Shown here: piece after piece, positions 1 through 64,000 of the stretch
Layout of the letters: every line of letters begins with the position of its first letter
Position numbering within the stretch: position 1 is the first letter of the stretch
Assembly (NCBI GenBank): GCA_026129865.1
Contig: JAHCHG010000002.1
Location: forward strand, 1 to 64,000
DNA length: 64,000 nucleotides
DNA from: Pyrinomonadaceae bacterium
GTDB taxonomy: Bacteria > Acidobacteriota > Blastocatellia > Pyrinomonadales > Pyrinomonadaceae
Direction of reading: 5' to 3'
Translations under genes and position numbers: made by a program
The notes under the pieces: model-generated
What the model saw: the letters and a program-made list of their open reading frames with translations, nothing else
What the model was told of the DNA's origin: nothing
Database searches by the model: none

Positions 1-1260
1 TTAAGACTTCCATCGTCTTTTGATGGTCTTTTCAAGAACCTTGTCGCCGGATTTGGTGAATTGTTTATCAACTTGATCCGCGAACTTTGCCAAACATGTC
101 GTGGTTCTAAAGTCCGTCCTGTCGTCGAATTATATTCGTCAATAAAACTTGCCCGCGCCGAAACCGTCAACGTGGCACCCTCCCCTTTTCTTAGTCCGTC
201 CGGTCCCGCTGTCAGTTGAACATACGCTGACATTCTGTTTCCATTTTCAGAAACCGTCGTCTTCGCGACCTCGTTCGAAACTAATTGGGTTCCATTCGCA
301 ACCTTGGCAAAATCCAAGGAAGCCCGGTCATCGTTTCCCGATTCACGAATAACAAAATCCACTTTTAGAAACACCTCGTCTCCCAGCAATAAGGCACCCC
401 TAGCAGGGTGTAAATCTATGATGAATTCCTCTCCACTATACCCCACGGGCTTTTCCCCAACTGCGAGAACAATTTCTTCGAAAACGGGTAGTCCGTTTTC
501 CATGATTACGTTTCCGTCGCGATCCAACTTCTGCCGTTGTCCTACCAATTTGACGCCCTCAGCTTGGATCTGCGGATCTTTGGAGGAAGAAGCTGAGTTA
601 TTCGAATTGGCTTGTTGCGCAGCCCCTTCTCGCCTCGATCGCATCGCTGCCGCGACGCCTCGTTGATCTTCACCGTTGAAATATAAAGCGTTGTATTTGT
701 ACGAGGCAGTGAGATCGAAGTCCGTACCGCCGTTAAATCCGCCACCGATGCATTGGCGGCAATTACTGCCGTTGGCGCCGGTGTCCTCTGATATCAACCC
801 CAGCGGATCGGTGAATTTGTACGGGGAATTGAGGGCGTAGCTGTATCTGTTAAAAGTCTGCGGATCTTTGACGTTTGCCGAAGCGGTCAGCGGATCGACC
901 GATGTGAATCTGCCGTGTTTGGGGTTGTAATAACGCGCCTGGGCGAATTCGAGTCCCGTTTCTTCGTCCTTTTCGTAGCCGGTGTAATCTTTTCGCAATT
1001 CGTCCGGTTTGTAGCTGAGGGCTTGCGTTCGCTGAACCGTCAAAGTCTCGTCGCCGAATGCCGAGAAATCCTGCCGCGTCGTAACCGCGCCCGATTCGTT
1101 CGTGATCACCCGCGGCGAACCGAGATGGTCGTTCGTAAGATAGCTAACCTGCTGCACCTGAGCCATTTGCGTCGAATACTCCGCGATCAGTTTCCCCGCC
1201 GCATTATAAACGAAAACCGTCATCTCCGTCGAAGAAATTTTCCGCACCGTTGACCTTCGC
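1..1260 (-). pseudogene. RHS repeat protein, C-terminal part (runs off left edge, 5' end lost)
   Basis: An open minus-strand frame with no stop runs from about 1260 to the left edge, with a possible ATG at 1223. Reading from 1223 it gives the RHS-core order: VFVYNAAGKLIAEYS, YLTNDHLGSPRVITN, DFSAFGDE, GLEFAQARYYNPKHGRFTSVDPL and finally SPYKFTDPLGL near 798-809. Those are the hallmarks of the RHS repeat-associated core that forms the plug of the cocoon-like RHS shell. About 260 residues follow DPLGL without recognisable homology, as expected for the polymorphic tip. Upstream of 1223 the frame continues through an RHS-like RKISSTE and then hits TGA/TAG near 1297-1302, exactly where the HigB gene begins. 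The missing front half lies at 1962-2358. I infer one RHS gene broken by the toxin-antitoxin module; expression of this half alone is doubtful. Confidence 0.75.
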
Positions 1261-1281
1261 CGTTTATCGACGGGGTTCCTT

Positions 1282-1302
1282 ATAGCATGGAGTCCGTGCT
1301 AT
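1282..1302. promoter_or_regulatory. Inverted repeat in front of higBA (probable autoregulatory operator)
   Basis: ATAGCA (1282-1287) and TGCTAT (1297-1302) are perfect inverted 6-bp arms separated by 9 bp, just upstream of the proposed GTG start at 1314. HigA-type antitoxins usually repress their own operon through such palindromes. The ATG at 1287 lies inside this palindrome, which argues that it is not the real toxin start. Function is inferred from position only. Confidence 0.45.
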
Positions 1303-1313
1303 CATGCAGCCTG

Positions 1314-1610
1314 GTGATCGAATCTTTCAAAAACGCGGCGACCGATGATATTTATAACGGGCGTAATTCAGCCGCCGCCAGACGATTGCTGCCGCGTTCT
1401 TTGTGGAAGGTCGCCGCTCGCAAAATGGACATGATCGACGGCGCAATCGATCTTGACGATCTGCGCGTGCCGCCCGGTAACCGTCTCGAAGCATTGAAAG
1501 CTGACCGCACCGGGCAATACAGCGTCCGTATCAATGAGCAATATCGCATTTGTTTTGAATGGAGCGCGGACGGGCGAGCCTGCAATGTCGAGATCGTCGA
1601 TTATCATTAG
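1314..1610 (+). CDS. higB: HigB/RelE-family toxin
   Basis: A small basic protein of the RelE/ParE superfamily, HigB (GraT/YgjM) branch, predicted to be a ribosome-dependent mRNA interferase. Recognisable features are the N-terminal VIESFKN strand-turn, the central VPPGNRLEALKADRTGQYSVRIN stretch (compare 'LPGYRLHPLKGDRKGQWSI' of the family) and the C-terminal RICFEW...VEIVDYH. GTG at 1314 is preferred over ATG 1287 because family members begin directly with the I-x-SF strand and because the ATG lies in the operator palindrome; that gives 98 residues, close to the usual 90-100. It is followed 21 bp later by HigA. Toxin-first order is typical of higBA. The pair sits between two pieces of an RHS gene, so it looks like a recent insertion. 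Confidence 0.85.
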   Translation: MIESFKNAATDDIYNGRNSAAARRLLPRSLWKVAARKMDMIDGAIDLDDLRVPPGNRLEALKADRTGQYSVRINEQYRICFEWSADGRACNVEIVDYH

Positions 1611-1631
1611 TCGAGTAGAAGAGGAAATTTT

Positions 1632-1949
1632 ATGAGAATGCCAAGTGACCGCCAACCTACTCATCCGGGCGAGATGCTCAGGGAAGAGTTTTTGACGCCA
1701 ATGAGTTTGACGCAAAAGGAATTAGCCGACGCAATTCTGGTTCCCTACCAGCGCGTCAACGAGATCGTCGCCGGAAAGCGCGGCGTAACACCCGCGACCG
1801 CTCTTAGACTCGGCAAATACTTTGGCACGAGCGCTGATTTTTGGCTCAACCTGCAAATCAAATACGATCTTTTTCTGGCTCATAAAAAAGAGAAAAAAGC
1901 GCTGGAAAAGATCTCTCAGATTACGGACCCGACGAAAAAAGCCGCCTAA
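1632..1949 (+). CDS. higA: HigA-family antitoxin, XRE helix-turn-helix
   Basis: A 105-residue protein of the HigA family. It starts with the family signature PTHPGEMLREEFL, followed by a Cro/C1-type helix-turn-helix (SLTQKELADAILVPYQRVNEIVAGKRGVTP, residues about 25-56) and the characteristic RLGKYFGTSADFWLNLQ segment that closes the domain. The C-terminal tail is Lys-rich. It should neutralise the upstream HigB toxin and repress the operon, probably at the inverted repeat 1282-1302. The 21-bp spacing from the toxin stop contains the purine-rich sequence GAAGAGGAAA, which can serve as its ribosome-binding site. Confidence 0.9.
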   Translation: MRMPSDRQPTHPGEMLREEFLTPMSLTQKELADAILVPYQRVNEIVAGKRGVTPATALRLGKYFGTSADFWLNLQIKYDLFLAHKKEKKALEKISQITDPTKKAA

Positions 1950-1961
1950 CCCCAATTCCCG

Positions 1962-2358
1962 TTATGCTATTTGCATATGGTCCAAACCGCACTCATTCGG
2001 CAGCGTCGTCGTGTTCGCTTCGTCAAAATTCCGGTTGCCGTAGCGGTCGAATGTAAACGTCTGTTTCCACGAAGGCGTCTGGTCGCCGTCGATATTTTCG
2101 ACCGCCGATTTCAAACGGTTGAGCGGATCATATTCGTATTTTTGAACGGCGGTAAAACCGTCTACTCCGCCTTGCGAAAGGACGTTAATCGACTGCTTTG
2201 CAACGTTTCCGTTGTTCTTCTGCGCATTCAACACACCGTTACCCCAGGTGCCGTACCCGTAGGCGAGATTGAGCCTATCAACGCCGCACTGAACAGTCCC
2301 CAAAGCGATCTGCGTCGGCTGCAAACTGGAATAGAACTGCTCGAATTCTTTGATGATT
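1962..2358 (-). pseudogene. RHS repeat protein, internal fragment
   Basis: The minus-strand frame gives FYSSLQPTQIALGTVQCG, LAYGYGTWGNG, KYEYDPLNRLKSAVENI and WKQTFTFDRYGNRNFDEANTTTL, which are the YD-repeat motifs that precede the RHS core. Upstream the frame ends at a TGA near 2358. Downstream it stops at 1962, thirteen bases from the HigA stop codon. The sequence that should link it to the core at about 1260 (roughly 60 residues of YD repeats by comparison with intact RHS proteins known to me) is absent and replaced by the higBA segment. I read it as the front half of the same gene whose back half lies at 1-1260. Confidence 0.7.
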
Positions 2359-2447
2359 CAGTTCCCGTAAGTGCCCACATTGCTCTAAGATTCTCTAGGC
2401 TCAATAAGGGTGCTTTCTGTACCGAAAATCGGTTCTTCCAAAAAAGC

Positions 2448-2933
2448 CTATTTACAAACTTTGGAATCTTGAGCAACATCGCCGAATTTTGAGAAATACC
2501 ACTCGCAATCTATCAAGTGAGCAACAATAATTTCCTTTTCTTTTATCGTCTGATTCCGAAAACAATAGCTCGCGCAGCCGGTGATGAAATATACGCCTGC
2601 TCCAAATAACGGCTCTTCTGAAACATTAGAGGCTGTAAAATCAACTAGTAAATATTGTCGGGGATCGTCCGGATCTGAATTCCTTTTGACGTATTCCTCT
2701 TTTTTTACCAGATAATCATTTTCCAACTTTCTTGGCGGGTACAAAAGATCAAACAATTTCCCCCATTGCTGAGATCTCGAGTATTCGATTCGTAAGTTCA
2801 ACCGCTCGAGCAATCTAGCACGCGCCGATTCCGGCACAGCTTCAAAGAGGTTTGTGGAATGTGTTTGTCCGAAGACCGATGTATCGAAAAGCAATACGCT
2901 TGCAACTATTAAAATACCTAAAAGCCGTTTCAT
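2448..2933 (-). CDS. Secreted hypothetical protein in the RHS locus
   Basis: A 161-residue protein with a clear signal peptide (MKRLLGILIVASVLLFDTSVFGQ, cleavage after VFG) and no domain I recognise. The mature part is charged in its first half (ERLNLRIEYSRSQQWGKLFDLLYPPRKLENDY, resembling the start of NTF2-like secreted proteins), and two cysteines (CASYC) lie in the second half. It sits between RHS fragments on the same strand, where orphan tip or immunity cassettes are commonly stranded, so a role linked to an RHS effector is possible but unproven. The start is supported by GAGGAAAAAATT just upstream of the ATG at 2933. Confidence 0.6.
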   Translation of the reverse strand: MKRLLGILIVASVLLFDTSVFGQTHSTNLFEAVPESARARLLERLNLRIEYSRSQQWGKLFDLLYPPRKLENDYLVKKEEYVKRNSDPDDPRQYLLVDFTASNVSEEPLFGAGVYFITGCASYCFRNQTIKEKEIIVAHLIDCEWYFSKFGDVAQDSKVCK

Positions 2934-2948
2934 AATTTTTTCCTCAAA

Positions 2949-3311
2949 CTATTTTGCTGCTTTTCCATAATAGGTTTTCTCACCGTTACCAACTTTTAAT
3001 GACCTTCGAATTGTCGTGCCCGGAGGCACGCCATTTAAAGTGAATTTTGCACCGTAACTTTGCTCATTCTCCTGATAATCTGCGTATTTCTTAGAATAAG
3101 TCGGACTCGAGCCGCTCAATGCGCGCGCTTTCTCCTGATCTGATTTGGCGGAATCGAACTTATTGACTATCGAGGTCGATACATCACCTGCGGCAAATGT
3201 AACCAGCTTATCCTTCGCATTCGAAAGATTCGATTGAACCTTCCATGCTTCAACTTCCTCGCTTTTATCGCCCGCGAATCTTCCTTGGTACACGCCGACC
3301 TTCACCGTCAA
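2949..3311 (-). CDS. Hypothetical protein, possible orphan RHS C-terminal tip
   Basis: The open frame begins at a TTG and encodes 120 residues with an Asp/Ser/Lys-rich middle (NAKDKLVTFAAGD, KFDSAKSDQEKARALSG) and a closing FTLNGVPPGTTIRRSLKVGNGEKTYYGKAAK that resembles a small beta domain. Its first codons overlap, in a different frame, the RHS remnant at 3288-3393. It may therefore be the 3' end of an older RHS gene joined by a frameshift rather than an independent gene. It ends 15 bp before the next gene on the same strand. I cannot assign a function. Confidence 0.35.
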   Translation of the reverse strand: MTVKVGVYQGRFAGDKSEEVEAWKVQSNLSNAKDKLVTFAAGDVSTSIVNKFDSAKSDQEKARALSGSSPTYSKKYADYQENEQSYGAKFTLNGVPPGTTIRRSLKVGNGEKTYYGKAAK

Positions 3312-3393
3312 ATTCGTAAGCTCCGAGAGTCTGCTGAGCCGCGTTCTTCACCTCGATTTGATGATTTTCCGCGTCATAAAGAAATCGAAACCG
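3288..3393 (-). pseudogene. RHS repeat remnant
   Basis: On the minus strand one frame reads FRFLYDAENHQIEVKNAAQQ and then TLGAYEFDGEGRRV, a textbook RHS YD-repeat pair (YDAENH, YEFDGEGRRV). It has no start codon. Upstream it degenerates, with a stop in frame near 3478, and downstream it ends at TAA after a few residues. It is too short to be a gene and marks either an older RHS copy or a displaced segment of the same locus. Confidence 0.65.
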
Positions 3394-3479
3394 CTGTGGT
3401 GCGATTACAGGCAGAATTCTACATTGCTCTTTCGAAGCATCGACTTTGCAATGACGGAAAGCTCCCGGCAGAAGTTACG

Positions 3480-4388
3480 TCATTTTGTTTTCTGCAGTCT
3501 TGTCTCGGGACTTTTGAAATCGCCGTATTCGTCAGTGATCAGAAATCGATCATCTTCTTTCCAACGGATCCACCCGGTCGGAGCCTCGCCGTCGAAGCCA
3601 GCCCATCTTGGATCGTCGTAAAAATACTGTCCTTCGACGTAAGCCCAATCACCGTCGACCTTATCCATGAAATTAAAATAATCAAACTTCATTTCTGCGA
3701 ATCCCTTGATCATTTCTCCGCCCGGTTTATCAAAAAGTTTATGCTCGTGATCATTGCTGTAAAGATAGAGGAGCTGATTTAAGATCAAATCCCAATTGGC
3801 TTGGGTCCAACGAGGATCTGATTTCAAAATATACTTTGATACACCTGTCTCGAAATTTACCTCGACCTTATACCAGTTTGCCGATTCTGCGATCAATCTG
3901 AAGATCGGTGCTCCGTATCCGCTTACTTTGGCATAAGGAAAGATTTCTTTACCGGAAACCTTTTCAAAATAATTACTCAAGCTGGTGTGGCTACTTATTC
4001 GAATCCAAAACGAGCCATCTTCATTGTAAAGATCGGTTAAGAATCGATCTCCCCATTTATCCCAATACTTTTCGTCCGGACCGATCAATCGGCTGGGAAA
4101 CTTCATATTTGCCAAGCCCTTGCAGATCGGAACCAAACCCATAGCTTTCGGATGGCAGGCACTTGCAAAATAAGGAAGCACGATCTCTTTCTCCGCTTTC
4201 GTGAAGGTTTCCGCAGCGGGCGAAGCGATCTTCTTTGCCGGTTGAATCGGATCGTCTTGAGCCCGCAATACGGTCGACATTCCAAAAACGAGCGCCAAAT
4301 GAGCGAGAATTAACCCTAATCTTTTATTAGCCGTGTAACTTCTTTTCGTACTTGATACCTCCTTAACGTGGAACCGTTCGGCTCCCAC
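3480..4388 (-). CDS. Secreted hypothetical protein (about 290-300 residues)
   Basis: The mature protein has several Trp/Tyr-rich strands (GDRFLTDLYNEDGSFWIRI, WYKVEVNFETGVSKYIL, GWIRWKEDDRFLITDEYGDF) reminiscent of SH3-like or beta-propeller-type secreted domains, but I recognise no named family. A signal peptide is visible as KRLGLILAHLALVFGMSTVLRAQ. The frame opens at a GTG (4388), which leaves an unusually long N-region. A perfect AAGGAGG lies at 4358-4364, eight bases before an in-frame ACG AAA AGA (4349), where an ATG AAA AGA would give a textbook signal peptide. Either the start is non-canonical or the start codon has mutated. The GTG start overlaps the end of the gene at 4363-4641. Confidence 0.6.
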   Translation of the reverse strand: MGAERFHVKEVSSTKRSYTANKRLGLILAHLALVFGMSTVLRAQDDPIQPAKKIASPAAETFTKAEKEIVLPYFASACHPKAMGLVPICKGLANMKFPSRLIGPDEKYWDKWGDRFLTDLYNEDGSFWIRISSHTSLSNYFEKVSGKEIFPYAKVSGYGAPIFRLIAESANWYKVEVNFETGVSKYILKSDPRWTQANWDLILNQLLYLYSNDHEHKLFDKPGGEMIKGFAEMKFDYFNFMDKVDGDWAYVEGQYFYDDPRWAGFDGEAPTGWIRWKEDDRFLITDEYGDFKSPETRLQKTK

Positions 4389-4641
4389 TACTAAACCCGC
4401 CTGATTCGATTCCTAAAGATTCCAACTGATATTTCCGCATATTCTGGTAAATATTAGATTTCTTTTTAGGCGGTTCCGGCGGTTTTTCCTCACATTCATA
4501 AGAAGGCTTTTTATTCACCGGTATTCCGCCACCGTCGAATTCGTGAATTCCGGTTGTGTTTACCGGATCTCCGTTGGCGTTAAGCGTTTCGACGATGACT
4601 CGTTTGTTCTCGCAAATGCAGGTAAATTTGCTCCTCTGCAC
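4363..4641 (-). CDS. Hypothetical protein, possible orphan tip fragment
   Basis: The listed start is a GTG at 4641, but the frame stays open upstream to a TAG near 4701 and reads NGLNCYQFDAAGITKRD before it, without an ATG. The protein contains four cysteines in a short span (NCYQF, FTCICENK, YECEEK), then a proline/lysine stretch (EEKPPEPPKKK), and ends in a Ser/Gly-rich tail. No family is recognised. Lack of a proper start, its position in the RHS locus and overlap with the next gene suggest a truncated or displaced coding segment. Confidence 0.35.
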   Translation of the reverse strand: MQRSKFTCICENKRVIVETLNANGDPVNTTGIHEFDGGGIPVNKKPSYECEEKPPEPPKKKSNIYQNMRKYQLESLGIESGGFSSGSRTVPR

Positions 4642-4711
4642 GTCTCTTTTGGTGATTCCTGCGGCGTCGAACTGATAGCAGTTCAGTCCATTCGCCGACT
4701 AGTGGTTCAAT

Positions 4712-5167
4712 TTATCGAGGATCTTCGGAAGGTTCGAAAGTGAAATTTATAAACGTGTATGCATAACGTATCGCGCTCGTTTCTTTCCGCTCGATATGAA
4801 ATGCTAATCCGAAACCCGGTTTAAATTCCCAGTTTAACGCCGCTTTCTCAACTTCGTCCCGAAAAACTTCGTCTCCACGGATCAAACAAGCCTTTTCAAC
4901 CAAACCGTCTTCATTTATTAAAATCTTCACAACCGCTGAGCCAAAAAGTCCGAGTTCCCGAGCTTTTTCCGGATATTTCGGTTCAAACCTTTTAAGGATC
5001 ACTTCGCTTGGGATATGTTTCATCACGACGGGTTTAAATTCGGTGAAGTCACACGGAGTTTTCTCCTTTTCCTCACTTTTTATTTGACCTAGTGAAGAAG
5101 ACGCTAAGTTAAGCAAAAGGAGTAAGCAGCTGAACAGAAAAATAAAACTGATTTTTTTTCGATTCAT
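4712..5167 (-). CDS. TonB C-terminal domain protein (energy-transducer family)
   Basis: A secreted or inner-membrane-anchored protein of 151 residues. It starts with a signal/anchor segment (MNRKKISFIFLFSCLLLLLNLASSS) and ends in a TonB C-terminal fold: RFEPKYPEKARELGLFGSAVVKILINEDGLVEKACLIRGDE and VEKAALNWEFKPG are the standard motifs of PF03544. There is no Pro-rich spacer, so it belongs to the short TonB-like proteins frequent in Acidobacteriota rather than to a classical TonB that spans the periplasm. The ATG at 5167 (MNRKK) is preferred to the upstream ATG at 5209 because it places the hydrophobic segment at the N-terminus. Confidence 0.8.
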   Translation of the reverse strand: MNRKKISFIFLFSCLLLLLNLASSSLGQIKSEEKEKTPCDFTEFKPVVMKHIPSEVILKRFEPKYPEKARELGLFGSAVVKILINEDGLVEKACLIRGDEVFRDEVEKAALNWEFKPGFGLAFHIERKETSAIRYAYTFINFTFEPSEDPR

Positions 5168-5318
5168 TTCGGACCCATCAACAATTGCCATGGTTTCGAC
5201 ATTCCGCACTCAACCTCGATTTAAAACCCTTTCGATCAAGCAGATCGCGATGCTTCATTTCCGAACCTTACGTCACAAAAACTTTTCCAAATTCCTTAAG
5301 CTTTGATCATTGAGTCGC

Positions 5319-6398
5319 TTAATCTTTATAAATCTCGACCACCGGTTTTCCTTCGGAGTTTATGTAGGCGCGGTACATTCCTTCGGAGTTGAATGAGATG
5401 CCGATGTTGCCGAATTTGTCGATCGCGACGATGCCGCCGTCGCCGCCGAGGTTTTGGAGTTTTGTATGGATGACGGCGTCGGCTGCCTGCTGTATCGGCA
5501 TTGCGCGGTATTCCATCATTGAAGAGATCTCTTTTGCGACGCCGATGCGGATGAAAAATTCGCCCCAGCCGGTTGCCGAAACGGCGCAGGTCGCGTTGTT
5601 TGCGTAGGTTCCGGCGCCGATGATGGGAACGTCGCCGACGCGTCCGTATTTTTTGTTTGTCATGCCGCCCGTTGAAGTTCCGGCGGCGAGATCGCCGTTT
5701 TTATCGAGCGCGACGGCACCGACCGTGCCGAATTTATTCTCCGGTTCCATACGCAGATCGATTCCGGAAACTTTCTTCCCTTCCTTTGCGGCTTCCGCTT
5801 TTTCTTTTTCCTGTTTGAGGATCTTTTGCAGCGAATCCCAGCGTTCCTGGGTCCAGAAATATTTTTCTTCGACGAGCTCGATGTTAAATTCCTTTGCAAA
5901 CTGTTCCGCGCCGGCGCCGATCATCATCACATGCGGCGATTTTTCCATGACGGCGCGCGCCAGAACGATCGGGTTTTTCACATGATGAAGCCCGGCGACC
6001 GCTCCGGCGTTAAGAGTTTTGCCGTCCATAATGGCGGCGTCGAGTTCGTTTTTCCCGTCCGCGGTGAACACCGCGCCTTTGCCCGCATTAAACAGCGGAG
6101 AATCTTCGAGGATCTTGATCGCAATCTCGACGGCGTCGAGTCCGGTTTTACCTTCCTGCAGCGCTTTGTATCCTGCTAAAACGGCTTCTTCGAGTTTTGC
6201 TTTGTATTCCTTTTCCTTTTCCGGCGAAAGACTTCCCTTGCGAATGACGCCCGCGCCGCCGTGCAAAACGAATCCAAGACGCGGATTTTGCGGCGATTGA
6301 AGCTGTTTTATCTCGGGAAACGAGCCTTTTTGAGCCGAGATCATCAATGGAAAGATCGACAGGATCGCGATCAGTACAAATGCGGAAAGTTTTTTCAT
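5319..6398 (-). CDS. Isoaspartyl peptidase / plant-type L-asparaginase
   Basis: An N-terminal-nucleophile hydrolase of the Asparaginase_2 family that cleaves isoaspartyl dipeptides and asparagine. The precursor (359 residues) has a signal peptide (MKKLSAFVLIAILSIFPLMISAQ), so it acts in the periplasm or outside. The alpha subunit begins with FVLHGGAGVI (about residues 43-52) and contains LFNAGKGAVF and ELDAAIMDG. Autocleavage should occur before Thr225 in KFGTVGAVALD, giving the beta subunit with AAGTSTGGMTNKKYGRVGDVPIIGAGTYA, the substrate-binding loop. All family signature motifs are intact. The Lys/Glu-rich linker (KQEKEKAEAAKEGKKV) before the cleavage site is typical of the flexible end of the alpha chain. 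Confidence 0.93.
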   Translation of the reverse strand: MKKLSAFVLIAILSIFPLMISAQKGSFPEIKQLQSPQNPRLGFVLHGGAGVIRKGSLSPEKEKEYKAKLEEAVLAGYKALQEGKTGLDAVEIAIKILEDSPLFNAGKGAVFTADGKNELDAAIMDGKTLNAGAVAGLHHVKNPIVLARAVMEKSPHVMMIGAGAEQFAKEFNIELVEEKYFWTQERWDSLQKILKQEKEKAEAAKEGKKVSGIDLRMEPENKFGTVGAVALDKNGDLAAGTSTGGMTNKKYGRVGDVPIIGAGTYANNATCAVSATGWGEFFIRIGVAKEISSMMEYRAMPIQQAADAVIHTKLQNLGGDGGIVAIDKFGNIGISFNSEGMYRAYINSEGKPVVEIYKD

Positions 6399-6447
6399 AA
6401 AAAATGACTCCGAATTTTTTTTACGTTGAGATTATCACAATTAAAAA

Positions 6448-6484
6448 AAGCGGCAAATCAAAATCCGATTTCGATCTGCCGCTT
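6448..6484 (-). terminator. Rho-independent terminator of the peroxiredoxin-like gene
   Basis: Arms at 6448-6459 and 6473-6484 (AAGCGGCARATC type, one mismatch) form a hairpin. On the minus strand it is followed by a T7 run, and it sits just past the stop codon at 6506. Confidence 0.75.
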
Positions 6485-6505
6485 ATTTGAAAGTTGTTTA
6501 AGGGA

Positions 6506-7192
6506 TTATTTTTGCCTCTGCATTTCCTTTGATCTAAGTTTCTTTAATTCGCTGATTATAACCGTCGGTTCGGCGCGCAAACGATAATCCGGTTCGAGAA
6601 ATGCGAAAATTATCTCGCCGGTTTGGCTGACAATGTATGTCGCCGAAAGCGGAAGATCCGGTGTCGAAGTTTTATTTTGTTTGACCAGGTCGATCCCGTA
6701 ACCTTTATATTTTTCATCGAGTTCCGGCGACAGTTGATAAACGATTCCAAATTTTCGCGCGACATCCAAATTGTTATCGCTAAGGACGGTAAAATTGAGC
6801 TCGTTCTTTTTTGCCACTGAAAGCGAATTGTCCGGAGATTCGACCGAAACCGCGACAAGTTTTCCGCCGTTTGCGGTGATATCGTCAAGATTTTTCTGCA
6901 AGGTTTTCAAATAAAGATTGCAAACGGGACACCACGCTCCGCGATAAAATACGAGTACAAGATTTCCCTCTTTCAATAGGTCATCACTGGTAACTAATTG
7001 ATTCTTTTCATTCAAAAGCGAAAATGCCGGAATCTTTGCACCGACATTTAAGGCATTGGTTTTCGCGTCTTCGGCGCTGACGATCTTCGGAGTGGGCGTA
7101 TCCTTTCCTGTGTCCGCCGGCGTTTTTTGTGCGAAGCTCGCACCTGCAAACATTGCAAGCGCTAAAATAGATATTAAAACTGATCTCTTCAT
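6506..7192 (-). CDS. Secreted peroxiredoxin-like (AhpC/TSA) protein
   Basis: A 228-residue thioredoxin-fold protein with a signal peptide (MKRSVLISILALAMFAGASFAQ). The redoxin domain starts at about residue 50 (VGAKIPAFSLLNEKNQLVTSDDLLKEG) and contains LVFYRGAWCPVCNLY, with Cys88 and Cys91 in a CxxC arrangement at the peroxidatic site. Later come KLVAVSVESPDN, FTVLSDNNLDVARKFGIVYQL and LPLSATYIVSQTGEI. It is of the 'peroxiredoxin-like family protein' type, predicted to reduce peroxides or act as a thiol oxidoreductase in the periplasm. It is transcribed alone and closed by the terminator at 6448-6484. Confidence 0.88.
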   Translation of the reverse strand: MKRSVLISILALAMFAGASFAQKTPADTGKDTPTPKIVSAEDAKTNALNVGAKIPAFSLLNEKNQLVTSDDLLKEGNLVLVFYRGAWCPVCNLYLKTLQKNLDDITANGGKLVAVSVESPDNSLSVAKKNELNFTVLSDNNLDVARKFGIVYQLSPELDEKYKGYGIDLVKQNKTSTPDLPLSATYIVSQTGEIIFAFLEPDYRLRAEPTVIISELKKLRSKEMQRQK

Positions 7193-7328
7193 AACCTGTT
7201 CCTTCGTTTCGTTTTGTCTAACTATCCGCGATCGCCGAGGAGTTATTCCATTTCGTGAGAAAATTTACCTAATCTTAAAAAATCTGGTAGTTTATTGCTA
7301 AACACAGCTAACCAGCGAGGAAGAATCC

Positions 7329-8027
7329 ATGAGAATCGAGATTCGGAAAGTTATTTGCCGCAGCCTCATTTTGATATGTTTTGCGTTTTTTTGTCTTGGC
7401 GCAAACGCTCAGCGAAACACGAGCAAAAAACCTCAATCGACGCCGCCCGTTCCGCCGCCGAACAATTTGTCTCAGATCGAATTGGAAGTCATTGCAGAGA
7501 TCAATTTGCTTCGGACGGATCCAGCAAGCTATCTAAAAATTCTTCAGGAAATGCGAGCTTCGCTTAAAGGAAAGACCGTAAAATTACCAAATGGAACATT
7601 ATGGACAATGAACGAAGGCGCTCCTGCGCTCGATTCGGCGATCAAAACACTCGAAAAGCAAGACAAATTAAAAGCCCTTGAATTATCCGACGGTCTTTCG
7701 CAGGCTTCAAGAGTCCAGCTTAAAGATCTTCAGGAAGACATTACGCTCGGGCATATGGGACGCGACGGCAGCGATGTGAACGCGAGACTTTCGAAGATCG
7801 GTCTTGCAGGAAAGAACACTTCGGAAAATCTTGCGATCTATTCAACAAATGCCCGCGAGATCGTTCTTTCTTTGGTTATCGACGACGGTTTGATTACGAG
7901 AATTCACCGGGCAAACCTGCTCTCGGACAAATTTGAAAAAGTCGGAGCAGCCTACGGCACCGGCAAAAAAAATGTCGGAATTTGCGTTATCGTAATGGCT
8001 GATAAATTTGAATTTAGGAAGAAATAG
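7329..8027 (+). CDS. CAP (SCP/PR-1) domain secreted protein
   Basis: A 232-residue protein with a signal peptide ending LGANAQ and a Pro-rich linker (STPPVPPPNN). The CAP domain begins at about residue 49 with IELEVIAEINLLRTDPASYLKIL and contains LSQASRVQLKDL, GHMGRDGSDVNARLSKIG, SENLA and VIDDGLITRIHRANLLSDKFEKVGAAYG, which supply the conserved His/Glu pairs of the CAP cavity. CAP proteins are small secreted proteins of varied function, with some members being proteases or lipid binders, so the exact activity cannot be stated. It is convergent with the next gene; the stops at 8027 and 8029 are almost adjacent. Confidence 0.85.
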   Translation: MRIEIRKVICRSLILICFAFFCLGANAQRNTSKKPQSTPPVPPPNNLSQIELEVIAEINLLRTDPASYLKILQEMRASLKGKTVKLPNGTLWTMNEGAPALDSAIKTLEKQDKLKALELSDGLSQASRVQLKDLQEDITLGHMGRDGSDVNARLSKIGLAGKNTSENLAIYSTNAREIVLSLVIDDGLITRIHRANLLSDKFEKVGAAYGTGKKNVGICVIVMADKFEFRKK

Positions 8028-8028
8028 C

Positions 8029-8811
8029 TTAATCGCTGAGCGACTCAGCAAACTGGATCAAACAGCTTCGCGCTTCATTTGAAGGAAAATTTTCGAGCAG
8101 CTGACGTTTTGCCGTCAAAACAAGTTCTTTAAGGTCGCCGTAATTCCGGTCGGCAGGTTTTTCTTCAAGCGATGTTGAAGTTAATAGGTTGTTATTTTTT
8201 ATCGATTGCGCCTCGCTCAAAATTTCGGCAATTCTCGAAAAATTTGCAAGATCCATATAATCGGCACCGGCTAGAATTGCACCGAGACGCAGAGATAATC
8301 TGGTCAATGCAGGCGAAGTCTTCTGCCGGAAAACAGCATCGTTCAAATTTTCTTCGAAAGACAGACCCGCAAGTCCGCCGATGAGTCCGCCAGCCGCAAT
8401 GCATTCGACAATTTCCTGGTGAGCCTGCGCGGCGCGTTCCGGCTTGTCAAAATGTTCGACAAAAACCAACGAATACGAAGAATTGAGAAGCGATAAACCG
8501 TGGGTCAGAGCCAGTTTGTCTTCGAATTCAAACAATTTAACGCCACTTCCGATATCATTAAAAAGTAACCCGGCGATCCTTATATATTCGACCGCACACG
8601 CGGTTGAGATAAGTTTTTCAGGCGTTTCGCCAAAAATCGCCCCGCCGAGAAGCGCGAGGACGCTCGTGCAGTCTGTGATCGGTAAGCGCGCCTTTTTAAT
8701 GAAATCTGCGGAAATTTCGCTTTCAGAAGGCAAAAAACGAACCAGACCCGCCTGAATTTCAGGTTCGTATTTTTCGCAAAAACGCTTTAGATCGTAATGA
8801 TTTTCCGTCAA
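8029..8811 (-). CDS. Polyprenyl-synthetase homologue lacking the catalytic Asp motifs
   Basis: A 260-residue all-alpha protein that aligns in order with trans-prenyltransferases: PITDCTSVLALLGGAIFGETPEKLISTACAVEYIRIAGLLFNDIGSG, then IVECIAAGGLIGGLAGL, then FRQKTSPALTRLSLRLGAILAGAD. In active enzymes the first segment ends in the aspartate-rich DDxxD, the second carries GQ and the third KT(G) followed by a second DDxxD. Here the first motif is reduced to NDIGSG and the second aspartate motif is replaced by LANFSRIAEILSEAQSI. It is shorter than the usual 290-350 residues. I infer a catalytically inactive, perhaps regulatory or lipid-binding, relative, although a divergent enzyme is not excluded. 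Confidence 0.6.
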   Translation of the reverse strand: MTENHYDLKRFCEKYEPEIQAGLVRFLPSESEISADFIKKARLPITDCTSVLALLGGAIFGETPEKLISTACAVEYIRIAGLLFNDIGSGVKLFEFEDKLALTHGLSLLNSSYSLVFVEHFDKPERAAQAHQEIVECIAAGGLIGGLAGLSFEENLNDAVFRQKTSPALTRLSLRLGAILAGADYMDLANFSRIAEILSEAQSIKNNNLLTSTSLEEKPADRNYGDLKELVLTAKRQLLENFPSNEARSCLIQFAESLSD

Positions 8812-8955
8812 CTTATCCCTTTCCTTTAAGATATATAGATTTTTTTAAAATTCGAAACACATTTTGATACCCGGAAATGCAGCAAATAGTATATCTTACG
8901 CCGTGAAATTTGGCTTGCGAGTGCGTGCAGGATTGTCCAGATCTTCTTGAATCGG

Positions 8956-9300
8956 TCACGTCGAACTTTGAATTTGAGCTTTTGCCCGATCCGCCAGATC
9001 TTGACCGACGATCACCCGAAACGGATGCTTTGCAACATAATTTGGCACGCGCCGCACCGCCGCGCCCAAATTCTCTAGAACAGCGGCGATCCTTTCGTCT
9101 GAAAACTCTTCGGCGCCGAACTGTTCCGCCGCTCTCCTAAATGCTCCGCGAAGCCGGTCGATCGCCAATTCACGACCGGCGAGTTTACATCCGCGAGCCT
9201 GAAAATCGCCGAGCGCGAAAAGAGCGATGATCTCAGCCGTTCGACCGCTGATATCGACGCTGAACAATTCCGGCTGATCTTCGTACGATTTGAGTTTCAT
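8956..9300 (-). CDS. Small hypothetical protein, divergent from coaBC
   Basis: A 114-residue Ala/Arg-rich soluble protein. Its start at 9300 (MKLKSYEDQPELFSVDISGRTAEIIALFALGDFQARG) and regular amphipathic helices (ELAIDRLRGAFRRAAEQFGAEEFSDERIAAVLENLGAAVRRVP) look like genuine coding sequence. I recognise no domain. It is read away from coaBC, with about 130 bp between the two starts, a likely shared promoter region. Confidence 0.55.
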   Translation of the reverse strand: MKLKSYEDQPELFSVDISGRTAEIIALFALGDFQARGCKLAGRELAIDRLRGAFRRAAEQFGAEEFSDERIAAVLENLGAAVRRVPNYVAKHPFRVIVGQDLADRAKAQIQSST

Positions 9301-9428
9301 ACTTCGTCAAAACGAATTTTACCACGTGTTTGGCGGATGTGATGGATTCGCGCTTTTTAGGGAATTGAATTTGTTAATGTTAAAATTCATTGATCGAAGT
9401 TTCGGTGTTGTGTGCGAAGTGCATTCTT

Positions 9429-10682
9429 ATGAATAAGAAAGAAATACCATTTAGAGTTGGGCTCGGAGTTTCGGGCGGAATTGCCGCATATAAAGCGATC
9501 GAAGTTCTTCGCCTGCTGCAGAAAAGCGGGTGCCGCGTGCAGGTCGCAATGACCCGGCACGCGACCGAATTTGTTCAGCCGCTGACGTTTCGTGCTCTGA
9601 CCGATCAATACGTTCTGGTCGATGATTACGACGAGGGAAATCCCGACCCGATCGCGCATATCAATTTTTCTCAGACTATCGACCTGCTTTTGATCGTTCC
9701 GGCGACCGCCAATATTTTGGGTAAGTTTGCCAACGGAATTGCGGACGATTTTCTTTCATCGACATATCTTGCCGCAAATGCACCGGTTATGGTTGCTCCG
9801 GCGATGAACGTTTCAATGTGGGATCATCCGGCGACGCAGCGAAATATCGAGAAATTGAAGAATGACGGCGTTCATTTCGTCGAACCGGTTTCCGGTGAAT
9901 TAGCCTGCAAAACTGTCGGAACCGGAAAACTTGAAGACGTTGAGAATATTGTGCGTCAAGCACTCGAAATATTAAATCGTCAAAAAATTGAGAAACCGGC
10001 AACGAACGATCTAGCCGGGGAGAAAATCTTGATCACTATCGGCGGCACACGCGAGGCGATCGATCCGGTCAGATTTATTTCGAATCATTCGTCCGGAAAA
10101 ATGGGTTTTGCGCTGGCAGAAGCGGCACAAAAGCGCGGCGCGCAAGTGACAGCCGTTTGCGCTTCGACGACCGCGGACCGACCGAAAGGAATAACGATAA
10201 TCGATGCAATTTCAGCAGATGCGATGCATAAAGCGGTTCGGGAAAATCTTTCTGCAAAGTCCATATTTATAGGTGCAGCTGCGGTCGCCGACTTTCGTCC
10301 GGCAAATGTCGATGAATTTAAGATCAAAAAAACCGGGCTCGACCGCTTGAATTTAGAACTGGAAAAAACGGCTGATATATTGGCTGAAGTTTCAGCCGCG
10401 AAAACCGCGGGTATGCTGGTGATCGGTTTTGCCGCTGAAACGAACGATGTTGTCGATTTTGCGCGTTCAAAAATGCAGCGCAAAGATCTCGACATGGTCA
10501 TTGCAAACGATATTTCACAGAAAGGTGCCGGATTTAACACTGAAACTAACATTGCGACTATTTTGATCAAAAGCACGGGCGCGCAGATCGATCTACCGCT
10601 AATGTCAAAGCGCGAGATGGCGGATAAAGTCCTCGACGAGATCGCGAATATTAGGAAGTCATCCGCTGCGACGACAGCGTAG
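9429..10682 (+). CDS. coaBC: Bifunctional phosphopantothenoylcysteine decarboxylase / phosphopantothenate-cysteine ligase
   Basis: It catalyses two consecutive cytosolic steps of coenzyme A synthesis: CTP-dependent coupling of 4'-phosphopantothenate with cysteine, then FMN-dependent decarboxylation. The N-terminal CoaC flavoprotein opens with GVSGGIAAYKA (about residues 13-23) and carries SATANILGK-like PATANILGKFANGIADD, ANAPVMVAPAMNVSMW and the cysteine-bearing ELACKTVGTGKL flap. The CoaB half starts at about residue 198 with KILITIGGTREAIDPVRFISNHSSGKMG and contains AAVADFRP and KIKK. ATG 9429 (MNKKEIPFRVGLG) is chosen over the upstream TTG at 9390 because it leaves the normal short N-terminus; 417 residues is the usual size. 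Confidence 0.95.
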   Translation: MNKKEIPFRVGLGVSGGIAAYKAIEVLRLLQKSGCRVQVAMTRHATEFVQPLTFRALTDQYVLVDDYDEGNPDPIAHINFSQTIDLLLIVPATANILGKFANGIADDFLSSTYLAANAPVMVAPAMNVSMWDHPATQRNIEKLKNDGVHFVEPVSGELACKTVGTGKLEDVENIVRQALEILNRQKIEKPATNDLAGEKILITIGGTREAIDPVRFISNHSSGKMGFALAEAAQKRGAQVTAVCASTTADRPKGITIIDAISADAMHKAVRENLSAKSIFIGAAAVADFRPANVDEFKIKKTGLDRLNLELEKTADILAEVSAAKTAGMLVIGFAAETNDVVDFARSKMQRKDLDMVIANDISQKGAGFNTETNIATILIKSTGAQIDLPLMSKREMADKVLDEIANIRKSSAATTA

Positions 10683-10709
10683 TTTGCCGTCGGCAATCAG
10701 TTAAAAAGA

Positions 10710-11657
10710 ATGAATGAAGAGATCAACAATTTAATTGCGGACGTAAAGGAAGAACTGCAATATATGTACGAACTCGGGGTGGAAACGCTTGACGTGGGGC
10801 TTCCGGAAAAGCTTTCGTTCACGCGCGACGACGGCGGACGTTTGCCGACGGTTACGCCGAAAGCCGCCGGGTCGATCGAAAAATATGTTCCGGACGAGCT
10901 TCCGATCAGTCCTTCGGTCAAAAAAGATGAACCGCCGCTAAAAACCAGGCAGTCCAGAAAAGGGATTCTGGACGAAACGAAATTGTCGAAAATTTCGGAG
11001 ATCCCGAAACGAAATCAGACGGTCGTGCCGCAAAATAGACGTGAAATGACTGAAAAATCGGAAACTGCCGCCCCGGAACGAAATCTGGAAACAGAGGTTT
11101 CCAACGAATCGATCGAAGCGATCCGCAATGATATCGGCAATTGCACGCGCTGTCCGCTCCACGCCGAAAGGACGAATATCGTTCATTCAAAAGGCAATTT
11201 TCAAGCGGACCTAATGTTCATCGGCGAAGCGCCTGGCGCGGATGAGGATATCAAGGCAGAACCGTTTGTCGGGCGCGCAGGTCAGCTTCTGACCAAGATC
11301 ATCGAAGGAATCGGGCTCAAGCGCGAAGACGTTATGATCGGCAACATTAACCGCTGCCGACCGCCGGGAAACCGCCAGCCGACCATCGAAGAATCAGCCG
11401 TTTGCAAGCCGTTCCTGCTCCGCGAAATTGCCGTCGTTAAACCGAAAGTAATAGTTGTAATGGGAAATACGGCAACGAGAAACTTGCTCGATACAAAGCT
11501 CGGGATCACGAAACTTCGCGGAAACTTTCAGGATTATTTCGGAGTCAAAGTAATGCCGACCTTTCATCCCGCATACCTTTTGCGTGACCCGCGCAAGAAA
11601 CGCGAAGTTTGGGAAGATATGAAGATGGTGCGTGATGAGTTGGCAAAAATGAATTAA
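10710..11657 (+). CDS. Uracil-DNA glycosylase, family 4 (Fe-S type)
   Basis: It excises uracil from DNA at the start of base-excision repair. The catalytic domain covers residues about 135-315. Cys145 and Cys148 (CTRCPLH) with Cys216 (NINRCRPPGN) and Cys232 (SAVCKPF) are the four [4Fe-4S] ligands; motif A is GEAPGADED (172-180), GRAGQLL follows at 188-194, and motif B is FHPAYLLR (about 285-292). About 135 residues of low-complexity, charged sequence precede the domain, an N-terminal extension commonly seen in this family outside archaea. It begins 27 bp after coaBC, so both are probably co-transcribed. Confidence 0.93.
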   Translation: MNEEINNLIADVKEELQYMYELGVETLDVGLPEKLSFTRDDGGRLPTVTPKAAGSIEKYVPDELPISPSVKKDEPPLKTRQSRKGILDETKLSKISEIPKRNQTVVPQNRREMTEKSETAAPERNLETEVSNESIEAIRNDIGNCTRCPLHAERTNIVHSKGNFQADLMFIGEAPGADEDIKAEPFVGRAGQLLTKIIEGIGLKREDVMIGNINRCRPPGNRQPTIEESAVCKPFLLREIAVVKPKVIVVMGNTATRNLLDTKLGITKLRGNFQDYFGVKVMPTFHPAYLLRDPRKKREVWEDMKMVRDELAKMN

Positions 11658-11684
11658 AATGTCTGGAAGGTTAGGATAAACGTT

Positions 11685-11933
11685 ATGTATAAGATCAAAA
11701 CAGTAGACGGAATCGATAATTCAGTGGCAGTTTTGATTCCTGCGTCTGTATTAGAAAATTTTGGAATATCCGCGGGCGACGAAATCGAAGTTACCGAAAC
11801 TGAAAACGCTCTCATACTACGCTCCGCTAAAGAAGCTGAAAAGAGTCGAAAAATTGCCGAAGCGACAGAAGAAATTTTTGATCGGTGGAACAATGTTTTC
11901 GTCGCGCTCGCGAAAGGAGTCGATGAAAAGTGA
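11685..11933 (+). CDS. AbrB/MazE-type antitoxin of the Doc toxin
   Basis: An 82-residue protein whose first 50 residues form a SpoVT/AbrB swapped-hairpin DNA-binding fold (SVAVLIPASVLENFGISAGDEIEVTETENALILRS). The charged C-terminal half (KEAEKSRKIAEATEEIFDRWNNVFVALAKG) should be the toxin-binding tail. Its stop overlaps the GTG start of the Doc gene by four bases (GTGA), so translation is coupled. Phd is the usual partner of Doc; an AbrB-type partner is a recognised alternative arrangement. Confidence 0.85.
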   Translation: MYKIKTVDGIDNSVAVLIPASVLENFGISAGDEIEVTETENALILRSAKEAEKSRKIAEATEEIFDRWNNVFVALAKGVDEK

Positions 11934-12319
11934 ATTTCGTGGACAAAACGTCCGTATTGATAATTCAGCGAAAGCTGATAGATCGGTACGGCGGTATTCA
12001 TGGTTTAAGGGACGAATCAAGTTTAGAGTCGGCAATCAATGCAGCGGAAAATCGATTTAATTATGAAACTGACGACCTTGCTAAACTCGCTGCTACTTAT
12101 GCCTATCACCTATCGCAAGCTCACGCATTCCTTGATGGAAACAAGAGAATCGCAGCAGCGGTCGCAGGCATTTTCCTTTTGATCAATGGCGCGTTTTTGA
12201 ACGCTGACGAATCCGAAATTATAGAACTTTTTATGCGTGTAGCCGATGGTGAACTTTCGCGAAATGATGTGGAATCCAAGTTTCAGCAATGGTTAGAATT
12301 TGATTTAACCTCAAAATGA
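11930..12319 (+). CDS. doc: Doc (death-on-curing, Fic-fold) toxin
   Basis: A 129-residue Fic-fold protein of the Doc family, kinases that inactivate EF-Tu by phosphorylation. The active-site loop reads HAFLDGNKRIA (His65, Asp69, Lys72, Arg73), matching HxFx(D/N)GNKR. The N-terminus has LIDRYGGIHGLRDESSLESAI and the middle KLAATYAYHLSQ, both typical of Doc. Translation starts at a GTG inside the antitoxin stop. Its own stop overlaps the ATG of the NUDIX gene (ATGA), tying the toxin to a housekeeping gene downstream. Confidence 0.9.
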   Translation: MNFVDKTSVLIIQRKLIDRYGGIHGLRDESSLESAINAAENRFNYETDDLAKLAATYAYHLSQAHAFLDGNKRIAAAVAGIFLLINGAFLNADESEIIELFMRVADGELSRNDVESKFQQWLEFDLTSK

Positions 12320-12852
12320 AGATCGAAGTAATCTCATCCGAAATTATATATCGCGGTAAAGTGTTTGATGTTCGAAAGGACATTATTCAGGAAGGCGAAA
12401 ATTGTTATTCCCGCGAAATAGTGGACCACCACGGCAGTATCGTGATCGTTCCGGTGTTCGCAGGCGGGTTGATCGCTCTCGTCAAGCAGTACCGTCATCC
12501 GGTGAGCGGTTATATTTACGAAATACCGGCTGGTACTCTTAATAAAGATGAAGATCCAATTCAGGGAGCGCAGCGCGAACTTGAGGAAGAGATCGGCGTA
12601 AAATGCGAGAAGATCGAAAAACTGACGGAATTTTACGTGTCGCCGGGGTTTCTAACTGAGAAAATGTTTGTATATCTCGCAACCGGACTTACAGAAACGC
12701 AGCAGAATCTTGATGACGACGAATTTATCGAAATTCATAAGTTTTCCTTCGAAGAGATCTTCCGAATGATCAGCGAAAACACCATACAAGACGCTAAAAC
12801 CATCGCCGGCTGCATCCTTGCCGGTGCAAAACTGGGGTTTTTCTACAAATAG
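12316..12852 (+). CDS. NUDIX hydrolase, ADP-ribose pyrophosphatase type
   Basis: It hydrolyses nucleoside diphosphates linked to a second moiety; the sequence resembles the NudF/ADP-ribose pyrophosphatase group ([49 protein letters not shown]). The NUDIX box is complete: [20 protein letters not shown] followed by IGV matches Gx5Ex7REUxEExGU. A downstream [20 protein letters not shown] is also characteristic. At 178 residues it has normal size. Its ATG overlaps the doc stop by four bases, so its translation may depend on the toxin gene. Confidence 0.92.
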
Positions 12853-12938
12853 TCCCGTCATTGCTTGACGCCCGATTTTTATTTAGATATTCTTACCGTT
12901 CGCGTTTTAGCGGAAATACCAGACAGAAAAGGGCTATT

Positions 12939-13382
12939 ATGAGTACATATTTTCCCAGCGGAAAAGGATTAGCGGAAAGCCGTAAATGGTTGATCGTCGA
13001 TGCCAAAGGAAAAACAGTCGGACGTCTTGCAACTGAAGTTGCCAGAATGCTTTCCGGCAAGAACAATCCGGCATGGACTCCGTTCATGGATATGGGCGAT
13101 CACGTAGTTGTGATCAACGCCCGCCACGCGGTTTTCACAGGCGCTAAGGTCGATCAAAAGCTTTATCGCCGGCACACGCTTTATCCCGGCGGACTTCGTG
13201 AAGTTTCGGTTTCGGAAATGCTCGAAAAGCATCCGGAGCGGATTATCGAGTTTGCGGTAAAGGGCATGCTTCCGAAAACCAAGCTTGGCAAGGCAATGGC
13301 GAAAAAGCTGAAAGTTTACGCTGACACCGATCATCCGCACGCCGCGCAGAAACCTGAAGCGGTTGAAGTAAAAACAAAATAA
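12939..13382 (+). CDS. rplM: 50S ribosomal protein L13
   Basis: A 147-residue L13 with the diagnostic [37 protein letters not shown] and [29 protein letters not shown]. The ATG at 12939 is used because the longer in-frame opening at 12861 has no homology to L13. It heads a translation operon rplM-rpsI-rpsB-tsf-pyrH-frr on the plus strand. Confidence 0.97.
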
Positions 13383-13450
13383 GAGTTGGTGAAAGTTTTC
13401 GGCTTATTTAATCCTAAAACTTTTAACCCGGAACTTTGAACTAAAAGTAT

Positions 13451-13843
13451 ATGGCAGACATTCAATATTACGGAACAGGTCGCAGAAAAACGTCGACGGC
13501 GAGAGTTTACCTTCGCCCCGGCAGCGGCGCGATCAAAGTAAACCGGCGCGAATTTGAAGATTATTTCCCGAATGAAGCTTTGAGAATGATCATCAATCAA
13601 CCGCTCCGTTTGACGGAAACTAGTGGTAAATTTGACATCATTATCAATGTAGCCGGCGGCGGAAACGCCGGACAAGCAGGTGCGGTTCGTCACGGCATTA
13701 CGCGCGCCTTGCTTGAATTTAATCAGGATTTGCGACCGTCACTTAAAAAAGCAGGATTGATCACACGCGACCCGCGCAAGAAAGAACGTAAGAAATACGG
13801 TCAGAAAGGCGCCCGAGCGAGATTCCAGTTCTCGAAACGTTAA
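13451..13843 (+). CDS. rpsI: 30S ribosomal protein S9
   Basis: A 130-residue S9: [21 protein letters not shown] at the N-terminus, [22 protein letters not shown] in the middle and the basic [17 protein letters not shown] tail that reaches the ribosomal P site. It lies 68 bp after rplM. Directly before its start is the sequence CGGAACTTTGAACTAAAA, nearly the same as that found before pyrH. Confidence 0.97.
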
Positions 13844-13882
13844 TTTTTTTCATGTTCAGAGTATCGCGTCAGAATATCGAGT

Positions 13883-13930
13883 CAGAGTATCGCCTTTAGG
13901 CGATTTCTCTCGCCTAAAGGCGATACTCTG
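13883..13930. repeat. Long perfect hairpin between rpsI and rpsB
   Basis: Arms 13883-13903 and 13910-13930 are perfectly complementary over 21 bp with a 6-base loop (TTTCTC). Each arm itself contains the palindrome CGCCTTTAGGCG or its equivalent. Partial copies of the arm (GAGTATCGC) precede it from about 13858. There is no T-run, so it is not a simple terminator; an RNA-processing or attenuation site, or a REP-like element, are both possible. Confidence 0.75.
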
Positions 13931-14013
13931 AACGTAAACCATTGCCGGAGTCTATTGGTTCAAGCAACGACTTCGGCGAGTACATAAACCAATAAGTAAG
14001 GAGATCTAAGATT

Positions 14014-15027
14014 TTGGCTACAGTAACGATGAAAGAACTTCTCGAAGCGGGAGTTCATTTTGGTCACCAGGTACGCCGTTGGAACCCGAAGATGAAGGAA
14101 TACATCTTTGGCGAACGCAACGGCATTTATATTATTGACCTTCAGAAAACGCAGAAACTTTTCCGCGATGCTCTTGCATATGTTCAGGACGCATACACCG
14201 AAAAACCGAATTTAAAAATGCTTTTCGTCGGCACCAAACGCCAGGCGCAGGAAGCTATTCAGGAAGAAGCGGAACGCTGCGGACAGTATTACATCAATAA
14301 CCGCTGGCTTGGCGGTTTGATGACGAACTATCAAACGGTTCAAAATTCGATCAAACGTCTTCGCGAGATCGAATCGATGAAAGAAGACGGTCGAGCTGAA
14401 AAGCTGACGAAAAAAGAACGTCTCGAACTCGACCGCGAACTCGAAAAATTGATGCGCAACCTTGCCGGAATCAAGGACATGAAAGGTCTTCCCGACATTC
14501 TTTTCATCATTGACGTCCGCAAAGAGGAGATCGCAGTCGCCGAAGCAAACCGGCTCGGAATTCCGATCGTTGCTGTGGTTGATACAAACTGCACACCGGA
14601 AGGAGTCGATTATGTGATTCCCGGAAACGATGACGCGCTTCGCGCGATCAGACTTTTTGCATCGCGAATTGCAGACGCGATCCTGGAAGGTCAAAATGTT
14701 GCACAGGAAGGCGTTTCCGCTGCCGATGATCAAAAACCGGCGACGGAAAGCACCGACGAATCGGCAGATCCACAGGTAGTTGTTGCAGATAAATCGGTTG
14801 CAACTGCTGAAGAAACTCATCCGATCGATCCGAACAAATCGACGACCGAAGGCGCAAGCGTAACTGATGTTGCCGGCGCTACCGGCAAAGAGGACGAAAA
14901 AGCTGAAGTCCGCGCGGAAGTCGAAACATCCGCTTCCGAAGACATTACGGAAGTTGTCGAAAATGTAACGATCGAAGACGCTAAAGAAGAGGTTGACGAG
15001 GAAAAGACAGAAGCGTCCGCTAGTTAA
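14014..15027 (+). CDS. rpsB: 30S ribosomal protein S2 with long acidic C-terminal tail
   Basis: S2 core: [70 protein letters not shown] and [24 protein letters not shown] end at about residue 225. A tail of roughly 110 residues follows, rich in Glu, Asp, Ala, Thr and Ser with almost no hydrophobic residues. The start is TTG at 14014, preceded by AAGGAG at 13998-14003, and no ATG lies nearby in frame before the family-conserved MATVTM position. The total of 337 residues compares with about 240-260 for most bacteria. Confidence 0.96.
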
Positions 15028-15048
15028 GTTTTAATTTTTTAATCTTGG

Positions 15049-15090
15049 AAGCGCAGCGCCGTCTTTATTGATGTGAGGCTGCGCTTTTTT
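15049..15090 (+). terminator. Terminator/attenuator between rpsB and tsf
   Basis: AAGCGCAGC (15049-15057) pairs with GCTGCGCTT (15078-15086), followed by a run of T. Its place inside the rpsB-tsf pair suggests partial termination or attenuation of the downstream genes. Confidence 0.75.
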
Positions 15091-15124
15091 ATAAAATCAG
15101 TAATTATTTTTGGAGTAGATTATC

Positions 15125-15793
15125 ATGGCAGAAATTACAGCAAGTGCGATAAAATCGCTGCGCGAAACCACCGGCGCCGGAATGGTGGATTGTAAAAACG
15201 CTCTTATCGAAGCTGACGGAAACGAGCAGCAGGCGATCGAGATCCTACGTAAAAAAGGCATGGCGACCGCTTCTAAAAAAGCAGGTCGAATCGCTGCCGA
15301 AGGCGCGGTCGGATCGTACATTCACATGGGCGGAAAGGTCGGAGTTCTGGTTGAGATCAACTGCGAAAGCGATTTCGTCGCGCGCGGTGAAGAATTTCAG
15401 CAGTTGGTGCGCGATGTCGCAATGCATATCGCAGCCGTCGATCCGAAGTACACGCACAGAAGCGAAGTTCCCGCGTCGGACCTCGACAAGGAACGAGAGA
15501 TCCTTCGCGATCAGCTGAAAAACGATCCGAAGAACGCAAGTAAGCCGGCGGATGTCATCGACAAGATCATCGACGGTCGAATCAACAAATTTTACGAAGA
15601 AAACGTTCTGGTCGATCAGCCGTTCGTTAAAGATCCGTCGAAATCTGTCGGCGATCTCGTAACCGAAAAGATCGCTTCGATCAAAGAAAACATTTCGATC
15701 CGCCGTTTCACCCGTTATAAAATGGGCGAAGGCATTGAAAAGAAGGTCGACGATTTCGCTGAAGAAGTTGCTTCGCTTGCAAGCGGAAACTAA
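15125..15793 (+). CDS. tsf: Elongation factor Ts
   Basis: The nucleotide-exchange factor of EF-Tu. The 222-residue short form (compare 280-300 in Proteobacteria) has the UBA-like N-terminus with [42 protein letters not shown] and the conserved [29 protein letters not shown]. The [31 protein letters not shown] segment closes the protein. It follows rpsB after 97 bp that contain a terminator-like hairpin. Confidence 0.97.
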
Positions 15794-15884
15794 ATTCTTT
15801 AGTTCAAAGTTCAAGGTTCGAGATCATGTTGATATTCGGACAAAAGACTTTGAACTTTGAACGCGGAACTTTGAATTAAAACTA

Positions 15885-16625
15885 ATGAAACCGGCATTCA
15901 AACGCATACTCTTAAAACTCTCTGGCGAAGCTTTGATGGGCGAACAGTCTTACGGCATCGACGTCAACGTCGCGAAAGCCGTTGCCGAAGAGATAAAAGC
16001 CGTCCATGAACTTGGCGTAGAAGTTGCGATTGTTGTCGGGGGCGGAAATATTTTCCGCGGCGTTTCAAAAAGTGCCGGAAATATGGATCGTTCAAGCGCC
16101 GATTACATCGGAATGCTCGCGACCGTAATGAACGCCGTCGTTTTGCAGGACGCGCTCGAAAAACTCGATGTTTACACGCGCGCACTTTCTGCGATCGATA
16201 TTCCGCAGCTTGCGGAACCCTTTATCCGGCGTCGTGCGATTAGACATCTTGAAAAAGGACGCGTGGTTATATTTGCAGCCGGTACGGGAAATCCCTTTTT
16301 TACAACCGATTCCGCCGCCGCGCTTCGTGCGCTTGAAATAAAAGCCGAAGTTATTTTCAAAGGAACGAAGGTTGACGGTATTTATTCCGCCGACCCGTTT
16401 TTGGTTCCGGACGCAACGCGTTTTGAAAAGATCTCTTACCGGGAAGTGCTGGAAAAGCAGCTGAAGGTAATGGATGCATCGGCGATCTCCCTTTGCATGG
16501 ACAACAATTTGCCGATCATGATCTTTAATATGCGTGATTCGGGCAATATAGTCCGCGCCGTCAAGGGCGATCTGTCGATCGGCACGATCGTTACCGTTGA
16601 CGGTAAAACCCAAACAGCCAGTTAA
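15885..16625 (+). CDS. pyrH: Uridylate kinase
   Basis: Hexameric UMP kinase of the amino-acid-kinase fold, making UDP from UMP and ATP. Motifs: [72 protein letters not shown] and [12 protein letters not shown]. The 91-bp gap after tsf contains a repeated GAACTTTGAA motif in both orientations. The product is 246 residues, the normal length. Confidence 0.97.
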
Positions 16626-16652
16626 CAAATAATTTAGCTTTTTGAGGAAAAT

Positions 16653-17213
16653 ATGAGTGTAGATATTGTTCTGAAAGAAACAAAACCGAAAATGGAGCAG
16701 GTCGTCGATGATTTCAAACGACAACTTGCAAATGTCCGCACCGGACGAGCCACAGTCGGCATTCTGGACGGTGTCAGCGTCGATTATTACGGCTCTCCGA
16801 CGCCGTTAAATCAAATGGCGTCGGTCAGTGTTCCCGAACCGCAGATGCTGGTCGTCCAGCCGTGGGACGCATCGCAGATCGGCGAGATCGAAAAAGCGAT
16901 CAATCAGGCTAATCTCGGATTGAACCCTTCAAATGACGGTAAGTTAATTCGTTTGCAGATTCCGGCGTTAAATGAAGAGCGCCGACGTGAGATGGCGAAG
17001 CAGATCGGCGACATTGCGGAACAGCATCGTGTAGCAATTCGAAACGTCCGCCATCACGCGAACGGTGTCCTGAAACAAATGACCAAAGACAAGGAAATTT
17101 CCGAAGACGAAGAGCACAAAGGCTTGGACGAGGTGCAGAAACTAACGAACACCTACACCGGAAAGATCGATGATCTCGCGAAAACTAAGGAAGAAGAGAT
17201 CATGAGCGTTTAA
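16653..17213 (+). CDS. frr: Ribosome recycling factor
   Basis: A 186-residue RRF that, with EF-G, splits post-termination ribosomes. It shows LANVRTGRATVGILDGVSVDYYGSPTPLNQMASVSVPEP, the LNPSNDGKLIRLQIPALNEERRREMAKQ hinge region and VRHHANGVLKQM. AAATTTAGCTTTTTGAGGAAAA-type spacing (TGAGGA) precedes the ATG. It is the last gene of the operon and is followed by a strong terminator. Confidence 0.97.
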   Translation: MSVDIVLKETKPKMEQVVDDFKRQLANVRTGRATVGILDGVSVDYYGSPTPLNQMASVSVPEPQMLVVQPWDASQIGEIEKAINQANLGLNPSNDGKLIRLQIPALNEERRREMAKQIGDIAEQHRVAIRNVRHHANGVLKQMTKDKEISEDEEHKGLDEVQKLTNTYTGKIDDLAKTKEEEIMSV

Positions 17214-17231
17214 GCGGATCTCCAAAGATAG

Positions 17232-17270
17232 AAAAACGGACACGAGTTAAATTTCGCGTCCGTTTTTTTT
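17232..17270 (+). terminator. Rho-independent terminator after frr
   Basis: AAAAACGGAC (17232-17241) pairs with GTCCGTTTTT (17258-17267), followed by further T. It lies between the convergent frr and 17279 genes and, with A-runs on both sides, could work in both directions. Confidence 0.85.
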
Positions 17271-17278
17271 CTCTTAAA

Positions 17279-18025
17279 TTACTTCATCGTAAACACATCG
17301 TCCTTGATCTCTCTATTAACAAGAACTTCCTTTGCCTTAAAATCCGCATACACCGTAAATTGACCCAGGTCGAATCGCTGCGCGTACTTTTCCGGGATCG
17401 TTACTCCGTCGACGACGATCATTTTGTCTATTTCAACCGACGTTGTCAGACTATTTCCGTTGACGGTAAAGCTTGCCGTATAACCTTTTATCAATCCCGT
17501 CTTTTTATCCAGGGTAAAATCCGTAAAAAAGCCTTCCGGCGACGTGATCCGGAATCCTTTCTTAAAATCCTTGTCGCCTTCAAGCGCTGTAACAACAAAA
17601 TTTTCATCCCCGATGCGCTGGATCAGAGGCAAACCAAGCCGGTTAACCGGCGGAAGCTGGAAACCTCCCGGAGCATTCGAAAATGTGTCCGTTCCATCAA
17701 ATACCTGCTTTACGGGCTGCATCGGATTGTTCAATTCGAATCGATATTTTTCGCCCGAAAAAATCGTTACAAAAGTTGCGGGAATCTTCTGCGGAAACGA
17801 CGCCGGCGTTATATCGACAGAGCCGGTAACTGTCAGCGACGTCATTTGCTTAAATTTATCGCCGCCGTGCGCTTTTAGCGTTGCATTGGCAAGCTCAATG
17901 ACCGGCGAAGTTACCACAATCTGAACGGAATTTGCGTTTGACTGTGCCTCAGGCTGTTTGATCGGTGCGGTTTGAGCAAATACTCCGCCTGCAAGAAGCG
18001 TTATCAGAATGAAAACTCTTTTCAT
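17279..18025 (-). CDS. Secreted hypothetical protein, LolA-like beta fold
   Basis: A 248-residue protein with a signal peptide (MKRVFILITLLAGGVFAQ). After a Gln/Asn-rich linker it reads ELANATLKAHGGDKFKQMTSLTVTGSVDI, then FSGEKYRFEL, KQVFDGTDTFSN and FTLDKKTGLIKGYTASF, ending in IPEKYAQRFDLGQFTVYADFKAKEVLVN. This pattern (a helix with 'HGG', then lipoprotein-carrier-like strands) resembles LolA/LolB-type outer-membrane lipoprotein-sorting folds and is common among acidobacterial secreted proteins of unknown role. I assign only the fold. Confidence 0.55.
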   Translation of the reverse strand: MKRVFILITLLAGGVFAQTAPIKQPEAQSNANSVQIVVTSPVIELANATLKAHGGDKFKQMTSLTVTGSVDITPASFPQKIPATFVTIFSGEKYRFELNNPMQPVKQVFDGTDTFSNAPGGFQLPPVNRLGLPLIQRIGDENFVVTALEGDKDFKKGFRITSPEGFFTDFTLDKKTGLIKGYTASFTVNGNSLTTSVEIDKMIVVDGVTIPEKYAQRFDLGQFTVYADFKAKEVLVNREIKDDVFTMK

Positions 18026-18244
18026 ATTCGTTTATTTTAATCTTCCCTAATGTAGAAATTGTTATTCGGAATTCTGAGTTATTAAGATGCAGAAACTACC
18101 GTAAAACGTCAAAATTATTTTCCATAGGCAGTTTAATCAAGGCTTTGAAGTTTTGTAAACTTCACCTAAACTACTCGGAACGAATTATTTCGCAAGTGTC
18201 GAACATAAAAATCATAATAAATCCCAAAAATTAAGGAGCCAAAT

Positions 18245-20197
18245 ATGAACGTTACTAGAAAGTTCTTTCGTCTGCTGACCGTCCCGGTTTTGCTGCTCTC
18301 ATTGAGCATTCAGGCATTTATGCAGGGAGGTTCGGCGCCCGATGCGGAACTGATCGCCAAGCGAAACCGCATCGAAAAGGAGCTTCAGGAAATTGCTGTA
18401 ATCGAGCGAAAAGTGATGGTTCCGATGCGCGACGGCAAAAAAATGGCAGCCGATGTTTATCGCCCGAAAGACAGTTCGAAGAAATATCCGATTATCTTTT
18501 CGCGCACGCCTTATAACTTCAATTTTTGGGACGTTCGTCTCGGCGCGCCGCGCGATATGACGACGATTCTCGAAGCAGTTAAACGCGGTTATGCCTACGT
18601 TGTTATGAACGAACGCGGTCATTTTTTCTCCGAAGGAAATTACGATATCTTGGGCGCACCCGTTTCCGACGGCGACGATGCGTTTAACTGGATGGCGGCA
18701 CAGACATGGTCGAACAAAAAGATCGGTGCGATCGGCTGCTCTTCGACAGCCGAATGGCAGCCGGCAGTTGCCGCACTCGGTAATCCGGCGTTTACGACAA
18801 TGATCGTCCAAGGCTTCGGCGCCGGCATCGGACGGGTCGGACCTTACTACGAACAAGGCAACTGGTATCGCGGCGGAGCAGTTCAAATGCTTTTCATTGC
18901 CTGGCTCTACGGGCAGCAAAATCAGGTTCGCCCGATGTTTCCCGCCGACACTTCGCAGGAAGATCTGATCCGCGCTTCAAGATCTTTCGATCTTTCGCAG
19001 CAATCGCCGCCTGTCGATTGGTCTAAGGCGCTGCGCCATTTGCCTGTCCAGGACATAATTAAAGCGGTTGACGGTCCTAAAGGAATTTTCGCCGATGAGA
19101 TGCCCGTCCCGACCGGCGGTGCCTTGATCAAACGCGCGCCCAACGATCCGGCTTGGTACAAAGGCGGACTCTGGCACGACGATCAAAAGATAAACATTCC
19201 TGGTTTTTGGTTCGCGTCATGGTACGACGTCTCGACCGGTCCTAACATCGCAGCGTACAACCATGTACGTAAGACGGCAGATCCGGCGATCGCAGATAAG
19301 CAATATCTAGTCATAGCGCCTGTGCTGCACTGCAGTTACACCCGCGCGACCGAAGATACGATCGTGGGAGAACGAAGCATGGGCGACGCCCGCTTGGACT
19401 ACAACGCGCTGACGTTCGGGTGGTTCGATCATTTTCTTAAGGGAGAAGATAATGGAATATTAAAGATGCCTAAAGTTCGATATTTCACAATGGGAAGCAA
19501 TAAATGGCAAACATCCGAATCTTTTCCTCCGGCAAATGCGAAACCCATGACCTTTTATCTATCAAGCGGCGGCAAAGCAAATTCGCTGAACGGTGACGGA
19601 AAACTTACGGTTTCGCCGCCGTCGGACGATTCGCCCGACCGTTTTTCTTATGATCCGATGAACCCCGTTCCGTCGTACGGCGGCAATGTTTGCTGTACGG
19701 GCAATGCTGTCCGCGGCGGTTCGTTCGACCAAAGCAAAATGGAAGAGCGGGACGATATTCTGGTTTACACGTCGGAAGTGTTAACAGATGGCTTGGAATT
19801 GACGGGAAACATTGAGGTCACTCTTTACGTTTCGTCAGACGCGAAAGATACCGATTTTACGGTTAAGTTAATTGACGTTGACGGGCAAGGCAAAGCTTAT
19901 AATTTAGATGAAACGATCCAGCGGATGCGGTATCGCGACGGTTATGACAAACCATTGGTTTGGATGGAAAAGGGCAAAGTTTATAAGGTCAAATTCCAAC
20001 CAATGGTTACAAGCAATTATTTTGCGCCGGGTCATCGAATTCGCCTGGAAGTTTCGAGCAGCAACTTTCCGCGATTCGACCGCAACCTGAACACCGGCGG
20101 AAATAACTACGACGAGATCAGGGGCGTCGTCGCCAACAACTCCGTACATCATTCTAAACAATACCCGGCGCAGATAACGGTCTCCGTCGTAAAGTAG
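18245..20197 (+). CDS. CocE/NonD family serine hydrolase (X-Pro dipeptidyl-peptidase-like)
   Basis: A 650-residue secreted hydrolase (signal peptide ending SIQAFMQ). The alpha/beta-hydrolase domain has [30 protein letters not shown] and [17 protein letters not shown]. The nucleophile elbow is [13 protein letters not shown] with Ser166, and [17 protein letters not shown] and [12 protein letters not shown] supply the lower part of the active site. The C-terminal jelly-roll (from about residue 435) holds [43 protein letters not shown] and [27 protein letters not shown], the standard X-Pro-peptidase C-terminal domain. The family includes cocaine esterase, glutaryl-7-ACA acylase and alpha-amino-acid ester hydrolases; the substrate cannot be predicted. 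Confidence 0.9.
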
Positions 20198-20216
20198 TAA
20201 GTCCAAAAATCAAAAA

Positions 20217-20250
20217 AGCGGTGTGCGACAAAACTCGCACACCGCTCTTT
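20217..20250. terminator. Bidirectional terminator between CocE-like gene and TonB-dependent receptor
   Basis: AGCGGTGTGCGA (20217-20228) and TCGCACACCGCT (20235-20246) are perfect 12-bp inverted arms with a 6-base loop. They have A-runs before and T-rich sequence after, and lie between convergent genes. Confidence 0.85.
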
Positions 20251-20267
20251 CGTTTTACAAAACCAAG

Positions 20268-23264
20268 TTAGAAACTAAATCTAAGCTGAAGTTCAACTCG
20301 ACGGTTGCCTCCGTCGGAACCACCGCCGCCTCTAAATCCTCCGAAACCGCCGCCGGTCGAAACCGATTGCCCAAATCTGGAAGAATTGAGATTTCCAACC
20401 GGAGTTCCGAGATTGACTGTATTGAACAGATTGTTGAAATTCAATCCTACGTTTAAGTTGTATTTGCTCGGACCGTCGCTGCCGCCGAAACCTCCGCGAC
20501 CGCCGCCGCCCCGTCCGCCGCGACCGACTCCTGGAATTCCGCCGCCCCGCGGACGGTCGCCCTCAGCCGAACCGCCTGAACGCTCCGTGCTGCCGAAACC
20601 GAAACTTTTGTTAATTCTCAGATTTACGGTAAACGATGAAGGAGATTCGCCGTAATTTCTCGGGATCGTCGAATCCAGATCGGAAACTCCGTTCGGACTG
20701 CAGAACGAACTGGTCAAACCGAGTTCCGCACATCGCGTAACGATCTGCGAATAGGTCGGTCGTTCGTTAAATATTCCGTCGCCGTTCGAATCGAAACCGG
20801 TCGTTATGTTAAACGGACGTCCGGTATTGGCAATGATAAACGGATTAAGCCGAATTCCCCACGGAACTCCGATACTTCCGCCCATAATGAAAAAATGCCG
20901 GATGTCGCTGCTTGCACGCCCGTATTCTCCTTCGAGATCATAGCTGTACGCCGGAAAACTGCCCGATCCGTCAGCATCACTGTTCGTAAACCCGTAGCTG
21001 TAATTTCCGAAAATTGAAAAGTTCTGGTTAAGGAACGATCGGAAATTGAGATTGAACCGGTTCGAATTTGAAATTCCGCTTGATTCGTACTGATAAATAT
21101 TGCCCGACGTCGGATCAGGTCTCAGCGACGAGTTGCAGTTTTGAAAATCCGGACACACAGGCGCATTTATGTTGCGGGCGCGCAGTTGATGAAGCGTTCT
21201 GGCGCCGATATAGCTGACACTCAATGTGACCTTCGCCGGAAGCTGTCTTTCGACGCTCAATACGGTTTGAAGCGTGTACGGCGATTGGATGTTCGGTGCG
21301 AGCAGACGAATCGTGTTCGAAAGCGGGCTCAACTGCGAAATCGAAGGAACGTTGGTTACACCGCCAAGCGTAAATATCGGTTGGCTCAGCAGTGCGATAT
21401 TTCCCGCGGAATTATTGCTGACGATATAGCTGAACTGCTGTTGACCGTCAAAGCGGCGCGAATTCAGCGTCAAACTGTCGCTGATGCGCTCATAAAACAC
21501 GCCAAATCCGCCGCGAAAAACAGTCTTCGGAGCGCGAGCTCCGCCGGCACCCGGCGAATATGCAAATCCGAATCGCGGCGCAAAATTAAAATTGTCGCTG
21601 ACATTCGTTTGAATCTCGTACCGCATTCCGGCGCTAAGCGTTAAACCCGGATTCACGCGCCAATCATCACCTGCAAACAGACTGACATCGGTTTGCGACA
21701 CATCTGCCAGCGGATTTCCTGAAGTTATCGTAAACTGATTCGGATTAAACCGCGGATCGGTGTTGCCCAAAAGTTTCTGCCGGTATTGTTCGATCGGCGA
21801 AACTGCGGGAGCCAAAATACAGCTCGCCGGCGGATCCGGAACCTGACAAGCCGGGTTTGCCGTGTCAATAACAGCCGCGGCGCCCGCGAATGTAAATGTC
21901 CCTCCGTAATTCGACTCCGAACGGTCTTCCAGCCAGTTGCTGCGAACGCGAACCCCGAATTTCACGGCGTGTTGCGAATTTTTTCCGAAAGTTGTCGTCG
22001 TATTGTTTTGAAACTCAATGCTGTTCTCGCGATTATAATTTAGTCCGATCTGCGCACCGCCGCCGGTAAAGGCTGACGACACATTGATCGTCGGAATCGA
22101 GTTATCTCCCGTCGTTTCACGGTTATTGTTTCTGTACTCAAAGCGGGTTTCATTAACCGTGCGCGAATTAATGATCATCGTTTCGGTCAAGCGAAACTCA
22201 TGATTGCTGCTCAAAGTGCTGTAAGCCCGCGTAGGAAGCGAAGTATCGCCGATGCCCTGGTTATCGGCACTAAAACGCGAATAGCTATATCGCAGGACAA
22301 GTGTATTTGTGTCGTTGATCTGATAATCGAACCTCGGCGCTATCTGAAAACGTCTCGTCGGGATCGTAAATTCTTCCTGAAACGGAACGACGTTAAATCC
22401 GGAATCGATTATCTGCGCATTCAAAAGAGACCCGCTGTCGATTTCTCGGTTGCTGAAATCGATCGAATATGATGACTTTCCTTTCTGAACCGGACCGCTG
22501 AACTGCGCGCCGTAAAAGCGTGTCTGGCTCGGTGCACGGTTAACCGCAAACGGATTTCGCGAATTCAAGCTTTCGTCATTAAAATTAAAGAACGCAGAAC
22601 CGCGGAATTTATCGGAACCAGGCTTGGTCAGAATCTCGATTCGACCAAATCCAAGTCTGTCGTATTCGGGCGAAAACGGATTCGAATTGATGCGAATTTC
22701 GCGAATCGATTCCTTCGGCGGTAATTGCCCGCCCGTGAATCCATCAATATATATCTGACCGCCGTTCGGACCGGATCCCGGACCTGCAAGCGCCTGGAGC
22801 GCCGCTTCGAGTTCGTCCGGATCGTCCGGTAACGCGTCAAGATCCTGTCCGGAGATCACCGTTGCCGACAAATTTGAATCGGCATCTGTCGATACCTGTC
22901 CGGGCGTTCCAACTTCGACTTTTTCCTCGACGCCTTCGACCGTCAATGCAAAACTTAAACTCTGTTTTGAACCGGGCGCAACAACCACTTCCGAATTCTC
23001 AAAAAACGCGAATCCTTCGGCAATAACACGGACGATATAGTTTCCCGGTGTTAAACCTGAAATTGTAAAAACGCCCTGACCATTGGTAGTTGTACTTTTT
23101 TCGGCGCCGTCGGGATTGACGGCGATCACGGTCGCGCCGGTTACCACCGCGCCGAAACTGTCTTCAACCTGCCCGCTGATGCTGCCGGTCGCCTGCGCAA
23201 ATCCGCTCGAAACTCCGGCGGCTGCGATAAACGCTAATAAAAATAATGATTTCAAATGTTTCAT
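20268..23264 (-). CDS. Oar-like TonB-dependent receptor with carboxypeptidase-regulatory N-domain
   Basis: An outer-membrane beta-barrel of 998 residues. After the signal peptide (cleavage near SSGFAQ) comes a CarboxypepD_reg domain (about residues 26-105: GSISGQVEDSFGAVVTGATVIAVNPDG, GVFTISGLTPGNYIVRV). A plug-like region follows with YIDGFTGGQLPPKESIREIRINSNPFSPEYDRLGFGRIEILTKPG, and then many barrel strands ending in RRVELQLRFSF with the terminal aromatic residue. Such Oar-type receptors are abundant in Acidobacteriota and are thought to import glycans or peptides. Near the C-terminus is an odd Gly/Arg-rich insert (IPGVGRGGRGGGGRGGFGG), mirrored in the Gly-rich tail of its upstream neighbour. 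The gene follows the DUF5666 gene by 67 bp. Confidence 0.88.
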   Translation of the reverse strand: MKHLKSLFLLAFIAAAGVSSGFAQATGSISGQVEDSFGAVVTGATVIAVNPDGAEKSTTTNGQGVFTISGLTPGNYIVRVIAEGFAFFENSEVVVAPGSKQSLSFALTVEGVEEKVEVGTPGQVSTDADSNLSATVISGQDLDALPDDPDELEAALQALAGPGSGPNGGQIYIDGFTGGQLPPKESIREIRINSNPFSPEYDRLGFGRIEILTKPGSDKFRGSAFFNFNDESLNSRNPFAVNRAPSQTRFYGAQFSGPVQKGKSSYSIDFSNREIDSGSLLNAQIIDSGFNVVPFQEEFTIPTRRFQIAPRFDYQINDTNTLVLRYSYSRFSADNQGIGDTSLPTRAYSTLSSNHEFRLTETMIINSRTVNETRFEYRNNNRETTGDNSIPTINVSSAFTGGGAQIGLNYNRENSIEFQNNTTTTFGKNSQHAVKFGVRVRSNWLEDRSESNYGGTFTFAGAAAVIDTANPACQVPDPPASCILAPAVSPIEQYRQKLLGNTDPRFNPNQFTITSGNPLADVSQTDVSLFAGDDWRVNPGLTLSAGMRYEIQTNVSDNFNFAPRFGFAYSPGAGGARAPKTVFRGGFGVFYERISDSLTLNSRRFDGQQQFSYIVSNNSAGNIALLSQPIFTLGGVTNVPSISQLSPLSNTIRLLAPNIQSPYTLQTVLSVERQLPAKVTLSVSYIGARTLHQLRARNINAPVCPDFQNCNSSLRPDPTSGNIYQYESSGISNSNRFNLNFRSFLNQNFSIFGNYSYGFTNSDADGSGSFPAYSYDLEGEYGRASSDIRHFFIMGGSIGVPWGIRLNPFIIANTGRPFNITTGFDSNGDGIFNERPTYSQIVTRCAELGLTSSFCSPNGVSDLDSTIPRNYGESPSSFTVNLRINKSFGFGSTERSGGSAEGDRPRGGGIPGVGRGGRGGGGRGGFGGSDGPSKYNLNVGLNFNNLFNTVNLGTPVGNLNSSRFGQSVSTGGGFGGFRGGGGSDGGNRRVELQLRFSF

Positions 23265-23331
23265 ATAAAAAAATAAACGTAATGCTTGCCGCCTGTTTGT
23301 GCGGTTAGAGCAAAAATCTCAACTAAACTTT

Positions 23332-24522
23332 TTATGGAATTCCGAATCCGTCATCGAGTCCGGGAATGTTAATAGAAGGGCTCTGACCGCCCTGACCACC
23401 GCGAGCGCCGCGACCGCGCGCCATTTGCGCAGCTTTTACAAAAGGATCGACGCCGGCGACAAGCTTAAATGCAGTGACCTTTTGATCGCCGTTAGCCTTT
23501 GAACTAACAACGGCAACAGTTTCACCTACTTTCAGATCGGCTATACCGATCTTTGGGATTCCTGCCAGCAGATCTTCAAGCGATCCGCCGCGCATTCCGC
23601 CGCCCGGACGATTTCCCTGCCCTGACGCGTTCCCGTTTGCCGGAGGCGTTTGACCCTGTCCACCGGCGCCTGCCGGCGGTGTTACGCCGGAAGCCGCCAT
23701 CGCCTGCATCATCGCCAGCCGCTGAGCCATTTCCGGCGGAAACTGTTGAATGACGGCATCTGCGCCGAATTTAAATACACTGGATTTTTTGGTTCCCGAA
23801 TCCGTTATCGTAACTTCACCGGCTGCCGCGTCGATCGCCGTAACTTCGCCGACCGTCTGCTGAAACGATCCGGTAAGGATCTGTTCCGCTGCAAATGTTG
23901 AATTTTCACCTTTGTCGCCGATCGCACGAAATGAATCTCCCGGGTAAATGTCGCCCAAGCCCACGATTTCAGCATCGGCAAAACGATTCGAATTTTCAGG
24001 ATAACGGCGAATTACCGCGCCTTCTTTTAATGAAACCGTCATTTTCGAATCACCGACCAACCTTCCGGTAGCGACCACAATCTCTTTTTTAATGCGGTCA
24101 ACGCTCTCGATCTTCCCGTTCAACCCGCGACGTCTCCATTCGTCGGCTTCATCGGCTTTTGATTTTGCGATGTCTGCCTTCGTCATCAAATAAACGACCT
24201 TCGCCGGTACGGATGTTTTATCCGAAGAAACCGCGCCGGTAACAAGAACTTTGTCTCCGACCGAAATTTCATCGTAAGTTGCAGCAACGGCTGCTTTTAA
24301 GCTCGGATTGCCGGCGGGCACGCGCTTGTATTCCGTCGCCGCACCGACGGTTGCCGAAATTACACCGTCTTTCGTATTAATTACCAGCTTGGATTCCGTC
24401 TTTTCAGTAACGTCGCCGCCGGCAAAATTAACTCGAATTCCCACGTCCGCCTGCGCGAACAAATTTGTATTAACTAAAGCAATGAGTGTAAACAGTAATC
24501 CTGTAAAAAAAACTCTTTTCAT
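23332..24522 (-). CDS. Secreted DUF5666-type protein, partner of the receptor
   Basis: A protein of about 396 residues with a signal peptide (MKRVFFTGLLFTLIALVNTNLFAQ). Its repeated small beta-barrel (OB-like) units read as TKDGVISATVGAATEYKRVPAG, GDKVLVTGAVSSDKTSVPAKVVYLM, NGKIESVDRIKKEIVVATGRL, GDIYPGDSFRAIGDKG and GEVTAIDAAAGEVTITDSGTKKSSVFKF, the pattern annotated as DUF5666. A Gly/Pro/Asn-rich stretch (GGQGQTPPANGNASGQGNRP) and a GRGARGGQGG tail follow. It lies directly upstream of the receptor on the same strand, probably in one transcript. ATG 24522 (MKRVFF) is preferred over 24531. Function unknown. Confidence 0.7.
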   Translation of the reverse strand: MKRVFFTGLLFTLIALVNTNLFAQADVGIRVNFAGGDVTEKTESKLVINTKDGVISATVGAATEYKRVPAGNPSLKAAVAATYDEISVGDKVLVTGAVSSDKTSVPAKVVYLMTKADIAKSKADEADEWRRRGLNGKIESVDRIKKEIVVATGRLVGDSKMTVSLKEGAVIRRYPENSNRFADAEIVGLGDIYPGDSFRAIGDKGENSTFAAEQILTGSFQQTVGEVTAIDAAAGEVTITDSGTKKSSVFKFGADAVIQQFPPEMAQRLAMMQAMAASGVTPPAGAGGQGQTPPANGNASGQGNRPGGGMRGGSLEDLLAGIPKIGIADLKVGETVAVVSSKANGDQKVTAFKLVAGVDPFVKAAQMARGRGARGGQGGQSPSINIPGLDDGFGIP

Positions 24523-24723
24523 AATGACCAATCTCTGACCAAAGACATTAAACTTGTAAACGAAAAATTAATGAATTGGTTGCGTATTAATTCAACCCCT
24601 ATAAAGACGTTGAGTCTATCTTAAAAGTTGTTTGATAGGTGTAAAGTTTTGTAAATGATTGCAAGGATTTAGCCCGGATGCGCGGAAGCGAAACTTGTTA
24701 CCGGTTTGTGAGGTTTTCCAGTC

Positions 24724-25410
24724 TTAGTCTGCAGCCGATTCTTTGCGCCGTTCAACGAAGAAGAACTTGAAGTAGCCGTACATCGACCAGCATGCCGTAA
24801 CTACCGCTACCCACAGAGCGCCGCGACCGACCAAATAGCCGAAAACCTTCCAATCGTTGGTAGTTAGAGAAAGTGAGAAAAGGTTTTGAAAAGCTGTTTG
24901 AACTTCCACGACTTCCCAGAATCGGAACGACGGCAGCGACCAGCCGAAATTAGATACCGGCGGATTGCCGGTTGCACCGGCAACGAGCAGCGCGACGATC
25001 GCGACGCATTGAGCCCACATTTTCAGTTTTCCGATCTTTTGCGCGGAAATTATTATCCCTTCGGTAGCCGCCGCAGATCGTAATCCGGTGATGATAAACT
25101 CTCTGCCGATTATAATTAAAACCGCCCACGCCGGCGCCAGATGCTTTTCAACAAGAACGATCAATGCAGCAGATACAAGCAATTTGTCTGCGATCGGATC
25201 TAACAGCGCGCCGATCTTTGAAACCTGATTTCTGGAGCGAGCAAGGTGTCCGTCCAAAATATCCGTAAAGGAAGCTATCAGAAAAACAACGATGGCGAAC
25301 GCGTAGCCCTGAATTCCGAACCAATGTTCCGAAACCGGTGTCAGCAAAACAACGACCAGAAGCGGAACGAAAATAATACGCAGCAATGTCAGGTAATTGG
25401 GTAAATTCAC
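24724..25410 (-). CDS. pgsA: CDP-diacylglycerol-glycerol-3-phosphate 3-phosphatidyltransferase
   Basis: An integral membrane enzyme that makes phosphatidylglycerophosphate, the precursor of phosphatidylglycerol and cardiolipin. NLPNYLTLLRIIFVPLLVVVL opens the protein. The CDP-alcohol phosphotransferase motif DG(x2)AR(x8)G(x3)D(x3)D is complete at Asp53-Asp75 (DGHLARSRNQVSKIG then ALLDPIADK). Several membrane helices follow. At 228 residues it is slightly longer than E. coli PgsA because of an insert (about residues 135-175) with NFGWSLPSFRFWEVVEVQ. Confidence 0.92.
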   Translation of the reverse strand: MNLPNYLTLLRIIFVPLLVVVLLTPVSEHWFGIQGYAFAIVVFLIASFTDILDGHLARSRNQVSKIGALLDPIADKLLVSAALIVLVEKHLAPAWAVLIIIGREFIITGLRSAAATEGIIISAQKIGKLKMWAQCVAIVALLVAGATGNPPVSNFGWSLPSFRFWEVVEVQTAFQNLFSLSLTTNDWKVFGYLVGRGALWVAVVTACWSMYGYFKFFFVERRKESAAD

Positions 25411-25599
25411 TATGTTTTCATCGGTTCAAGAAGAATCAAGTTTAGATTTGTGAATGAATGGGTGTCAAGAATTAGATTCCGATAGCTGAACGCAAATGCA
25501 TCTTCAACGCCGGTCGGAAAATCGCTTGGTGACAACCGGTCTCAATGAAATACATTTCACCAGCTGCGCCAATTCCAGCTCGCAATTTTTGACCGAATG

Positions 25600-25629
25600 A
25601 AAAAAACGCCTCCCCGAAGGTCGGCGCTT
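25600..25629 (-). terminator. Terminator of the DUF1800-DUF1501 operon
   Basis: On the minus strand AAGCGCC pairs with GGCGTTT, followed by a T-run (complement of 25600-25605), about 30 bp past the DUF1501 stop. Confidence 0.6.
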
Positions 25630-25657
25630 TCCCCTATTACCGTTGCCGCTTTTTCGC

Positions 25658-27145
25658 TTACGGCTGCATAAATCCAAGATTCGTCGTCGAAAAATTCGCG
25701 ATGTTCGGAAAGACCAACGGAAGATCATTCGCCGGCAGACCGTACCAGTTGGCTAAAGTAGCCGCATACTGTTCAACGGACGTCGTCGGAATCCAGCGCC
25801 CGCGGGCGTTGGTTCCGTTGTCAGCGTCATCCGGACCGTTCAAAGTCAAATTCGGATAAGGCGTTCCGCTGGCAGTGTTCATTCCGTACATATCTCCGCC
25901 CAAGACCGAACCGCCGATAACAAATGTGTGGTTTCCCCAGGCGTGGTCGCTTCCGACCGCGCCGCCCGAACCGGCAGGATTCATTGTGCGGTTGAAATCG
26001 GTCATCGTAAAGGTCGTAACATCGTTTGACACGCCCTGAACGACCATTTCATCATAGAATGCGCGCGCTGCCTGACTAAATTGAGAAAGAAGCGACGCTT
26101 GTGAAACGAGCTGGTTGTTATGCGTATCAAAACCGCCGATCTGGCAGTAAAAGATCTGTCGATTTACATTAAGGTCGTTTCGTTTCTTGATCAAACGCGC
26201 CACCTGCTGAAACTGACGACCGATCGTAGTTGTCGGAAAACTCACCGTAACTTCCTGAAACGTCGAAAGTGCAGCATTTGCCTGCATCGCCTGGTCGGTA
26301 ATATGACTGGCGGCGGCAATGTAATCGTTGCCGAGATCTTGCGTTCGTAATTGATTGAAAGCATTCAGACGTGCAACACTCGCTGCCGAACTGCTAAATC
26401 CTGTAGGGTTTAACACTTGATTAAGCGGGGTGCCGGCGTTCGCAATTGCAAGCGGAAGCGTCGTTTGTCCGGCGGTAAAAAGCTGCGCTCCGCTGATCGA
26501 TGTGATCATCGGAATCAACGCGCCGGGATTGTTCGACTGCGTCATGCGATCGGAAGATCGTCCGCCCCATCCGGTAAAGGACGACGCGTCGGATCTGCCG
26601 CCCTGAAACTGCGACACCTGATCTGAATGCGAAAACAACTGGAACGGTTTCGGAACCGAATTGTTCTGATATTGTGCACGCGTCATCGGTGCGACGAGCG
26701 TCCCAACATTTGAAACGATCGCCAACTTGTTCTGTGCCCAAAGCTCGTGAATTCCATTATTTCCGCCTGTAACCGGTCCGAGACTCGGATGAAGCCCATA
26801 GGATAGGTTACCGATTCGGGGAACAGCGATCGGAAGCAAAGTGTTTTGCGCAAGTGCGAGCCCCTGCGTACTCCGTGCAGCGCTGTAAACGGAATAATTG
26901 CTGATCGAAGCATCATTATGATTTGGAATTACCATATTGTTGCCGTCGTTTCCGCCCGAGAAGAACACACAGACAAGCGCCTTATAGTTACCGCCGGCTG
27001 AGCTTGAAGTTTCCTGCCGATCATCAACCTTCTGCGCCAACGCGCTCATCAAGCCGAAATGATCGACCTGAGTCGCGAGCGCCGCCATACCCAATGCACA
27101 TGTCGATTTCTTAATAAAGTCTCTTCTATTTTGTCCCATTTTCAT
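25658..27145 (-). CDS. DUF1501 protein (Tat-exported, sulfatase-like fold)
   Basis: A 495-residue protein with a twin-arginine signal (NRRDFIKKSTCALGMAALATQ). DUF1501 hallmarks are ALVCVFFSGGNDGNNMVIPN, YGLHPSLGPV, LAIVSNVGTLVAPMTRAQY, LFSHSDQVSQFQ, FYCQIGGFDTHNNQL, FTMTDFNRTMNPAGSGGAVGSDHAWGNHTFVIGG and an end like QYAATLANWYGL. These proteins are distant alkaline-phosphatase-superfamily members always found beside DUF1800 proteins; the role of the pair is not established. The ATG overlaps the DUF1800 stop by one base (TAATG). Confidence 0.92.
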   Translation of the reverse strand: MKMGQNRRDFIKKSTCALGMAALATQVDHFGLMSALAQKVDDRQETSSSAGGNYKALVCVFFSGGNDGNNMVIPNHNDASISNYSVYSAARSTQGLALAQNTLLPIAVPRIGNLSYGLHPSLGPVTGGNNGIHELWAQNKLAIVSNVGTLVAPMTRAQYQNNSVPKPFQLFSHSDQVSQFQGGRSDASSFTGWGGRSSDRMTQSNNPGALIPMITSISGAQLFTAGQTTLPLAIANAGTPLNQVLNPTGFSSSAASVARLNAFNQLRTQDLGNDYIAAASHITDQAMQANAALSTFQEVTVSFPTTTIGRQFQQVARLIKKRNDLNVNRQIFYCQIGGFDTHNNQLVSQASLLSQFSQAARAFYDEMVVQGVSNDVTTFTMTDFNRTMNPAGSGGAVGSDHAWGNHTFVIGGSVLGGDMYGMNTASGTPYPNLTLNGPDDADNGTNARGRWIPTTSVEQYAATLANWYGLPANDLPLVFPNIANFSTTNLGFMQP

Positions 27146-29355
27146 TACCTCTGCACCTGATATTGCGACGAAGTCACAATCAAATAGATCGCCTGTTGAG
27201 CGCGCGCCTGCGGAGTCGCCGCCGAAACTGCCGCGATCGACGTTAGGATCGTATTGCGCATCGACTGGCTCATCGTACCGTGAAGCATACGCGTGTTCAG
27301 AACATCCAAAAGCTGATTGCCGGTCGGGTCGCTCTGGACGAGCGCAGTCATTTCCGCAAGGTTGATCGAAGTTCCAGCCGGCGCGTCCGCACTCGTATTT
27401 AAGCGCGAGAACGTCATTGTATTGGCGACATTCGCCCGCGCGATGGCGGTTCCGGTCGTCATCAATCCAAATTCCGGTCCGTTAAGTCCCGTTCCGGGAA
27501 TTACATAATCGGGAGTGTAATAGTTGAACACCGTCGGAGAATAAAACGGATTTTGACCCATCGCGTTTGGAAGCGTCGATACTACGCCGTCGCTCTGCAT
27601 CGTTAGATTCGCCGATCCGACGTTAAAATGTCGAAGGAAATTCGTCGTAAAAAGAACGGGCTCACGAAGTTTCCCGTAGTGCGGGTCCGTCTTTACATCT
27701 CCGCGCGCTTCGGGATCAAGCAGGATAGCTTTAACAACGGCTTTAAGATCGCCGCGCACACCAAGCCCATTATTGTTGAAAACAGCCGCGATGCGTCCGA
27801 CATAAGCCGGCGTAGGATCGCTTGTTACGAGATGCTGTATTAAGTTTCGACTGACGAACGGACCAACATTCGGATGATAGAAAATGTTGTCCAGTGCGAG
27901 ATCGATCTCAGTGTTTCCGTTCAAATTCGCCGCAATAGTTGGATTAACGGCGTTCGGATAACTCAAAAGCGTTTTAGCTGTTACATCGTGATTTGCCTGA
28001 TTTAGCAGCAGCGGGTCTTTATAATTAACCGTTCCCGCAACCGCACTTGGGCAGAGCGGATTCGTTCCGGTATTGCAGAAAGACCAACCGGTAAAGACTT
28101 TTGTGAAATTATTTACGGTCGTTTGATTATAAGTCGGGATCGGATTGTTGTTTTGATCAAGTTGGAGCGTTCCATCCTGATTCATCATAAATAATCCGAC
28201 GGAAAACAGCTGGAGAATTTCGCGGGCAAAGTTTTCGTTCGGATTCGTCCGCGTACTCCGCGCCATATCGAGATAATTTCCCATTGCCGGATTTAACGTG
28301 ACATCCTTCATGAGATCTCTGTAATTGCCAAAAGCATGCCGCGAAAGTATTTGATGGTACGCAACTACGTGGCTTGCTTGCTGCGTGTCGACTCCGGAAA
28401 CAACCCAGAGCTGACCGAGCGCCCAGGCGACGCGGTGGCGCAGCTGCGCGTCTCCGTAAAATGCTTCTTTGAAAAACCAGCTTTGGACTAAATATTGCGA
28501 GTAATAATCTCTTAAGCAGATACGCCGTTCGGTACTTCCCGAAGCAAACATCCCGCAGCCGAGAGTCGCATTATTTGTATCGTTCGATCTTAGCGGAAGA
28601 TCGGGGTACGGATTTTCTACGCTTGGATAAGGCATATCGAATTGCTCGGCAAGCCAGACGCGCAAACCGATTCGGCGGAGCCTGTGATCTAAAGCCGCTG
28701 TCGGACCGAATGTAGCCTGCTCTAAAAAGCGTATCCGGTCGCCGGAGTACGTATATCCGACGTAGTTTGAAGTTGTCGACGAATCGTCACCCGGCTTATC
28801 GGCAAACATTTTCATCGGTGTCGGTTGTGCACCGGCAATCTCCTTAAGATTTCCGCCGCTGCGCCCGAGGGCGATCTTCACCGGGTTACTGACAAGTCCG
28901 CGCCACGTCAAACGTAAATATGCATCACCGATCTCGAGCGGACCTTGCCAAAAGCCGAGGTTGTCGCGAACTTCAAAAGTCAGAGCATAGATCCATTCCT
29001 GCCCTTTTAATTGTTCTAATTTCACGACCGGAAATCTGTATAAGCGCTGCTGCTGATCTTCAACAAGAATGCGAAAAGCATTAACACCTTCGTTTTCCAG
29101 CAGCGACAGGTTCGTTACAAAGATAGTTACGTACGAGCCTTCGCGAAACACTGTTTGCGTTAGTCCGGCGCGTTTTCCACTTTTTACGGAACTCGCCGCC
29201 GTTAATACGCGAAGCGAATCCGGCTCGCTGATCACGATAGGCGTCGGCGAATTAGGATTCGGATCATCCTGTGCGAAAGCGGGGATGAAAGTCAGCAGAC
29301 TTAGGATCACCGCTCCCAAAATATGGCTAAATAAGCGTGTTTTACGGCTTATCAT
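27145..29355 (-). CDS. DUF1800 secreted protein
   Basis: A 736-residue protein with a signal peptide ending PAFAQ. After about 190 residues of N-terminal beta-rich sequence comes the DUF1800 domain: RIRFLEQATFGPTAALDHRLRRIGLRVWLAEQFDMP, LRHRVAWALGQLWVVSG, YLDMARSTRTNPNENFAREILQLFSVGLFMMNQDG, NFTKVFTGWSF, LDNIFYHPNVGPFVSRNLIQHLVTSDPTPAYVGRIA, RGDLKAVVKAILLDPEAR and KLREPVLFTTNFLRHF. It is first in a two-gene operon with DUF1501. A role in surface polymer handling has been suggested for such pairs in other bacteria, but I cannot support a specific activity here. Confidence 0.92.
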   Translation of the reverse strand: MISRKTRLFSHILGAVILSLLTFIPAFAQDDPNPNSPTPIVISEPDSLRVLTAASSVKSGKRAGLTQTVFREGSYVTIFVTNLSLLENEGVNAFRILVEDQQQRLYRFPVVKLEQLKGQEWIYALTFEVRDNLGFWQGPLEIGDAYLRLTWRGLVSNPVKIALGRSGGNLKEIAGAQPTPMKMFADKPGDDSSTTSNYVGYTYSGDRIRFLEQATFGPTAALDHRLRRIGLRVWLAEQFDMPYPSVENPYPDLPLRSNDTNNATLGCGMFASGSTERRICLRDYYSQYLVQSWFFKEAFYGDAQLRHRVAWALGQLWVVSGVDTQQASHVVAYHQILSRHAFGNYRDLMKDVTLNPAMGNYLDMARSTRTNPNENFAREILQLFSVGLFMMNQDGTLQLDQNNNPIPTYNQTTVNNFTKVFTGWSFCNTGTNPLCPSAVAGTVNYKDPLLLNQANHDVTAKTLLSYPNAVNPTIAANLNGNTEIDLALDNIFYHPNVGPFVSRNLIQHLVTSDPTPAYVGRIAAVFNNNGLGVRGDLKAVVKAILLDPEARGDVKTDPHYGKLREPVLFTTNFLRHFNVGSANLTMQSDGVVSTLPNAMGQNPFYSPTVFNYYTPDYVIPGTGLNGPEFGLMTTGTAIARANVANTMTFSRLNTSADAPAGTSINLAEMTALVQSDPTGNQLLDVLNTRMLHGTMSQSMRNTILTSIAAVSAATPQARAQQAIYLIVTSSQYQVQR

Positions 29356-29563
29356 TTTCGTTCCTCCCGGTCGAGATACTTATCAGATAATCAATTTTTG
29401 CGAATTAAAAAGAAGACCAAACGTGTTTATACGCTGTTGTACGTTAGTGTAACTTTTCCATCTGAAATTTTACAAGCTATTTTTTTGTAATTTAACGAAA
29501 AAGAGATGACAATATCTCAATTGTGAAATTAGACGCAGCAAAACACTTGTTGGTCTGAAAATT

Positions 29564-30475
29564 ATGTCGACAAAGATTGATCGAATTTCCATTTCCATCT
29601 CACCGCCTGAACGATTCAGTTTCAAGCATACCGTCGGCAGTCACGGATGGAGCGATCTGCCGCCGTTTTCAACCGGCGAATCTCTTTCCGAACTCGAGTA
29701 TACGTTTCTGGATAAGTCAGGCTTGAAGGCAGTCCCGGCAAAGATAAGTATTGTAAATGGAGAGATAACCGTATCCATTTCTGAAAACATTGACGACAAG
29801 ATCTTTCTTGAAAAAATTAAGCGCGATACAGCCCATATTTTACGTCTCGATGAAGACCTTTCGGAATTCTACGAAATTGTCGACGTCGAAGGAAACCTGA
29901 AATGGATCTCCGAAAAGTATGCAGGTCGCCTGCTGCGTTCGCCTACAGTTTTTGAAGATCTGATTAAAACTATCTGCACAACGAACTGTTCGTGGAGTTT
30001 GACGAAGTCAATGGTATCAAACCTTGTTCGCGAACTTGGAGTTAGTTCAAATGACGGAGCCAAAGCATTTCCGACGGCAAGCGCGATGGCATCGCAACCC
30101 GAGAGTTTTTACCGTGAATCGATCCGGGCGGGATATCGCGCGCCGTACTTAGTTGAGATAGCCGAAGCCGTTGCATCTAAAAAGATCGATCCGGAAAGCT
30201 GGCTGTCGCCGGATCTTTCTACCGCTGAATTAAAAAATGAGTTGAAAAGCGTAAAAGGAATCGGCAATTATGCTGCTGAAAATATGTTGAAGCTGCTTGG
30301 CAGATACGACGGATTGGCACTCGACTCATGGCTTCGGGCACAGTTTTACAAAAAACATAATTTCGAAGAAACGTGCGATGACAAAACGATCCGTGATTTT
30401 TATGAAAATTTTGGCAGCTGGCGCGGATTGGCTATCTGGTGCGATATGACGCAGCGCTGGTTTGAGGAAAATTAA
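29564..30475 (+). CDS. AlkA-like HhH-GPD DNA glycosylase
   Basis: A 303-residue base-excision glycosylase of the 3-methyladenine/8-oxoguanine type. An N-terminal TBP-like domain (about 1-115) precedes the helical core with LLRSPTVFEDLIKTICTTNCSWSLTKSMVSNLV. The helix-hairpin-helix LKSVKGIGNYAAENMLKLLGRYDGLALDSW carries the catalytic Asp within LALDSW, and FYENFGSWRGLAIWCDMTQRWF follows. The usual catalytic Lys of Ogg1 is not at the expected place in the hairpin, so a monofunctional glycosylase is more likely. It is a single plus-strand gene with no obvious partners. Confidence 0.85.
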   Translation: MSTKIDRISISISPPERFSFKHTVGSHGWSDLPPFSTGESLSELEYTFLDKSGLKAVPAKISIVNGEITVSISENIDDKIFLEKIKRDTAHILRLDEDLSEFYEIVDVEGNLKWISEKYAGRLLRSPTVFEDLIKTICTTNCSWSLTKSMVSNLVRELGVSSNDGAKAFPTASAMASQPESFYRESIRAGYRAPYLVEIAEAVASKKIDPESWLSPDLSTAELKNELKSVKGIGNYAAENMLKLLGRYDGLALDSWLRAQFYKKHNFEETCDDKTIRDFYENFGSWRGLAIWCDMTQRWFEEN

Positions 30476-30690
30476 GTGAATTATTGTGGATATCCACAGT
30501 CACTTGTCGTGCAGGCACACGGTATCAGGGTTGTTTGCCGAGTGATCGAACGGCTCACCTAACGTTTTTTTCTTCCGATCGATCCGTAATAATTGCAGCA
30601 TGCTATTTAATGATTCTCGAAATCCTTAAATAACTCGATTCAAAACAGAAAGCGGATTGAAAAATTGTTTACGGTTTTGATTTGAAAATT

Positions 30691-30783
30691 TGAATGTCAA
30701 GGCTTGCTCCTTGCCGCCGTGCGAATCGCTTCCTAACCATTTGTCTCAGCATACCATCGGGAACGAATCGCACGGGACATTCA
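30691..30783. repeat. Branched inverted repeat (cruciform-like) in a 419-bp gene-free stretch
   Basis: TGAATGTC (30691-30698) pairs with GACATTCA (30776-30783), and CCGTGCGAATCGCTTCC (30717-30733) pairs with GGAACGAATCGCACGG (30760-30775) with one mismatch and one bulge. Between the two left arms sits a small hairpin of its own, CAAGG/CCTTG (30698-30713). The result is a three-way-junction fold with compensating order. No protein frame explains it. It could be a small RNA or a palindromic mobile-element remnant. The rest of 30476-30894 shows only the terminator at 30841-30876. Confidence 0.55.
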
Positions 30784-30840
30784 AAAGCTTTGAGGAATGA
30801 GAACAAACCTGATTAACCTCAATTTGCTATTTAATTAGGA

Positions 30841-30876
30841 AAACGCGGCAAAGCCACCAAAAGCTTTGCCGCGTTT
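30841..30876 (-). terminator. Terminator of the subtilase gene
   Basis: AAACGCGGCAAAGC (30841-30854) and GCTTTGCCGCGTTT (30863-30876) are perfect 14-bp inverted arms around an 8-base loop, 19 bp past the stop of the gene at 30895. On the minus strand the right arm ends in TTT. Confidence 0.8.
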
Positions 30877-30894
30877 CATTTTTGATCGCTGAAT

Positions 30895-33846
30895 TTATTG
30901 CGAGACACATCTAACAAGATTTACCATTCCGAAAGCGAGTTCCAATCGCGTCAAAGATCTCGTCGAATTAAACTTATCGCCGTCAAGAGAAATGAATCCG
31001 CGTTGAAGTGCGATCGCAGCATATCCGCGATACTGGAATGGAATACCGGAAACGTCCGAAATCCCGCCTGGCAACGATGCCGTTGATGCTGAATCTTCCA
31101 ATCCGGCAGCTTTCACGAGCGCTATGGCAGTTAAAAGCTTGGTTGCGTTATCGTTAGGTTTGAAATTAGAACCGCTGACTGCGTCAAAAAAGAGCCGGTC
31201 GGCGTGTGCGCTTTCGACGGCGGTTCGCGTTGCTGCATCGCGAACATCCGGAAAAACGGGATTTCCCGACAGATATTGAAGAACGCGTCCGCTTTTCAAA
31301 AGCGACTCCGCCAGTTCAGCCCGGGAAACTTTATGACCCGGCTTAAACTTCGATCCGTTCGTGTCAACAAGGAGCGAACGGACACTCTCTTTTACAATTG
31401 GAACCAATTCCGCCGGTACGGTATCGAGATCATTCAGACCGGAATATTCAGCACGCGTTGTTTCCAGACTTCCAAAAAATCGCTGGGCGGTTCCAATTCC
31501 GGCAGTGTGATTTACAACCGCGCTCAATGTCTGTGCTGCGGGACGTCTCAGCGTTACCGACTCCCGATTTCCGAGCAAGCCTGCAGCGTTCAGCCGATTC
31601 GAGGAACCGACCAGATTATTTTGCGAATCGAAGATCCGAAGGTTCAGATCATTTACGCTCATTCCCCATTGAATCTGGAAACCGGCTTGAATCGTGTCTT
31701 CACTTACCGGGAACGGCGTCATGACGCTCGCGCCGGGATTGACGATATCGCTTCCGGCTTGAGACGTTGTCGTTCGGAAAGTCACATTGTTGGCGTCCAA
31801 TGCGGCGCGATATAGACCAAATTTTCTGACCGGAAACGCAGACTCAAGCACAGCCGCATAAGAATTCAAAAGTCCCGCCCCGACTTCATGCCGGAAATAT
31901 GCAGGAAGAACGGTCGCCGTCCGCTGTAGAATCTCTTTGACTTCTGCCGGTGTTAAACTCGGATTAGTTTCCATCATCATCGCAATTGCACCGGCAACCT
32001 GCGGAGCGGAAAAGGATGTCCCGCTTGCGACGGTATAAAACGGCGTCTCGCCCGGAGTTAAGCGTTGAAGCGGTATCTCGTTTATTACTCCCAAGGTGCC
32101 CATTTGCGTGCCCAGGGCGCGGATTCCGACAACGTTCGAACCGGTCGCTACAACCGTCGGATTTTGATTCGGCTGTCCAAATCTTCCGCGCGAGGAGAAT
32201 GACGACAATTTTCCGTTATTGTCTGTCGAGCCGACCGAAACAACCCACGGTGCCGCAGCGTAAGGATTCAGCGTTCCGTTTCCGTCGCCGGAATTTCCTG
32301 CCGAGACAACAACATTTATCCCGTTACCTGTCAGCATTTTTGTCGCGACATTTACCGGATCGTTTTCGTCATATACCGAATTTGACGAGAAGCTGCAGTT
32401 GACGACTTTAACGTTGTATCCAGCGCCGCGATCTAAAATGTAGTCAAACCCGGAAAGAACGTGAAAAAGGTTCAAATCTCCGGCGCCGAGCCCAAGAATC
32501 TTCGCGCCGGGAGCTACGCCCGAGTATTTGCCGCCGGAAGAAACTCCGCTGCCCGCGACAATTCCCGAAACAAAAGTTCCGTGTCCGCTTGTCAGATCGG
32601 TATTCACGACATTTTCGACCGGCAGCGGTTCGACAAAACCGATCGGTGCGCTTTGAGCATCGGTCAAACGGACGTTTTGAACTACTTTTCCGGCAAGATC
32701 GTTGTGGAGCGAATTAACACCCGTATCTAGGACCGCTACCGTAACATTTCGACCTGAAACCGGAAATCCGCCGTTTTTCGATTGAAGATCTCTGTCGACG
32801 GGAACTTTCTGAATACCGGAATTTTTAAAGAATGGATCGGAATTTATTGTCAGCGTTCTGTTTCCATAGATCGAGCGCACTTTGGAAAGCGTTGAAACTT
32901 CCAGTATCTGCGCACGCGTTGCAGTTACCTGAATCATCGGAAGCACCTTAAATTTGGTTCCTCCCAGAATTCCAATGCTGCGAAGAGTTTCAAGATCGGC
33001 AGCGTCCGGCATACTGTAATAAACAATTACCGCGTTTACAGAACTGTCATCTGTGATCTGATTAAGAAGGAGCGCAAGTTCCGGATCGATCGACCGAATT
33101 CCGTTCGGGATCAAACTCGAACCGCTATCGTCTGCTCCAGTCTGTGTTATTCCGCGTGCGCCGGTGATCGAAATTCCATCGGCGCCGGTCAGCGTTACGC
33201 CGTCGGCACCTGTTAAGGTAACGCCCTGCGGCTGCGGCAAATAAAATAAAACACCATTTTCGCCGAATCCGACTATCGAATCTGCACCGGTAAGCGTTAC
33301 ACCGTCGGCGCCGGTAAGCGTTACGCCGTCCGCACCGGTCAATGTAACTCCGTCAGCGCCGGTTAATGTAACGCCGTCCGCTCCGGTCAAAGTTACTCCG
33401 TCCGCTCCGGTTAGAGTTACGCCGTCCGGACGGATGATCTTGATCGAATCCGCCGTATATGTTGTGCCGTCCGCTCCGGTCAAAGTAACTCCATCAGCGC
33501 CCGTCAGAGTCACCCCGTCCGCGCCCGTCAAGGTTACGCCGTCGGCACCGGTTAAAGTTACGCCGTCGCCGCCCGTGTATGTAACTCCATCGGCGCCGGT
33601 TAACGTAACGCCGTCCGCCCCGGTCAAAGTTACTCCGTCCGCACCGGTCAAGGTTACGCCGTTGGATTGAAACCCGAGAAAGCTATCCGCGCCCGTCAAA
33701 GTTACGCCGTCCATTCCGGTCAGCGTTACGCCGTCAGCGCCGGTTAATGTAACGCCGTTTGAACGCGAAAATAAAATTCCCGCCTGCACGGTATTGCATG
33801 CAAAAATGAAGAGCAAAATTGTACAGGTGATTTTTCTTGCGGTCAT
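30895..33846 (-). CDS. S8 subtilisin-like serine protease with N-terminal DGVTLTGA octapeptide array and C-terminal SLH-like repeats
   Basis: A 983-residue secreted protease. Signal peptide: residues 1-22 (ends NTVQA). Residues 30-237 are an array of the octapeptide DGVTLTGA: 18 exact GVTLTG cores and 4 variants (GVTYTG, GTTYTA, GISITG, GITQTG) in blocks split by short inserts that begin 'DS'. The inhibitor-like prodomain (about 250-335: SIDPELALLLNQI, VNAVIVYYSM) is followed by the peptidase with the triad Asp374 (VAVLDTGVN), His422 (GHGTFVSGI) and Ser611 (SGTSFSAPQVAG), and the oxyanion Asn517 (SAGNSG). The C-terminal 170 residues carry S-layer-homology-like units (FKPGHKVSRAELAESLL, FKPNDNATKLLTAIALVK, LTRLELAFGMVNLV). 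It probably sits on the cell surface. It is related to the protease at 40897, which lacks the octapeptide array. Confidence 0.92.
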   Translation of the reverse strand: MTARKITCTILLFIFACNTVQAGILFSRSNGVTLTGADGVTLTGMDGVTLTGADSFLGFQSNGVTLTGADGVTLTGADGVTLTGADGVTYTGGDGVTLTGADGVTLTGADGVTLTGADGVTLTGADGTTYTADSIKIIRPDGVTLTGADGVTLTGADGVTLTGADGVTLTGADGVTLTGADGVTLTGADSIVGFGENGVLFYLPQPQGVTLTGADGVTLTGADGISITGARGITQTGADDSGSSLIPNGIRSIDPELALLLNQITDDSSVNAVIVYYSMPDAADLETLRSIGILGGTKFKVLPMIQVTATRAQILEVSTLSKVRSIYGNRTLTINSDPFFKNSGIQKVPVDRDLQSKNGGFPVSGRNVTVAVLDTGVNSLHNDLAGKVVQNVRLTDAQSAPIGFVEPLPVENVVNTDLTSGHGTFVSGIVAGSGVSSGGKYSGVAPGAKILGLGAGDLNLFHVLSGFDYILDRGAGYNVKVVNCSFSSNSVYDENDPVNVATKMLTGNGINVVVSAGNSGDGNGTLNPYAAAPWVVSVGSTDNNGKLSSFSSRGRFGQPNQNPTVVATGSNVVGIRALGTQMGTLGVINEIPLQRLTPGETPFYTVASGTSFSAPQVAGAIAMMMETNPSLTPAEVKEILQRTATVLPAYFRHEVGAGLLNSYAAVLESAFPVRKFGLYRAALDANNVTFRTTTSQAGSDIVNPGASVMTPFPVSEDTIQAGFQIQWGMSVNDLNLRIFDSQNNLVGSSNRLNAAGLLGNRESVTLRRPAAQTLSAVVNHTAGIGTAQRFFGSLETTRAEYSGLNDLDTVPAELVPIVKESVRSLLVDTNGSKFKPGHKVSRAELAESLLKSGRVLQYLSGNPVFPDVRDAATRTAVESAHADRLFFDAVSGSNFKPNDNATKLLTAIALVKAAGLEDSASTASLPGGISDVSGIPFQYRGYAAIALQRGFISLDGDKFNSTRSLTRLELAFGMVNLVRCVSQ
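33136..33760 (-). repeat. 24-bp coding tandem repeat (octapeptide DGVTLTGA)
   Basis: Within the subtilase gene about 22 units of 24 bp encode GVTLTGAD-type octapeptides. The DNA units differ at many third positions (for example GCC, GCG or GCA for Ala and ACC, ACG or ACT for Thr) while the amino acids stay almost invariant. This indicates selection on the protein rather than very recent slippage. Confidence 0.9.
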
Positions 33847-34008
33847 ATAGGGTTTGCCTACTAGTTATTTAATGTGAACAAGAACGGTTTGTACCGAATT
33901 CAGACAGGCGTACGAATTCTATACTTTATTATGGTAGGATTTCCGTAATGTTGTACCATAAGCTGTGCCCATTTATCAATTCCCCTATTCATTAAGCAGA
34001 TTTCGTGC

Positions 34009-34800
34009 CTAGTTCGAATTAGGTTTGCCTAATCGAATCCGGAAATTCGCGCCTTTGTCGATCTTCAAGTTTTTATCCGTTGACATTAAAGTCGCCGAGC
34101 CGTCAGCCGATTGATCGATCGTTAATCCGTTGATCGAATTTCCTATCGCTCCTCCAGCAGTTTCGACTGTGCCGTTCGCCAACCCGCCAACTGTCGTCGC
34201 CGCGGCATTTAGCGTTGCTCCAACTGCCTGCGCTGCTCCGCCGACGAGTCCGCCGCCGAGTAATCCGCCTCCATTTGAAACACTGCCGCTGGTTGAATTC
34301 GATCCGGACGAATTCGTGCCGAAAAGATCGCCGGCTTCAACGCCGTTCGACGCATTTGTTATCGAAACGATCGACGCGGTTATCGGTGTCGAAAGATTTT
34401 TTCCTTCTAACGAATTTATTACAACTCCCAATTTCGATGCACCGTTTCCTTTGGATTTCTGCTGAACCTCGGAAATTTGACCTATCAGTTTTGTACCCTT
34501 CGGAATTATTACCTCGCCGTCGTGTTTGATCGTCTCGGTAGTTTTCAAAACCACCTCGTCGCCGACCTTTGACCGCCGAACATCGAGCACACTTTGAAGT
34601 TCCGCCTGCACGACCGTTCCTGCTTTTAATAAGTTGTCATTTTCATCCGCCGTCTGACGGGACCTTGTTTTTGGAACGTCGCCCGGTTTTTCGGTTTCAA
34701 CCGAATTCGGATCGGTCTTGCGATCCGAAACACTTGATTGAGCAAACGAGACGCTTGCTCCCAACACGATAAAAGCCGCTGTAAAAATTAATTTCTTCAT
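34009..34800 (-). CDS. Secreted hypothetical protein with small beta domain and Gly-rich segment
   Basis: A 263-residue protein with a signal peptide (MKKLIFTAAFIVLGASVSFAQ). Residues about 58-145 form a beta-rich unit: LKAGTVVQAELQSVLDVRRSKVGDEVVLKTTETIKHDGEVIIPKGTKLIGQI is similar to the 'VirB10/TrbI-like' or SAF-like extracellular beta domains in acidobacterial secreted proteins. A Ser/Asn/Gly-rich linker and an Ala/Gly helix with small residues (VGGAAQAVGATLNAAATTVGGLANG) follow. Upstream, on its own strand, is a CTCAAG direct-repeat operator with a TATGAT hexamer, so it is a predicted member of the SARP-like regulon. Function unknown. Confidence 0.65.
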   Translation of the reverse strand: MKKLIFTAAFIVLGASVSFAQSSVSDRKTDPNSVETEKPGDVPKTRSRQTADENDNLLKAGTVVQAELQSVLDVRRSKVGDEVVLKTTETIKHDGEVIIPKGTKLIGQISEVQQKSKGNGASKLGVVINSLEGKNLSTPITASIVSITNASNGVEAGDLFGTNSSGSNSTSGSVSNGGGLLGGGLVGGAAQAVGATLNAAATTVGGLANGTVETAGGAIGNSINGLTIDQSADGSATLMSTDKNLKIDKGANFRIRLGKPNSN

Positions 34801-34874
34801 TGAACTGCCTCCAAAAATTTTGTACTTCCTGTATCAAGTTTTGGGGAAAGACCGTTATTAATTAAGCTGCGGCG

Positions 34875-34907
34875 ATCATATTAAGAGCCACTTGAGAAAT
34901 TCTTGAG
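34875..34907 (-). promoter_or_regulatory. SARP-like operator-promoter for the 34009-34800 gene
   Basis: On the minus strand CTCAAG occurs at 34907-34902 and again at 34896-34891, an exact 11-bp period. A -10-like hexamer TATGAT lies at 34880-34875, starting 16 bp after the start of the second repeat. The ATG is 80 bp beyond. No separate -35 box is needed because the repeats cover that position, as at SARP-activated promoters. Confidence 0.65.
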
Positions 34908-34950
34908 AAATTGAAAAATTGCCGTCAATTTTGACAAAAACTTTTCATGG

Positions 34951-34983
34951 CTCAAGTTTTCCTCAAGTTTCCTCCGCTAGAAT
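34951..34983 (+). promoter_or_regulatory. SARP-like operator-promoter for the short STAND ATPase gene
   Basis: CTCAAG at 34951-34956 and 34962-34967 (11-bp period), with TAGAAT at 34978-34983 starting 16 bp after the second repeat. It is divergent from the site at 34875-34907; 43 bp separate the two repeat pairs. Confidence 0.65.
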
Positions 34984-35043
34984 TGCTCTCGTATGTTGTT
35001 CACATCTTCATTTCACGAAACTAACGAAAGTAACGGAGAAACA

Positions 35044-35799
35044 ATGGAATTTAGCACTTCCTCAATTCGCGACCGGAGCTCGAATTCTTCCCGGAGGGCT
35101 AATCAGGTGCGGATCATTCTTGAAAAGATTCGAATTCCGGAGCCCGGATCGACATTTCCGCGACGGCGTTTGGAAGAGCTGCTTGAAAAGCAGCTTGAAC
35201 AGTTTGGAACGTCTCTGGTCCTCGGGCGGGCGGGAACAGGCAAAAGCACCGTTGCATGTGACCTTGCGAAAAATTATAAAAATGTCGCGTGGTTTCGGGT
35301 TGAGGCAACAGATATCGATTGGGACACGTTTTCGCAGTATTTGAGTTCAAGTTTTCAAAAGTTCGCTTCGCGGCTCGCCGGTCGCCGTTCGCCCGATCAG
35401 GAAGGTGAGAATTTAGAGACTCGCGTATTGAAATATCTTCAGGAGCTTTTTGCGGAGCTCGAACTCAAAACCGTAAAGGCGCCGCTTCTGGTCGTCCTTG
35501 ATGACCTTCATTGCGTGTTTGACGCCGAGTGGTTTGAAACGTTCTTTAAGGGTTTGCTTTCGTACCAGCTGCCGACGGTTCAATTTTTGCTTCTTTCAAG
35601 AAGCAAGCCTCCGTTCCCGCTCTGGCGGCTGCGGTCGAAACAAAAGCTGGGAGTGATCGACGAATCGCTTTTGCTGTTTACGCACGGCGAACTAGAGCAG
35701 TTTTTGACGGAAACGCACCGGGAACAGAACGATATTAGATCTATTCATAGAGAGTCCTATGGCAGAATTTCAAAAATTCTCGAACTACTTTCCGATTAG
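35044..35799 (+). CDS. Short STAND (MalT-type) ATPase without effector domain
   Basis: A 251-residue protein equal to only the NTPase part of a MalT-like regulator. Walker A is GRAGTGKST (61-69), AWFRVEATDIDWDTF matches the 'WY.L...D.D' strand of this family, Walker B is LLVVLDDLH (148-156) and the sensor region is QFLLLSRSKPPFPLWRLR (180-197). After about residue 225 the protein ends without TPRs or a DNA-binding domain. ATG 35044 is chosen over 34993 because GGAGAAAC precedes it and the earlier start would overlap the proposed promoter's transcript start. It has its own terminator and a CTCAAG operator. I infer a partner or antagonist of the large STAND regulator 140 bp downstream. Confidence 0.75.
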   Translation: MEFSTSSIRDRSSNSSRRANQVRIILEKIRIPEPGSTFPRRRLEELLEKQLEQFGTSLVLGRAGTGKSTVACDLAKNYKNVAWFRVEATDIDWDTFSQYLSSSFQKFASRLAGRRSPDQEGENLETRVLKYLQELFAELELKTVKAPLLVVLDDLHCVFDAEWFETFFKGLLSYQLPTVQFLLLSRSKPPFPLWRLRSKQKLGVIDESLLLFTHGELEQFLTETHREQNDIRSIHRESYGRISKILELLSD

Positions 35800-35831
35800 C
35801 ACTTCTGAGCTTTGTTTATCGGTCCAATTCC

Positions 35832-35856
35832 GCCCGGCAAATTTTGTCGGGCTTTT
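35832..35856 (+). terminator. Terminator between the two STAND genes
   Basis: GCCCGGCAA (35832-35840) pairs with TTGTCGGGC (35844-35852; one G-T pair), followed by TTTTG. Confidence 0.7.
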
Positions 35857-35940
35857 GTTTATTAGCAGAATCAATATCTCGAGTTTGTTCAACAGTTGTG
35901 CGATAATGCATTGAAATCAAAACTTTGCGGCGAGACATAA

Positions 35941-38900
35941 ATGCCAAAACCCAATTTTTTCCTTCGGACAAAATTGCTTCCACCGCGAGCCGTTGTTGAA
36001 CTGCTCTCGCGACCGCGCCTGACGGAAAAGCTTCAATCTAATTTAAATTCACCGATCACCATGGTCGCTGCAGATGCCGGCTGCGGAAAAACCACTTTGA
36101 TCGCGGATTTTATCCGCAGCCAAAGCCGGGAGGCGGTTTGGTACCAGCTGGATCATACCGACGCCGATCCGTTTGTGTTTCTCGGCTATATTGCCGAGGG
36201 CATAAAAAATTTCGCACCGAAATTCGGCGGCGCGATTCTTCCGTACCTTTCGGAAGCGAATGACGATCTGATCCTTCATCCGGAAAGGGCTGTCGATCTG
36301 CTGCTTAACGAAATTCTCGAAACGATCGAGCAGCCGTTTATTCTTGTCCTGGACGATTATCATCACATCGGGCGCGACACCGTCGTTCACAAATTGGTCG
36401 ACCGGCTGCTGCAGTATTCTTCGGACATTCTGCATTTAATAATAACCACCCGCGATCTTCCGCCGCTGGCGATCATGCGCCGCCGGACTCAATCGAGGGC
36501 GCTGATCATAACGCGCGACGACCTTTTGTTTACGGATGATGAGGTTCGGGAGCTTTTCCGTTCGACGCTGAATGTCGAACTAAAAGACGAAGAAATTGCC
36601 GAATACCGCGAACGGACACACGGTTGGATCACGGCTTTGCAGCTAGTCCGGCAAGTTGCCGAACAGGAACTTCACGCGCACCGCGAAGCGCCTTCGCTAA
36701 ATCTTCATCAGATGCTTCAGCAGTCCGAGAAAGACATTTTCGATTATTTTGCCGAAGAGGTTTTTTCGCGGGAGTCGGAAGATCTGCAGGATCTTCTGCT
36801 TCGTCTTTCGCTGCTCGATACGCTTCCGCTGGACGTATGCAGCCGGTTGTTTCCCGATGACCGCTGCGCGGCGATTCTGCCGGAACTTTTGCAGAAGAAC
36901 GTTTTTCTGACGGCTGCGGGCGAAGCTCAGGTCGCCGAAGAATACCGCCTTCATCCTTTGTTTCGCGACTTCCTGCTGCGGCGGCTGCGTTCCGAGATCG
37001 GTCTGCAGGGATTAAATAAGGAAAGAAATCGAATAGCAGAATTTTTCATCAAGGATCGAAAATGGGAAACCGCAATTCCTTACCTAATCGAAGCCGAAAG
37101 TTTCGATGCAGCGGCGGAAATGATCGCCGAAAACGGAGCGGAATGGCTCGCCGGCGGCGCGATCACGACGCTCGACCGGTTTGCGGAGAAAATTCCGCTC
37201 GAATCGCTTGAAAAATTCCCGCGTTCGCTTTTGCATAAGGCTGAGATCGCGCGGCTTCAGGGCGATTCGAACAAATCATCAAACATACTGAACCGCGCCG
37301 TGAAACTGCTTCATGAAAATAATGATCAAACCGGCGAAGCCGAAGCGCTGCATTCGCTCGCGAGCTTAGAACGCCGCCGCAATCGGTGCGACGAAGCGTT
37401 TGCAATGCTCGAAAAAGCTGAAAAACTTGTTGCTGAGGATACCGAAACATTTGTTAAATGTGCCAATACCCGCGGTCTTTGCCTGATCGCGCAGGGCGAA
37501 TGGACGAAAGCCGAGCAGCAGTTTCGATTCGCGCTCGAGTTAGCGGAAAAAAGTTCAAATGATCAGATGATCCGGATAATCACGCATAATCTTGCACTTC
37601 CGCCGGGATTTCGAGGCGATTTCGGAGAATCTTTGCGATGGCTCAAGCGAATTTTTCACGACGGAAATTCGCAGAAACCGCTTCCGCAGGAAGCGATCGG
37701 TCATTTAAATGTCGGGCGGCTGCATCTTTACCGCGGAGAATTTGAAGAAACCGAAAAACATCTGGAACGCGCGCTGGAACTCTGTCAGCTTTATAATTTG
37801 AAATCGCTTCGCGGCGAGATCTTTGAAACTTACGGAAATTTTTACCGCGAAACCGGCGATGCGCCGCATGCGTCCGAATTTTACGAGCGCGCCGGCAAGG
37901 CGTACGAAGATGCCGGAATAAACCCCGCAACCCGCGAACTCGACGAAGAGCGGGCGAAATTTTATCTCTCACGCGGCGATGCGGTAAAAGCGCGCGGCAT
38001 AATCGAAAATTTGATCGAACTTCGTCGAAATTCCGAGAATGCGATCGGCATTCACCGCGCTAAACTTATATTAAGCGAAGCCAACTTCCGTCTAAACGAA
38101 GATCCGGTCGAAGAAGTTGAAACGATCCTTGCATTTTTCCACGATCAAACGCTTTATCACGACGAAGCGATGGCGGCGATGCTTCTCACGAGAATCTGTT
38201 TACGCAAGGAGAACCGTAAGGAGATGCTTCCGCATCTGCAGCGAGCGCTCGATCTCGCCGCGAGGTTCGATTACGATTATTGGCTTCGCACGGAGATCAC
38301 AAAAGATCCGGACCTGTTCAAAGACGAAGATATTCTGGAAAAACTTCCGCTTGACCTTCGCGAAAGCCTCAGCAATGTAAAAGCCGTCAAACCGCCGGCT
38401 GCGGCGCGCATTGTCGAAACCGAAGAAAAGGTTACCGATCTTACGATAAAAGTGCTCGGTCATATCGATATTTTTCGCGATCCGTCGAAACCGTTCGCGC
38501 CGGACGCGTGGACTACGCGGCGCGCGCGAGACATTTTTTGCCATATCGCGACGAGTCCGCACCGCCGCGTCAGTAAAGATGTACTGATCGACGAGTTTTG
38601 GAAGGACGAAGAGCTTTCTGCGATAGAAAAGAATTTTCATCCGACGATCTCGCATATTCGCAAGGCGCTAAACAGTCGCCAAACATTCAAGCAAAATTTC
38701 ATCGTTTTCCGCGACGGCGCATATCAACTAAATCATGAGCTTTCATATTCGATCGATACTGAAGAATTTGAATCGCTGATCTCCGAAGCCGAAAAAGCAA
38801 AGAAAGACGGCGATACGGAACTTTTTCTAGAAAATCTAGAATCGGCGCACGACCTTTATCGCGGCGAGTTTATGAGCGGAATTTATGAGGATTGGGCGGA

Positions 38901-39192
38901 TGAAAAGCGCAATTATTTCATCGAGCAGCATTCGCGCGTGTTAAGCGCTCTGGCGAAAATGTCATTTAAAGAGAAGAATTGGTCGAAGGCACATAAGTTT
39001 ATTGACGAGATTCTGACAGCTGATGCTTTTCGCGAAGATATGCACAGGCTGATGATGAAGGTTTTGGCAGCTCAGGGAAAACGAGCGAAAGTCCTGGAAC
39101 ATTTCGAATATCTAAAGGAAACCCTAAAGAAAGAACTCGGCGTTTCGCCGTCGCCCGAAACCCAGCGGGCATTTCAGGAACTTACAAAATAA
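35941..39192 (+). CDS. Large STAND ATPase transcriptional regulator: MalT-like NTPase, TPRs, OmpR-type winged helix and BTAD
   Basis: A 1083-residue signal-integrating regulator. N-terminus: FFLRTKLLPPR and LLSRPRLTEKL lead into Walker A (AADAGCGKTT, about 43-52), AVWYQLDHTDADPFVFLGYI, Walker B (FILVLDDYHHI, Asp138-Asp139) and LHLIITTRDLPPLAIMRRR, the MalT/AfsR-like NTPase. Residues about 340-820 are TPR-like helical repeats (for example ALHSLASLERRRNRCDEAFAML, IGHLNVGRLHLYRGEFEETEKHLERAL). From residue 834 comes a winged helix (LTIKVLGHIDIFRD, WTTRRARDIFCHIATSPHRRVSKDVLIDEFW, IEKNFHPTISHIRKAL). It is followed by a bacterial transcriptional activator domain (EFESLISEAEKAKKDGDTELFLENLESAHDLYRGEFM, MSFKEKNW) ending in ELGVSPSPETQRAF. 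The winged helix plus BTAD equals a SARP module. It is the likely binder of the CTCAAG repeats nearby. Confidence 0.9.
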   Translation: MPKPNFFLRTKLLPPRAVVELLSRPRLTEKLQSNLNSPITMVAADAGCGKTTLIADFIRSQSREAVWYQLDHTDADPFVFLGYIAEGIKNFAPKFGGAILPYLSEANDDLILHPERAVDLLLNEILETIEQPFILVLDDYHHIGRDTVVHKLVDRLLQYSSDILHLIITTRDLPPLAIMRRRTQSRALIITRDDLLFTDDEVRELFRSTLNVELKDEEIAEYRERTHGWITALQLVRQVAEQELHAHREAPSLNLHQMLQQSEKDIFDYFAEEVFSRESEDLQDLLLRLSLLDTLPLDVCSRLFPDDRCAAILPELLQKNVFLTAAGEAQVAEEYRLHPLFRDFLLRRLRSEIGLQGLNKERNRIAEFFIKDRKWETAIPYLIEAESFDAAAEMIAENGAEWLAGGAITTLDRFAEKIPLESLEKFPRSLLHKAEIARLQGDSNKSSNILNRAVKLLHENNDQTGEAEALHSLASLERRRNRCDEAFAMLEKAEKLVAEDTETFVKCANTRGLCLIAQGEWTKAEQQFRFALELAEKSSNDQMIRIITHNLALPPGFRGDFGESLRWLKRIFHDGNSQKPLPQEAIGHLNVGRLHLYRGEFEETEKHLERALELCQLYNLKSLRGEIFETYGNFYRETGDAPHASEFYERAGKAYEDAGINPATRELDEERAKFYLSRGDAVKARGIIENLIELRRNSENAIGIHRAKLILSEANFRLNEDPVEEVETILAFFHDQTLYHDEAMAAMLLTRICLRKENRKEMLPHLQRALDLAARFDYDYWLRTEITKDPDLFKDEDILEKLPLDLRESLSNVKAVKPPAAARIVETEEKVTDLTIKVLGHIDIFRDPSKPFAPDAWTTRRARDIFCHIATSPHRRVSKDVLIDEFWKDEELSAIEKNFHPTISHIRKALNSRQTFKQNFIVFRDGAYQLNHELSYSIDTEEFESLISEAEKAKKDGDTELFLENLESAHDLYRGEFMSGIYEDWADEKRNYFIEQHSRVLSALAKMSFKEKNWSKAHKFIDEILTADAFREDMHRLMMKVLAAQGKRAKVLEHFEYLKETLKKELGVSPSPETQRAFQELTK

Positions 39193-39244
39193 GATCGGCG
39201 AGCATAAAAGCGGTTCGATCGCATCGATCAAGGAGGAAATCACT

Positions 39245-40705
39245 ATGTTCAAAACAATTTTAGTCCTGCTCTCTATATCGGCATTTACCGTCTTTGCGGG
39301 CGCGCAAACCACTTTTTTCGTAAATTCGACCAGCGACAGCGAATCCGACGGCTGCGCGGTTAATGTTTGCACGCTTCGCGAAGCGGTAGCCGACGCAAAT
39401 GGAACGGCGGGCACCGACACTATAAACTTCGATGCCGCGATTTTCGGCGTAGGGGCAACCATCGTCCTTTCTACAAACGATATCGACATTACGGAGAGCG
39501 TCAACATCATTCAACAGACGACAACTTCGCTGGTTGGGATTCAGGGTCCGGGTACTATGTCGGGACAGAGAGTGTTTACGATCGCGAATGGAGCGAATGT
39601 TAGCCTGACACGCCTTGATATCACAAGCGGCGGCGGAAGCACCGACGGCGGCGCGATAGCAAACGGAACGGGAACGCTGACCATCGATCGATCGATGATC
39701 CGCGGGAATACGTCGACCGCGCGCGGCGGCGGTATCGCAAATATCGGCGGTACGCTTAACATTACAAATTCGACGATCAGCGGGAACACGGGCAGTAACG
39801 GCGGCGGGATTTTTAACGACGGTGCAACATCGCTAATTGGAGGAGTTGTAAATCTAACAAATACGACCATTTCGGGAAATACGACCGGTAATATTGGCGG
39901 TGGATATTACGGATTTGCATCGCTCGGAGCCGCTACGCTTACTTGCCAAGATTCTACTATTGCGTTCAATAATGCGGTAAACGGCGGCGGAATCGCCGTT
40001 TCATCAATTACAGGATTAAATTCGACAGCTTCAATTCAGAATACCATCGTAGGGAAAAACACCGCGTCGGTCGGACCAGATATCAGTTCAAATCCGCCGC
40101 TTGCCGGTGCATCACCGGGCACCGTCACCAGCACCGGTTATAATTTAGTTCAGAATACCATTGATAGCGGCACAACGTTCTTAACTACGGATCAAACCGA
40201 CGACGATCCTTTGTTGCTTGCTCTTTCGTCAAATGGAGCGCTTACCTTTACTCACGCGCTTCAGAACATCGGCGGCACGAGCCCCGCGATCGACAAGGGC
40301 AACACCGCGCAAACGACAGATCAGCGGGGTTTGCCTAGGGAGGTTGATTTTGTGACAATCGCTCCGCAAACCGGCGGCGACAACAGCGACATCGGCGCTT
40401 TCGAACTGCAGAACAACAACACCGCTGCAAACGTTGATATTGCCGGGCGTGTCTTGGCGCTCGACTCCCGCGCGGTTCCGAATGTTTACCTTATTCTGAC
40501 CGATTCCTACGGCAGACAAACACTCGCAAGAACGAATCCGTTCGGTTATTTCTGCTTTACAAACGTTTCTTCAGGGCAGAGCGTCATCATTCAAGGTTTT
40601 GGTAAAAATTTGTTAATCGAACCTCGCTTGATCAATGTTCAGGACACGATCGATAATTTGATCATTATCGCCGCTGAGAATAGTTCCCCAAAGCGTCTCC
40701 GGTGA
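39245..40705 (+). CDS. Secreted CSLREA / choice-of-anchor beta-helix protein
   Basis: A 486-residue secreted protein (signal peptide ending VFAGAQ). It begins with the CSLREA pattern (FFVNSTSDSESDGCAVNVCTLREAVADANGTAGTDTINF). A right-handed parallel beta-helix follows, with repeated short units such as GNTSTARGGGIANIGGTLNITNSTISGNT and GGIFNDG. A DQTDDDPLLLALSSNGALTFTHALQ...AIDKGNT...DQRG choice-of-anchor-Q-like region and a C-terminal carboxypeptidase-regulatory-like domain (VDIAGRVLALDSRAVPNVYLILTDSYG) close the protein. Such proteins are surface adhesins or polysaccharide-binding scaffolds. It lies 52 bp after the regulator on the same strand and is closed by a terminator. Confidence 0.85.
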   Translation: MFKTILVLLSISAFTVFAGAQTTFFVNSTSDSESDGCAVNVCTLREAVADANGTAGTDTINFDAAIFGVGATIVLSTNDIDITESVNIIQQTTTSLVGIQGPGTMSGQRVFTIANGANVSLTRLDITSGGGSTDGGAIANGTGTLTIDRSMIRGNTSTARGGGIANIGGTLNITNSTISGNTGSNGGGIFNDGATSLIGGVVNLTNTTISGNTTGNIGGGYYGFASLGAATLTCQDSTIAFNNAVNGGGIAVSSITGLNSTASIQNTIVGKNTASVGPDISSNPPLAGASPGTVTSTGYNLVQNTIDSGTTFLTTDQTDDDPLLLALSSNGALTFTHALQNIGGTSPAIDKGNTAQTTDQRGLPREVDFVTIAPQTGGDNSDIGAFELQNNNTAANVDIAGRVLALDSRAVPNVYLILTDSYGRQTLARTNPFGYFCFTNVSSGQSVIIQGFGKNLLIEPRLINVQDTIDNLIIIAAENSSPKRLR

Positions 40706-40735
40706 TTATTTTTACGGAAATAGAGAATTCTTAAG

Positions 40736-40760
40736 GCGAATCTTCGGATTCGCTCTTTTT
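40736..40760 (+). terminator. Terminator with UUCG tetraloop
   Basis: GCGAATC (40736-40742), loop TTCG, GATTCGC (40747-40753), then a T-rich tract. The closing C-UUCG-G is the exceptionally stable tetraloop. It ends the 39245 gene. Confidence 0.85.
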
Positions 40761-40773
40761 TTGTCTACAAAAC

Positions 40774-40848
40774 CTCAAGTTTCCCTCAAGTCTTGAAATG
40801 TATTTTTATTGACGGCTCAAGAATTTCTCAAAGATGTTTGTTTAAGGT
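40774..40848 (+). promoter_or_regulatory. SARP-like operator-promoter for the second S8 protease
   Basis: CTCAAG occurs at 40774 and 40785 (11-bp period) and CTCAAG/CTCAAA at 40816 and 40827 (11-bp period). The hexamer at 40843-40848 (TAAGGT, poor match to TATAAT) starts 16 bp after the last repeat, the same geometry as the other sites. The ATG is at 40897. Confidence 0.6.
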
Positions 40849-40896
40849 AACGCCAGATCAACAAACACAACGAGAAATTTTAGAGGAGTCAAAAAA

Positions 40897-43434
40897 ATGA
40901 AAACCATTTCGCAGCATTTGTTAAAACAATTTCTGGTACTGATATTCGGTATCGTCATGCTTTCGTCGTCGGCAATGCAGATCAACGCCGCGCCGGTTTT
41001 AAGTCCGGCGGTCGCTAATCAGCTGAGTACGCTGCCGGACGGCGCGGACGCCGGCATGATGATCGTATCGTTCAATACGACAAACGGTTTGGGCGAAGGA
41101 CATTTAAATATTTTAAGAAACATAGGGATCAATGCCGGTTATAGATTCAACACGCTCGGAATGGTTGCGACGCCGATGACGGTCGGACAGATTCGCGCGT
41201 TGAGCGGAAATTCGAACGTTCGGTCGATCTGGTCGAACGAGGCGCTGCAATATTACATGCATGAAGCGCGTGTCGTCGCCGGAGTGGACAAACTCCGCAC
41301 CGATTCGAGTTTTACTTTCAGAAACGGCGGAATGCCTGTTTCCGGAAATGGTGATTTTTCGGTAATGGTAATCGATTCGGGCGTTGACGCAACGCATGCC
41401 GATCTGGCTTTCGGTTCAAAGGTCATTCAAAACGTTCAAACACTCGTCGGTGCAGCAACCCTGCCCGGTTTTACATCGAATATTTCAATCGAAAACGTGC
41501 CGAACACCGATCAGACGGTCGGGCACGGAACGCATTGCGCGGGAATTATCGGCGGAACCGGAATTAGATCCGGCGGTCAATACGCAGGCGTCGCGCCGGG
41601 CGCGAAGATCATCGGAGCCGGACTTGGTGCCGGTCTTTTTGTTCTCAACGCGATCGCCGCATGGGAATGGGGACTGTCCAATCAATATCGCTACAACATT
41701 CGTGTAATTTCAAACTCTTACGGCGGAAACGGTGATTTCGATCCGAACAATCCGATCAATATCGCTTCCAAAATGGCGAATGACCGCAATATATCAGTCG
41801 TGTTCGCTGCAGGAAATTCCGGTCCCGGGAAAGGAACTTATAACAATTACGCAAAGGCTCCGTGGGTCATCGGCGTTGCTGCCGGAACCAAAGAAGGCGG
41901 ATTGGCAAATTTTTCATCACGCGGTTTGCCGGCTTCCGAAAGATTGACGAACGAATCCGAACTTGACGATTTTGATGCTCCGACCATAACCGCGCCGGGA
42001 ACCGGACGCGAATTCGAAACAAATGCGGGCAAATTTACGACAGATATCGTTTCGGTTCGATCTATTACAAATTTGACGGCAAACGGGCTGACCGCGGACG
42101 CAGAGCTTCCGGTTTCAGCAATCCCGTTTTACACGCAGATCTCCGGAACGTCGATGGCGACTCCGTTTGTCGCCGGCACGATCGCGCTAATGCTCGACGC
42201 AGACCCGACGCTTTCGGTTGAAGACATCAGAGAAATTTTGACATCCACAAGTTCAAGAATGCCCGGATACGAGGATTTTGAGGTAGGCGCGGGATATTTG
42301 AACGCTTATGCGGCTGTGGACAAGGTTTTCAACCGAAATCGTCAGTACCGAAACATTCAGTTTCCGGCGTTTAATGCTCAGTTTGATATAACCGACGGTC
42401 CGTCGGGAACTTTCCATATCGATTACGATCCGACGGCAATGCCCGGACCGGATTCTGTAAATTCGACAACATTTAGTGTTGTTGAAAATATGAACGTGCT
42501 CGACGTTTTTGCAGAATTTGATAACGCGATCGAAACGGGCGACGGAAATTCGATCGGCATTATTTTAACGGATCCGGCTGGTAACAAATATTCAAGCGGT
42601 CTGGCGCTTCCGGTTCTCGACGGTCTGACGCGGCAGGTTGTAGTTAAAAATCCGCTGGCAGGCGAATGGCTGCTCGAAGTTCGCGGTGTCCGGGGACTCG
42701 CTGCCCTGCCGAACTTCAGCCTGCCGACCTCGGGCGCGGCTCTGCCGGGACCGGTCGACGGAACAATAACGCAGCAAAGATTTGTCCTTCCCGCAATTGC
42801 CGATATTCAGGGAAATGCTGCACAGGAAGATATCGAAACGGCGCTCAAATCGCGTTATATGGACATCGACGCAAACGGAAACTTTAATCCGAATGCGGAT
42901 GTCTTACGCGGCGATTTTGCAAAAACGCTTTGGGTCAACACTTCGCTTCGACAAAAGCTTGGAAATTCATCCCGATTTTCGGATGTTTCAGGCGACATGG
43001 CTTTAATAGCGGAATATGTAACTAATAGCGGATCGACCAATCGCGATTACAATTTCACGCCGACGGGAATGATGAGCGCTTCCGGTTCGAGTTTTAATCC
43101 GGGAGAACTCGTAAAACGAGTAGATATGGCAGTCGCATTTGTGAAGGCTCTCGGACACGATTCACTAGCGAAAAGCAAAGCAAATCTGCCGGTCCAGGTC
43201 AACGGTCAAACTCTGACAGACAACAGTCAAATTCCCGGCGCGCTCCGCGGTTATGTCCAGGTTGCCATCGACAAAGGTTTGTTCGAAACATTTCCGGCTG
43301 AGGTAAGAAATCTCGGGAACGGGCAATTTGAAGTAATTCCGGGTCCGCGATTTGAGCCGAACAATTCGGTAAAACGATCTACGTTGGCTTCTAAGCTGAT
43401 CAAGTTGAGAGCTCTTTTCTCAACCGGCGGCTGA
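40897..43434 (+). CDS. S8 subtilisin-like serine protease with C-terminal SLH-like repeats
   Basis: An 845-residue secreted protease. The signal peptide (1-32, ends INAAP region) and an inhibitor-like prodomain (about 50-125: AGMMIVSFNTTNGLGEGHLNILRNIG, RSIWSNEALQYYM) precede the peptidase, with Asp160 (VMVIDSGVD), His210 (GHGTHCAGIIGG), Asn307 (AAGNSGPGKG) and Ser419 (SGTSMATPFVAG). A P-domain-like beta region (about 500-620) and S-layer-homology-like units (ILQGDFAKTLW-type segment about 670, GELVKRVDMAVAFVKALG, VKRSTLASKLIKLRA) follow. It shares prodomain, peptidase and SLH architecture with the protease at 30895 but has no octapeptide array. The SD GAGGAG lies just upstream of the ATG. 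Confidence 0.93.
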   Translation: MKTISQHLLKQFLVLIFGIVMLSSSAMQINAAPVLSPAVANQLSTLPDGADAGMMIVSFNTTNGLGEGHLNILRNIGINAGYRFNTLGMVATPMTVGQIRALSGNSNVRSIWSNEALQYYMHEARVVAGVDKLRTDSSFTFRNGGMPVSGNGDFSVMVIDSGVDATHADLAFGSKVIQNVQTLVGAATLPGFTSNISIENVPNTDQTVGHGTHCAGIIGGTGIRSGGQYAGVAPGAKIIGAGLGAGLFVLNAIAAWEWGLSNQYRYNIRVISNSYGGNGDFDPNNPINIASKMANDRNISVVFAAGNSGPGKGTYNNYAKAPWVIGVAAGTKEGGLANFSSRGLPASERLTNESELDDFDAPTITAPGTGREFETNAGKFTTDIVSVRSITNLTANGLTADAELPVSAIPFYTQISGTSMATPFVAGTIALMLDADPTLSVEDIREILTSTSSRMPGYEDFEVGAGYLNAYAAVDKVFNRNRQYRNIQFPAFNAQFDITDGPSGTFHIDYDPTAMPGPDSVNSTTFSVVENMNVLDVFAEFDNAIETGDGNSIGIILTDPAGNKYSSGLALPVLDGLTRQVVVKNPLAGEWLLEVRGVRGLAALPNFSLPTSGAALPGPVDGTITQQRFVLPAIADIQGNAAQEDIETALKSRYMDIDANGNFNPNADVLRGDFAKTLWVNTSLRQKLGNSSRFSDVSGDMALIAEYVTNSGSTNRDYNFTPTGMMSASGSSFNPGELVKRVDMAVAFVKALGHDSLAKSKANLPVQVNGQTLTDNSQIPGALRGYVQVAIDKGLFETFPAEVRNLGNGQFEVIPGPRFEPNNSVKRSTLASKLIKLRALFSTGG

Positions 43435-43476
43435 TTCAGGTTTCACCCGCAAAGGATGGCAGCGGGTGGATTGATT

Positions 43477-43606
43477 GATTCGAAGACCGGTTCTGGGATT
43501 CCGGTCTTCGAATCAAACTAAAATAAGGTTTTCGTTCACAGGGGTAGTGAACGAATCGACGGCGCAAAGCAACGGTTGTAGGGTTCCGTTCTTTGCGCCC
43601 TTTTTT
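43477..43606 (+). terminator. Three consecutive hairpins after the S8 protease, the last a terminator
   Basis: Hairpin 1: GATTCGAAGACCGG (43477-43490) with CCGGTCTTCGAATC (43501-43514). Hairpin 2: TTCGTTCAC (43531-43539) with GTGAACGAA (43547-43555). Hairpin 3: GGCGCAAAGCAACGG (43561-43575) with CCGTTCTTTGCGCC (43586-43599, one bulge), followed by T7. Only hairpin 3 has a T-run. The 329-bp gap to the next gene also holds the operator at 43648-43711. Confidence 0.8.
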
Positions 43607-43647
43607 TGTTGAATTTTATGACTTGAGTTCTGCCGCGGTGCCGCACT

Positions 43648-43711
43648 CTCAAGGAATCCTCAAGTTTCAAAATCGTCAATCAAGTCTTTCTCAACCGGCT
43701 GTTCTTATAGT
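43648..43711 (+). promoter_or_regulatory. SARP-like operator-promoter for the M36 peptidase
   Basis: CTCAAG at 43648 and 43659 (11-bp period), then ATCAAG at 43679 and CTCAAC at 43690 (11-bp period). TATAGT at 43706-43711 starts 16 bp after the last repeat. The ATG is at 43764. Confidence 0.65.
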
Positions 43712-43763
43712 CGAACCATAAAAGCAAATCACTTTTAAAAAAGAAATCTTTCGGAGGAAAAAA

Positions 43764-46700
43764 ATGAGATCCAATTCACGACATGAGAACAAACGGAAAT
43801 TGACCAGAGTCGCCGTCTTCGGCGCTGTCTGGGCAATGATAATCGCAGGTATTTGGCTGCCTTTTCGAAAAGCGGAAGCTGCGCCGAGCGCATCGGCATT
43901 GCCGAATATTTACAAGCGCAGCGCTCCCGAATTTGACTATAATCTTTCGCGCAACCTGCCGAATGTCCGGCAGATGACCGGCGAACAGCTCGCCGCTCTC
44001 GACCAACTAAAAGCCGCGACTAATTCGCCGAATCTGCAGATTCGATGGAACGATTTCGGCGGCTCGCCCGACGTTGTTTATGACTTTGCAAGTCAGCCGT
44101 TCGCCGGAACGCCGGAAGAAGCAGGACGAGCGTTTATCGCTCAAAATTCGGCTTTGTTCGGCGTTTCAAGCGCGGATGATCTTCGAGTTTTCAGTCAAAG
44201 AGCCGCGCTCGGCGGACATTTGATCAGATTTCAGCAAACATTTAACGGAATTCCCGTTCGCAACGGAGGCATCGGAATCGTAATGAACGCCAATAATCGG
44301 GTGATTATGGCTTCAGGTCCTTTCTTCCGAAACGTTAACGTCGGAACCGAACCGGCGCTATCAGCCGTACAGGCAAGACAAGCGGCAGATGCTGACATTA
44401 ACAGATTCAACATCGCGCTTCCGTCCGCTTTGAACAATCTCTTGGCGCCGGGATTAAACCTGCTCAGACAGCAGGCGTCGATCGTTGACAGTATCGAACC
44501 GCATCTAGGTATTTATCCGACCGCTGACGGCTATAAATTGGTTTGGAACGTCGCAAAGTTTTCGACGAATCCGTTCGGATTGTTTATGGTAACCGTTGAC
44601 GCGAACACCGGCGAGATTCTCGCGCGCAAAGATTTCGTCGACCAGCAGGCAGCGACGCCCGGCGCCGAAACCGCTGACATCTATCCGAAATATCCGACGA
44701 TCACGCAGGAATTAAAAGATCAGGGAATTATCAGCAATTGCAGCGGAACGCCGTGCGGACAGGAGCGTGTTACGCTTCGCGCTTTCGATGCGTCAAACCG
44801 CGTGACGGGATTGAACGGAACGCTGACCGGCACGCATGCGCTCGTCAATAACGCGCTGGCGACAAAACAGCCGTTTGCACAGGCTGCGTTGGGAACATGG
44901 CATTTCCGTCAGGATAATCCGACCGGTTTCGAAGCGCGCACGAACGAGATCGATCATTTCGCAGAACCGGCTGAGCATCAGGATGAGATCAACGCGTTCT
45001 TTTTCGTAACCTATTTGCTTGAATATGTCGATTATCTGCATATCGGCGGTGATAACGGAACGTTCGGCAGCAGCGGTGCATTTCCGGATGACTATCCGAA
45101 CAAAACCATCCCGCTTCCCGCAACCGTTCATATTCCAAATGTATTCATAGCTTTGGATGCAGCAGAAGGAACGCTTCCGAACGTTAACGATCCCGAATTT
45201 GTTCAAAAAGCGCTCGGTTTAGACAACGCATTCGCGCTAAATTTAACGAGTATTATCGAATCGGTAACCGGTGCAAAATCGCCGGTGGTCGTAAACCCGA
45301 CATCGTACGGACACGGATTTTTGTTCAACGATCTGGCTTTAGAAGGAACGGTTCCGTATCACGAAGGAATGCACGCAATAACAAGCCCGATCGCCGGTCT
45401 TGAAGGCGACATCGAAGGCAGTGCGCTGAACGAAGGACAGGCTGATATGTGGGCGTTTACGATCACGGACAACCCGAGCCTCGGCGATTACGTTGTGAAT
45501 GCACATCGCTTTCGCCAGCGCTATCGCGACATCGGACGAAATCCGGATTCGGTTGCTTATATCCGCAGCGCAGAATCGACATTGAAATATTCCGATATCG
45601 GAACGCGCAATTTCGGCGGCGGAGTTTATGATTTTGAAGAACATTACGACGGCGAGATCTATATGTCGACGATGTGGGACATCCGAACGATGTTCAACCG
45701 CATGTATCCGAACGACTCGACATATAAACGTCCGCAGCCGAAAGACGGCGCTGCGAACAAGAAAATTACAAAAGGAACGGAGATCTTCGAACGCGATTTC
45801 CTCGGTTCGATGTACATTCTTGGAACAACTTCGCCGGATACTTTGGTGAAATCGCGCGACGCGATGATCGTCGCCGACCAAATGCTGTATCCCTCGGATT
45901 CGACAGATCCCGCATCGCCCGGTAAGCATCGCGCAATGATCGAACAGATCTTTGCAGCGCATGAACTCGGCGTCGGCGCCCGCGCGGTCGACGGCGGCAA
46001 GGCGACGATCTCGACAAAGGTAACGGATTTCGCCGGAACTCAGGCTGCGCCTGCAATTCCGACAAACGTTAATGTTCAGCCGGCATCTGCAAATACCAAT
46101 GCGGTTTCGTGGAATCCGGTGAGCGGAGCGCTTGCCTATGAAGTTTTAAAACGCAAGGTCGGGTTTGAAAACCGGCGCGAACCGAATGGAAAACGGGCGT
46201 TCAACGACGGCGATTCGTCAACAACGGGTTATTCGCATGTGGCGTTCGTGGGCGGAAATTCGACAAGCTTTGTCGACAAAGGCGAGGTCCACGAGATCTT
46301 TACACCTGCCGGTTTGAGCAATTTGTTCGATCACGAATATGTCGTTCGTGCCATCGGTGTCAACTCGACCGGGCAGCTCGGATTCTCCGATTTTTCGGGA
46401 AGTTCGCTTCCGTCGGCAGCGCGGACAGACGTTACAAGCGCGGTCGATTCTGCGATCTCGAACGTCAGCTTCAGCAACGGCGTATTCGCTTTCGATAACA
46501 AATTAACGAACGCCCGCGGTGCAGCAAGTTCGGTCAAAACCTTATTCGGCAGCATAGAATTTGAGATCGTAAGCATTTCGAACCCAACCGTTACGGTTAG
46601 AAACGCCGATCAAGGTTCGAGCTTTATATACAATCAGTCGCTTTTGCTCGGTCAAACGTCCAATGCGAAGCGTATCGAATTTAACGACCCGATGGCGCAG

Positions 46701-47294
46701 ATGTTCACGTTCGACGCCAAAGTTTATGCAAACGTATTCAACGGTTCGACGACGGGAACGGGAACAAGCGGCGGCGACGGCACTGGCAATGCACCGCAGG
46801 CAGCCGTCTATTCGCTGTTTACACAATCGAACACCGGTTTGTTGACGGCTGGCGACCCGACGGAAGTTACCTGGGGCGATCCGACGTTCAAAGGCGTTAC
46901 CTGGGACGATGTGGTCGTAACGACAAAATCCGACGCTATATCGCTCGAAGCGACCTTGAGCTCGGTCGGCGGTGTCGATTACGATTTCGAACTATTGACT
47001 GAAGACGGACAGGTAATCACCAGATCCGCCGGTCTGACTGCTGACGAGTTCGTTTCTGCGAGTGTTCAGCCGAATACGACCTATATTCTGCGAATCCTCG
47101 GCTACGGAAACGGACCGAGCCAATATACGGTTGTTTCGACTCAGCTTCTTCCGGAAGATTCACCGAACGCCAACGCCGGAACACGAACAACGGGCGGCGA
47201 TGGAATCGGCGGAGCACTACCGCGAATCGCGCGATTGGTTCGATTTTCGGTCAACCCGATAACAAAAACGGTAGTTCCGACGATACTTCGTTAA
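43764..47294 (+). CDS. M36 (fungalysin-type) zinc metallopeptidase with fibronectin-like and PPC-like tail
   Basis: A 1176-residue secreted peptidase. The start has an N-terminal hydrophobic segment (VAVFGAVWAMIIAGIWLPF). A fungalysin/thermolysin propeptide follows (VVYDFASQPFAGTPEEAGRAFIAQNSALFGVSSADDLRVFSQRAALGGHLIRFQQTFNGIPVRNGGIGIVMN), with a second PepSY-like repeat. The zinc site is HEGMH at residues 533-537 (usually HEYTH in M36), with the third ligand Glu557 in ALNEGQADMWAF. From about residue 755 there is a fibronectin-type region, and near the end a pre-peptidase C-terminal-like domain (YDFELLTEDGQV, NTTYILRILGYGNGPSQYTV). It lies under a CTCAAG operator and is followed by a terminator, so it is monocistronic. 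Confidence 0.88.
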   Translation: MRSNSRHENKRKLTRVAVFGAVWAMIIAGIWLPFRKAEAAPSASALPNIYKRSAPEFDYNLSRNLPNVRQMTGEQLAALDQLKAATNSPNLQIRWNDFGGSPDVVYDFASQPFAGTPEEAGRAFIAQNSALFGVSSADDLRVFSQRAALGGHLIRFQQTFNGIPVRNGGIGIVMNANNRVIMASGPFFRNVNVGTEPALSAVQARQAADADINRFNIALPSALNNLLAPGLNLLRQQASIVDSIEPHLGIYPTADGYKLVWNVAKFSTNPFGLFMVTVDANTGEILARKDFVDQQAATPGAETADIYPKYPTITQELKDQGIISNCSGTPCGQERVTLRAFDASNRVTGLNGTLTGTHALVNNALATKQPFAQAALGTWHFRQDNPTGFEARTNEIDHFAEPAEHQDEINAFFFVTYLLEYVDYLHIGGDNGTFGSSGAFPDDYPNKTIPLPATVHIPNVFIALDAAEGTLPNVNDPEFVQKALGLDNAFALNLTSIIESVTGAKSPVVVNPTSYGHGFLFNDLALEGTVPYHEGMHAITSPIAGLEGDIEGSALNEGQADMWAFTITDNPSLGDYVVNAHRFRQRYRDIGRNPDSVAYIRSAESTLKYSDIGTRNFGGGVYDFEEHYDGEIYMSTMWDIRTMFNRMYPNDSTYKRPQPKDGAANKKITKGTEIFERDFLGSMYILGTTSPDTLVKSRDAMIVADQMLYPSDSTDPASPGKHRAMIEQIFAAHELGVGARAVDGGKATISTKVTDFAGTQAAPAIPTNVNVQPASANTNAVSWNPVSGALAYEVLKRKVGFENRREPNGKRAFNDGDSSTTGYSHVAFVGGNSTSFVDKGEVHEIFTPAGLSNLFDHEYVVRAIGVNSTGQLGFSDFSGSSLPSAARTDVTSAVDSAISNVSFSNGVFAFDNKLTNARGAASSVKTLFGSIEFEIVSISNPTVTVRNADQGSSFIYNQSLLLGQTSNAKRIEFNDPMAQMFTFDAKVYANVFNGSTTGTGTSGGDGTGNAPQAAVYSLFTQSNTGLLTAGDPTEVTWGDPTFKGVTWDDVVVTTKSDAISLEATLSSVGGVDYDFELLTEDGQVITRSAGLTADEFVSASVQPNTTYILRILGYGNGPSQYTVVSTQLLPEDSPNANAGTRTTGGDGIGGALPRIARLVRFSVNPITKTVVPTILR

Positions 47295-47324
47295 TGGAAT
47301 GAATTGATTTGGATCATATCCGAA

Positions 47325-47362
47325 AAAAAGCCGGCGAGACTTTTGAGTTTCGCCGGCTTTTT
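47325..47362 (+). terminator. Rho-independent terminator of the M36 gene
   Basis: AAAAAGCCGGCGA (from 47325) pairs with TCGCCGGCTTTTT (47350-47362), 30 bp past the stop codon. Confidence 0.88.
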
Positions 47363-47400
47363 CAAGTTTAATAAATGAGAAGATCGATTCTGTTTGCCGA

Positions 47401-47550
47401 TCATCTGTGGTCCGATTTCCTATGTCCGCATACTCCGCCGTCGCCGTCGTCCCCGAGACAAGTGCTGCCTCCTTCAAAGCCGCCGCAGCCGCATTTTCGA
47501 CATCCGCCCGGCGTTTCATCCGGTTCCGAAACCGTTTTATCAACTTTCAT
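47401..47550 (-). CDS. Small cysteine-rich protein (49 residues)
   Basis: The frame starts at ATG 47550 after a strong GGAGG (rbs GGAGGACCTT) and ends at TGA 47401. It encodes 49 residues with a charged N-terminus (MKVDKTVSEPDETPGG), then CRKCGCGGF, and CLGDDGDGGVCGHRKSDH. The five cysteines and two histidines in CxxCxC and CxH patterns look like a small zinc ribbon or metal-binding knuckle; Gly and Asp are also enriched. The following gene on this strand (downstream) is none, as the M36 gene is convergent. The good Shine-Dalgarno sequence and metal-ligand pattern support a real gene; function is unknown. Confidence 0.6.
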   Translation of the reverse strand: MKVDKTVSEPDETPGGCRKCGCGGFEGGSTCLGDDGDGGVCGHRKSDHR

Positions 47551-47634
47551 AAGGTCCTCCAAACGATTGATTAGATTTAGATCGTCAGATTAATCAAATA
47601 CGACTTAAAACGTCAACATTTTTTTAGGATAAAG

Positions 47635-48015
47635 CTATTCGCCTTTCGACCGCGCGCTGTCCGCCAGCTGAATATACTCGTCCCGAATATCGTCCAGGTC
47701 TTTTTCATCAAGCTCTTCCAGATCCAGAACCTCGTTGCGCGCTTCTTCGATCGAACGAATTATCTCGTCAAGTTTTACCTGAAGCGCTTCAGTATCGCGA
47801 TTCTGCGTGTTTTGGATCAGGAAGACCATCAAAAATGTAATGATCGTCGTACTCGTATTGATCACAAGCTGCCACGTATCGCTGTAACCAAAAACCGGAC
47901 CCGTCGCACCCCAGATGACGACAAGTGCAACGGCGATAATAAATGTCGCAGGCTTTCCGGCAATTTTCGAAGTGGCTTTGGCAAACCGTGTAAAGAGCGA
48001 ATTATGATGATTCAT
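47635..48015 (-). CDS. Low-affinity iron permease-like membrane protein
   Basis: A 126-residue protein of the PF04120 type (fungal Fet4-like name, bacterial function uncertain). FTRFAKATSKIAGKPATFIIAVALVVIWGATGPVFGYSDTWQLVINTSTTIITFLMVFLIQNTQNRDTEALQVKLDEII contains the two membrane helices and the family signature F(L)IQNTQNRD. The C-terminal 45 residues are an acidic coiled-coil-like helix (ARNEVLDLEELDEKDLDDI). Such small proteins are widespread and not proven to carry iron. Confidence 0.85.
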   Translation of the reverse strand: MNHHNSLFTRFAKATSKIAGKPATFIIAVALVVIWGATGPVFGYSDTWQLVINTSTTIITFLMVFLIQNTQNRDTEALQVKLDEIIRSIEEARNEVLDLEELDEKDLDDIRDEYIQLADSARSKGE

Positions 48016-48048
48016 GATTAATGGTCGACTCCTTTTTTTCGATAAAGA

Positions 48049-49581
48049 TCAGATCTTTCGATCTGCAACGAGCAGTCTGACCGTTTCCATATGCGGTTTC
48101 ATATAATCGTCGCGTTCGATAAATGGTACGCCTGCCCTAATTTTCTCATAAGCAAAACGTGTTCCTTTTCCAAGCGATTTATCGGCGCCGATAACTTTTT
48201 TGCGAAAATCGATTCCCTGCGCAGCACAAAAAAGTTCAAGCGACAGTATCTGTTCCAAATTTTCATTGATCTGACGAAGTTTGAGTGCAGAAGTTACTCC
48301 CATCGAAACATGGTCTTCGACATTTGCGGATGAAGGAATTGTATCGACACTTGCCGGATGAGCGAGAACTTTATTCTCAGTCGCAAGTGCTGCGGCGGTA
48401 TATTGAACGATCATAAAGCCGGAGTTAAGTCCTCCGTTTTCAGTAAGAAACGCCGGTAAGACATGCGCGTTTGAATTTTCATCCGTCAGCCGCATGATTC
48501 GTCTTTCGGAAATATTTGCGAGTTCGGCAAGTGCGATCGCAAGATAATCCATCGAAAGCGCAAGCGGTTCGCCGTGAAAATTCCCGCCCGAAATAACGTC
48601 GATGTTCTCGCAGTCGTCGTCGCAAAATATCAAAGGATTATCTGTAACCGCATTCAATTCTATGTTTACGACCCATTCGGCGTACGCGATGGCATCGCGG
48701 CAGGCACCGTGAACCTGGGGAATGCAGCGCAGAGTGTACGCATCCTGTACATTTGCCGGATCGAAATCTCGGACAAATTCGCTTTCTTCCAGAAGTTTTC
48801 GCAAATTCGAAGCGCATTCACGCTGTTTCGGATGCGGGCGCAGCGCGTGAATTCTATCGTCAAATGCCAGAGTCGTTCCGTTCAAAGCCTCGAGACTTAA
48901 ACATCCGGAAATATCTGCGATGTCTGCAAGGTAATTTGCTTTATGAGTTTCCAGCAAACCGACGGCGGTCATAACGGTCGTGCCGTTCGTCAGCGCCAAT
49001 CCCTCTTTTGCAGCGAGTTTTACCGGCTGCAGATCGAGCTTTTTCAAAACCTCGGCTGCAGCGGCGGTTTTTCCGTCAAAAACGACCTCGCCCATCCCGA
49101 TCAAAGGCAGCGCCATATGCGCAAGCGGAGCCAGATCGCCGCTGGCACCGAGACTTCCCTTTTCAGGAATTACCGGAAGAATTCCGCGATTCAAAAATTC
49201 GATCAAAAGTTCCAGAGTTTCAAGACGAATTCCTGAAAATCCGCGCGACAGGGTATTTGCCCGGATCAGCATTATCGCCCGCGTCGTTGCGGCGTCGAAC
49301 GGATTCCCGACCCCGACAGCGTGGCTCATCAAAATATTTTGCTGCAGATGTCCGGCTTCTTCGGGCGAGATTATCTTGTCTTTGAAGGCGCCGAATCCGG
49401 TCGTGATGCCGTATGCGATCTCGCCCCGGTCGAGCAGAAGCTGCACCGCGCGAGCCGACCGTTCGACCTTTTCTTTTGCCGCTTCGGACAAAGAAACTCG
49501 CGGCTCATTCGGATTTCCGAAAGCTACCGCGACAACTTGTTCAAAGGTAAGATTTTCGCCGTCTAATAATATTTCATTCAT
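48049..49581 (-). CDS. hutH: Histidine ammonia-lyase
   Basis: It converts L-histidine to urocanate, the first step of histidine use. The MIO cofactor triad Ala146-Ser147-Gly148 lies in GSLGASGDLAPLAHMAL. Other signatures are YGITTGFGAFKDK, QQNILMSHAVGVG, TDNPLIF and HGEPLAL with MDYLAIALAE. ATG 49581 is chosen because it overlaps the stop of the upstream NTF2-like gene (ATGA), giving 510 residues, the standard size. It is the last gene of hutI-(NTF2-like)-hutH; no urocanase gene lies nearby. Confidence 0.95.
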   Translation of the reverse strand: MNEILLDGENLTFEQVVAVAFGNPNEPRVSLSEAAKEKVERSARAVQLLLDRGEIAYGITTGFGAFKDKIISPEEAGHLQQNILMSHAVGVGNPFDAATTRAIMLIRANTLSRGFSGIRLETLELLIEFLNRGILPVIPEKGSLGASGDLAPLAHMALPLIGMGEVVFDGKTAAAAEVLKKLDLQPVKLAAKEGLALTNGTTVMTAVGLLETHKANYLADIADISGCLSLEALNGTTLAFDDRIHALRPHPKQRECASNLRKLLEESEFVRDFDPANVQDAYTLRCIPQVHGACRDAIAYAEWVVNIELNAVTDNPLIFCDDDCENIDVISGGNFHGEPLALSMDYLAIALAELANISERRIMRLTDENSNAHVLPAFLTENGGLNSGFMIVQYTAAALATENKVLAHPASVDTIPSSANVEDHVSMGVTSALKLRQINENLEQILSLELFCAAQGIDFRKKVIGADKSLGKGTRFAYEKIRAGVPFIERDDYMKPHMETVRLLVADRKI

Positions 49582-49949
49582 CGATTCTTCCAAAATTCCT
49601 TCCAGCTAAGATCGCTTTTATGCTGATATTCACGCCAACTGACGATCTTGTTGTTCTCGATCTTAATCCAAACCGTTCCGTGGTAAGAGCTATTCCCGAT
49701 ATATGTATATTCCGCAGCACCGGTCTGTGTTTTTTCGTCAAAAAGCGCATTGTAAAAAACACAAAACTGATCGAGTCCGTCGTCGTCCCGAAAAAATTCG
49801 AGCAGATCCGAGCGTTTGTAAAATGTGTAATTTAGACTGTCCGAGTAAAAAAGATCTTCTTCAAAGAAGCCGACCGCGCGATCGTAATCGCGCGTTTGCC
49901 ATGCATTCGCAAGTTCGCCGAGCATAGCGCGGAAATTAGACCTTTTCAT
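49578..49949 (-). CDS. NTF2/SnoaL-like protein inside the hut operon
   Basis: A 123-residue alpha+beta-barrel protein: MLGELANAWQTRDYDRAVGFFEEDLFYSDSLNYTFYKRSDLLEFFRDDDG and TVWIKIENNKIVSWREYQHKSDLSWKEFWKN are typical of SnoaL-like polyketide-cyclase folds. The ATG at 49949 (MKRSNF) overlaps the hutI stop by 14 bases, and the stop overlaps the hutH start by 4, so all three genes are translationally coupled. Its catalytic or binding role in histidine breakdown is unknown. Confidence 0.8.
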   Translation of the reverse strand: MKRSNFRAMLGELANAWQTRDYDRAVGFFEEDLFYSDSLNYTFYKRSDLLEFFRDDDGLDQFCVFYNALFDEKTQTGAAEYTYIGNSSYHGTVWIKIENNKIVSWREYQHKSDLSWKEFWKNR

Positions 49950-51207
49950 AAACCGCCGTTCCGCTTTTCCAAACTTGTTCGATAAAATTGCCGCCGAATT
50001 CATAGATTATCTCGCGGTAATCTTTCGTATCGAACATCAAAATATCCGCCGCCTTTCCTGCCTCAAGCGAACCGATCTCAGAGCCGCGCCCGACAGCAAA
50101 CGCAGCATTTATCGTTGCAGCGTTAAATGCCTCAGCCGGCAAAAGTTTCTGATAACGGCAGGCGATCGCCATCGTGTTTGGAAGACTCGGACACGGCGCG
50201 CTCCCGGGATTGTAATCGGTCGAAAGTGCGACCGCACAATTTTCATCAATAAATTTTCGCGCGTTCGCAAAATCGCATGATCCGAAATTGAAATTGACAG
50301 TCGGCGTAACCACACCGATCGTATCGGATGAAGCGAGCATTTTTATTTCCTCGTCTGAGATCGCGTCCAGATGATCGATCGAATCGGCATCCAACGCTAT
50401 CGCCATCCGCGCGCCGCCAAGGTTTGTAAATTCGTCGACGTGAGCTTTGATCCCGAAACCGAGCGACCGCGCCGCTTCAAGAACCTGTTTCGATTGAATA
50501 AGATCGAAGGCGTTCTTTTCGCAGAAAACGTCCGCATAAAACTTGCCGGTAAAACCTCGATCGGCAAGCAGTTTTGCCGCTGAGGGCAGCATTTCACGGC
50601 AGATAAGTGCGACGTAGGCGTCGGGGTTTTCTTTAAATTCCGGCGGAACGGCGTGCGCCGGAAGAAAGGTCGGAACAAGTTCGATCGGATGGCTTTCGTT
50701 TAGCTCAATGATCGCCTCGAGCATTTTCAGCTCACTTTCGGTGTCGAGCCCGTAACCGGTTTTAATTTCACAAGTTGTAACGCCAAAAGCGAGCAGTTTA
50801 TCGAGCCGTTTTGCTGATGTTTCAATAAGATCTTCGATCGATGCCGCGCGCGTCCGGCGAACCGTCGATAAAATTCCGCCGCCGTTCTTCAGAATCTCAA
50901 GATAATCCGCGCCTTTAATCTTCAGCTCAAATTCTTCAAGCCGGTCGCCAGCAAAAACGAGATGAGTGTGGCATTCGACAAACCCGGGCGTAACGACCAT
51001 TCCACCCGCATCGAACGTTTCTTTGGCGGAAAAATGGTCGAGGATATGTTTGGTCTCGCCGACGGCAGCGATCTTTCCATCCAAAATTGCCGCCGCTCCA
51101 TTTTCAATGATGGAAAGATCGTTCATCTCGGCGCCTTTCTTTGGCTTTCGGTTGGAAGCGCAGGTCAAAAGCTGCGCAGCATTGTAAATTATCAGGTCTG
51201 TTTTCAT
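49936..51207 (-). CDS. hutI: Imidazolonepropionase
   Basis: An amidohydrolase that opens imidazolone-5-propionate to N-formimino-glutamate, the third step of histidine use. Metal ligands: His80 and His82 in VECHTHLVFAG; then HVDEF and the conserved ALSTDYNPGSAPCPSLPNTMAIACRY. GKIAAVG and GKAADILMFD are the N- and C-terminal beta-sandwich pieces. ATG 51207 (MKTDLIIYNA) replaces the longer opening at 51321, whose first 38 residues are unrelated to the family. The length of 423 is slightly above the usual 400-410 because of a short insert (SNRKPKKGAEMND). Confidence 0.95.
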   Translation of the reverse strand: MKTDLIIYNAAQLLTCASNRKPKKGAEMNDLSIIENGAAAILDGKIAAVGETKHILDHFSAKETFDAGGMVVTPGFVECHTHLVFAGDRLEEFELKIKGADYLEILKNGGGILSTVRRTRAASIEDLIETSAKRLDKLLAFGVTTCEIKTGYGLDTESELKMLEAIIELNESHPIELVPTFLPAHAVPPEFKENPDAYVALICREMLPSAAKLLADRGFTGKFYADVFCEKNAFDLIQSKQVLEAARSLGFGIKAHVDEFTNLGGARMAIALDADSIDHLDAISDEEIKMLASSDTIGVVTPTVNFNFGSCDFANARKFIDENCAVALSTDYNPGSAPCPSLPNTMAIACRYQKLLPAEAFNAATINAAFAVGRGSEIGSLEAGKAADILMFDTKDYREIIYEFGGNFIEQVWKSGTAVYEKV

Positions 51208-51295
51208 TGTCCGCTTAGATTCTAGACGGAATGATACTGGCGAACAAGTTCGATAGGATCCGTTAGTGAAAGCGAGTCTTTTCAGGTCAAAACAC

Positions 51296-51324
51296 AAAAA
51301 AGCCTGAAGATCTGTCTTCAAGCT
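51296..51324 (-). terminator. Terminator of the VWA gene
   Basis: On the minus strand AGCTTGAAGA and TCTTCAGGCT (one mismatch, positions 51301-51324) form a hairpin followed by a T-run (complement of 51296-51300), 32 bp past the stop at 51356. Confidence 0.75.
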
Positions 51325-51355
51325 TTAGAAAATAGTCAAATATTCGCTTTGCGGA

Positions 51356-52543
51356 TCACTGCGGAGCGCCCGCCCCGACAATATAGCTGTCACGCGCGCG
51401 AATTACCAGATTGGGACGATTGACTCGAACTTTAATTTTCTTTCGCTCGCCGATCTCACCGATCTCTGAAGGATAATATCCGATGTTATATTGCCGGCGG
51501 AGTTCTTCAGCAATGCCTTCGAATGCGGCATTCAAACCGCCGGGAGTCGATTCGGGACGAAAAACGCGCCCGCCGGTCAGATCGGCGAGATCATTTAAAT
51601 ATTGCCGCCCGCGCGCATAATCTTCGCTTCGCATTCCGACGGGGACCCGACCGCCTGGAAAACCGATCGTCGCCGTTCCGGTCATAACACCGCCTGTCCC
51701 GATACCGCGCGACGCGAGAAAAGTGTTGTAATAGATAGGAAAGATCATCGCGTCCGCTTCGTCTGCGTCTTCGAGCGTGGAATTATAGCTTGCCCGGTTA
51801 GATGTTGTGTCGACTCCGTCCGTAAACAGCACGATCGCCTTTTTCCCTTCGATCCGGTCGAGCCGTTTGCCGAGCGAAACGGCAACAGCATCATAAAGAG
51901 ACGTGCCGTCCCCGAATTTCGATCTATTAATAGCGCGGTAAATTCGTTCGCGGTCGGTTGTCGGATCGGTCAAAACATCGACGCCGTAATCAAAACTAAT
52001 TACCATGACGCTGTCCTGCGGTTTTAATTTTGAAACGAATCCGCGCGCTGCGGCTTGGATCTCTTCGATCTTATAGTTGGTCGACGGCGACGTATCGATC
52101 AGCATTATGATCGTAAATGGCTGTTCGGTTGTCGCGAAATAGGCTATTTCCTGCTCTTTTCCGTCTTCGAGAATGGTAAAATTTTCCGGTCCAAGCCCGG
52201 GAATATATAGTCCGTTACGATCATAAACCGAGACCGGAATGGTAACGAGGGTCGAGTCGATCTTTATGATCTCGTCATCCGATTCGGGTTCCGTTTGATC
52301 GGCAGATTGGGGAACGTTTTTGACCGCTGTTTGTGTTTTCGATTCTTTTTTCTTTTTATTTTTACGCGATTTTGCCGTGATCGGAATAACTCTGCCGCCG
52401 GACGATTCCGAATAGCCAGCTTCGGTTTCAACCGGCGTTGGAACAGGCGTCGGCACCGATTTTATCCGCCTGCCCGATTGGGCAAACGCAGCTGCTGCAG
52501 TGGAGAAAAGAATTAGTAAAAGAAGAACCGAGCGATAATACAT
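51356..52543 (-). CDS. VWFA-related secreted protein
   Basis: A 395-residue protein of the VWFA-related acidobacterial family (TIGR03436-like). The signal peptide ends AAAAFAQ. A low-complexity linker (residues 25-95: Pro/Thr, then Lys-rich, then acidic) precedes LVTIPVSVYDRNGLYIPGLGPENFTILEDGKEQEIAYF and the von Willebrand A fold with the MIDAS motif DTSPS (Asp150, Ser152, Ser154), SVMVISFDYGVDVLTDPTTD and KAIVLFTDGVDTTSN. It likely mediates metal-dependent protein contacts on the cell surface. It has its own terminator. Confidence 0.9.
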   Translation of the reverse strand: MYYRSVLLLLILFSTAAAAFAQSGRRIKSVPTPVPTPVETEAGYSESSGGRVIPITAKSRKNKKKKESKTQTAVKNVPQSADQTEPESDDEIIKIDSTLVTIPVSVYDRNGLYIPGLGPENFTILEDGKEQEIAYFATTEQPFTIIMLIDTSPSTNYKIEEIQAAARGFVSKLKPQDSVMVISFDYGVDVLTDPTTDRERIYRAINRSKFGDGTSLYDAVAVSLGKRLDRIEGKKAIVLFTDGVDTTSNRASYNSTLEDADEADAMIFPIYYNTFLASRGIGTGGVMTGTATIGFPGGRVPVGMRSEDYARGRQYLNDLADLTGGRVFRPESTPGGLNAAFEGIAEELRRQYNIGYYPSEIGEIGERKKIKVRVNRPNLVIRARDSYIVGAGAPQ

Positions 52544-52612
52544 CTTTCAAACCTCTAAATTCAAAAATTGCGGAGAATTCAGCGGTAAGATGCTCAAGAC
52601 TCGTAAAAAGTT

Positions 52613-53191
52613 CTAAACTAATCCATCATCGCGCCCTATCCCGAGTGCGTCGGCAACGCGGTTTATATAATTGAACCACGACGCGATCAGCGTTATCTGA
52701 AGGATCGCCTGATCGTCAAAGCCCGCGGTTCTGAGCTTTTCGTGGTTTCCGGGATGGATCTTTCCTGCATCTTTAGTTAGCTGAATTACATAATCGCACA
52801 TAACGCGTTCCGACTCGCTGATCGGTGCGTTTTCGTAATCGGTTTTGAGCTTTTCGCTCAGATCGCTGTCTAAAGTTACGCGACGCAGAAACTCTGCGTG
52901 AGATTTCAGTCAGTAATGGCAATCATTTGTTACCGAGACCATCGTCGCGATCATCTCGTGCTGGCGCCGGTCAAGCGGCAGGTCCGGCGACATCAAAGCG
53001 CCGAAGGTCGAAAAAGCATGAAAAAGTGCGTCGGGAATCAGCGTATGCGAATCGACGATCGTTTCATCGATCGCGCTTGCGCCGTCGACCGGTCGTTCAT
53101 ATTCCGGCGGATAGTTTTTTCGCACGTCCACCATTGCCTTTTGCAGCTTTTCGCCGCCGTCTTCAAATTTTACTGTTTTTATCCAAGCCAT
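52613..53191 (-). CDS. AhpD/CMD-fold peroxidase-related protein with in-frame UGA at the CxxC site: candidate selenoprotein
   Basis: A single frame runs from ATG 53191 to TAG 52613 (192 residues counting the UGA residue) and is interrupted only by a TGA at 52910-52912. Before it: [57 protein letters not shown]. After it: [31 protein letters not shown] and [27 protein letters not shown]. These are the consecutive parts of a peroxidase-related AhpD-like (carboxymuconolactone decarboxylase fold) protein, whose active site is C-x-Y-C followed by xxH. The TGA takes the place of the second cysteine, giving CHYU-LKSH. The conserved sequence on both sides in one frame plus the hairpin at 52870-52912 favour selenocysteine over a nonsense mutation. 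The alternative is a pseudogene arising by one base change from TGC or TGT. Confidence 0.78.
52870..52912 (-). promoter_or_regulatory. Candidate bacterial SECIS element
   Basis: Directly after the in-frame UGA (52912-52910) the mRNA can fold as a lower stem CUGAAAU (52909-52903) with ACUUUAG (52876-52870; one G-U, one mismatch). An internal loop follows, then a perfect 7-bp upper stem ACGCAGA (52899-52893) with UCUGCGU (52889-52883) closed by the loop GUU. The loop G is 17 bases past the UGA. A G at the start of a small apical loop about 16-37 bases from UGA is the rule for bacterial SECIS elements bound by SelB. It has not been tested. Confidence 0.7.
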
Positions 53192-53196
53192 AATTC

Positions 53197-53550
53197 TTAA
53201 ATTGTCTTCCTTGTCGATTTCAGCGACGAGATCAGCATTTTCTGGAGTTCCTCGCAATCGTTCAAAAGCGACGACGCTTCTTTTTCGTTCAAAAATTCCG
53301 AGTCGCGCAAAACACGCAGCCAGAAATTTGTCTTAAAAGCTTCTTTGTTTGCGACCGACAATCGTTTTAAGAAATCCGTTCGATCTTCGCCCTGGCGCGC
53401 CTCTTCGATCAGAACGCCGACCGCCGTCCCCGAATCGAGAATCTTTTTCGAAATGACGAATTCCTTTTTTTGATTGTTTAAATACTGACTAAGCTTTACG
53501 ATTCTGAGCGCAAAATTATAAGACTTTGTGAGCAAAATGCTGTCCGCCAT
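53197..53550 (-). CDS. Four-helix bundle protein (S23/23S-intervening-sequence family)
   Basis: A 117-residue helical protein of the TIGR02436/PF05635 type. LTKSYNFALRIVKLSQYL, FVISKKILDSGTAVGVLIEEARQGEDRTDFLKRLSVANKEAFKTNFWLRVL and LLNDCEELQKMLISSLKST are the four helices with the family's S-(x)-G-S(A)-V-G-x-L-x-EA pattern. In spirochetes it is encoded in 23S rRNA insertions; here it is free-standing and only 5 bp upstream of the candidate selenoprotein, so it is probably co-transcribed with it. Function unknown. Confidence 0.88.
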   Translation of the reverse strand: MADSILLTKSYNFALRIVKLSQYLNNQKKEFVISKKILDSGTAVGVLIEEARQGEDRTDFLKRLSVANKEAFKTNFWLRVLRDSEFLNEKEASSLLNDCEELQKMLISSLKSTRKTI

Positions 53551-53570
53551 TTTTTAGATGTCCTCCAAAT

Positions 53571-54000
53571 AGATTAAAGATTAGAGATAATAGAGTTTAA
53601 CCGACATCTTAACCGAATTATCTAGTATCTTCCATCTCGAATCTATTTCGAAAACACCTTAAGGGTTTTCAACGTTTCCATCCGAGTCGGGCTTGATCAC
53701 TTCGCCGAAACCTAATTTTTTAATTCCCGATAGATTAAAGATTAGAGATACTGGATTTTAACGATAATCTAAAATCTTCCATCTCTAATCTATTTCGAAA
53801 ACACCTTAAGGGTTTTCAACATTTCCATCCGAATCGAGTTTGATCACTTCGCCGAAACGTAATTTTTAAATTCCCGATAGATTAAAGATTAGAGATACTA
53901 GATTTTAACGATAATCTAAAATCTTTCATCTCTAATCTATTTCGAAAACACCCTATGGTTTTACAACATTTCCATCCGAATCGAGTTTGATCACTTCGCC
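53571..54000. repeat. Tandem duplication of the M16 gene 3' end with palindromic spacer (three units)
   Basis: Three units at about 53571-53732, 53733-53878 and 53879-54000 share two parts. One is a palindromic AT-rich section (AGATTAAAGATTAGAGAT ... ATCTCTAATCT). The other encodes, on the minus strand, GFGEVIK(L/P)DSDGNV followed by ENP or VKP and a stop. The TTCGAAAACACC landmark recurs at 53648, 53794 and 53941, so the period is 146-147 bp. The last unit is the true end of the M16 gene; the other two are non-coding copies downstream of its stop. This fills the 402-bp gap before the next gene. Confidence 0.9.
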
Positions 54001-56697
54001 GAAACCGAGCTCTCGAATTCCCTTTTCGACCTTTTCCATATCTCCTACAATGATCCAGATTATCTCGTTGGGTCGCACGAATTTCTTTCCGGCATTGAGG
54101 AGATCGTTTTCGGTGATGCTGCGCATGCGCGCACCGTAATTAGACCAGTAATCGTCCGGCAGGTCGAAATTTACAAGGTCGATCGCTGCGGATTCCAATG
54201 ATGAAAGCGTTTCAAATCTTCCGGGAAGCCGCAAGGTCATATTTCGCATAATGCTTTGAAATTCTTCTCCCGAAACAGGGCGCGTTCCTGCAACGCCTTC
54301 GATCTCTTTTTTTACCTCGACCATTGCTTCTTTGGTTTTATCGGTCTGAACCGGCGCAAGGACCATAAATGTTCGCTGCCCGCGCGAGTCGCGAAGTTGA
54401 CCCGACGTTCCGTAGCTCCAATGTTTATCGAGCCGCAGATTTCTATTAAGCCGCGAAGTGCTCATTCCGCCGAAATTACGGAAAAGCGGTTCCCCGGCGA
54501 GATCTTCTGCCTGTCCGCTTTTTTCAGAAATATGCGCCGCAACGATAGTAGATTGCTGAGCACCGGGACGGTCGAGCAAATAGACCTTTTTACCCGGCGT
54601 ATTCGGCACGGTCGCAAGATTTTTAGCCGGCGCAGTTCCAGTTTTCCAGCCGCCGAATGCTTCTTCCAGCATCGGAACGACCTCAGCCAGTGTCGTGTCG
54701 CCGGTGACGATGACCGTCGAACTTCCGGGTTTGAACCAATCAGAATGCCATTTTGCAAGATCTTCCCTTGAAATTGACTGCACGGTTTCTTCCGTTCCCG
54801 AACCCGGTTTTCCATATGAATGATCGGTTCCGTAGAGGATCGACGGCATAATTCTAAACGCCAGAGCGTTTGGCGAGGCTTTTTCCTGCGCGATCTGTGC
54901 AAGGCGGTTTTGTTTCTGGATCAAAAACTGCGCATTCGGAAACGACGGATTTAAAACGACGTCCGCCATTATTCCGAGCGAAGGCTTTAAATTAGACGCT
55001 GTCGACTGAAGTCGGACGAACGATTGATCAAGCGAAGTTCCTGTGCTCAGCCTTGCGCCCAACGAGTCCAATTCATTTACGATCTGAAACGCGTCCCGCG
55101 ATTTGGTTCCCTCGTCCATCAGCCCAAGCGCCAACGTCGCCAATCCGGCTTTTGCGGCGCTGTCCGAAGCCGCGCCGGCATCGACCGCGAGCGCGATGTT
55201 TACGATCGGCGCTGAATGTCTTTCCAAAAGGATCACCTTCAAACCATTTTTAAGCGCCGCGCGCTGAACTTTTGGAAAACTGATCTCGGGAGCCTGGTCC
55301 AATGCGGGAATTTTCGAACGATCGACCATCGTTTTTCCCGCACTCAAACGGTCAAACGGTCGCACGGTCATGGTATAACTGTTCGCATTGAGCCATTTTT
55401 TAGCCGTTCCGCTGACATCGGCGGCGGTTGCGTTTGCCATCCATTCCAACCGCTTTAAATAAAAGTCCGGCGATCCGCCGTAAGTTTCACTTTCCGCCAA
55501 AATGTCGGAACGACCGCCGAAACCGCCAAGTCTTTCGGTTCCGCGTAGAAAACCGGCGAGATTTCTGCTTTGCGCACGCTGAAGTTCCTCAGCCGTAACA
55601 CCCTTATCGAGCGTTTCCGCGATGACCGCAGACATTTCGCGTTCGGCTTCCGCCGGATCGACGCCCGGTTTGACCGTAAGAATAAAGAACAAAGTACTCG
55701 AAAGTTCGCCGTCGTTGACGAATGCGCTGACATTGGTCGCCAACTCTTTCTCATAAACAAGCCGTTTTGTCAGACGCGCGCTTTTCGATCCGGTCAAAAT
55801 ATCGGCAAAAAGCCCGAGATGCTGTATTTCCTTGTCGCGCCAGGTCGGCGCCATGTAAACACGGTAGATCCGCGCCTGCGGAACTCTGTCCTGCATCTCA
55901 TCGCGAATATTTCTGTCTAAAGTCGGGATCCATCTTTCAAGCCGCGGCAGCGGCGGACCGGGTTTTATATCGCCGAAATATTTGTTGACAAGTTCAAAAG
56001 CCCGCGCCGGAGTTATATCGCCGGCGAGCGAAATTACGGCATTATTCGGACCGTAATTTGTCGCGTACCATTCTTTGATATCCTCGAGCGATGCCGCATT
56101 CAGATCTTCCATCGAACCGATCGTTGACCAGGAATAAGGGTGCGAATATGGATAGATCTTTCCGAAAATGTTCGAAAACACCGTGCCGTAAGGCTGATTT
56201 TCACCCTGTCGCTTTTCGTTCTTAACTACGCCGCGTTCGCGCTCGAGCATTTCCTTTGAAATATAATTTCTCAAAAATCCCATTCTGTCCGCTTCCAAAA
56301 AGAGCGTTCGCTCGAGCGCTGAAACCGGAACATCTTCAAAAAAATTGGTTCTGTCGGTGTTCGTCGTTCCGTTGCGGTTGTTCGCGCCGATATCGTCCAT
56401 CGCTTCGCGGAAACCGGACGGATGATTTTCCGAACCGTTAAAGAAAAAATGTTCGAAAAGATGCGCAAAACCTGTTTTACCGCGCTGTTCGTTGCGCGAA
56501 CCGACGTGATACCACATATTTACGCCGACGATCGGAACGCTGTGATCTTCATGAACGATCAATGTCAACCCGTTGTCGAGCACGAATTTTTGATATTTCA
56601 CCTCATATTCGGCTGGGTCGAAAACTCTCTTCTGCGCGAAAACATTAATGGAAAAAAGGAGCGTAACGACAGCGGCAAGCGAAGCAATTCTTTTCAT
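53953..56697 (-). CDS. M16 family zinc metallopeptidase (tandem insulinase-like)
   Basis: A 914-residue secreted peptidase (signal peptide MKRIASLAAVVTLLFSINVFAQ). The first M16 domain has the inverted zinc site HLFEH (His79, Glu82, His83; GKTGFAHLFEHFFFNGSENHPSG) and the distal Glu in ERERGVVKNE. The second half-domain from about residue 470 (ALKNGLKVILLERHSAPIVNIALAVDAGAASDSAAKAGLATLALGLMDEGT) has no HxxEH and is the structural partner. The two halves together form the clam-shell chamber that cleaves short peptides in the periplasm. The C-terminal coding segment is present in extra non-coding copies just downstream. Confidence 0.93.
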   Translation of the reverse strand: MKRIASLAAVVTLLFSINVFAQKRVFDPAEYEVKYQKFVLDNGLTLIVHEDHSVPIVGVNMWYHVGSRNEQRGKTGFAHLFEHFFFNGSENHPSGFREAMDDIGANNRNGTTNTDRTNFFEDVPVSALERTLFLEADRMGFLRNYISKEMLERERGVVKNEKRQGENQPYGTVFSNIFGKIYPYSHPYSWSTIGSMEDLNAASLEDIKEWYATNYGPNNAVISLAGDITPARAFELVNKYFGDIKPGPPLPRLERWIPTLDRNIRDEMQDRVPQARIYRVYMAPTWRDKEIQHLGLFADILTGSKSARLTKRLVYEKELATNVSAFVNDGELSSTLFFILTVKPGVDPAEAEREMSAVIAETLDKGVTAEELQRAQSRNLAGFLRGTERLGGFGGRSDILAESETYGGSPDFYLKRLEWMANATAADVSGTAKKWLNANSYTMTVRPFDRLSAGKTMVDRSKIPALDQAPEISFPKVQRAALKNGLKVILLERHSAPIVNIALAVDAGAASDSAAKAGLATLALGLMDEGTKSRDAFQIVNELDSLGARLSTGTSLDQSFVRLQSTASNLKPSLGIMADVVLNPSFPNAQFLIQKQNRLAQIAQEKASPNALAFRIMPSILYGTDHSYGKPGSGTEETVQSISREDLAKWHSDWFKPGSSTVIVTGDTTLAEVVPMLEEAFGGWKTGTAPAKNLATVPNTPGKKVYLLDRPGAQQSTIVAAHISEKSGQAEDLAGEPLFRNFGGMSTSRLNRNLRLDKHWSYGTSGQLRDSRGQRTFMVLAPVQTDKTKEAMVEVKKEIEGVAGTRPVSGEEFQSIMRNMTLRLPGRFETLSSLESAAIDLVNFDLPDDYWSNYGARMRSITENDLLNAGKKFVRPNEIIWIIVGDMEKVEKGIRELGFGEVIKLDSDGNVVKP

Positions 56698-56785
56698 AAT
56701 TTTAATTTAAGGGTTTGAAAAATATCGTTGGAATTCCTGTTATTACGCCATAAACCTCAAAATGGTTCAAGTTCCGCCATTCAGA

Positions 56786-56982
56786 GGCAGAAACGCGACC
56801 GCTAGGGAGCGTGCAATAGTTCGCGTCCGACAATTCAGAGTGTTCACAATTGATCTTCCTGTTTCCCGGATCACGAGGATCTTCAAGTTTTTGCTCCCTC
56901 TGCCGTTCGAGTTTATGCAGATACAGCATTCGGTGGAGCGGTCCAGGGTTGTATCACGCTCCCTGGCGGTCGCATTTCTGTC
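56786..56982. repeat. REP-like 29-bp repeat, inverted pair
   Basis: A GGCAGAAACGCGACCGCTAG GGAGCGTGC-type unit lies at 56786-56814 in plus orientation and a diverged copy in minus orientation at 56954-56982. They flank about 140 bp without genes. The same unit recurs five more times at 57961-58423. The rest of 56698-57007 shows no gene. Confidence 0.85.
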
Positions 56983-57007
56983 TTTAGCGCGTTAAAATGC
57001 ATTACCG

Positions 57008-57184
57008 ATGACACCCAACGACGTTATCTATCACATAAAGCAATCCAAAGAGTTCACCGACGCCTGGAATCACTTCTCCCGCGAGGAAAAAGAAGAGGTG
57101 ATAAAACGCCTCGAAGATCAGAGCCCGAAGGATATTGCTAAAGTATTGACAGAGGTAAAAACCGGGCAGTACAGATTATTTTAA
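57008..57184 (+). CDS. Small hypothetical ORF (58 residues)
   Basis: ATG 57008 to TAA 57184 encodes a charged helical peptide (KQSKEFTDAWNHFSREEKEEVI, KDIAKVLTEVKTGQYRLF). No ribosome-binding site is clear and no family is recognised. After the stop the sequence reads on in another frame as if a longer gene (NPYRFISYGRLL) had been broken. Real expression is uncertain. Confidence 0.25.
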   Translation: MTPNDVIYHIKQSKEFTDAWNHFSREEKEEVIKRLEDQSPKDIAKVLTEVKTGQYRLF

Positions 57185-57311
57185 ATCCCTATCGATTCAT
57201 CTCTTACGGTCGTTTGCTATTCCAAAAAACGAGGCGTAAAATCCGTCTATCAATTTGGGCGGTTGCCTGAATTAAAGTTCAAAAACTAACAAAAGGAACA
57301 GGAATAAACGG

Positions 57312-57794
57312 ATGACAAAATTAAACAAAATTTCCATCGCAGCAGTTGCTTTTACGCTGATCGCAGTTGTTATCGGGTGCAATATGAGCACAGCGAACAT
57401 GTCCGGTCTTACCGTTTCAAAAGATTCTGACGGCAAGACGCCGGCGACATCGTTTAAGAACGGCGATACGCTTTACGCAAGAGCGCCGATCGCAAACAAT
57501 CCGGGAAAAGTGAAAGTCAAATTTTACCTGGTTGCCGATGATGTCAAGCAGTTGAAGAAGGGCGAAACGCTTACGGGATCTGAAGTTTCGGTCGACCTAG
57601 ACGGCGACGGTGTTGCTACCTATTCGGTTCCGGTTAAAGACGGATTGCCGGCAGGAAAATATACACTTAACGCCGATATGATAAATGATGCGGGCGAGAA
57701 AAAGGACGGAAAAACTTCGAGCGTAACAATTGAAACATCCGCCGCGACCGACAGCGACACAAGCGAGCCGGTTGAAAATAGCGACGATAATTAA
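57312..57794 (+). CDS. Small lipoprotein
   Basis: A 160-residue protein with a type II signal: ISIAAVAFTLIAVVIGCN ends in the lipobox VIGC, so Cys23 should be lipidated. The mature domain is a single immunoglobulin-like or transthyretin-like beta-sandwich (FKNGDTLYARAPIANNPGKVKVKFYLVADDVKQLKKGETLTGSEVSVDLDGDGVATYSVPVKDGLPAGKYTLNADMIND). An acidic Ser/Asp tail follows (DSDTSEPVENSDDN). REP-like repeat clusters lie on both sides. The specific role is unknown. Confidence 0.75.
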   Translation: MTKLNKISIAAVAFTLIAVVIGCNMSTANMSGLTVSKDSDGKTPATSFKNGDTLYARAPIANNPGKVKVKFYLVADDVKQLKKGETLTGSEVSVDLDGDGVATYSVPVKDGLPAGKYTLNADMINDAGEKKDGKTSSVTIETSAATDSDTSEPVENSDDN

Positions 57795-57818
57795 ATTTTC
57801 GATCGCAGAACAAGAAAC

Positions 57819-57851
57819 AAGCGCCGCGGCATGATCGCCGGGCGCTTTTCT
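57819..57851 (+). terminator. Terminator of the lipoprotein gene
   Basis: AAGCGCC (57819-57825) pairs with GGCGCTT (57841-57847), followed by TTC, 25 bp past the stop. Confidence 0.7.
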
Positions 57852-57960
57852 TCATTTATGGATCAATTGACAATTCGGTTTCACCCGTTTACTGATGTCA
57901 AGAATTGCACTCTTTCCCACAGCTAAACCTCTTCCCTAGCAAAATTTTCATCGCACCAAA

Positions 57961-58423
57961 GGCAGAAACGCGACCGCAGTGAGCGCGCGACTCGTCATAC
58001 CAAGGGCAGAAACGCGACCGCTAGGGAGCGTGCAGAACACCGGGAGTTCTCACGCTGATTAAATTGCAGATCATGCCGCTTTCACGCTCTTTGTCCGACA
58101 CTTCTCTTCAGCAGTTAGGGTTTTGCAAACAAATTCCGATAAGCTTATAGATCCTGCAGCCGGACAAAATCCGGGTCTTAGATCTAAGACGAAGTGGCTC
58201 TAATACTCCCCGGCAGCGGGAGTTTTTGCGTTAAGTCTAATGATCCTGTTTGAATTGAAGGGCTTGATGAGTTTTAACCACTTGTTGACCGATGACGGAG
58301 TTTAGCACGCTCCCTAGCGGTCGCGTTTCTGCCTCCGGTGCGGAGCTTAGCACGCTCCCTAGCGGTCGCGTTTCTGCCTCCGGTGCGGAGGTTCGCACGC
58401 TCTTTTGCTGCAGCGTTTCTGGC
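57961..58423. repeat. Cluster of five REP-like repeats in a 655-bp gene-free stretch
   Basis: Units of the GGCAGAAACGCGACCG type lie in plus orientation at 57961-57989 and 58005-58033, and in minus orientation at 58305-58333, 58350-58378 and 58395-58423 (45-bp spacing for the last three, 44 bp for the first two). Plus units precede minus units, so the whole block can fold into a large hairpin. Apart from a small hairpin at 58205-58227, the 58034-58304 interval holds nothing I can identify. Confidence 0.88.
58205..58227 (+). terminator. Terminator-like hairpin without an upstream gene
   Basis: ACTCCC (58205-58210) pairs with GGGAGT (58218-58223), then TTTTG. It is preceded by CCGGACAAAATCCGG and TCTTAGATCTAAGA palindromes. 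With no protein gene before it, it may mark the end of a small RNA. Confidence 0.35.
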
Positions 58424-58449
58424 GGTCGGTCATCTTGAAGCGCGCGCTT

Positions 58450-59763
58450 TCAACCCTTCTTTTGCATATCCCGCGAAACCTTTTGAACCTCGTCCAAAAC
58501 GCGGAGAAGATTACCGCTCCAGAGTTTCTCGATCTGATCTTTTGTATAACCGCGTCGTACGAGTTCTAACGTTACATTAAATGTTTCCGAAGCGTCGTCC
58601 CAGCCTTTAACACCGCCGCCGCCGTCAAAGTCCGAACTGATCCCGACATGATCGATCCCCATCTTTTTGACAAGATAATCGATATGGTCGACAAAATCTT
58701 TAACATCCACATCCGGCGCTTTATCTTTTAGCTTTTCGTCGATCACGGGTTTGGCTTTTGCGCGGATCTCCATAAATTTGCCGAAATATTCTTCGCGCGC
58801 CTTTTCGTTCAGCTTTCCAACTTCCGCGCGTTCCAGCATTTTGAAATTTTCCTTGGCGGCAAACTCTTTGATTATTTCGGCTGACATCTTGTTGCGCAGA
58901 TCGTTCTTTTCCTTATTTACATAACCGCGGAATGCAACCGCCTGGACGACACCGCCGTTCTTTTTAATAAGCTCAAGCTGTTCGTCGTCAAGATTTCGGC
59001 TGTGATCGCAAAGCGCACGTGCCCCGCTGTGCGAGGCAATGACGGGAGCTTTCGTCAATTTCAACGTCTGAATATTGGCTTCTTTCGACGGATGCGAAAG
59101 GTCGATCATTATTCCCCATTTATTCATTTCGGAAACCGCCTTTTTGCCCATTTCGCTCAAACCGTTATGCAGCCATTTATTGTCGCCCTCGCCGGTGTTT
59201 GAATCGGCAAGCTGGCTGTGACCGTTGTGCGCCATGGACATATAACGCGCGCCGCGTTTTGCAAACTTTTCAATGTTCGAAAGATCGGTACCGATCGGGT
59301 AAGCATTCTCGACTCCGATCATCGCAACAAGTTTTCCCTTTTTAGCGATGCGGCGGACATCGTCAGAGGTCAGCGCAAGTTCGATCTCATTCGGCGCGAT
59401 CGTTTTCGTCAATCTTTCGATCGCTTCAAATTTATCAATTGCATTGTCATACGCCTTTCTATATCCCGCTTCGTTCAGGTCGCCCTGACCTGTATAGACG
59501 ATAAAAAACGCTACATCCAACCCGCCGGCTTTCATCTTCGGAAGATTTACCTGCGTTTGGAGATCCTGCGTGTAATTTTTCTCCGCGGTGAAATTTGAAG
59601 TGTTAATATCCGCGTGCGTGTCGAGCGTGATCACATCTTTATGTATCTTTCTCGCTTTGGCGATCAGCGCGTCTTCATCGGACATTTTCTGAGCGTCCTG
59701 TTTGGTCGCAGCGAACGTAAAAAAAATGGAAGCCGCTAAAAATGCGGTCGTAAATCTTTTCAT
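58450..59763 (-). CDS. M19 membrane dipeptidase (renal-dipeptidase family)
   Basis: A 437-residue secreted zinc dipeptidase (signal peptide MKRFTTAFLAASIFFTFAAT). Metal ligands: His50 and Asp52 in VITLDTHADINTS; Glu in MIGVENAYPIG; later IMIDLSHPSKEA and PVIASHSGARALCDHSRNLDD supply the remaining His residues and the substrate-binding Arg. HVGISSDFDGGGGV follows. The C-terminal YTKDQIEKLWSGNLLRVLDEVQK is also typical. It is expected to cleave dipeptides in the periplasm. The start is supported by GGAGATAAT upstream. Confidence 0.93.
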   Translation of the reverse strand: MKRFTTAFLAASIFFTFAATKQDAQKMSDEDALIAKARKIHKDVITLDTHADINTSNFTAEKNYTQDLQTQVNLPKMKAGGLDVAFFIVYTGQGDLNEAGYRKAYDNAIDKFEAIERLTKTIAPNEIELALTSDDVRRIAKKGKLVAMIGVENAYPIGTDLSNIEKFAKRGARYMSMAHNGHSQLADSNTGEGDNKWLHNGLSEMGKKAVSEMNKWGIMIDLSHPSKEANIQTLKLTKAPVIASHSGARALCDHSRNLDDEQLELIKKNGGVVQAVAFRGYVNKEKNDLRNKMSAEIIKEFAAKENFKMLERAEVGKLNEKAREEYFGKFMEIRAKAKPVIDEKLKDKAPDVDVKDFVDHIDYLVKKMGIDHVGISSDFDGGGGVKGWDDASETFNVTLELVRRGYTKDQIEKLWSGNLLRVLDEVQKVSRDMQKKG

Positions 59764-59918
59764 AATTATCTCCGGGGGATTTTAATTTGGGAATAAAAAT
59801 TCCAATCGCTGTTGTTACGCAGCAAACCGCAATTTTGTTTTCTTATCGAAAAAAGCATTTCTGAGTCATACAAAAAAACGCGCCTTAATCGACGAAAAAT
59901 GTATAGAATAGGCACGTT

Positions 59919-60440
59919 ATGACGCCGCAGATCGAAATTATCAAGGAATTGTCCCGTAACCGGAGCGTTTTTCACGCAATGCTTGCCGGCACGCCGCGCG
60001 ATGAATTTGTATGGAAACCCGCCGCTGATAAATGGAGTTTGATCGAAGTGCTCAGTCATCTTGTCGATGAAGAGCGCGGAGATTTTCGCGCGCGTGTCAG
60101 TCATTCGCTCCAATCGTTAAACGAGCCTCTGCCGCCGATCGATCCCGTCGGCTGGGTTCGGAGCCGGAAATATCTCGACCAGAACTTCGATCAAAAGCTT
60201 GAAGAGTTGATGGAAGAGCGTCGAAGGTCGATCAAGTGGTTAAACCAGCTCGAATCGCCCGTTTGGGAAAACTTTATCGAACATCCCGCACTGGGAAAAA
60301 TGACTGCCAAGGGTTTCCTTGCGAACTGGCTCGCGCACGACCAGATCCATATTCGCCAGATCGTTAAGATAAAACGCGCGTATCTTTCTTTTGTGTCGGA
60401 TGAAGATCTTTCCTACGCCGGCAACTGCGCGCAAACTTGA
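59919..60440 (+). CDS. DinB-family (DinB_2) four-helix protein
   Basis: A 173-residue metal-binding four-helix protein. Conserved histidines lie in VLSHLVDEERGDFRARV and WLAHDQIHIRQIVKIKRAYL, which place the typical three-histidine nickel/zinc site. FVWKPAADKWSLIEVL is the characteristic 'W-x-P...W' N-terminal motif. DinB-fold proteins include thiol transferases that use bacillithiol or mycothiol; the substrate here is unknown. Confidence 0.88.
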   Translation: MTPQIEIIKELSRNRSVFHAMLAGTPRDEFVWKPAADKWSLIEVLSHLVDEERGDFRARVSHSLQSLNEPLPPIDPVGWVRSRKYLDQNFDQKLEELMEERRRSIKWLNQLESPVWENFIEHPALGKMTAKGFLANWLAHDQIHIRQIVKIKRAYLSFVSDEDLSYAGNCAQT

Positions 60441-60479
60441 TAATTGACTGTTTGCAAACACGATAATGCGTGGAATTTA

Positions 60480-60535
60480 AACTTGACTGAGTCAAATTTG
60501 TAAGCTGCTAAAGTTTGACTCAGTCAAGTTATTTT
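60480..60535. terminator. Bidirectional terminator with perfect 17-bp arms
   Basis: AACTTGACTGAGTCAAA (60480-60496) and TTTGACTCAGTCAAGTT (60514-60530) are perfect inverted arms with a 17-base loop, followed by ATTTTTA. They lie between the convergent DinB and delta-60 genes. Each arm contains TTGACTNAGTCAA, a pseudo-palindrome, so a protein-binding role is also possible. Confidence 0.75.
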
Positions 60536-60548
60536 TATCTCGTGCAGA

Positions 60549-62111
60549 TCATTTAATCGTTCTGAAACAATTTGCCTTGATCCGGACCGGATCGGTTTGC
60601 GGGAAATCTACGCTGACGGTTTCCTCCTGAAACCAGCAGCGCGGTGCCGAGGCTCGCAATGTGTAGCGCGCGCCGTGGACGGCGTCCGGCAGTTCGAAAT
60701 TTCCCTGCGGATCGGTCGAAACCGTCACCGCGCTGCCTGCGCCTTCGCGCGTGATCGAAACGCTTCCGTCCGGTATGCCGCGTCCGAGCAGATTGATCAA
60801 ACGCCCGCGCAGCGGTCCCGATTCGACATCGGCGCCGTGCAGACGGACCAGACCGAAATGCCTCCGTTTGCCGTTGGTGCCGAGCGCCGAGCCGGTTACC
60901 AGAATTTTACCGTTCCACAGCGTGACCGAAACAGGCACGTCGCGCCCGCCCATATCGGTCAAAACGCTGCCGCCGGTGCCGAATTCCAGATCGAATTCGC
61001 CGTCCGGCAGCAATCTCTGCGTAATAAAATCGGCGGTCTGCGCGAGACTCGCGATGACGATTTTGCCGTCCGCCTGTATCTCCATATCGACCGGGTTATT
61101 GTTTAATCCGAGGTAATCGACAAATTTAATGCCGTTGTCGGCAAACGCGGTGTCAAATTTGCCGTCGGGCATCAGCTTCATGACCACCGCGTCGAGCGTG
61201 GTCGCACCGACCCTGCCGAGCAGGAGCAGCTTGCCTTCGGGCAGAAATTCTATGCTCTGCAGAATCTCGGCGTCGTAATCGGTATCGGGCGTTACGTCGA
61301 TCTGTTTGATTCCGGTTTCGTTAAACGACGGGTCGAAATCGCCGTCGGGCGTCAGCTTTGCAATCCCGAAATCCGCATAGTTCGCATTGCCCCCGACCAA
61401 TCCCAGCGTTCCGCCGATAAAGATCGCGTCGTCCGGCGCGACCTTCATATCATAGCCGTCGCCCGTGAACTGGCTCTCGATCTTGCGGTAGCCGTTCGTG
61501 CCGAATGTCGTGTCGAGATGCCCGTCCGCGGTAAAGCGCACCGCCGCGATCCGCTGATCGATCGAACCGCCGACGACGATCTTGCCGTCGGACTGGAGCG
61601 CGGCACCAATCAAATAGTTGTAATTGGCATATCCCGTGCTGAAAAGCGTATAGCCGTTTGTGCCGAACGATTTGTCCAACGTCCCGTCCTGATAAAAACG
61701 ACAAACAAGCGCGTAAACCCAGTTGCCGAACGTCCCTCCGCCCACGGTAATAATTTTTCCGTCCGGCTGGAAAATTCCTGAGTAAAAACTGCTCTGCTGC
61801 AGGTCGGGAAGTTCGGCTAATAAAACGCCGTTTCCGGCAAATGACGGGTCGAATTCGCCGTTTTCGTCCAGACGAATGATGGTTCCCCTACCGCGGTTTC
61901 CGCTGAAACCGGTCGATCCGAAAATATAGATCTTGCCGTCGGGCGCAGGCAGCGTTCGGCGACCTCCGCCGCCGGTGCTGTTTTCGGGAAGAAAGACGAT
62001 CCGCCCGTTGTCTCCGAACGACGTGTCTATATCGCCCGCTCTCCGGGCAGATGCCGCGCCCGCCGCCGCGGTTAAAAACACTAATACGATCAGGAATAGA
62101 GTTGTTTTCAT
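60549..62111 (-). CDS. Secreted delta-60 repeat protein with C-terminal carboxypeptidase-regulatory-like domain
   Basis: A 520-residue secreted protein. About seven delta-60 repeats alternate 'G.(F/L)D.sF..nG' and 'l.(P/A)DGKI...G' (DIDTSFGDNGRIVF, APDGKIYIFGS, EFDPSFAGNGVLL, QPDGKIITVGG, TLDKSFGTNGYTL, QSDGKIVVGGS), forming a propeller-like fold. The tail (about residues 435-515: LRGRLINLLGRGIPDGSVSITREG, GNFELPDAVHGARYTLRASAP) is a CarboxypepD_reg-like beta-sandwich. It probably acts as a surface scaffold. Confidence 0.88.
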   Translation of the reverse strand: MKTTLFLIVLVFLTAAAGAASARRAGDIDTSFGDNGRIVFLPENSTGGGGRRTLPAPDGKIYIFGSTGFSGNRGRGTIIRLDENGEFDPSFAGNGVLLAELPDLQQSSFYSGIFQPDGKIITVGGGTFGNWVYALVCRFYQDGTLDKSFGTNGYTLFSTGYANYNYLIGAALQSDGKIVVGGSIDQRIAAVRFTADGHLDTTFGTNGYRKIESQFTGDGYDMKVAPDDAIFIGGTLGLVGGNANYADFGIAKLTPDGDFDPSFNETGIKQIDVTPDTDYDAEILQSIEFLPEGKLLLLGRVGATTLDAVVMKLMPDGKFDTAFADNGIKFVDYLGLNNNPVDMEIQADGKIVIASLAQTADFITQRLLPDGEFDLEFGTGGSVLTDMGGRDVPVSVTLWNGKILVTGSALGTNGKRRHFGLVRLHGADVESGPLRGRLINLLGRGIPDGSVSITREGAGSAVTVSTDPQGNFELPDAVHGARYTLRASAPRCWFQEETVSVDFPQTDPVRIKANCFRTIK

Positions 62112-62130
62112 CGCTCTAATTTAATCGAAA

Positions 62131-62163
62131 AACCGGGAAGAAACAATAGATTTCTTCCCGGTT
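62131..62163 (-). terminator. Terminator of the P-domain gene
   Basis: AACCGGGAAGAAA (62131-62143) and TTTCTTCCCGGTT (62151-62163) are perfect 13-bp arms. On the minus strand they are followed by TTTTCG, 26 bp past the stop at 62190. Confidence 0.85.
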
Positions 62164-62189
62164 GCTTTGTTTGCCGAAAACCTTCGGAT

Positions 62190-63095
62190 TTATTCCGGAT
62201 CGGCTGTCCAGTCGTATGTAAAAGGATCGTTATTCGGTGTGATCGCATCGATGGACGGCGTAAACACGTGGCGTCCCGCCGTCACCTGAATAATATGCTG
62301 CGAACCGCTGACGACATTGGCAAAGGAATAAAACCCGAACGAGCCGGATGTCGTATAGCGCGGGTTGCCGTCCGGTCCGAGCAGTTTGACGATCGCGCCG
62401 GCGATCGGCGTGCCGGTCGCGGTTTTTACCGTTCCCTGGACGGTTACCGGCGCGCTCGTGACGCTCACGTGATAGATCTCCAGCGTCCATCCGCCGGCAA
62501 GCGTTCCCGAGCCGCCCTTGCTGTTGTCGTCGACATATAGTTTCCAGACGCCGTTCGGGCTGTTCGTCCCGTTAAAAACGCTCAGATCGTCCGGATACGC
62601 TCCGACCGGCGCCGGAAACGGCATCGAATCGCCGTGCTCCTGCGATATTCCGTCCGTCGAGCCTTTATATGGTTTATACGAACCTGACGGAATGTCTGTG
62701 TTTGGATTATCCCAAATGTCCGTCAGAGCATTCTCGTCGATAATCAAATTTACATTCTGAATTCCATCACCGCCGCCGCTGCTCATACAGTCGGCAAACA
62801 GCCACGATTTCTGACCGGTCGGGCTGACGAGCAGCATTCCGATGTCGTCCGGATAATCGTGCGACAGGTTATTGAGTTTGACGACGACGCGGACGACGCT
62901 GCCCGCCGGCACGCCGGAAACCGTGATCTCCGACGGATACGAAGGCGCCACCGAATTGTCGTAAATTTCGAGCTCCGACGAGTTTGAAAAAGGATATTTC
63001 TCCTGCGCCGACGCCTGTACGGCAAAGATGCCGGTTAAAATAAATAGACCGATTGCCGCTGCAATTGCGGCAAATGCTTTGTTTTTGTTTTTCAT
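62190..63095 (-). CDS. Secreted protein with proprotein-convertase P-domain and carboxypeptidase-regulatory-like domain
   Basis: A 301-residue protein with a signal peptide ending ASAQ. Residues about 32-210 are a P/homo-B domain: YPSEITVSGVPAGSVVRVVVKLNNLSHDYPDDIGMLLVSPTGQKSWLFADC, LSVFNGTNSPNGVWKLYVDDNSKGGSGTLAGGWTLEIY. Residues about 215-295 are a CnaB/CarboxypepD_reg-like domain (VQGTVKTATGTPIAGAIVKLLGPDGNPRY, FGFYSFANVVSG). It has no catalytic domain of its own, so it is probably a cell-surface binding module. Confidence 0.88.
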   Translation of the reverse strand: MKNKNKAFAAIAAAIGLFILTGIFAVQASAQEKYPFSNSSELEIYDNSVAPSYPSEITVSGVPAGSVVRVVVKLNNLSHDYPDDIGMLLVSPTGQKSWLFADCMSSGGGDGIQNVNLIIDENALTDIWDNPNTDIPSGSYKPYKGSTDGISQEHGDSMPFPAPVGAYPDDLSVFNGTNSPNGVWKLYVDDNSKGGSGTLAGGWTLEIYHVSVTSAPVTVQGTVKTATGTPIAGAIVKLLGPDGNPRYTTSGSFGFYSFANVVSGSQHIIQVTAGRHVFTPSIDAITPNNDPFTYDWTADPE

Positions 63096-63149
63096 AATTT
63101 ATCGATTTTGGACGGTTTTTCAGCCGCCGCCCGGCGGTTTTTTTTAACA

Positions 63150-64000
63150 TTAAGCGATCGTCCAGCCTTTGCCGGTCGCGATCGAGGGATTGGATTGCGG
63201 GTAGCCGTGGCAGCCCGTAACTCTCAGCTGGCGAACTCCGCCGGTCGCGATACCGACCGACGTATAAAGAGCGTCGAGCGCCGCCGCCGACAGCATTTTT
63301 ACGTTTTGCGAGAGATCTATCGTCACCAGACCGGCGTTGGGCAGCAGCAGAGACCGCAGCGCGTTGCAGCTGGTAAATGTTCCCGTCGCGCTTGTTACCG
63401 AGCCGAAATCGAGGCTCAATTCGCGCAGGCTCGAACAGCCGTTAAATGCGCTATTGGCATTCGTAACGGACGCGAAATTGATGTTTACCGTTTCGAGCAG
63501 AGCGCATGTTCCAAACATCGTGTTTGCCGTCGTCACCGCGCCGGAGTTGAGATCGATCCGCCGCAGGCTGTAGCAGAAATTAAAGGCAAAGCTGGCGTCG
63601 GTTACGTTTGCAAAGTCGATGAGCACCTTTTGCAGTGCCCAGCAGTAGCGAAACAGGGTCACCGCCGACACAAGCTGGTTCGTGCCGTAAAATTCGAAGA
63701 TCTCCAGATTGCGCTGCGCCGCGTTCAGGTTTGAAACCGCCAAACTTCCAATCTGCGAGCCGCGCATTCGGATATCCAGAAATCCGCCGGTGTAAAATGT
63801 CCCGACTGCGGAATGATTTTTATTAAAATCTACGCTGGTCAGGTTTTCGCCCGCCTGCGGGGTAATGGTGATTATCGCCTGGCGGTAACCGCGCGCGCAC
63901 CAGGTTGCCGAGCCGATGGATTCATAGTTGTATTTCTTTTCGGCGGTTGCTCCCGCGGCAAAATTTTGCGGCGCGCCGCCGTCGCCCCAATCGACGGTAT
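63150..64000 (-). CDS. BspA-like leucine-rich-repeat surface protein (partial, runs off right edge)
   Basis: The minus-strand frame is open from the right edge to the stop at 63150; the ATG at 63767 is internal. Near the edge it reads VDWGDGGAPQNFAAG, a PKD-like strand. About eight BspA-type leucine-rich repeats follow, with the pattern (F)..C..L..(V/I)D(L/F)..V(T).A...F..C (FRYCWALQKVLIDFANVTDA, FNFCYSLRRIDLNSGAVTTA, FGTCALLETVNINFASV). It ends in a capping region (LDALYTSVGI, LRVTGCHGYP, GKGWTIA). Such proteins are secreted adhesins. The N-terminus lies beyond the window. Confidence 0.8.
   Translation of the reverse strand, partial: TVDWGDGGAPQNFAAGATAEKKYNYESIGSATWCARGYRQAIITITPQAGENLTSVDFNKNHSAVGTFYTGGFLDIRMRGSQIGSLAVSNLNAAQRNLEIFEFYGTNQLVSAVTLFRYCWALQKVLIDFANVTDASFAFNFCYSLRRIDLNSGAVTTANTMFGTCALLETVNINFASVTNANSAFNGCSSLRELSLDFGSVTSATGTFTSCNALRSLLLPNAGLVTIDLSQNVKMLSAAALDALYTSVGIATGGVRQLRVTGCHGYPQSNPSIATGKGWTIA

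Follow-up and report, generated by a model that had tools for sequence, protein, structure and literature searches.

A predicted AhpD-like selenoprotein with a conserved in-frame UGA and a SECIS hairpin under selection in a Pyrinomonadaceae bacterium

The gene found at positions 52613–53191 of the window (by which we mean the whole stretch of 64,000 nucleotides that was analysed, from contig JAHCHG010000002.1 of a Pyrinomonadaceae bacterium) is, with a probability of about 0.96, a functional AhpD-like selenoprotein gene of the TIGR01926 family, in which the UGA at codon 94 is predicted to be read as selenocysteine (Sec). Computation established the open frame, the conservation of the UGA, the selection on the hairpin that follows it, the Sec machinery of the host, the family to which the fold belongs and the residues of the catalytic site. 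These results support the view of the first-pass annotation of this DNA that the gene encodes a functional selenoprotein, and Sec insertion is the step that we infer from them.

When TGA is read as Sec, the minus strand gives a frame of 192 codons running from 53191 to 52613, and codon 94 is the only in-frame TGA (Table 1). The residues around it are VTNDCHYU-LKSHAEF, which contain the motif C91-H-Y-U94 followed by L-K-S-H98. The first-pass annotation had given the limits of the gene correctly and had not named the strand, which is the minus strand; its description of one frame broken solely by a TGA at the place of the second active-site Cys holds for the 192-aa frame. It had also anticipated that ordinary gene calling would split the gene into two small ORFs, and calling with translation table 11 did indeed yield two, of 115 aa and 62 aa.

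Table 1. Features of the predicted selenoprotein gene and its surroundings, in window coordinates
Feature	Coordinates	Strand	Basis
AhpD-like peroxidase-related selenoprotein gene (predicted; 192 aa + TAG stop, Sec = residue 94)	52613..53191	-	Open frame with one TGA; TIGR01926; PF02627 CMD; PDB relatives 2pfx, 3c1l, 6k40
UGA codon predicted to be read as selenocysteine (U94), second active-site residue of C91-x-x-U94	52910..52912	-	TGA in 110/110 relatives; Cys in two relatives, in genomes without SelB over the cut-off
Putative bacterial SECIS apical hairpin, 7-bp stem ACGCAGA/UCUGCGU, GUU loop	52883..52899	-	Loop G at 52892; synonymous entropy, pairing in 88 sequences, compensatory pair in the paralogous subfamily
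Codon for Glu79	52955..52957	-	Invariant column in 28 sequences; spacing of Glu118 in the M. tuberculosis AhpD proton relay (PMC3141380)
Codon for Cys91, first residue of CxxU, presumed resolving Cys	52919..52921	-	Invariant column; Thr in the Cys-form relative L149
Codon for His98	52898..52900	-	Invariant column; CAC in 88/88 sequences; spacing of His137 in M. tuberculosis AhpD
23S rRNA-intervening-sequence protein family gene, upstream	53197..53550	-	PF05635; coordinates; neighbour clusters

Relatives of the gene were taken from public genomes as well as from members of the host family; 110 of them, the window gene included, were readable across the site, and 88 of these are distinct. TGA occupies the site in all 110, and in every one the frame runs on to the conserved end, with the downstream half conserved at 62–79% protein identity. 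The earlier annotation had foreseen homologues with either TGA or Cys at this position, and beside the 110 with TGA we found TGC rarely, in two relatives discussed below; it had also named a decayed or frameshifted downstream half in close relatives as an observation that would speak against its reading, and this half proved to be intact and conserved. The nearest relatives belong to the Pyrinomonadaceae and other Acidobacteriota, and relatives as a whole are mostly from Acidobacteriota. Further ones are labelled Gemmatimonadota, Planctomycetota, Latescibacterota and Pseudomonadota. Metagenome bins are frequent among the relatives, so that single labels may be wrong. Plasmid records held only relatives of less than 60% identity (about 30–33% among the five listed), which gives no sign of this subgroup on plasmids.

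The hairpin ACGCAGA-GUU-UCUGCGU coincides with codons 98–103 (CAC GCA GAG TTT CTG CGT). The published model of the bacterial SECIS (bSECIS) element has a loop of 3–9 nt with a G in one of its first two positions, a stem of 4–16 bp, a spacing of 16–37 nt and a minimum free energy of at most −7.5 kcal/mol (PMC13188914); the hairpin agrees with this model, having a GUU loop, a stem of 7 bp, 17 nt from the UGA to the loop G and an energy of −8.2 kcal/mol. A hairpin with a GUU apical loop and a loop G 17 nt after the TGA had been proposed in the first-pass annotation and was recovered at 52899–52883, with the G at 52892. The two stacked stems proposed with it did not stand up: only the 7-bp apical stem was kept by RNAalifold over the 88 relatives, and no lower stem appears when the 53-nt segment from the UGA is folded to minimum energy, so that the lower stem was rejected.

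Taken by itself, the hairpin is weak evidence, since the 53-nt segment that begins at the UGA folds no better than its shuffles (z = −0.32) and comparable structures are not rare: with loop and spacing restricted in the same way, 59 of the 1993 TGAs of the window (3.0%) have a perfect hairpin with a stem of 7 bp or more behind them. The thermodynamic z-score was set aside as uninformative. Chance is ruled out, as judged from the alignments, by the presence of TGA in all 110 relatives together with synonymous sites that are frozen exactly over the hairpin. The synonymous codon entropy of codons 98–103 amounts to 5% of expectation, the median of all six-codon stretches in the gene being 90%. The stem pairs are kept in 99.7% of cells across the 88 sequences, a share that drops to 15–72% when the 3' arm is slid by 1–3 nt, and the rare stem variants mostly still pair (A-U to G-U in six, G-C to G-U in one). 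These comparisons indicate that an RNA element over codons 98–103 is under selection. The ban on synonymous change might in principle serve another RNA signal; the loss of the hairpin in two Cys forms argues for a SECIS element.

The first of these Cys forms (L129, 59% identity) has TGC at the Sec site and retains the amino acids HAEFLRR, while four of the six hairpin codons are changed (CAT GCG GAG TTT TTG CGG) and the hairpin is down to −2.2 kcal/mol. In the tree it sits on a long branch and pairs with a Sec form, L052 (100/97), within the clade of Sec forms. Its genome (86% complete) gave no selA match and neither SelB nor tRNA-Sec over the cut-offs, which could be due to assembly gaps. The second (L149:462-1025, 55% identity) has Cys (TGC) at the Sec site and Thr at the first Cys (TRYC), and its hairpin is gone (−0.7 kcal/mol); SelB over the cut-off was not found in its genome, which is 99% complete. 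In both relatives the apparent loss of Sec is accompanied by that of the hairpin, and the two genes with their decayed hairpins may be regarded as a natural experiment on the joint loss of Sec and its RNA signal. The presence of SelB was also tried as an association test over the whole family and is not decisive, because most of the family genomes have SelB (94 of 119 over the cut-off).

Other genomes of the same family contain a further AhpD-like subfamily whose genes also carry the UGA (L130–L141), with the motif C-x-Y-U-x-x-H-H and about 30–36% identity to the window selenoprotein. Its hairpin, typically ACGGRGA-GGN-UCUCCGU with a loop of GG type, lies in the same register as that of the window gene, and the fourth stem pair is G-C in 11 of the 12 members as against C-G in the window gene, a compensatory change.

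If the UGA is read as Sec, the host should encode SelA, SelB, SelD and tRNA-Sec, as the first-pass annotation had pointed out, and all four were found over curated cut-offs in the host genome (4.4 Mb in 21 contigs, 95.8% complete): SelA at 543 bits (cut-off 268), SelB at 407 bits (cut-off 242), SelD at 353 bits (cut-off 125) and one tRNA-Sec at 67.6 bits (cut-off 47), for which ARAGORN agrees. The SelD gene of the host (L150, G000:C19, around 28421–29347, minus strand) contains an in-frame TGA in the motif SCAGUVAKL, which makes SelD itself a predicted second selenoprotein.

If a peroxidase-related gene of the ordinary CxxC type had suffered a nonsense mutation, or if the sequence were in error, the frame would likewise be broken by one stop, and an ordinary gene caller would yield two short ORFs. 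This pseudogene explanation is refuted, since the TGA recurs in all 110 relatives and the half of the protein beyond it is conserved; the presence of the whole Sec machinery in the host further opposes it, and we consider it extremely improbable. The UGA might also be decoded as Cys or Trp without selenium, if the code were reassigned or a suppressor tRNA were at work. A small number of bacterial lineages do reassign UGA; nothing in the present data points to such a reassignment. Seven of the 26 window ORFs that reach 250 aa end in TGA, which shows that UGA elsewhere is an ordinary stop and the code an unaltered one, and decoding of the UGA through a changed code was rejected on these grounds. 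Since the full set of SelA, SelB, SelD and tRNA-Sec in the host and the strongly selected hairpin at SECIS spacing also count against decoding without selenium, we attach next to no weight to it.

Scored with Cys substituted for Sec, the protein reaches 105.3 bits on the TIGR01926 profile (cut-off 81.8), which represents the peroxidase-related branch of the AhpD fold, and it also matches PF02627 CMD in Pfam. Its PDB relatives found by phmmer (2pfx, 3c1l, 6k40, 2oyo and 2prr; E from 1e-15 to 4e-21) belong to the same family by sequence and have the same fold by structure, and the three of them that are in the alignment (2pfx, 3c1l and 6k40) carry Cys at the Sec position. An AlphaFold2 model built from 28 sequences has a moderate mean pLDDT of 74.4, with lower values near residues 91–110. 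The top Foldseek matches of this model are again 6k40, 3c1l and 2pfx (E about 1e-6), which are peroxidase-related proteins, and model and matches together place the protein in the AhpD-type all-helical fold.

E79, C91, Y93, position 94 and H98 are invariant in the 28 aligned sequences. The proton relay of M. tuberculosis AhpD consists of Glu118, Cys130, His132, Cys133 and His137, and the P. aeruginosa AhpD homologue PA0269 has Tyr in place of His132 (PMC3141380). Glu118, Cys130, Cys133 and His137 match Glu79, Cys91, Sec94 and His98 in spacing. The window protein differs from the M. tuberculosis enzyme in having Sec for the second Cys and Tyr93 for His132, and the likeness of the two folds is remote only (Foldseek E 0.04, 11% identity).

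For SelB binding, Sec insertion, the catalytic cycle, its substrate and its electron donor we infer a scheme in which SelB loaded with Sec-tRNA would bind the hairpin just 3' of UGA94 and selenocysteine would be delivered at this codon, giving the 192-aa protein. The selenol would most likely attack peroxide or another oxidised substrate, Cys91 would resolve the intermediate as a selenenylsulfide, and a cellular thiol donor would then reduce the latter. Peroxide reduction is probably the main activity of the predicted selenoprotein: every position of the AhpD proton relay is occupied (Glu79, Cys91, Tyr93, Sec94 and His98), and peroxidase-related proteins are the closest by structure. A selenoprotein whose main job lies elsewhere, as a thiol-disulfide adaptor or as an enzyme acting on another substrate, is somewhat less probable and still deserves serious consideration, since carboxymuconolactone decarboxylases and a debrominase share the AhpD fold, TIGR01926 is without an assigned substrate, and the debrominase Bmp8 is among the lower-ranking Foldseek matches (rank 30, E 9e-4, 13% identity). 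A substrate-linked role is also suggested by a permease gene that directly precedes the selenoprotein gene at about one related locus in three.

This gene codes for an APC-type amino-acid permease and shares the strand of the selenoprotein gene. It was seen at about 28 of the 80 public loci, in most cases no more than about 130 nt away from the selenoprotein gene. The loci that bear it include L019 (L019:1676-2968), L020, L021 and L023–L028, and Planctomycetota and Gemmatimonadota bins are among them. The permease matches PF13520, with no specific NCBIfam equivalog over the cut-off. No permease gene lies upstream of the window selenoprotein, and we found no paper that joins AhpD selenoproteins with amino acid permeases. 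The window gene is preceded by a gene of the 23S rRNA-intervening-sequence protein family, with 5 nt between the stop codon of that gene and the ATG of the selenoprotein gene, and the two may therefore be co-transcribed; among the loci examined, such a gene is not conserved as a neighbour. The selenoprotein gene is immediately followed by a gene for a VWA-domain protein of the Acidobacteria-type TIGR03436 family (51356–52543). The region 48049–51321 holds what we take to be histidine degradation genes, a histidine ammonia-lyase-like one (48049–49593) and an imidazolonepropionase-like amidohydrolase (49936–51321), these names being given from reading the sequence except for the Pfam match of the amidohydrolase.

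The permease pairing provides a modest new lead to the substrate of the TIGR01926 family. A bolder proposal, which we regard as unlikely, is that the subfamily of the window gene represents a largely Sec-locked TIGR01926 branch that has kept one frozen SECIS hairpin across Acidobacteriota, Gemmatimonadota and Planctomycetota and forms a two-gene unit with the upstream permease. If this were true, such a permease-linked branch would have a specific substrate-linked role, for example in the handling of an imported sulfur or selenium compound, and not one in general peroxide defence.

The Sargasso Sea yielded AhpD-like CXXU selenoproteins in a report of 2005 (PMC1088965), AhpD-like selenoprotein families were described in GOS in 2008 (PMC2398784), and a review of 2026 has 'AhpD-like protein, TIGR01926, CxxU' among the known prokaryotic selenoprotein families (PMC13188914). 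TIGR01926 CxxU thus being a known selenoprotein family already, the window gene adds a member to it and no new kind. Our literature search on selenoproteins of the bacterial group of the host found little, and the gene contributes a well-supported predicted selenoprotein in a soil-type acidobacterium (Pyrinomonadaceae-related) that standard gene calling splits.

The AhpD-related CFYUT (seleno)protein family NF041238 resembles the window protein in its AhpD-type core, in the CxYU motif (by the family name) and in having a Sec variant annotated by NCBI. The window protein is not a member of it, as its score of 61.4 bits is far below the profile cut-off of 175. With the known AhpD-like TIGR01926 CxxU selenoproteins, of which MCB9421940.1 is the reviewed member, it shares the profile, over the curated cut-off, as well as the CxxU motif, the predicted Sec in the second position and the SECIS hairpin just downstream of the UGA, a likeness that was established by profile, motif and hairpin. 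What sets the window gene and its relatives apart from these known selenoproteins is that they form a mostly acidobacterial subgroup with a near-invariant hairpin sequence.
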